Source: Holophagae bacterium (GTDB lineage Bacteria; Acidobacteriota; Thermoanaerobaculia; Thermoanaerobaculales; Sulfomarinibacteraceae). Taken from it: DNA of 19,331 nucleotides. The notes below the pieces were generated by a model. It made no database searches. It was given only the letters and a program-made list of their open reading frames with translations, and was not told the origin of the DNA. The stretch covers positions 1 to 19,331 of the forward strand of contig JAUWTC010000002.1 in NCBI GenBank assembly GCA_030609785.1, in the 5' to 3' direction. How positions within the stretch are numbered: position 1 is the first letter of the stretch; each line of letters opens with the position of its first letter. Shown here piece after piece: positions 1 to 19,331 of this stretch. Made by a program: the position numbers and the translations under genes.

Positions 1-295
1 AGGCGCCGCCGACGGCGAGCCCGTTGCCGAAAGTCGGATTGACGATCGGGATCGGGAAGGCAACGAAATCGCCGAACTCCTTGCCGCCTGGCGCCGTGTC
101 AACTATATCGGTGACGAGTTCCGGATTTCCCGTCTGGGCCGAGACTGGCGACGGGCAGGCGATCACCGACGCGACCCCAAGCAGGCACAGGGTCCCGAGC
201 TTCCATATCCAACTATGGCGCCTTGCGAAAATGCCTGGACCCTCACGAATAATAGTTAGCCCTGCGTTACCCGGTTGGATACGGTATCGTGTCAT
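1..295 (-). CDS. Outer-membrane beta-barrel protein, surface antigen (D15/Omp85)-like, N-terminal fragment
   Basis: This gene runs off the left edge; 98 complete codons are visible. The ATG lies 6 bases after a GGAGGAGG ribosome site. The product opens with a basic stretch, then a hydrophobic signal peptide (about residues 33-53) ending VSA-QTG, so it is exported. A VIAC segment inside the signal could act as a lipobox, but the VSA-Q cut fits better. After a short linker (residues 54-77) comes FPIPIVNPTFGNGLAVGGA, which resembles the first strand of bacterial surface-antigen/Omp85-type barrels, where a P-I-x-N-P-T-x-G-x-G-L motif is common. This suggests a short-linker barrel without POTRA domains close to the start. 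Export is well supported; the family rests on a single motif. It is divergent from the toxin-antitoxin pair, with 239 bases between. Confidence 0.65.
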   Translation of the reverse strand, partial: MTRYRIQPGNAGLTIIREGPGIFARRHSWIWKLGTLCLLGVASVIACPSPVSAQTGNPELVTDIVDTAPGGKEFGDFVAFPIPIVNPTFGNGLAVGGA

Positions 296-411
296 GATCT
301 GTCCTCCTCCACCTCGGTCCGGCCGCCTGTGGTCGCGGGGCTGCCGGTGAAAAACTCGCATTTGCTCATGGGTCGAATTTAACTCTCGGGAATCGTCACC
401 ACATGCCTACT

Positions 412-433
412 TATTAGAGAGATATTAGGGAGA
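412..433. repeat. Tandem 11-base direct repeat in the divergent intergenic region
   Basis: Two adjacent 11-base units, TATTAGAGAGA and TATTAGGGAGA, differ at one base. They lie in the AT-rich gap between the outer-membrane protein gene and the antitoxin gene. An 11-base spacing puts both units on about the same DNA face, which is typical of paired regulator sites. No regulator is identified. Confidence 0.45.
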
Positions 434-503
434 TTCGCCCTGAAGCCTGCCTTCCAGAATGGCCTGCTCATTAATATGAAAAATAAGCCATCTCGAAGAG
501 TGG

Positions 504-509
504 TATCAT
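504..509 (+). promoter_or_regulatory. Candidate -10 element of the mazEF operon
   Basis: TATCAT matches 5 of 6 bases of the -10 consensus and would give a start of transcription about 20 bases before the antitoxin ATG, leaving room for its strong GGAGGTGA ribosome site at 523-530. No convincing -35 element is visible 16-18 bases upstream. Confidence 0.3.
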
Positions 510-534
510 CAGTACGAGCCACGGAGGTGATGTA

Positions 535-795
535 ATGGCCGTTGCAGGGACGAGAAAGGTCACAATTTCGGTGTCGGGGGAGTTATTGGCGTTCGCCGAT
601 CGTATGGCCAAGAAGACCGGTTCGACACGGAGTAGTTTCATCAGCTCCGTGCTCAACGAGGTGCGGGAGCGGGAACTGGAACGCCTGGCCGCAGAGGGGT
701 ACCGCTACTTTGGGTCGGAAGCCCAAGAATTTTCCGCGGCCAGTGGGTCTGCCGTGGCAGAGGCAATCGGCAGGGAATATGATGAGCATCTCTAG
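535..795 (+). CDS. mazE: MazE-type antitoxin, ribbon-helix-helix
   Basis: This 86-residue protein is the antitoxin of a type II toxin-antitoxin pair. Residues 6-50 form a ribbon-helix-helix domain: a beta strand (RKVTISVSGELL), a first helix (AFADRMAKKTG) and a second helix starting at STRSSFISSVLNEV. This fold dimerises to bind operator DNA, so the protein probably represses its own operon. The C-terminal tail (about 51-86), rich in Ala, Glu and Tyr, is the part expected to wrap the toxin. The start is fixed by a near-perfect ribosome site (GGAGGTGA at 523-530, 4 bases before ATG). The end overlaps the toxin gene by 14 bases, so translation is probably coupled. MazE of the Bacillus EndoAI type also has this fold. 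Confidence 0.85.
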   Translation: MAVAGTRKVTISVSGELLAFADRMAKKTGSTRSSFISSVLNEVRERELERLAAEGYRYFGSEAQEFSAASGSAVAEAIGREYDEHL

Positions 796-1162
796 GGGCG
801 AGATTTACTGGGTCGAGTTCGATCCCGTCAAGGGCAGCGAACAGGGAGGACTCAGACCTGCGGCTGTTGTTCAAAACGATGTCGGCAACCGCTTCAGTCC
901 AACAACAGTGGTTGCGGCAATCACCCGGACGATTCCACCCAAGCCTTATCCCTTTGTCGTGATCATCGAAGCCGAGGAAAGTGGGCTTCCTCACCGGTCT
1001 GTCATCAACTGTTCTCAGCTGGCCACCATTCAAGCCTCCGGTACGGGTTCTCGACTGAGGCCGCCGCCTGGAGAAAGCAAGGTTCGGCCGGTTGGCCGGA
1101 TGGGACGGAAGAGCCTCGACAGGATTGGTGCCGCACTTCGATACAATTTTTCCCTTGAGTGA
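782..1162 (+). CDS. mazF: MazF/PemK-family endoribonuclease toxin
   Basis: This 126-residue protein is a sequence-specific mRNA interferase held inactive by the upstream antitoxin. It shows the family's N-terminal block (RGEIYWVEFDPVKGSEQGG, then RPAAVVQND) and the block FSPTTVVAAIT. Started at the second of two adjacent ATGs (782, not 779), the key residues fall at R25 and T48, the same numbers as the catalytic residues of Bacillus subtilis MazF; the second ATG also has better spacing from AGGG at 772-775. The C-terminal part is less typical: after CSQLATI there is a Pro/Gly/Arg-rich stretch of about 20 residues before the final helix. The same frame is open upstream to 542, but that part is the shadow of the antitoxin. 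It converges on the ABC-F gene. Confidence 0.92.
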   Translation: MSISRGEIYWVEFDPVKGSEQGGLRPAAVVQNDVGNRFSPTTVVAAITRTIPPKPYPFVVIIEAEESGLPHRSVINCSQLATIQASGTGSRLRPPPGESKVRPVGRMGRKSLDRIGAALRYNFSLE

Positions 1163-1174
1163 CTGATCCAACCC

Positions 1175-1194
1175 GGGCACGGCACGCCGTGCCC
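1175..1194. terminator. GC-rich palindrome between convergent genes
   Basis: GGGCACGGC, AC, GCCGTGCCC form a 9-base perfect inverted repeat, followed by CCTACG. It lies between the mazF stop and the end of the ABC-F gene and could stop transcription from both sides. There is no T-tract, so intrinsic termination is uncertain. From general knowledge, a GGCACGCCGTGCCCCTAC-like word also recurs as an intergenic repeat in many bacterial genomes. Confidence 0.45.
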
Positions 1195-1201
1195 CTACGT
1201 C

Positions 1202-3127
1202 CTATCCCAACGCCTCGATTTCAGCGCCCAGGTCGTCCCATTCTGCCGTCAGGTGTTCGACCTCGGACTTGAGGGTGTCGCGGTCTGCCGCCAGTCGCCG
1301 AATCTCAGCTTCGTTCCGGGTGTCGTAGAAATCGGCCTGACAGAAAAGGGCGTCGAGGTTCTCTATCTTTTTCTCGGCCTCTTCGATGGCGTTCTCGACG
1401 ACGCCGAGCCTGAGTTTCAGGTCTTTTTGACGTTTGAGCCGCTGCTTTTCGTCGTCGGGCGGTTGCCCCTGATCGCCGTTCTTTCGGTTTTTCTTTTGTC
1501 TCTTTTCCTCTCGGGTCTTCTTCAGTACGGCACGGGAGTCCAGGTGGTCGTCGCCACAGCGCTCCAGGTACTCCTCGTAGGAGCCCCTGAAGTCGTTCAT
1601 GCCGTCAGGGGTAATCTCGAGGATACGGTTGGCCAGGAGGGAGACGAACCAACGGTCGTGCGAGACCAGGATGATCGTGCCGTCGTAGGCCTCCAGGGCC
1701 TCGACCAGCGCCTCGATCGCCTCGAGATCGAGGTGGTTGGTCGGTTCGTCAAGGACCAGAACGTTGGGTTCATCGACCGAGAGGCGGGCGAAGATCAGGC
1801 GGGTGGCCTCACCGCCGGAGAGTGCGCCGAGTTTCTTCTCGACCTCTTCTCGCGAAAAGAGTACACGGCCCAGGCGGCCCCGCACCCAACCGGTATCGCG
1901 GCCCGCCGCCGCCTCGCCGAGGAAGCCCTCGACTGTGCCCTTGCGGTCTCCGAAAATGTCCTTGTGATCCTGGGCGAAGTAGCCGGGATGGGTTTCATGG
2001 CCCCAGAGAACCTCTCCGGAATCAGCGGGGATGACGTTCATCAGGATCTTGAGGAGGGTCGACTTGCCGATGCCGTTGGGTCCGATGATCGCCAGGCGGT
2101 CGCCTCTGCGCACCATCAGATCGACGCCCTTGAGTACGCGGTTGTCGCCGTAGGCCTTGTCCAGTCCGGAAATCTCGAGCACGGTCTTGCCGCTGGGGCG
2201 GCGTTGGGCGAAACCGAATTTTGGATATCGTCTGGACGAGGGCGGCAGCTCCTCGAGATCGATGCGCTCTATCGCCTTGAGCTTGCTCTGAGCCTGGCGG
2301 GCCTTGGTAGCCTTGGCGCGGAACCGATCGGCGAACGCCTTGTGCTGGGCGATTTGTTTCTCCCTCTTGGATATCTCGGACTCTTTGCGATTGCGATTCT
2401 CGACCTTGGCCGCCTCGAAGCGCCGATAATTACCGGTGTAGGGGGTGATGGTGCGGTAGTCAACGTCGAGGATGTGGGTGCAGACAGTGTTGAGGAACCG
2501 GTGGTCGTGGGAGATCACCAGGGCGCAGCCTGGATAATCCACCAGGAATGTCTCGAGCCATCGAATGGAGAGGATATCGAGGTGGTTGTTCGGCTCGTCG
2601 AGTAGCAGACAGCCGGGGTTGGAGGCCAGGGTCTGGGCCAAAAGCACGCGGAACTTGAATCCGCCGGACAGGGTCGACAGCGGCAGCCGGTGCTGAGAGG
2701 TCGGGATGCCAAGGCCTTCGAGAATCTCTGCGCAGCGCGCCTCGAATGCGTAGCCGTCGTGGCTGAGGATCAAGTCCTCCAGATCGCCGTAGCGGTCAGC
2801 ATCGAAGGGCTCGGCTGCGAGGACGGCCTCCTTTTCCTCCATCGCCTGCCACAGGCCCTGGTGGCCCATCATCGCGACTTCCAGAATCGGCGTGTTCTCG
2901 TACTCGAAGTGATCCTGCTTGAGCACGCCCAGCGTCAGGTTCCGGGGCATGGCCACTTTGCCGGAACTGGCTTCCTCATCGCCGGTGATGATGCGCAGCA
3001 GCGTCGACTTGCCGGAGCCATTGGCCCCGACCAGGCCATAACGGTTGCCGGGGTCGAGCTGGAGGTTGACGTCCTCAAACAGGTTCTGGGCGCCGAATTG
3101 CTTGGAAATATTGGTCAGCGTAATCAT
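1202..3127 (-). CDS. ABC-F family ATPase, YbiT-like with a Uup-like C-terminal coiled coil
   Basis: This 641-residue soluble protein has two ATP-binding cassettes and no membrane domain. ABC-F proteins act on the ribosome, at the E site, in translation control or rescue. Cassette 1: Walker A GANGSGKST (34-42), LSGG (153-156), Walker B region LDEPNNHLD (176-184), SHD (206-208). The charged linker characteristic of the family follows at about 240-290. Cassette 2: GPNGIGKST (349-357), LSGGE (436-440), LDEPTNHLD (459-467), SHD (489-491). Residues about 562-640 form a Glu/Lys-rich coiled coil like the C-terminal domain of Uup. The core resembles E. coli YbiT (NRYGL-GANGSGKS, IRWLE, TRILEITP). The start at MITLTNISKQFG matches the family better than the ATG two codons upstream (3133). 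No ribosome site is seen; TATCCT lies 8 bases before the ATG. Confidence 0.92.
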   Translation of the reverse strand: MITLTNISKQFGAQNLFEDVNLQLDPGNRYGLVGANGSGKSTLLRIITGDEEASSGKVAMPRNLTLGVLKQDHFEYENTPILEVAMMGHQGLWQAMEEKEAVLAAEPFDADRYGDLEDLILSHDGYAFEARCAEILEGLGIPTSQHRLPLSTLSGGFKFRVLLAQTLASNPGCLLLDEPNNHLDILSIRWLETFLVDYPGCALVISHDHRFLNTVCTHILDVDYRTITPYTGNYRRFEAAKVENRNRKESEISKREKQIAQHKAFADRFRAKATKARQAQSKLKAIERIDLEELPPSSRRYPKFGFAQRRPSGKTVLEISGLDKAYGDNRVLKGVDLMVRRGDRLAIIGPNGIGKSTLLKILMNVIPADSGEVLWGHETHPGYFAQDHKDIFGDRKGTVEGFLGEAAAGRDTGWVRGRLGRVLFSREEVEKKLGALSGGEATRLIFARLSVDEPNVLVLDEPTNHLDLEAIEALVEALEAYDGTIILVSHDRWFVSLLANRILEITPDGMNDFRGSYEEYLERCGDDHLDSRAVLKKTREEKRQKKNRKNGDQGQPPDDEKQRLKRQKDLKLRLGVVENAIEEAEKKIENLDALFCQADFYDTRNEAEIRRLAADRDTLKSEVEHLTAEWDDLGAEIEALG

Positions 3128-3135
3128 GACCATGC

Positions 3136-3141
3136 AGGATA
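3136..3141 (-). promoter_or_regulatory. Candidate -10 element of the ABC-F gene
   Basis: On the minus strand TATCCT lies 8 bases before the ATG at 3127. The gene has no Shine-Dalgarno sequence, so transcription starting at or near the start codon (a leaderless mRNA) is possible. The -35 position reads TTCCCC and is not a consensus match. Confidence 0.4.
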
Positions 3142-3190
3142 GCGGAGGAAGGATGAATGGGGAATACGGGATTCATAATTTTTCCCACCG

Positions 3191-3196
3191 TATAAT
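3191..3196 (+). promoter_or_regulatory. Consensus -10 element of the DUF2147 gene
   Basis: A perfect TATAAT lies 28 bases before the preferred ATG (3225) and 7 bases before an in-frame ATG at 3204. The -35 position (3168-3173) has no clear match. It is the likely promoter of the run of genes beginning at 3225. Confidence 0.5.
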
Positions 3197-3224
3197 GGGA
3201 TCGATGCTTTCACGGGAGAATCAA

Positions 3225-3689
3225 ATGCGAATTATGATGTTGTTGATCGTAACCATGGCTTTTGTCGTGCCTTTGCAGGCCGGCGACGTCGATCCCCTTC
3301 TCGGTCTGTGGGCAACCCCCCCCGATGACGAGGGCGGTCAGGCCCACGTGGAGATCACCCGAAAGGGCGACGGCTACAGCGGACGACTGGTGTGGCTGGC
3401 GGAACCGGTGTACGACTCCGATGACGAGCAGGGCATGGGGGGAAAGGCCAAGGTTGATCGGGAAAACCCCGATCCGGCCCTGAGGTCCAGGCCGACCCAT
3501 GGGCTGGTGATCCTCGAAGGCTTCGTCCGGTCGGGAAACAAGTGGACCGGCGGCACGATCTATGACCCCAACAACGGCAAGACCTACCGCTGCAAGATGC
3601 GGCTCAAGGGTGAGCGACTCAAGGTGCGGGGATACATCGGTGTGTCCCTTTTCGGCCGTTCGACCGTATGGACCCGGGTTGGGGAGTGA
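3225..3689 (+). CDS. DUF2147 family exported protein
   Basis: This 154-residue protein starts with a signal peptide (MRIMMLLIVTMAFVVPLQAG) and is expected in the periplasm. The mature part follows the DUF2147 pattern: GLWATP near the start, a central HGLVILEGF block, then SGNKWTGGTIYDPNNGKTY and LKVRGYIG, ending in a W-T-R segment. The fold is thought to be lipocalin-like; no enzyme activity is established for the family. The start at 3225 has GGGAG at 3214-3218, 6 bases upstream. An in-frame ATG at 3204 adds MLSRENQ and sits 7 bases after TATAAT, so a leaderless longer form is the alternative. The HD-GYP gene begins 12 bases after the stop, so the two are probably co-transcribed. Confidence 0.85.
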   Translation: MRIMMLLIVTMAFVVPLQAGDVDPLLGLWATPPDDEGGQAHVEITRKGDGYSGRLVWLAEPVYDSDDEQGMGGKAKVDRENPDPALRSRPTHGLVILEGFVRSGNKWTGGTIYDPNNGKTYRCKMRLKGERLKVRGYIGVSLFGRSTVWTRVGE

Positions 3690-3701
3690 CAGGGAGGTCC
3701 C

Positions 3702-4931
3702 TTGAACGTCCTTCACGAGTTCCTGGAATTCATCGAGGTCTCGAGACCTCAACCGATCGAGGAACTCCTTCGCCGGGTGTTGCTGAAGAGTCGCCAGGTG
3801 ACCGGAGCAGAAGCCGGCACGATCTTCCTGGTGCGCGGAAGCGGCGGGACACGTCGCCTCGAGGCATCGAACGCCCAAAACGACGTCGTGCCGCTGGAAC
3901 CCGCCCAAATCGTCGTGCCGGTCAGCCAGTCGTCGATTGCGGGCTTTACCGCGATCACCGGGGAAACGGTCTTCGTCGACGATCTCTACGAAATCTCGGC
4001 CGATGTTCCCTACACTTTCGACCCGAGTTTCGACCTCAATCTCGGTTATCGCAGCCGCACGATGCTGTCCTTCCCGCTTCTCAACCACGACCGCAAGGTG
4101 ATCGGCGTGGTCCAGCTGATCAACCGAAGGGGCCGGGACGGCGAGGGGCCGTTGTCCTTCGAGGCGGAGCAGGCCGATTTGATCGTGCCCTTCAACCACA
4201 TCGTCGGGTCGGCGATCGTGCGCGCGGACATGACCGAAAAGATCGAGGCCCAGAACCTCAGGCTGAAGAAGCGCAACGCCCAACTCAAGGCCCAACGGGA
4301 GAAAATCGCCGCCCTCAAGGACGAAACCGAGGATGCCTTCCAACTGTCGATCCGACTGCTTGCCCGGGCCGCGGAAGTGCACGATGAGAACACCGCTCGC
4401 CATGTCGAGCGGGTTAACGAGTACGCCTACTTCCTCGCAGAGATTCTCGGTGTTCCGAAGGCCTTTTGCGACGAGATTCGGTACTCCGCCCAGCTTCACG
4501 ACGTCGGCAAGATGAGCATTGATATGGCAATTCTGCGCAAAAAGGGGCCCTTGACCGACGAAGAACGGGATGAGATGAAAAGGCATCCGGTCTACGGCTA
4601 TCGAATCCTCACGGCTTCGGATCGTCTCCGGATGGCAGGGGAGATCGCGCTCAACCACCACGAACGATGGGACGGTAACGGCTATCCCCACGGTCGCAGG
4701 GGTCGGGAAATTCCCCTTGCGGCTCGAATCGTCAGCCTTGCCGACATCTACGATGCGCTGCGTTCCCAGCGGCCCTATAAACCGGGATTCGACCATGAGA
4801 CGACGCGGAGGACCCTGCTCGAAGGGGACGACCGGATGAAGGTCGAGGGTCTCTTTGACCCGCAGGTGGTGGGAGCCTTCGCCGAACACCACCGGGGGTT
4901 CGACGAGATTTGGGAGCGGCTGGCGGATTGA
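3702..4931 (+). CDS. GAF domain / HD-GYP cyclic-di-GMP phosphodiesterase
   Basis: This 409-residue cytoplasmic protein probably hydrolyses c-di-GMP in response to a ligand sensed by its GAF domain. Residues about 18-172 form the GAF domain (TGAEAGTIFLV, RTMLSFPLL, VIGVVQLIN). A helical linker (about 177-208) leads to the HD-GYP domain (about 212-405). Metal and catalytic residues are complete: H266-D267 in LHDVGK, H295-P296, H319-H320, the GYP motif in ERWDGNGYP (327-329) and D348 in SLADIYDAL. The start is TTG, with AGGGAGG at 3691-3697, 4 bases away; upstream extension is blocked by the in-frame stop of the preceding gene. It probably shares the transcript with the DUF2147 gene. No diguanylate cyclase or PilZ protein is in the window. 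Confidence 0.93.
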   Translation: MNVLHEFLEFIEVSRPQPIEELLRRVLLKSRQVTGAEAGTIFLVRGSGGTRRLEASNAQNDVVPLEPAQIVVPVSQSSIAGFTAITGETVFVDDLYEISADVPYTFDPSFDLNLGYRSRTMLSFPLLNHDRKVIGVVQLINRRGRDGEGPLSFEAEQADLIVPFNHIVGSAIVRADMTEKIEAQNLRLKKRNAQLKAQREKIAALKDETEDAFQLSIRLLARAAEVHDENTARHVERVNEYAYFLAEILGVPKAFCDEIRYSAQLHDVGKMSIDMAILRKKGPLTDEERDEMKRHPVYGYRILTASDRLRMAGEIALNHHERWDGNGYPHGRRGREIPLAARIVSLADIYDALRSQRPYKPGFDHETTRRTLLEGDDRMKVEGLFDPQVVGAFAEHHRGFDEIWERLAD

Positions 4932-4932
4932 G

Positions 4933-4981
4933 GGATGAAGGATGAAGGATGAAGGCGGAAGGATGAAGACGGAAGGATGAG
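4933..4981. repeat. Heptamer repeat array, GGATGAA family
   Basis: Seven consecutive 7-base units: GGATGAA three times, GGCGGAA, GGATGAA, GACGGAA, GGATGAG. The array begins just after the HD-GYP stop and runs into the first ATG of the next gene. Every GGATGA unit combines a Shine-Dalgarno-like core with an ATGA, so it may blur the true start of the next gene. Confidence 0.85.
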
Positions 4982-5534
4982 AGAGAAGGACATGGACCAG
5001 GTTACGATCAAGGGGTTCATCATCGCCAACCTTCTCGACCTCGTGAGAGGCAAGCTGAGCGAGCAGGAGTTCGCGTGCTTGGAGGAGGATCTCGGGGTGA
5101 GCTACAAAAGCCTGAAGCTCGCGTACTTCAAGGACTACCCTGTCGAGGTTCAAATTCGTACAGAGGAGAAGGTCGCCCAAATCTTGTGGCAACGGTCCGA
5201 TGACGGCGCCTTTTACAAATTCGGCCGAATGAACTACGAGACTTTTGCCAAAAGCGCGATTGGCAGGACTGCCCTCGCCCTGGTCGGAAAAAACCCGAAG
5301 AGGATCGTCAAGGCATCGGTCCGCCTGATGTCGACTGTCATGAAGGGCATGAAGATCGAATTCGAGGACAGAGGAGAGAATGAGATCTCGTTTCGGTTTC
5401 GGAACAATCCCTATCGACCCCTCGGTTGGCAGGGGGTCATCGACGCCGTCCTCGAGTCCGCCGGCGTGACCCCAGAGGTCACGATCATCAAGCATGGTCC
5501 AACGGACACCGAATACCTGGTGACCTGGAGTTGA
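4977..5534 (+). CDS. DUF2378 (TIGR02265)-like protein
   Basis: This 185-residue soluble protein of unknown function has no signal peptide or membrane segment. It resembles the family expanded in myxobacteria: an opening VTIKGFIIANLLD, a middle block FGRMNYETFAKSAIGRTALALVG then NPKRI, a later MKGMKIEFEDRG, and a beta-strand ending (TEYLVTWS). The likeness is by eye, on pattern and length (family about 180-200 residues). The ATG at 4977 lies in the last unit of the heptamer array; an in-frame ATG at 4992, preceded by GAGAGAAGGA, would give the tighter N-terminus MDQVTIKG and may be the true start. It follows the HD-GYP gene in the same direction, but the repeat between them makes shared transcription only possible. 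Confidence 0.7.
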   Translation: MREKDMDQVTIKGFIIANLLDLVRGKLSEQEFACLEEDLGVSYKSLKLAYFKDYPVEVQIRTEEKVAQILWQRSDDGAFYKFGRMNYETFAKSAIGRTALALVGKNPKRIVKASVRLMSTVMKGMKIEFEDRGENEISFRFRNNPYRPLGWQGVIDAVLESAGVTPEVTIIKHGPTDTEYLVTWS

Positions 5535-5604
5535 CCCCTTCGGCGCTGTTACCGTTTCTCCTTCTTCGGAGATTCGTGTAGCTTGGCGCCGAGGACACCG
5601 GCCC

Positions 5605-6798
5605 ATGACGATCTACTTCGACCACAACGCCACGACGCCCCTTCATCGGGAGGTCTTCCAAGAGATGACGTCCGCCATGGAGACGAGGTGGCACAACGCC
5701 TCGAGCACCCACGCTCCCGGGCTTCGTGCTCGAAGCGACGTGGAGCGGGCGCGCGAGGAGATCGCCGCGCTCCTCGGGGCGAGCCCCGAGGAGGTGATCC
5801 TGACGGGCGGTGGCACCGAGGCAAACAACCTCGCCGTCATCGGCGCCGGCATGGCCCGGCGCGAGCACGGAGAGCACATCGTGGTCAGTCGTGTGGAACA
5901 CCACGCTGTCCTCCGGGCCGCCGTGGCGCTGGAGAGACGTGGATTTGACATCACCTACGCCGATGTCGATGCCGACGGACGGGTCGATCCCGACGCCATC
6001 GTCGATGCGCTGCGGCCGACGACGGTGCTGGTCAGCGTGATGCACGCCAACAACGAGACCGGCGCGATCCAGCCCATCGGCGAACTCGGCCGGAGGCTGC
6101 GCGAGTGCGACATCATCCTGCACACCGACGCCGTGCAGACCGTTGGGAAGATGCATATCGACGTGAACGATCTAGGCGTGGATCTACTGACGTTGTCGGC
6201 CCACAAGCTCTACGGCCCCAAGGGGGTCGGTGCGCTTTATGTGCGCGACGGGGTCGAGGTGGAGCCTTTGGTGCACGGGGGCGCACAGGAGGATGGCATC
6301 CGTCCCGGCACCTACAACGTGCCCGCCATCGTCGGCTTGGGCGTCGCCGCTCGCCTGGCACGGCGGAGCATTGACGAGAACGCCGGCTACATCGCCTCCT
6401 TGGTCGACCGACTGGAGCGCGGATTGCTCCGCATCGCGCCCGACGCGGAGATCCTCGTCGACAAACGACACAGGCTCCACAACACGCTCACGGTCTGCTT
6501 TCCCGGCGAGAACAACGAGTCGCTCGTGACCAACCTTGACCTGCACGGTGTTGCGGTATCGACCGGCGCCGCATGCACCACCGGGGCGTCAGAGCCCTCC
6601 CATGTCCTGGCGGCCATGGGCATCGGCGAGGCGCAGGCACAGGGCGCCGTCCGCTTCTCCCTGGGCTGCACGAACACGGCGCAAGAGGTAGACTTTGCTC
6701 TCGGCGCGCTCCGCGAGGTGCTCAAGCGCCAACGGGGCTTCATCGAGCGCCTCAGCGATGGGTTGGGTATGGTCAACAGAACCAAAGGGGAAAAGTGA
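5605..6798 (+). CDS. Cysteine desulfurase (NifS/IscS-like, aminotransferase class V)
   Basis: This 397-residue PLP enzyme takes sulfur from L-cysteine, forms a persulfide on its own cysteine and passes it to an acceptor. Visible motifs: YFDHNATTPL at the N-terminus, TGGGTEANN (68-75), the ring-stacking histidine in VEHHA (H99), HANNETGAIQP (147-157), HTDAVQ (173-178), the PLP lysine K201 in SAHKLYGPKG, and the catalytic C324 in STGAACTTG followed by PSHVLAAMG. The TTG after the cysteine keeps a short active-site loop. Length is normal for the family. GAGG at 5591-5594 is a weak ribosome site 10 bases upstream. The PP-loop ATPase gene follows 52 bases later in the same direction, so it is the likely sulfur recipient or partner. 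There is no IscU, IscA or SufE gene beside it, which argues against a general Fe-S role. Confidence 0.93.
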   Translation: MTIYFDHNATTPLHREVFQEMTSAMETRWHNASSTHAPGLRARSDVERAREEIAALLGASPEEVILTGGGTEANNLAVIGAGMARREHGEHIVVSRVEHHAVLRAAVALERRGFDITYADVDADGRVDPDAIVDALRPTTVLVSVMHANNETGAIQPIGELGRRLRECDIILHTDAVQTVGKMHIDVNDLGVDLLTLSAHKLYGPKGVGALYVRDGVEVEPLVHGGAQEDGIRPGTYNVPAIVGLGVAARLARRSIDENAGYIASLVDRLERGLLRIAPDAEILVDKRHRLHNTLTVCFPGENNESLVTNLDLHGVAVSTGAACTTGASEPSHVLAAMGIGEAQAQGAVRFSLGCTNTAQEVDFALGALREVLKRQRGFIERLSDGLGMVNRTKGEK

Positions 6799-6802
6799 CG
6801 GC

Positions 6803-6817
6803 CGCGAGCCACTCGCG
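6803..6817 (+). other. Small hairpin between desulfurase and PP-loop genes
   Basis: CGCGAG, CCA, CTCGCG form a 6-base-pair GC-rich stem, followed by a pyrimidine-rich run to about 6837. It could attenuate transcription or stabilise the upstream message end, setting different levels of the two proteins. It is too short for a confident terminator. Confidence 0.3.
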
Positions 6818-6850
6818 TCTCTCCATTTCTTGTTACTGTAAAGGAGCCAG

Positions 6851-7951
6851 ATGTCAGTAGACATTAAGACCGAAGGAATTTCATCGAGCCGCACCTTGAG
6901 CGAACTCGTGATGATGTTCACCGGAGGGACCGACACCACGCTGGCAGCGGCGCGGATCCTCGACGAGGGTGAGGTCGACAGGCTCCACCTGGTGACTTTC
7001 TGCAACGGTATCTGCATCAAGGTCGAGAACTCGGCGAAGCACGCCGTTGAACTCGAGGGCATGTACGGCGCTGAGAAGATCCACCACGAGATCATCTACG
7101 TCACGGAGCTGTTCGAGCGGCTGCGCAGCCCTCTGTGGGAGATCGTCAAGGAGTCGGGCTCGACGCTCTCCTTCGACCTGTGCTGTCGCCTCTCCATGGA
7201 GACGGCGGCCATCATTTACGCTTTGGACCACGGCATCGACCGGGTGTGCGACGGTACCAACATCGACCAGGGGAGGCTCTTCCTCGAGCGGCCTGAGTTC
7301 CTGCGGGTGGCCAAGGACTACTTCGCCTCATTCGGCATCGAGTACTTCAGCCCGGTCTACGCCCAGTCGGGCGGCCGTCTCGGTCGCCGCGCGGAGCTCG
7401 TCGAGCGTGGCTTCAGCGTCGGCCCCGAGTTCCTGGAGAGACTGAACATCACCACGTGCATTGGACACCAGCCTTTCTGCATGGCGGCCTTCCACACATT
7501 CATGTTCACCTCGTTCGTCCGGGATTTGCCCATCGTCGGCAACGTCATCGACCGGTTTGGGCTCCCCCTGGACCGGGCCATCGAGCTGCGACTCGACCGC
7601 GAGAAGATCGGGCGGGAGATCATCGAGGAGCACCTGGCGTTCAACGCCACGAACGAGACCGGGATCCGCATTCAAGAGCACTTCTGCACGACGCGGCTTT
7701 GTGGAAAGAACACGGTGGAAATCGCCTTTCCACGAGGTGCGCAGATCGACCTGGAGGGGCTGGCCGTGGCCTGGTCGAAGGAGGGCCGCTCCAGCGAGCG
7801 GGATGGAGAGCTGCTGCTGACCTCAGAGGGGGGCCTGCAACTGCAGGTCCACCCAACGGGCAAGGTTATGTTCGTGGGCACCAAGAACAGGAAGCGTGCC
7901 GAGGAGCTGCTGGCACAACTCCTCGTACCTCACGATGTCGTTCAGGCCTGA
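6851..7951 (+). CDS. PP-loop (adenine nucleotide alpha-hydrolase-like) ATPase with ThiF/MoeB-type C-terminal tail domain
   Basis: This 366-residue protein has a strong ribosome site (AGGAG, 4 bases before ATG). Residues about 15-240 look like an N-type ATP pyrophosphatase: the PP-loop FTGGTDTTLAA (23-33; usual form SGGxDS), a following strand HLVTFCNG, and CDGTN (133-137), the second nucleotide contact of this superfamily. Such enzymes adenylate a substrate for sulfur or amine transfer (MnmA, ThiI, TtcA, QueC). Residues about 281-358 (TRLCGKNTVEI, IDLEGLAVAWSKEG, LQLQVHPTGKVMFVGT, KRAEELLAQL) resemble the C-terminal tail of ThiF/MoeB adenylyltransferases (LCGRNxVQ ... FPDGRxxVxGT ... A). Nine cysteines are present (51, 55, 111, 112, 133, 203, 210, 279, 284), some possible persulfide or metal sites. 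With the desulfurase it suggests a thiolation enzyme; substrate unknown. Confidence 0.8.
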   Translation: MSVDIKTEGISSSRTLSELVMMFTGGTDTTLAAARILDEGEVDRLHLVTFCNGICIKVENSAKHAVELEGMYGAEKIHHEIIYVTELFERLRSPLWEIVKESGSTLSFDLCCRLSMETAAIIYALDHGIDRVCDGTNIDQGRLFLERPEFLRVAKDYFASFGIEYFSPVYAQSGGRLGRRAELVERGFSVGPEFLERLNITTCIGHQPFCMAAFHTFMFTSFVRDLPIVGNVIDRFGLPLDRAIELRLDREKIGREIIEEHLAFNATNETGIRIQEHFCTTRLCGKNTVEIAFPRGAQIDLEGLAVAWSKEGRSSERDGELLLTSEGGLQLQVHPTGKVMFVGTKNRKRAEELLAQLLVPHDVVQA

Positions 7952-8043
7952 AGGTTATCCTCGGCGTGCCCCACATTGACGGAAAGCAGGCAGGTATGGG
8001 AAAGGGTGGCACGCATTGCACCCATCGGCTCACTGGCACCGAT

Positions 8044-9621
8044 TCACCCGGTTTCGTCGCGATATTTGAACTGGCCTGCGGTAGTTTTGAGTTCAGATGC
8101 CATTCTCGAAAGTTCAGCTGCGGCCGCCAGCATGGAGGATGCCATGCTACTGGTTCCCTCGGCTGCCTCGGCCACTCCTGCGATACTGCCGCTGATCTCC
8201 GAACTGCCCTCCGCCGCCTGGGAAATGTTCCGCCCGATTTCGGCGGTCGTGGCAGTCTGTTCTTCGACCGCGGCTGCGATCACTGACTGAATATCATAGA
8301 TCTTGGTGATGACCCCACTGATTTTTCCGATCGCCTCGGTAGCACTCTCCGAGCTGGTCTGAATCGCACCGATCAGTTCCCGGATTTCTTCGGCCGACAT
8401 TGCAGTTCCCTGGGCCAGCTTTTTGACCTCACTCGCAACCACGGCAAACCCCTTTCCCGCCTCACCGGCACGGGCCGCCTCGATTGTGGCATTCAAGGCC
8501 AGGAGATTTGTCTGCTCCGCGATGGAGGTAATGACGCTGATGACTTTACCGATTTTGGCACTGTCTTCCCCAAGTGTGACAATGGTTTCGTTCGTGTCAT
8601 CGGCCACCTCGACAGCAGAACCGGCGATCTGCGCTGCCAGGGTCGCCTGGGTGGCGATCTCGCTCACGTTAGCCGACAACTCCTCCGCTGCGATCGCAAT
8701 CCTCTGGATGTTGTCGTTGACCTGTCCCGCAGAGTCTGAAACGACATTTGCCTGAGAGGAGGTCTCCTCGGCATTTGTGTTTATTTCCGTGCTCAAGTCG
8801 GAGAACTGTTCGGAGGCACCTGCGAGTGCGATCGAATTGGTACTCGTCGTCTCCAACACGTCCTTGACCTTGACAAACAACCGGTCCAACGCATCCGTCG
8901 TGAGACCGAGCTCGTCGCGGTTGGTTGCCCGAAAACGTTGTGTCAGGTCGCCTTCGGCCATCAGATTCGCCTTTGCCATTGTAATTCCGAGCGAACCGGT
9001 CACATAACGGCTGACGAACAACGAGATGACACCAAGGGCGATGAAGGCCACCAGGACAACGACCACACTTGTGATCGTCGTGCGTCGTTGGATCCCCTGG
9101 GCACGCACAAAGGCATCATCCACGTCTTGCCTTGCACGTTCGGTCACCTCGGTAAGGGACTCCCGAATGCCGTTGTACTGGCTTCTCATCAGTTCTATTG
9201 CCGCCAGCACATCGCTGCCGAATTCCCCGTCTACCATGCGCAACGTTGTTGCGCCGGCATTTTCGTAGTATTCGAGAAACTCCTGTTCGAGGGCGGCAAC
9301 CCTGAACTCCTCCAGTGTCGGATTCTCCCGAGCGGTTTCGAAACCCAACACAATGTTGTCACGAATCAGATCGGCTTCTGCAAGCAGGTCAGCATCGGCC
9401 GCGGAGACAGCGTCCTGAAGCCCTCGCTGCAGTTGCTCCAGTTCGAAACCCAACCGTTGAAAGAGCTGAAGTGCGGGCACGTATCCGTGTTGAATATCAT
9501 CGAATACGGCCTTTGACCTGAGGCCCGCCGACAGGCTGGTAACCAGGATCAGAATAAAGCCGAGAGTCGCGACGGCCGGCATCGAAATAATCTTGTAGCC
9601 AAAGCGGAGATCCTTCATCAT
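8044..9621 (-). CDS. Methyl-accepting chemotaxis protein
   Basis: This 525-residue inner-membrane receptor has TM1 (about 12-33), a helical periplasmic sensor of four-helix-bundle type (about 35-180), TM2 (about 183-204), a HAMP domain (about 205-258) and a long cytoplasmic signalling coiled coil. The hairpin tip that binds CheA and CheW is complete: [19 protein letters not shown] (369-387), then [14 protein letters not shown] (390-403). There is no C-terminal CheR/CheB-binding pentapeptide. The reading frame is open further upstream, but the start used here (adjacent ATGs at 9621 and 9618) follows GGAGGGG with 6-base spacing and gives a normal MCP N-terminus; the upstream frame would add 60 non-family residues. 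It is divergent from the PstS-like/TonB fusion gene. No che genes are nearby, so it depends on a chemotaxis core elsewhere. Base composition looks less GC-rich than the flanks. Confidence 0.95.
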
Positions 9622-9845
9622 TTGTTGCCCCTCCATCGTCTTTTTTTCGACTCTCGCTACAACGATACCATCACGGATCGCTGAGCTTGGCAGTTTGAGG
9701 CCCCGGGAATATCTGTCTGTGCGGCGAATAGACGGCCGGGGCACTGAGTTATGATAAATGGGAGAACGTTGTGGAGTGGTTTCCTTGTGGCCCCTGCTCA
9801 AAGGGGCGGAACGGATTCGCTGTTATCTGAGTGAAAGGACTGAAT

Positions 9846-10535
9846 ATGCGACCGTTGGCGATGTTCATGATCGTATTGGCGGCGGTAGGTTTCGCCGATT
9901 GGGTCGTCGGCCAGGACCGGGTGGATTTCCTGGTTATTGTTCATCCCGAAAACCCGACCCGGTCAATGGACTACCTCGAGGTTTCGGATATGTTCCTGAC
10001 CAAGACAAAAAAGTGGGGTGACAAAACGGTCGTTAGGCCGGTGGATTTGAAGGCCGGTTCGCCGATTCGAGATTCTTTTTCGAAAGAAATTCACCAGAAA
10101 TCCGTGGCCAGTGTAGAGAGTTTTCTTCATCAGCAGATTTTTTCGGGGCGCGCAAAACCGCCGCTCGTCGTTGCTTCTGATGCCGAAGTGGTGGATTTCG
10201 TCAGCAAGAACCCCGGGGCAATCGGCTATGTTTCCTCGAATTATGAACTCGTGGGCGTCCGGGTTCTTTTGCTGCTCGTATCTCCCCAACGAATCAAATT
10301 CGTTGAACCCAGGTACACGAGTTCCGCCCGCCGTGCCAAAGCCCATGGGACGGTGGTGTTGGAGTTGCTGATCGATGCCGACGGCAACGTTACTGATGCG
10401 TACGCCCTCACGGAACTCGGGTTTGGGCTTACCCAGGCTGCGATAAACGCAGCAAAACAATGGAAATACCAACCAGCGACCCTCGCCGGGGAGCCGACAG
10501 AAACGACCATCAGGGTCAGTGTGAGATTCAACTAG
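9846..10535 (+). CDS. Secreted fusion: PstS-like (phosphate-binding-type) domain + TonB C-terminal domain
   Basis: This 229-residue protein begins with a signal peptide (MRPLAMFMIVLAAVGFADWVVGQ). Residues about 25-142 resemble the short periplasmic binding-protein-like domain related to PstS: VDFLVIVHPENP, MDYLEVSDMFLTKTKKW, a middle helix with SVASVESFLHQQIFSG, then VSKNPGAIGYVSSN. Residues about 153-229 are a TonB C-terminal domain: VEPRYTSSARRAKAHGTVVLELLIDADGNV, AAINAAKQWKYQPA, and the closing strand TTIRVSVRFN. Full TonB has a membrane anchor and Pro-rich spacer; both are missing, so it probably acts as a free periplasmic protein rather than an ExbBD-driven transducer. The ATG at 9846 (AAAGGA, 6 bases upstream) is preferred over GTG at 9831. 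Its neighbour is a divergent chemotaxis receptor; a ligand link is only a guess. Confidence 0.82.
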   Translation: MRPLAMFMIVLAAVGFADWVVGQDRVDFLVIVHPENPTRSMDYLEVSDMFLTKTKKWGDKTVVRPVDLKAGSPIRDSFSKEIHQKSVASVESFLHQQIFSGRAKPPLVVASDAEVVDFVSKNPGAIGYVSSNYELVGVRVLLLLVSPQRIKFVEPRYTSSARRAKAHGTVVLELLIDADGNVTDAYALTELGFGLTQAAINAAKQWKYQPATLAGEPTETTIRVSVRFN

Positions 10536-10635
10536 AAGATCAGGAATCGGTTAGTATTTTCGACGTTTTTTATCCCCGGGCGAGTCTCAACAGCTGCCTT
10601 TCTGACCTCCCACCTGCGAGCCATGCAAACTAGTG

Positions 10636-10641
10636 GATAAT
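10636..10641 (+). promoter_or_regulatory. Candidate -10 element, leaderless nitrilase-family gene
   Basis: GATAAT lies exactly 6 bases before the ATG at 10648. No Shine-Dalgarno sequence is present. This spacing puts the transcription start on the A of the start codon. No -35 consensus is seen. Confidence 0.5.
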
Positions 10642-10647
10642 AAACCC

Positions 10648-11415
10648 ATGAGGATCTTTCTCTCCCGATGGGTGTGCCTCGATGTCGAAACCAATCTCAA
10701 ACGGGTCAAGGAGGAGGTCTGCCGGGCAGCCATGGACGGCGCGGCGATTGCAGTCCTTCCCGAACTGTGCCTGACGGGGTATCGCCGTGAGGTCGATGCC
10801 GCGGTGGCTCGGGAGGTTTTCGCCACGGCCTCTCGGTCTTTTCCGGAGGTGCTCTGCGTTTTCGGGACGATCTCCGAAGGGGGCCGAAACCGACTGACGG
10901 TGTGGCTCGGTGGTGAGCCTCTGGCCTCCTACGACAAGATCCACCTTTTTCACCCCAATCGGGAAGGAGAGTTCTGGTCGCCCGGAGACCGGTACGTCGC
11001 CCTTGACTGGAAGGGGTTCAGGATTGGTTTCATGGTGTGCAACGACCTCCGCTATCCAGAGCAGGCCCGGGCGCTGGCCTTGGAAGGGGGCTGTGATCTC
11101 CTGGTTATTCCGGGTTGGTGGCCGTGGCGACGTGATCATGTCTGGCAGACCCTGCTTCGAGCCCGGGCGATCGAGAACGCCGTCTGGGTAGCGGGTTGCT
11201 GCGTGGCGGGATCGGTATTTTCAGGCGAGGACTTTTCCGGCGCCGGGAACTATGTATTCGATCCCTTGGGTGAGCCGGTTCGGACCGTCGATGACCACAA
11301 CTACCGTCTGGAGATCGACCATCGGCCGGCGCTGGTGGTCGATCCTCGAGAGCATCCTCCGATCCTCGGAGAGGTGGAAGTGATTGAGGCGGGGGAGAGG
11401 GAAACCGGAAACTAG
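10648..11415 (+). CDS. Carbon-nitrogen hydrolase (nitrilase superfamily), YafV/omega-amidase-like
   Basis: This 255-residue cytoplasmic enzyme hydrolyses a non-peptide C-N bond. The catalytic triad is complete: E39 in VLPELCLTGY, K97 in SYDKIHLF, C131 in MVCNDLRYPEQ. Later blocks IPGWWP, WQTLLRARAIENAVWVAGC (166-184) and NYVFDPLGEPV (201-211) resemble the omega-amidase branch (E. coli YafV, Nit2), which deamidates alpha-keto acid amides; the substrate cannot be fixed from sequence alone. An in-frame GTG at 10633 is possible, but MRIFLSRW at the ATG is more typical and lies 6 bases after GATAAT. The last four residues and the stop are encoded by a GGAAACT heptamer array, so the C-terminus (ERETGN) appears altered. 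It converges on lon. Confidence 0.9.
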   Translation: MRIFLSRWVCLDVETNLKRVKEEVCRAAMDGAAIAVLPELCLTGYRREVDAAVAREVFATASRSFPEVLCVFGTISEGGRNRLTVWLGGEPLASYDKIHLFHPNREGEFWSPGDRYVALDWKGFRIGFMVCNDLRYPEQARALALEGGCDLLVIPGWWPWRRDHVWQTLLRARAIENAVWVAGCCVAGSVFSGEDFSGAGNYVFDPLGEPVRTVDDHNYRLEIDHRPALVVDPREHPPILGEVEVIEAGERETGN

Positions 11416-11434
11416 ATACTCGAAACTGGAAACT
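11400..11434. repeat. Heptamer repeat array, GGAAACT family
   Basis: Five 7-base units in phase: GGAAACC, GGAAACT, AGATACT, CGAAACT, GGAAACT. The array covers the last codons and stop of the nitrilase-family gene and continues into the intergenic gap. Confidence 0.75.
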
Positions 11435-11544
11435 GGACCTCTCCCTGAGGTCTCAGGTTTCACCCTTTAAGGGATTAGGGATTAGGGACCAGGGATGTGT
11501 TTCAAGTCCCTGATCTCGATTGAACGTTCCAGTTTCCAGTTTCG
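11421..11544. repeat. Long inverted repeat flanking a second heptamer array
   Basis: The 17-base arm at 11421-11437 (CGAAACTGGAAACTGGA) has a perfect reverse complement at 11528-11544. The 90-base interior holds the AGGGATT array. The two arms show that the same word family occurs in both orientations between the convergent genes. Confidence 0.75.
11470..11497. repeat. Heptamer repeat array, AGGGATT family
   Basis: Four 7-base units in phase: AGGGATT, AGGGATT, AGGGACC, AGGGATG. It lies between the arms of the GGAAACT inverted repeat in the gap between the nitrilase-family gene and lon. Confidence 0.8.
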
Positions 11545-11546
11545 GT

Positions 11547-11573
11547 CCTCACCCGTGATTCTCACGGGTGAGG
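11547..11573. terminator. Perfect 12-bp hairpin between convergent genes
   Basis: CCTCACCCGTGA, loop TTC, TCACGGGTGAGG. The stem begins 6 bases past the lon stop and can form on transcripts from either side. It lacks a U-tract on both strands, so it may be a bidirectional pause or 3'-end stabiliser rather than a classic intrinsic terminator. Confidence 0.6.
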
Positions 11574-11579
11574 CCTCCC

Positions 11580-14003
11580 TCACTCAAACTTCAACCGGCC
11601 ATCGACCAATCGCGCACCCCTCAGTGAGAACGCCAGGGCTTCTCCCAGGTGCTCGACCAGATGGATCTTCAACTCAGACCGGATGTCCTCGGGGAGGTCT
11701 TCCAGGTCGGCCTCGTTCTTTGCCGGCAGGATGATCGTCGAGATGCCGGCTCGGACCGCCCCGAGGACCTTCTCCTTGACGCCGCCAATCGGCAGCACCC
11801 GCCCGGCAAGGGTGATTTCGCCGGTCATGGCGACATCGTGCCGTGCGGGGTGTCCGGCCAGGGCGGAAACCAGGGCCGTTGCCATCGTGACGCCGGCCGA
11901 CGGGCCGTCCTTGGGAATGGCGCCGGCGGGCACATGGATATGCACGTCCTGTTGAAAGGCTTCTGCGTTGATACCCAATTCCTCGGCGTGGGCCTTGGCG
12001 TAGGTCCAGGCGGCACGAGCAGACTCCTTCATGACATCGCCCAGTTGACCCGTCAGTACGAGCTCACCCTTGCCTGGCATCGGGGAGGCCTCAACGAACA
12101 TGATGTCGCCACCGACCGGCGTGTAGAACATGCCGGTGACCACGCCGACCTGGTCGGCCTCGGCCGCGTGTTCCGGGTGAACCTTGGGCCGTCCCAAGAA
12201 TTCCTGGACCTGGTCCCGGTTGACGTCCACCGTCAGGACCTGCTCGCTGGCGATCTTTCGAGCGACTTTACGGGCTAGTCGGCCGATCTCCCGCTCCAAC
12301 TGGCGCACTCCGCTTTCCCGGGTGTGTCGGGAGATGATCTCCTTGACCGCATCATCGGCGAAGGTGATCTGTTCGCCGCTCAGACCAGCCTGTCGAATCT
12401 GACGTGGCGTGAGAAATCGTCGTGCGATTTCCAGCTTCTCGGCTTCGGTGTAGCCGGCAAAATCGACGACTTCCATCCGGTCCTGCAACGGTCCCGGGAT
12501 GTTCTGGAGATAGTTGGCAGTGCAAATAAACTGGACTTCGGACAGATCGAAGGGGACGCCGAGGTAATGGTCGACGAAGGTGTCGTTCTGAGCGGGATCG
12601 AGAACCTCCAACAAGGCCGCGCTGGGATCTCCCTGGTGGCCCATGCCCAGCTTGTCGACTTCGTCCAACAGAAACACCGGATTGAGGGCCCCGGCCTGTT
12701 TCATGCCCTGGATGATTCGCCCCGGCATCGCCCCGACGTAGGTGCGGCGGTGGCCTCTGACGTCGGCCTCGTCACGGACACCGCCCAGGGAGATTCGGAC
12801 ATACTCTCGGCCCATAGCGCGGGCGATGGATTTGGCCACCGAAGTCTTGCCGACGCCCGGCGGCCCGACGAACAGCAGGATGGGGTTTCGGTCGGGTTCA
12901 GTTTCGACGGTTGCCGTCGTCTCTGACGAGGATTCGACCTCGGCGGTCTCCGCTGCATCATTCGGTTGATGCCGCCGCAGGCGCATGATGCGCACGGCGA
13001 GGAACTCGAGGATCCGGTCCTTGACGTCGCCAAGGGCGTAGTGATCCTCCTCGAGGATGTCAGAGGCCGCATCCATGTCCAGACGTTCCTCGCTCCTCGA
13101 GACCCACGGAAGTTCGCACACGGTTTCCAAGTAGGTGCGGATGACCTGGGCTTCCATGCCTTCGGGCCCCATTCTCTCGAGGCGCCCCATTTCCCGGTCG
13201 ACGTCCTTCCGGGCGACGGCCGGCAATTCCAACTCGGCCAGCCGCTCCTTGAGTTCGTCCAGATCATCCCGCCCGGTATCGTCACCCAGCTCTTTTTGGA
13301 TGGTCTTCAACTGCTGACGCAGGTACACCTCGCGTTGGCGGTCGCCCAGCTCTTCTTGAACCTGGCTCTTGATGTCCTCCTGGGCGTCGAGTACCGAGAT
13401 CTGTCGTTGGATGAGAACCAAGACCTGGCGCATGCGTTCTTCGACGTCCAGGGTCTCCAGGAGGGTCTGTGCCTCGGAGGCCTTGAGGTCGAGGTGGCCC
13501 GCGACGAGATCGGTCAGACGGCCGGCGTCCGCATTTTCGGCGAGGAACTGCTCGACGGCTTCCTTGGGGAGCCCGGCGCGGTGGCCCAGTTCTGCGGCAC
13601 GTTCCCGGGTCTCGCGGTAGAGGGCCTGGAATGACGGAGCGGCGGGATCGAGGGGAAGGATTTCATCGGTCTCCTGAAAGACGGCAACCAGATAGCCGCC
13701 CTCGTTCTCAAACCGGATGACCGACCCTCTGGCATCGCCGGTCAGCAGGAGGCGCATCCCGGCCGGTCCTCTTTGGACCGGGCCGATGGTGGCGATGGTT
13801 CCGACCGTGTAGAGAAGGTCCGGCGAAGCGTCGTCCACGTTTTCCCGTTGTGCAACGACGAAGATACGCTTCTGGTCCCTTTTGAGGGCAGCTTCGATGG
13901 CGTGAAGGGTTCCCGGTCGGCCGGCAGCAATCGGCGACGTTACGCCAGGGAAAAGAACCGCTTCGCGGAGTGGAATGACGGGAAGTGTGATCAATTCGGG
14001 CAT
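11580..14003 (-). CDS. lon: ATP-dependent Lon protease
   Basis: This 807-residue protein degrades misfolded and regulatory proteins in the cytoplasm as a hexamer. The N-terminal substrate domain covers about 1-200 (LPVIPLREAVLFPG), followed by a helical arm (about 200-340), the AAA+ module with Walker A GPPGVGKT (380-387) and Walker B FLLDEVD (444-450), the sensor/lid region to about 600, and the serine-lysine protease domain with S702 in KDGPSAG and K743 in GGVKEKVLG. Residues about 344-373 form a Glu/Thr/Ser-rich insert between arm and AAA+ where most Lons have only a few residues. The protease domain starts GVVTGMFYTPVGGDIMFVEA. GAGGAG lies 8 bases before the ATG. A 9-9-9 inverted repeat lies upstream and may be its control site. 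Confidence 0.97.
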   Translation of the reverse strand: MPELITLPVIPLREAVLFPGVTSPIAAGRPGTLHAIEAALKRDQKRIFVVAQRENVDDASPDLLYTVGTIATIGPVQRGPAGMRLLLTGDARGSVIRFENEGGYLVAVFQETDEILPLDPAAPSFQALYRETRERAAELGHRAGLPKEAVEQFLAENADAGRLTDLVAGHLDLKASEAQTLLETLDVEERMRQVLVLIQRQISVLDAQEDIKSQVQEELGDRQREVYLRQQLKTIQKELGDDTGRDDLDELKERLAELELPAVARKDVDREMGRLERMGPEGMEAQVIRTYLETVCELPWVSRSEERLDMDAASDILEEDHYALGDVKDRILEFLAVRIMRLRRHQPNDAAETAEVESSSETTATVETEPDRNPILLFVGPPGVGKTSVAKSIARAMGREYVRISLGGVRDEADVRGHRRTYVGAMPGRIIQGMKQAGALNPVFLLDEVDKLGMGHQGDPSAALLEVLDPAQNDTFVDHYLGVPFDLSEVQFICTANYLQNIPGPLQDRMEVVDFAGYTEAEKLEIARRFLTPRQIRQAGLSGEQITFADDAVKEIISRHTRESGVRQLEREIGRLARKVARKIASEQVLTVDVNRDQVQEFLGRPKVHPEHAAEADQVGVVTGMFYTPVGGDIMFVEASPMPGKGELVLTGQLGDVMKESARAAWTYAKAHAEELGINAEAFQQDVHIHVPAGAIPKDGPSAGVTMATALVSALAGHPARHDVAMTGEITLAGRVLPIGGVKEKVLGAVRAGISTIILPAKNEADLEDLPEDIRSELKIHLVEHLGEALAFSLRGARLVDGRLKFE

Positions 14004-14020
14004 GTAACAGGCTCCTCATG

Positions 14021-14047
14021 AGACCTGAGCGAGTTTCACTCAGGTCT
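14021..14047 (-). promoter_or_regulatory. 9-9-9 inverted repeat in the lon leader, candidate operator
   Basis: AGACCTGAG, a 9-base spacer, CTCAGGTCT: perfect arms between a TAAAAT box (14054-14059) and the lon ribosome site. The geometry equals that of the CIRCE heat-shock operator (9-base arms, 9-base spacer), but the arm sequence differs from the TTAGCACTC/GAGTGCTAA consensus. It could be the site of a different repressor or an RNA hairpin in the leader. Confidence 0.55.
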
Positions 14048-14053
14048 CTGCTG

Positions 14054-14059
14054 ATTTTA
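14054..14059 (-). promoter_or_regulatory. Candidate -10 element of lon
   Basis: On the minus strand TAAAAT (5 of 6 to consensus) precedes the inverted repeat by 6 bases, so transcription would start at or just inside the repeat. No consensus -35 or sigma-32-type element was found. Confidence 0.4.
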
Positions 14060-14096
14060 ACACAAAGATGCCCGAGGAGATTCCCGGCAACTCCTG

Positions 14097-14102
14097 TATC
14101 CT
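14097..14102 (+). promoter_or_regulatory. Candidate -10 element, leaderless phosphatase gene
   Basis: TATCCT lies exactly 6 bases before the ATG at 14109. The sequence before the start has no Shine-Dalgarno match. The -35 position has no consensus. Confidence 0.45.
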
Positions 14103-14108
14103 CCCGTG

Positions 14109-15563
14109 ATGAAACGATTCGGTTGGATCTTGGCTGCGGTGATCTGTGGTACTTCATGGGGGCTTGTCTGGGGAGTCGAACTGGCCGAAATCGTCCGGGG
14201 TCCCGTCTTGGGCAGTCCGTCGCCGACCTCGGTGGCCGTGTGGCTGCAGGCTTCCGTGTCGAGGACCATCAGGGTCACGGCGGTCGATGTTGATAGGCCC
14301 GGCGCCGAGATCCAGTCGCCGTGGGTGGCATTGGAACCGGAGGCGCGGCTGATGGCCACCGTCGTGCTTGAGGGACTCGAGCCGGGAAGACGCTATCGGT
14401 ACCAGGTCGAAACGGCAGACGGCACGATGTGGGAGCACGAAGATGCGGTGTTTCGTACTCCGCCGCCCTCCGGCGCCCCGACGCGCGTCATCATGGCCGC
14501 GGGCAGCGGCGCCAATCACTGGGCCCGCTTCAAGACCGGCGTCTGGTCGGCGATCGCCGACTCCGGTCCGGATCTCTTCCTGGCGCTTGGGGACACGCCG
14601 TACGCCGACGGCCTGCTCTGGGTCGAGGACGACCTCTGGAATGAGGCGCGGGAGAGGTACGAGGCCTCGCCGAGTGAGGAGGGTCAGCGCCTGTTGGAGG
14701 ACCTCGGCGACCAGTTTCGCAGGCGGGCTTCCGAGGCCATGGCTTTGTCCTACGAGAGCTTCCGCGAGACCCGCGATTTTGAGACTATGGCCCGGAAGAG
14801 TTTCTGGGTGGCCACCTGGGACGACCACGATACCGGGATGGACAACGGCGACCGGGACAACCCCGTTCTCGGACAGGCGCGCGAGGTTTTCAAGGCGTTC
14901 ACGCCAAACCCCTCCTTCGGGGCCAATGGTGAGGGCGTGTACTGGGCTCAGCAGTGGGGTGATGTCGACATTATCTTGCTCGACGATCAGACATGGCGGA
15001 CACCGACAACGGCGGCGCTGGCTGAACCGGAGTCGGCGACGATGCTCGGAGATCGGCAGTTCGACTGGCTGGTCGATCGGCTGGCAGGCTCGAAAGCGGT
15101 GTTCAAGATCGTCGTCAACGGCTCTCCATTCAACGACAATTCGCGCAAGGAAGACGCGTGGGTCAGTTATCCGGCGGAGCGAGAGCGGCTGATGGATGCC
15201 ATTGCCCGATATCGGGTCGGCGGGGTCGTTTTGCTCAGCGGTGACGTGCATCGCAGCGAGCTCTTCCGTCTGCCGTGGCTGGAGGATCGTGGGGGGTACG
15301 GCCTCTTTGAGCTGGTGACCAGCCCACTTTTTCAGCGAGCGCGGGCCTGTGGGGACGCCGTTCCTTTTCGTCAGTTCTGCACCGGGGACCCCGAAAAGTC
15401 GATTCTCGAACTCTTCGCCTGGATCGAGGCTGACACCACGCTGGATGATCCGCTGTTGAAACTCCAGGTCAGGGATCATCGGGGTGAGGTCTTGCTGGAT
15501 CGTGGACTCCGGGCGTCACAGTTGCAATGGCCGGCGGTATCGGAGCAGGAGTCGGGACGATGA
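14109..15563 (+). CDS. PhoD-like alkaline phosphatase/phosphodiesterase, exported
   Basis: This 484-residue protein has a signal peptide (MKRFGWILAAVICGTSWGLVWG) and is likely periplasmic or surface-attached. Residues about 28-118 form the Ig/FN3-like N-terminal domain seen in PhoD proteins (GPVLGSPSPTSVAVWLQ, LEGLEPGRRYRYQV). The metallophosphatase domain (about 125-440) shows LGDTPYADG (160-168), WDDHDTGMDNGD (237-248), VNGSPFND (336-343) and LLSGDVHRSE (375-384), which supply the metal ligands. It would release phosphate from esters or diesters; the WDDHD form is typical of this family. A GTG directly before the ATG could also be used. The stop overlaps the start of the rhomboid-like gene (ATGA), so translation is probably coupled. 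It is divergent from lon. Confidence 0.92.
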   Translation: MKRFGWILAAVICGTSWGLVWGVELAEIVRGPVLGSPSPTSVAVWLQASVSRTIRVTAVDVDRPGAEIQSPWVALEPEARLMATVVLEGLEPGRRYRYQVETADGTMWEHEDAVFRTPPPSGAPTRVIMAAGSGANHWARFKTGVWSAIADSGPDLFLALGDTPYADGLLWVEDDLWNEARERYEASPSEEGQRLLEDLGDQFRRRASEAMALSYESFRETRDFETMARKSFWVATWDDHDTGMDNGDRDNPVLGQAREVFKAFTPNPSFGANGEGVYWAQQWGDVDIILLDDQTWRTPTTAALAEPESATMLGDRQFDWLVDRLAGSKAVFKIVVNGSPFNDNSRKEDAWVSYPAERERLMDAIARYRVGGVVLLSGDVHRSELFRLPWLEDRGGYGLFELVTSPLFQRARACGDAVPFRQFCTGDPEKSILELFAWIEADTTLDDPLLKLQVRDHRGEVLLDRGLRASQLQWPAVSEQESGR

Positions 15564-16336
15564 GGGCGTCGCGGGACCCCTGGGGCCGGGGTGGCCAAGG
15601 CGGGACCTTCGGCTTGGCCGGTGGCCCTCCGCCTCAGGACATTCTGATTCTAATGGCCGTCGTTTTTGGGACCTTCGTCCTCCAGTTTTTCAATGCGACG
15701 GCCATCATCCCGGCAATTTTTCGATTGGGTCCGCTGGTCTATCGGGGTGCGCTGTGGCAGGTGGTCACCTACGCCTTTTGTGGCTTCGGGCCGCCGTCAT
15801 TATGGTTTTTGCTCTCGTTACTGATCCTTTTCTGGTTCGGCCGTGATGTCTTCGTCAGACTGGGGCGGAAGAACTTCTGGTCGCTGTTGGTCCAGGTGGT
15901 AACTGCGGCGGGTGTTGCTGCGGCCCTCGTGAGGGGGGCGGGCATGCTGACCGGCATGGCTTCTCCGAACGCCTTCGTCCTGATGCAGGGCCAGTTCATG
16001 CTGATCACCGTCATGATCGCGGCCTTCGCCACCCTGTACGGCCAGGCAACCATCCTCCTGTTCTTCGTTCTTCCGGTCAAAGCTCGCTGGTTTCTTGCCC
16101 TCGAGGTCCTCTTCGCCTTCATGGGCTTTCTCAACACCAAGGACTTCGCCGGATTCGTCGGCCTCTGCGTTGCCGTCGGCCTGACCTGGGCCCTGCTGCA
16201 GCCCGGGGGACTCCAGAGGGCATTGACCAACCTCCAACTCCGTTTTCGAAGGCGAGTGACCGAGGCCAAACTGGCCAGGCTCAAACGGAAACGGAAGTTC
16301 GACGTGATTGATGGCGATGGGGATTGGGTGAATTGA
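15560..16336 (+). CDS. Rhomboid-fold membrane protein, probably without protease activity
   Basis: This 258-residue protein starts at the ATG overlapping the phosphatase stop, with AGGAG (15547-15551) 8 bases upstream. A Gly/Pro-rich cytoplasmic start (1-26) is followed by about six membrane segments (about 28-50, 80-98, 107-124, 145-160, 162-190, 196-213) and a very basic tail (228-247). The pattern GALWQVVTYAF (63-73) and LFFVLPVKARWF (167-178) is that of rhomboid proteins. The catalytic GxSG serine and the later histidine are not where expected: the matching segments read MQGQFMLITVM and TKDFAGFVGLCVAVG. It therefore looks like a pseudoprotease. An upstream ATG at 15527 is possible but lies inside the phosphatase gene. 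Confidence 0.78.
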   Translation: MRASRDPWGRGGQGGTFGLAGGPPPQDILILMAVVFGTFVLQFFNATAIIPAIFRLGPLVYRGALWQVVTYAFCGFGPPSLWFLLSLLILFWFGRDVFVRLGRKNFWSLLVQVVTAAGVAAALVRGAGMLTGMASPNAFVLMQGQFMLITVMIAAFATLYGQATILLFFVLPVKARWFLALEVLFAFMGFLNTKDFAGFVGLCVAVGLTWALLQPGGLQRALTNLQLRFRRRVTEAKLARLKRKRKFDVIDGDGDWVN

Positions 16337-16341
16337 AACTG

Positions 16342-16364
16342 TCAGCTAATCGCTGATAGCTTTT
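16342..16364. terminator. Short hairpin with T-tract between convergent genes, CGCTGAT-type word
   Basis: TCAGC, loop TAATC, GCTGA, then TAGCTTTT: a weak intrinsic terminator for the rhomboid-like gene. The same bases read as the 7-base units AGCTAAT, CGCTGAT, AGCTTTT, so it may be a remnant of another heptamer repeat family. Confidence 0.4.
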
Positions 16365-16366
16365 CC

Positions 16367-17125
16367 CTACACCGGATTGGGCATGTCGATGAACTCGACG
16401 TCCAGACCGAAGTGCGCGGCGAGGTGGCGTCCCAGCGCCTGGACGCCGAAGGTCTCGGTGGCGTAGTGGCCTGCCGCGAGATAGTGGACGCCGTCCTCCG
16501 CGGCCTGGTGCAAGACCCATTCGGTCGCCTCTCCGGTGATGAAGGCATCGAGACCGGCAGCGACCGCCTGATGGTACTCGCGTTCGGCCGCGCCGGTGAC
16601 AATCCCTACCGAGCTGATCGTTCGCCGGTTGCCTTCGAAGACCTGGGGCTCGCGGTTGCAGACGACGGCTACGCTGTCGAAGAAGGTCTCGGCGTCAATC
16701 GGTTGGTGGAACACGCCGCACACGCCAGCCGACTGTCCGCCGTGGTCACCGAAAGGTTCCAGGGACTCAAGGCCCAGACGGGAGGCCAGTTGGGCGGCAT
16801 TGCCCACCTCGGGATGGCGATCGAGAGGCAGATGATAGGCCAGCAAAGAGATGTCAGCCTCGAGCAGCAGGCGTACCCGCTCCCTGAAGGAACCGACCAG
16901 GCGGGGAGGTTCGGTGCCGTTCCACAGGATTCCGTGGTGCACCAGGATCGCGTCGGCCTCGTGATCGACGGCCCTTGTGAAAAGGGCCCGTGAGGCTGAA
17001 ACGGCGGTAACCACCCTGCGAACCTCGGGCTTGCCTTCGACCTGAAGACCGTTGGGGCAGTAGTCGCGAATGCCGTCGACCTCGAGCAGCGTGTCCAACT
17101 CGGCAACCAGTGATTCCAGTCTCAT
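16367..17125 (-). CDS. Nif3/YbgI-type dinuclear metal-centre protein
   Basis: This 252-residue cytoplasmic protein belongs to the Nif3-like family (GTP cyclohydrolase I type 2), which forms toroidal hexamers with two metals per subunit. Metal ligands are complete: H63-H64 in LVHHGILW, D102 in YHLPLD, H220 and E224 in GHYATE, matching the pattern of E. coli YbgI. Other family blocks are DYCPNGLQVEG (21-31) and SSVGIVTGAA (171-180). The length suits the short form without the extra middle domain. The true function is unsettled. The open frame extends upstream, but MRLESLVAEL is the normal start; no ribosome site is present and TACCAT lies exactly 6 bases before the ATG. It is divergent from the lipoprotein gene with only 35 bases between the start codons. 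Confidence 0.93.
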   Translation of the reverse strand: MRLESLVAELDTLLEVDGIRDYCPNGLQVEGKPEVRRVVTAVSASRALFTRAVDHEADAILVHHGILWNGTEPPRLVGSFRERVRLLLEADISLLAYHLPLDRHPEVGNAAQLASRLGLESLEPFGDHGGQSAGVCGVFHQPIDAETFFDSVAVVCNREPQVFEGNRRTISSVGIVTGAAEREYHQAVAAGLDAFITGEATEWVLHQAAEDGVHYLAAGHYATETFGVQALGRHLAAHFGLDVEFIDMPNPV

Positions 17126-17131
17126 GGAACG

Positions 17132-17137
17132 ATGGTA
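17132..17137 (-). promoter_or_regulatory. Candidate -10 element, leaderless Nif3-like gene
   Basis: On the minus strand TACCAT lies exactly 6 bases before the ATG at 17125, with no Shine-Dalgarno sequence. Its -35 position would fall on the leader bases of the divergent lipoprotein gene. Confidence 0.45.
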
Positions 17138-17148
17138 GCAGAGGGGCC

Positions 17149-17154
17149 TACAAT
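17149..17154 (+). promoter_or_regulatory. Candidate -10 element, leaderless lipoprotein gene
   Basis: TACAAT (5 of 6 to consensus) lies exactly 6 bases before the GTG at 17161. AGAAGG directly abuts the GTG and is too close to serve as a ribosome site. Confidence 0.5.
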
Positions 17155-17160
17155 AGAAGG

Positions 17161-18117
17161 GTGAAACGTCTCTCGCCATGGTTTCGTCGCGCAGTGGCCG
17201 TCGTGGTAGTGCTGGTCTCGGTGGCAGGTTGTCGTCCGGAGGCCCCTTTGAAGCCGTCGCCGTTGCGTGTTCACGTGGTTGTCCAGGGCGATGCGGATCA
17301 CGAATGGGACCAGGGCCAGGCGGAGATTGAGCGTCTCCTTCGGGAGACTTTCGGCGCGGTGACCACATCGATTCGGGTCCACACAGCCCAGGAGCGGCGG
17401 TCGGCCCTTGAAGCTGCGGGACGGCACGGGCTGGAGGTCGTCCTCTGCGTCGGCCCCGGCTTCGAGCGGCCTGTGTTATCGGTGGCGCCCCGGTTCCCCC
17501 GGACCGCCTACGTACTCGACCACGGTGAGGTTGTCGAGCCCAATGTCGCCCGGATCGAGTTTCTTTTCAGCGGCGCGGCCTACCTCGGTGGGGTGGCCGC
17601 CGCGGTTGTGGGCGGATCGACCGTCGGTATCGTGGACCCGGGCGGGGACCCGGAAAGGGACGATATCGAGGCGGGCTTCGAGCAGGGCTTCAGGTGCCGG
17701 TATCCCTGGGGTCGGGTCGAGTTGGCGGCTGGGGTTGGCGGTATTCAGACCCTGCCGGACGCAGGGGTGGACATCGCACTGTATTCGGCGGGGTCGCCGA
17801 ACTCAGGGTTATTGGCGGTTGCCGAGGCCTCCGGGGTGCGGCTGGTGACGGTCGGACAACCGAGGCATGTTGCCTCCAGCAATCTGGTGATCGCGTCGAT
17901 CATTGCCGATGTGCCCGAGGCCGTCCGCCGCGTTGTTGCCGACGTTGTTGACGACACCTTCACGGGGAAGGTCTACGCCTTCGATCTGGGCTCAGGCGTC
18001 GTCGACCTGAGGCTCCACCCCTCCCTGGCCGAAAACGAGGAACTCGGTGAAGCTCTGGATCAGGCCCGCGACGCAGTCAACGCCGGGATGGTGGAGATCG
18101 AGGCGTTGGGGTTGTGA
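17161..18117 (+). CDS. BMP-family (nucleoside-binding-like) substrate-binding lipoprotein
   Basis: This 318-residue protein has a lipoprotein signal (MKRLSPWFRR, a hydrophobic run, then VSVAGC) with the lipid-bearing cysteine at residue 24. The mature part has a two-lobed binding-protein pattern like the BMP/PnrA family of ABC transporter receptors: an early LRVHVVVQGDADH, VVLCVGPGFE, ARIEFLFSGAAYLGGVAAAVVGGSTVGIVDPGG, IEAGFEQGFRC, then a DIALYSAGSPNSGLL block. It is somewhat short for the family and no permease or ATPase gene follows, so it may be an orphan receptor; ligand unknown. The GTG start is chosen because it gives a complete signal peptide and follows TACAAT at leaderless spacing; an upstream ATG (17110) would spoil the signal. 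Confidence 0.75.
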   Translation: MKRLSPWFRRAVAVVVVLVSVAGCRPEAPLKPSPLRVHVVVQGDADHEWDQGQAEIERLLRETFGAVTTSIRVHTAQERRSALEAAGRHGLEVVLCVGPGFERPVLSVAPRFPRTAYVLDHGEVVEPNVARIEFLFSGAAYLGGVAAAVVGGSTVGIVDPGGDPERDDIEAGFEQGFRCRYPWGRVELAAGVGGIQTLPDAGVDIALYSAGSPNSGLLAVAEASGVRLVTVGQPRHVASSNLVIASIIADVPEAVRRVVADVVDDTFTGKVYAFDLGSGVVDLRLHPSLAENEELGEALDQARDAVNAGMVEIEALGL

Positions 18118-18143
18118 AGGAGTGATCTGTGGGTCCCAACCAG

Positions 18144-18204
18144 GACGCTGACGCTGATTCTGTCGCTGCAACTGCCGCTGCCAACTGCCGCTGACGCTGT
18201 CGCG
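18144..18204. repeat. Hexamer repeat array, GACGCT/GCCGCT family
   Basis: About ten units of 6 bases (one of 7) with the form G-N-C-G-C-T: GACGCT, GACGCT, GATTCT, GTCGCT, GCAACT, GCCGCT, GCCAACT, GCCGCT, GACGCT, GTCGCG. It lies 26 bases after the lipoprotein stop. Confidence 0.75.
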
Positions 18205-18299
18205 GTCCACTGCCCCTGCCGCTGGATCCAACCCCGGCCTTCGGGGGCGCATTGAGAGCACCGTTGGTTCAAAGGCCTGCCATCGCCCCCGCTCGGTCA

Positions 18300-18353
18300 T
18301 TTCCCGGAGGGGCGTCTGTTTCGGCTTCGGGAGAGCATCGCCCCTCCGGGAAA
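18300..18353. repeat. 15-bp perfect inverted repeat with 24-base loop
   Basis: TTTCCCGGAGGGGCG at 18300-18314 is the exact reverse complement of 18339-18353. Such a long, perfect, GC-rich stem suggests a structured RNA end, a dispersed repeat or the termini of a small mobile element. Confidence 0.75.
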
Positions 18354-18403
18354 CGACCTCGGCGGCCTACGGCGTCGGCAAACACTCGGTCGCTGAGGGT
18401 GTC

Positions 18404-18485
18404 GCCGGGGGTTGCCCGGCAAGGCATTCTTCGTAGCGGCTTCGTTGCCGGGGGGGCTGCCGGGTGAAGAAGGCCATGCCCGGCA
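18404..18485. repeat. Cluster of overlapping GC-rich stems
   Basis: GCCGGG/CCCGGC (18404-18420), CCCGGCAA/TTGCCGGG (18415-18452) and TGCCGGG/CCCGGCA (18458-18485) share the core CCCGGC, so alternative pairings are possible. It lies just 3' of the YceH-like gene on the minus strand and could be its terminator region, or part of the same dispersed repeat as the 15-bp stem. Confidence 0.45.
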
Positions 18486-18529
18486 CGCCCCGTTGGAGGT
18501 TTTGGGCGCTCTTGGATTTGGGCGTCGGT

Positions 18530-19144
18530 CTATTGCGATTTCAGGGTCTGCTCCAGCCTTGCCAGGCGGTCTTCGAGGTCGGTGACTCGTTGGGCCAAAG
18601 AGGATCCCCTGGATTCTGTATCGATCGAGGCCAGGGTTGCCTCGTCAGGCGTGCCCCCGACCAGGTGCATCCACCTGGCCTCGTTTTGGCCGGGGCGGCG
18701 GCCCAGCAGAACGGTCAGGGGTTCGTCGCCTTGGCGCAGGGTGTCCAGGGTGGTTTCAATCTCATGGTTGTCGGCAAATTGGTGCATGCGTTCGGCCCGG
18801 TTTCGGATGGCCCCTATGGTCTGGGGACCGCGAAGGAGCAAGAGGCACATCACTGCATGGGTCGGTCCGTCCAGCGCCCATTGTCGCTTGAGGGCGTGGC
18901 GCCAGCGCTCGCTGCGGGCCCCGCTCACCGGCCAGACGAGAACCTCCTGGTGGAGGCGGTCCAGGGCCCCTCGGACATCGGCCTCGGACAGCTGCATCAC
19001 CGGTGAACGGCTGGATTTCTGGTTGCACGCCGCCACCAGTGCCTTGAGGGTCAGGGGGTAGGCGTCGGGCGTCGTCAGTTCCTTTTCCAGCAAACACCCC
19101 AAGACTCGTATCTCGACGGGGTCCAACTCACGGGGAAGACGCAT
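18530..19144 (-). CDS. YceH-like protein (DUF480 family)
   Basis: This 204-residue cytoplasmic protein begins LPRELDPVEIRVLGCLLEKELTTPDAYPLTLKALVAACNQKSSRSPVM, the hallmark of the DUF480/YceH family, which folds as two winged-helix domains (about 8-85 and 90-160). A second block MCLLLLRGPQTIGAIRNRAERMHQF marks the second winged helix. The C-terminal part (about 180-202; LAQRVTDLEDRLARLEQTLKSQ) is a coiled coil. The function is unknown; the fold suggests DNA binding or protein interaction. The ATG is preceded by GGAGG at 6-7 bases. It stands alone between a structured non-coding region and another repeat-bearing gap. Confidence 0.92.
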   Translation of the reverse strand: MRLPRELDPVEIRVLGCLLEKELTTPDAYPLTLKALVAACNQKSSRSPVMQLSEADVRGALDRLHQEVLVWPVSGARSERWRHALKRQWALDGPTHAVMCLLLLRGPQTIGAIRNRAERMHQFADNHEIETTLDTLRQGDEPLTVLLGRRPGQNEARWMHLVGGTPDEATLASIDTESRGSSLAQRVTDLEDRLARLEQTLKSQ

Positions 19145-19201
19145 CTTGAGCCTCCAGTCAAGGGCTCAGCATCTCACAGCTTCAGACAAGAAAAAAGCTG
19201 A

Positions 19202-19274
19202 ACCACGAAGACACGAAGAGCACAAAGGGGTTGTATTTGATTGTCTTTCTTTGCGATCTTCGTGTCTTTGTGGT
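19202..19274. repeat. Imperfect 26-base inverted repeat, CACGAAGA family
   Basis: Arms 19202-19227 and 19249-19274 match at 23 of 26 positions when reverse complemented. The left arm contains two 8-base units CACGAAGA. This word (ACCACGAAGACACGAAGA) is a familiar intergenic repeat in many unrelated bacteria. On either strand the stem could also end transcripts. Confidence 0.75.
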
Positions 19275-19312
19275 GAATTTGTCTTTCGGTTTAATGGCCT
19301 GCGACCTGCGTT

Positions 19313-19330
19313 AAGATCTCCTGTTGGAGG
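19313..19330 (+). promoter_or_regulatory. Possible promoter end and ribosome site of a gene beyond the window
   Basis: TAAGAT is followed after about 7 bases by a leader ending in GGAGG at 19326-19330, at the very edge. A plus-strand gene probably starts a few bases outside; no coding sequence is visible. Confidence 0.2.
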
Positions 19331-19331
19331 C

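What the first reader, a model, noticed from the sequence alone, without database searches (positions are those of the whole stretch)
5605..7951. Two-gene sulfur-transfer cassette: cysteine desulfurase + PP-loop ATPase carrying a ThiF/MoeB-type C-terminal tail
Seen: the desulfurase has the PLP lysine (K201) and catalytic cysteine (C324); the downstream protein has a PP-loop (TGGTDTT) and CDGTN in its first 240 residues, and in its last 80 or so residues the series LCGKNTVEI, DLEGLA, HPTGKVMFVGT, KRAEELLAQL, which I recognise as the pattern of the C-terminal tail of ThiF/MoeB adenylyltransferases. Known: PP-loop enzymes with desulfurase partners make thiolated products (MnmA, ThiI; the YcfA/YcfC pair of 6-thioguanine synthesis). 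Inference: the tail may dock a ThiS/MoaD-like carrier or the desulfurase, defining a thiolation system separate from tRNA thiolation, since no THUMP or MnmA-type RNA-binding domain is seen.
Basis: partly seen in the sequence, partly recalled or inferred. Interest (0 to 1): 0.75.

Follow-up and report, generated by a model that had tools for sequence, protein, structure and literature searches.

The report
Sulfur-transfer gene pair with borrowed tail
Two neighbouring genes encode a sulfur-releasing enzyme and an ATP-using enzyme that probably puts the sulfur onto a nucleotide-like molecule; the second carries a tail domain otherwise seen on a different class of sulfur-chemistry enzymes, a combination I did not find described.

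The parts
5605..6798 (+). Cysteine desulfurase, class I (NifS/IscS) type, 397 aa
   Evidence: Aminotran_5 E 1.2e-82; best NCBIfam NifS TIGR03402 449.2 bits, under the 530.75 cut-off
6205..6207 (+). Lys201 codon, PLP lysine (role from family knowledge)
   Evidence: invariant in 13 of 13 aligned
6574..6576 (+). Cys324 codon, catalytic cysteine (role from family knowledge)
   Evidence: invariant in 13 of 13 aligned
6842..6846 (+). AGGAG Shine-Dalgarno-like sequence
   Evidence: read
6851..7951 (+). YcfA-like PP-loop ATPase with C-terminal E1-type TBP-like domain, 366 aa
6920..6940 (+). PP-loop TGGTDTT, residues 24-30; D28 aligns with D19 of YcfA
   Evidence: G25, G26, D28 in 41 of 41
7013..7015 (+). 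Cys55, first of three invariant cysteines
   Evidence: 41 of 41
7184..7186 (+). Cys112, second invariant cysteine
   Evidence: 41 of 41, and 15 of 15 in the alignment of short relatives
7250..7273 (+). DGTNIDQG motif, residues 134-141; DG and Q shared with YcfA
7478..7480 (+). Cys210 of QPFC, third invariant cysteine
   Evidence: 41 of 41, and 15 of 15 in the alignment of short relatives
7679..7927 (+). TBP-like tail, residues 277-359, homologous to the MoeB/ThiF C-terminal domain
7685..7687 (+). Cys279, tail cysteine conserved only in the PP-loop family
   Evidence: 36 of 36 PP-loop tails, not conserved in the tails from other genomes
7700..7702 (+). Cys284 of LCG, shared by PP-loop and ThiF-type tails; candidate persulfide relay (inference)
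   Evidence: 36 of 36 PP-loop tails; 32 of 39 tails from other genomes, the other 7 gapped there

Best explanation
A two-gene thiolation module. The desulfurase takes sulfur from cysteine as a persulfide on C324 (inferred from family). The PP-loop enzyme, built on the YcfA scaffold, binds ATP, adenylates a carbonyl oxygen of a nucleobase or nucleotide (inferred from YcfA and its GTP-bound structures) and replaces it with sulfur, with C55, C112 and C210 forming a [4Fe-4S] or persulfide site (inferred). The E1-type TBP-like tail brings the sulfur donor in; the likeliest docked partner is the desulfurase, and C284 may relay the persulfide (speculative step). The acceptor is not identified; a guanine-type nucleotide is the first candidate.
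Against: No substrate, product or cluster was tested. C112 faces Glu in YcfA; C55 pairs with a YcfA Cys in one alignment and lies one residue from it in the other; the chemistry may differ. Tail-bearing ThiF genes are seldom beside a desulfurase (2 Aminotran_5 among 39 flanking ORFs scanned at 14 of 20 fetched loci), so the tail need not mean desulfurase docking. Linkage in nine loci rests on contig length and source, not on viewed adjacency. For 25 of the 35 tailed homologues no linked desulfurase was found in the two lists of 120 rows (seven of the 35 have contigs under 2,400 bases).
Confidence: 0.55

Rival explanations
1. The tail docks a ThiS/MoaD-like carrier as in E1 enzymes, and the PP-loop domain takes sulfur from the carrier thiocarboxylate, as TtuA does from TtuB.
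For: The tail is the E1 C-terminal domain and TtuA-TtuB is among the fold hits. A ThiS/MoaD-like 81-aa ORF ending in GG exists in the host genome.
Against: No carrier gene among the window proteins scanned or seen in L001; the MoaD-like ORF lies beside an aldehyde:ferredoxin oxidoreductase gene, near a ThiF fragment that ends without the tail; a dedicated desulfurase makes a carrier less necessary.
Confidence: 0.2
2. The module thiolates RNA, most likely tRNA, and the TBP-like tail binds the nucleic acid.
For: TBP-fold domains of nucleic-acid proteins are among the tail hits: TBP strongly, RNase H3 and AlkA weakly. The PP-loop tRNA thiolases NcsA ([4Fe-4S]) and TtuA are among the fold hits, and the three-cysteine pattern resembles theirs (the resemblance is recalled).
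Against: The same tail sits on MoeB/ThiF-type enzymes, whose recalled substrates are carrier proteins; the nearest structure, YcfA, was solved with GTP; patchy distribution, one carrier in 148 class genomes, is unlike a core tRNA modification.
Confidence: 0.2
3. An outright 6-thioguanine (antimetabolite) pathway, orthologous to YcfA/YcfC or TgsB/TgsA.
For: YcfA homology; desulfurase plus PP-loop pairing as in tgs.
Against: YcfA with the NUDIX protein YcfB is called necessary and sufficient for 6-TG in one paper; no window protein scanned is NUDIX; C112 and the tail differ from YcfA.
Confidence: 0.12
4. The PP-loop protein is an amidotransferase-like or QueC-like enzyme and the desulfurase is an unrelated neighbour.
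For: Weak QueC and DUF7411 similarity.
Against: Linkage in 11 loci with correlated evolution and a cassette-type desulfurase group.
Confidence: 0.05

Closest known systems
YcfA (E. amylovora), with TgsB (S. chromogenes) as its described counterpart; PP-loop enzymes of 6-thioguanine synthesis
   Same: Fold of residues 15-266, PP-loop Asp, DG/Q and SPVY motifs of YcfA; pairing with a PLP sulfur enzyme as described in papers. TgsB itself was not compared.
   Different: Has an E1-type tail and three invariant cysteines, of which C112 is not in YcfA; no NUDIX among the window proteins scanned
MoeB/ThiF (E1-like) enzymes with TBP-like C-terminal domain (PRK12475 type)
   Same: The last 80 or so residues are homologous, including the conserved LCG
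   Different: Catalytic part is a PP-loop ATPase, not the ThiF domain
NcsA/TtuA/TtcA [4Fe-4S] PP-loop thiolases
   Same: PP-loop plus three conserved cysteines; NcsA and TtuA among the fold hits
   Different: No tRNA-binding domain found; another cysteine spacing in this clade (C55, C112, C210; their spacing is recalled); lower structural rank than YcfA
NifS/IscS class I cysteine desulfurases
   Same: K201, C324 and full-length family match
   Different: Forms its own group, under the NifS equivalog cut-off, tied to this PP-loop family

Membership tests
YcfA/TgsB 6-thioguanine PP-loop enzymes | YcfA fold and PP-loop | tested here: met
YcfA/TgsB 6-thioguanine PP-loop enzymes | NUDIX partner in the operon | tested here: not met
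   none among the 17 window ORFs scanned (9, 8); L001 is only a 4 kb contig
YcfA/TgsB 6-thioguanine PP-loop enzymes | makes 6-thioguanine nucleotide | not testable with these tools
   needs biochemistry
MoeB/ThiF E1-like enzymes | ThiF adenylyltransferase domain | tested here: not met
   no ThiF match in the PP-loop protein up to E 1
MoeB/ThiF E1-like enzymes | TBP-like C-terminal domain | tested here: met
[4Fe-4S] PP-loop thiolases (TtuA, NcsA, TtcA) | three conserved cysteines | tested here: met
   C55, C112, C210 in 41 of 41; whether they form one site was not testable
[4Fe-4S] PP-loop thiolases (TtuA, NcsA, TtcA) | bound [4Fe-4S] cluster | not testable with these tools
   needs spectroscopy or a crystal structure
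tRNA thiolases ThiI/MnmA | THUMP or MnmA-type RNA-binding domain | tested here: not met
   no such Pfam match up to E 1
Class I cysteine desulfurase | PLP Lys and catalytic Cys | tested here: met
   K201, C324
NifS equivalog (TIGR03402) | score above the curated cut-off | tested here: not met
   449.2 against 530.75

The most novel reading that the evidence does not exclude
The E1-type TBP-like domain is a transferable sulfur-donor docking and persulfide-relay module, with the shared LCG cysteine (C284 here) as the relay, and it has been passed between adenylating enzymes of two unrelated folds (E1 and PP-loop). Here it couples a dedicated desulfurase to an iron-sulfur YcfA-like enzyme that makes an unknown thionucleotide.
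Probability: 0.22. Interest if true: 0.75.

Novelty: new variant of a known kind. Interest (0 to 1): 0.55.

Why it matters
It gives a natural experiment on what the TBP-like tail of many MoeB/ThiF enzymes is for: the same domain, with the same cysteine, on an enzyme without the E1 domain. It also extends YcfA-type PP-loop enzymes to MAGs labelled Kiritimatiellia, Eremiobacteraeota, Elusimicrobia and Pseudomonadota as well as to the window's host, and points to an unrecognised thiolated metabolite or RNA base.

Tried and rejected
Rejected: ordinary MnmA/ThiI/TtcA gene (no such Pfam match; YcfA is the closer fold). Rejected: chance tail match. Rejected: the tail as a GG-ended ubiquitin-like analogue, a use suggested for some TBP-like proteins (PMC2948915): the window protein ends in VVQA and 0 of the 35 tailed homologues end in GG. 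Rejected: mis-binned contig, because long stretches on both sides of the variable segment match three same-genus genomes at 84-90%.

Led nowhere: the genome-contig scan gave three loci, only one tailed; 240 genomes sampled from the class of L001 gave no further tailed gene, nor did the 147 other genomes of the window's class. In one search at most five candidates per genome were scored. The third protein search added one linked desulfurase to the nine. Literature: searches found only secondary accounts of YcfA/6-thioguanine and one search found no paper, so the YcfA structure paper was not seen; two searches listed reviews of sulfur trafficking that I did not open, and led to two papers looked at. 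'PP-loop' with 'TBP-like' gave one paper, which in the passages seen does not describe this fusion. Genome Biol 2006 (PMC1779556) holds none of the terms searched. Neighbours of tail-bearing ThiF genes showed no carrier in the first 25 of 35 families listed at E<=1e-8; the last 10 families were not shown. The tail on proteins other than ThiF was not searched beyond the ORFs above. The second ThiF match in the host genome (contig C159, partial) was not examined; the family profile finds no further tail in that genome.

Full report
What is there. The window carries a cysteine desulfurase (5605-6798, 397 aa) and, 52 bases on, a 366-aa protein (6851-7951) with an AGGAG before its ATG. The scan of 4800-8150 found no + strand terminator-like site and no sigma-70-like promoter. 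The desulfurase is full length with K201 and C324. The second protein has no Pfam or NCBIfam match above a cut-off and 43 relatives among the scored candidates of a protein search, none with a precomputed Pfam domain; 35 of them (P0001-P0035) carry the tail.

The cysteines. C55, C112 and C210 are in 41 of 41 sequences. In an alignment of 15 short, tail-less relatives (12 from loci, 3 from the protein search), the counterparts of C112 and C210 are in 15 of 15; the third cysteine is at the C55 position in 6 and at the position of D109, making CxxC, in the other 9; 12 of the 15 have exactly these three cysteines and no other. Five further short relatives were checked apart: L039 and L040 have exactly the three, L042 has them among others, L014 is truncated and shows only CxxC, and the distant L038 has CCxxC and QSFC instead of the QPxC pattern. 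The swap of the third position suggests one metal or sulfur site; NcsA with its [4Fe-4S] cluster (6scy), TtuA and [4Fe-4S] LarE (8cnz) are among the structural matches. Whether the three lie together in space could not be measured here. In YcfA C112 faces Glu; C55 is paired with a YcfA Cys and lies one residue from it; the C210 region fell outside both alignments.

The pairing. L001, a Kiritimatiellia contig, has the same two genes in the same order. Ten of 35 tailed homologues share an exact contig length with a desulfurase homologue (nine found, eight, ten distinct); shifting the lengths by 1-20 bases either way gives 0.225 coincidences on average. One of the ten (P0009/P0056) has L001's desulfurase sequence, so with the window there are 11 linked loci. 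For the other 25 no linked partner was listed; seven of the 35 contigs are under 2,400 bases. In a tree of 62 desulfurases the 11 linked and 11 high-scoring candidates lie together, separated from 40 generic ones that I picked from lower rows of the same searches (100/100); the linked ones alone are not a clade. Distances in the two genes correlate over 11 loci (Mantel r 0.85, 0 of 10000); shared ancestry of whole loci contributes to this.

Host and history. G707 is the genome of L003, titled Thermoanaerobaculales bacterium (the same contig and place), and is in the window's family. The tailed gene is in 1 of 148 class genomes and 1 of 396 phylum genomes, the window's own in both. Sequence on both sides of window 4933-10627 matches congeners at 84-90%. 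At the left junction two congeners, and at the right junction three, continue with other DNA that they share with each other (in a third congener the left contig ends 17 bases on), so the cassette lies in a variable segment. A relative of the same family has the chemotaxis-receptor part of the segment at 84% on another contig. Named homologues come from MAGs labelled Eremiobacteraeota, Elusimicrobia and Pseudomonadota. Horizontal spread is inferred.

Context against over-reading. The short tail-less relatives stand beside other genes: B12-binding radical SAM proteins in L002, L003, L084 and L085 and a radical SAM fragment in L005, with an FGE-sulfatase-domain protein on the other side in L003 and L005; in one case a SufS-type desulfurase lies two genes away (L078). 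In 22 ORFs flanking short relatives at seven loci there was one Aminotran_5 match among the families shown. Tail-bearing ThiF genes at 14 of 20 fetched loci were flanked by 2 Aminotran_5 proteins among 39 ORFs scanned. So neither tail nor PP-loop alone predicts the desulfurase; the combination does so far.

Verdict. Observation confirmed; tail identity and pairing right; docking untested. Most likely a dedicated thiolation module acting on a nucleobase or nucleotide.

Noticed in passing
L005 572-1354; L003 2032-2811; L084 5693-6472; L085 2835-3614; L002 9992-10810: Short tail-less YcfA-like PP-loop proteins beside (B12-binding) radical SAM genes, in L003 and L005 also an FGE-sulfatase-domain protein; those of L003 and L005 have exactly three cysteines. 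Possibly an uncharacterised thio-product pathway.
   Followed up: partly
L078 1799-4271: A short PP-loop relative of the CxxC clade two genes downstream of a SufS-type cysteine desulfurase, with a 125-aa ORF without NCBIfam match between them.
   Followed up: partly
window 4930-4980 and 11400-11438: Short repeats of about 30-50 bases with many dispersed copies in same-genus genomes; the first lies at the left edge of the variable segment.
   Followed up: no
window 4933-10627: Variable segment: other DNA follows the left flank in two congeners and precedes the right flank in three; it holds the cassette, a DUF2378 gene, a chemotaxis receptor and a TonB-domain gene.
   Followed up: partly
window 4977-5534: DUF2378/TIGR02265 protein on the same strand, 70 bases before the desulfurase, with a weak HNOB (haem-NO-binding) match; whether it belongs to the operon is unknown.
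   Followed up: no
L055 121-3185: Host-genome aldehyde:ferredoxin oxidoreductase gene followed by a ThiS/MoaD-like ORF ending in GG; a ThiF fragment without the tail lies nearby on the other strand.
   Followed up: partly
window 535-1162: PemK/MazF-like toxin domain (Pfam E 6.8e-23) overlapping an 86-aa ORF without Pfam match that looks like its antitoxin (by eye).
   Followed up: partly
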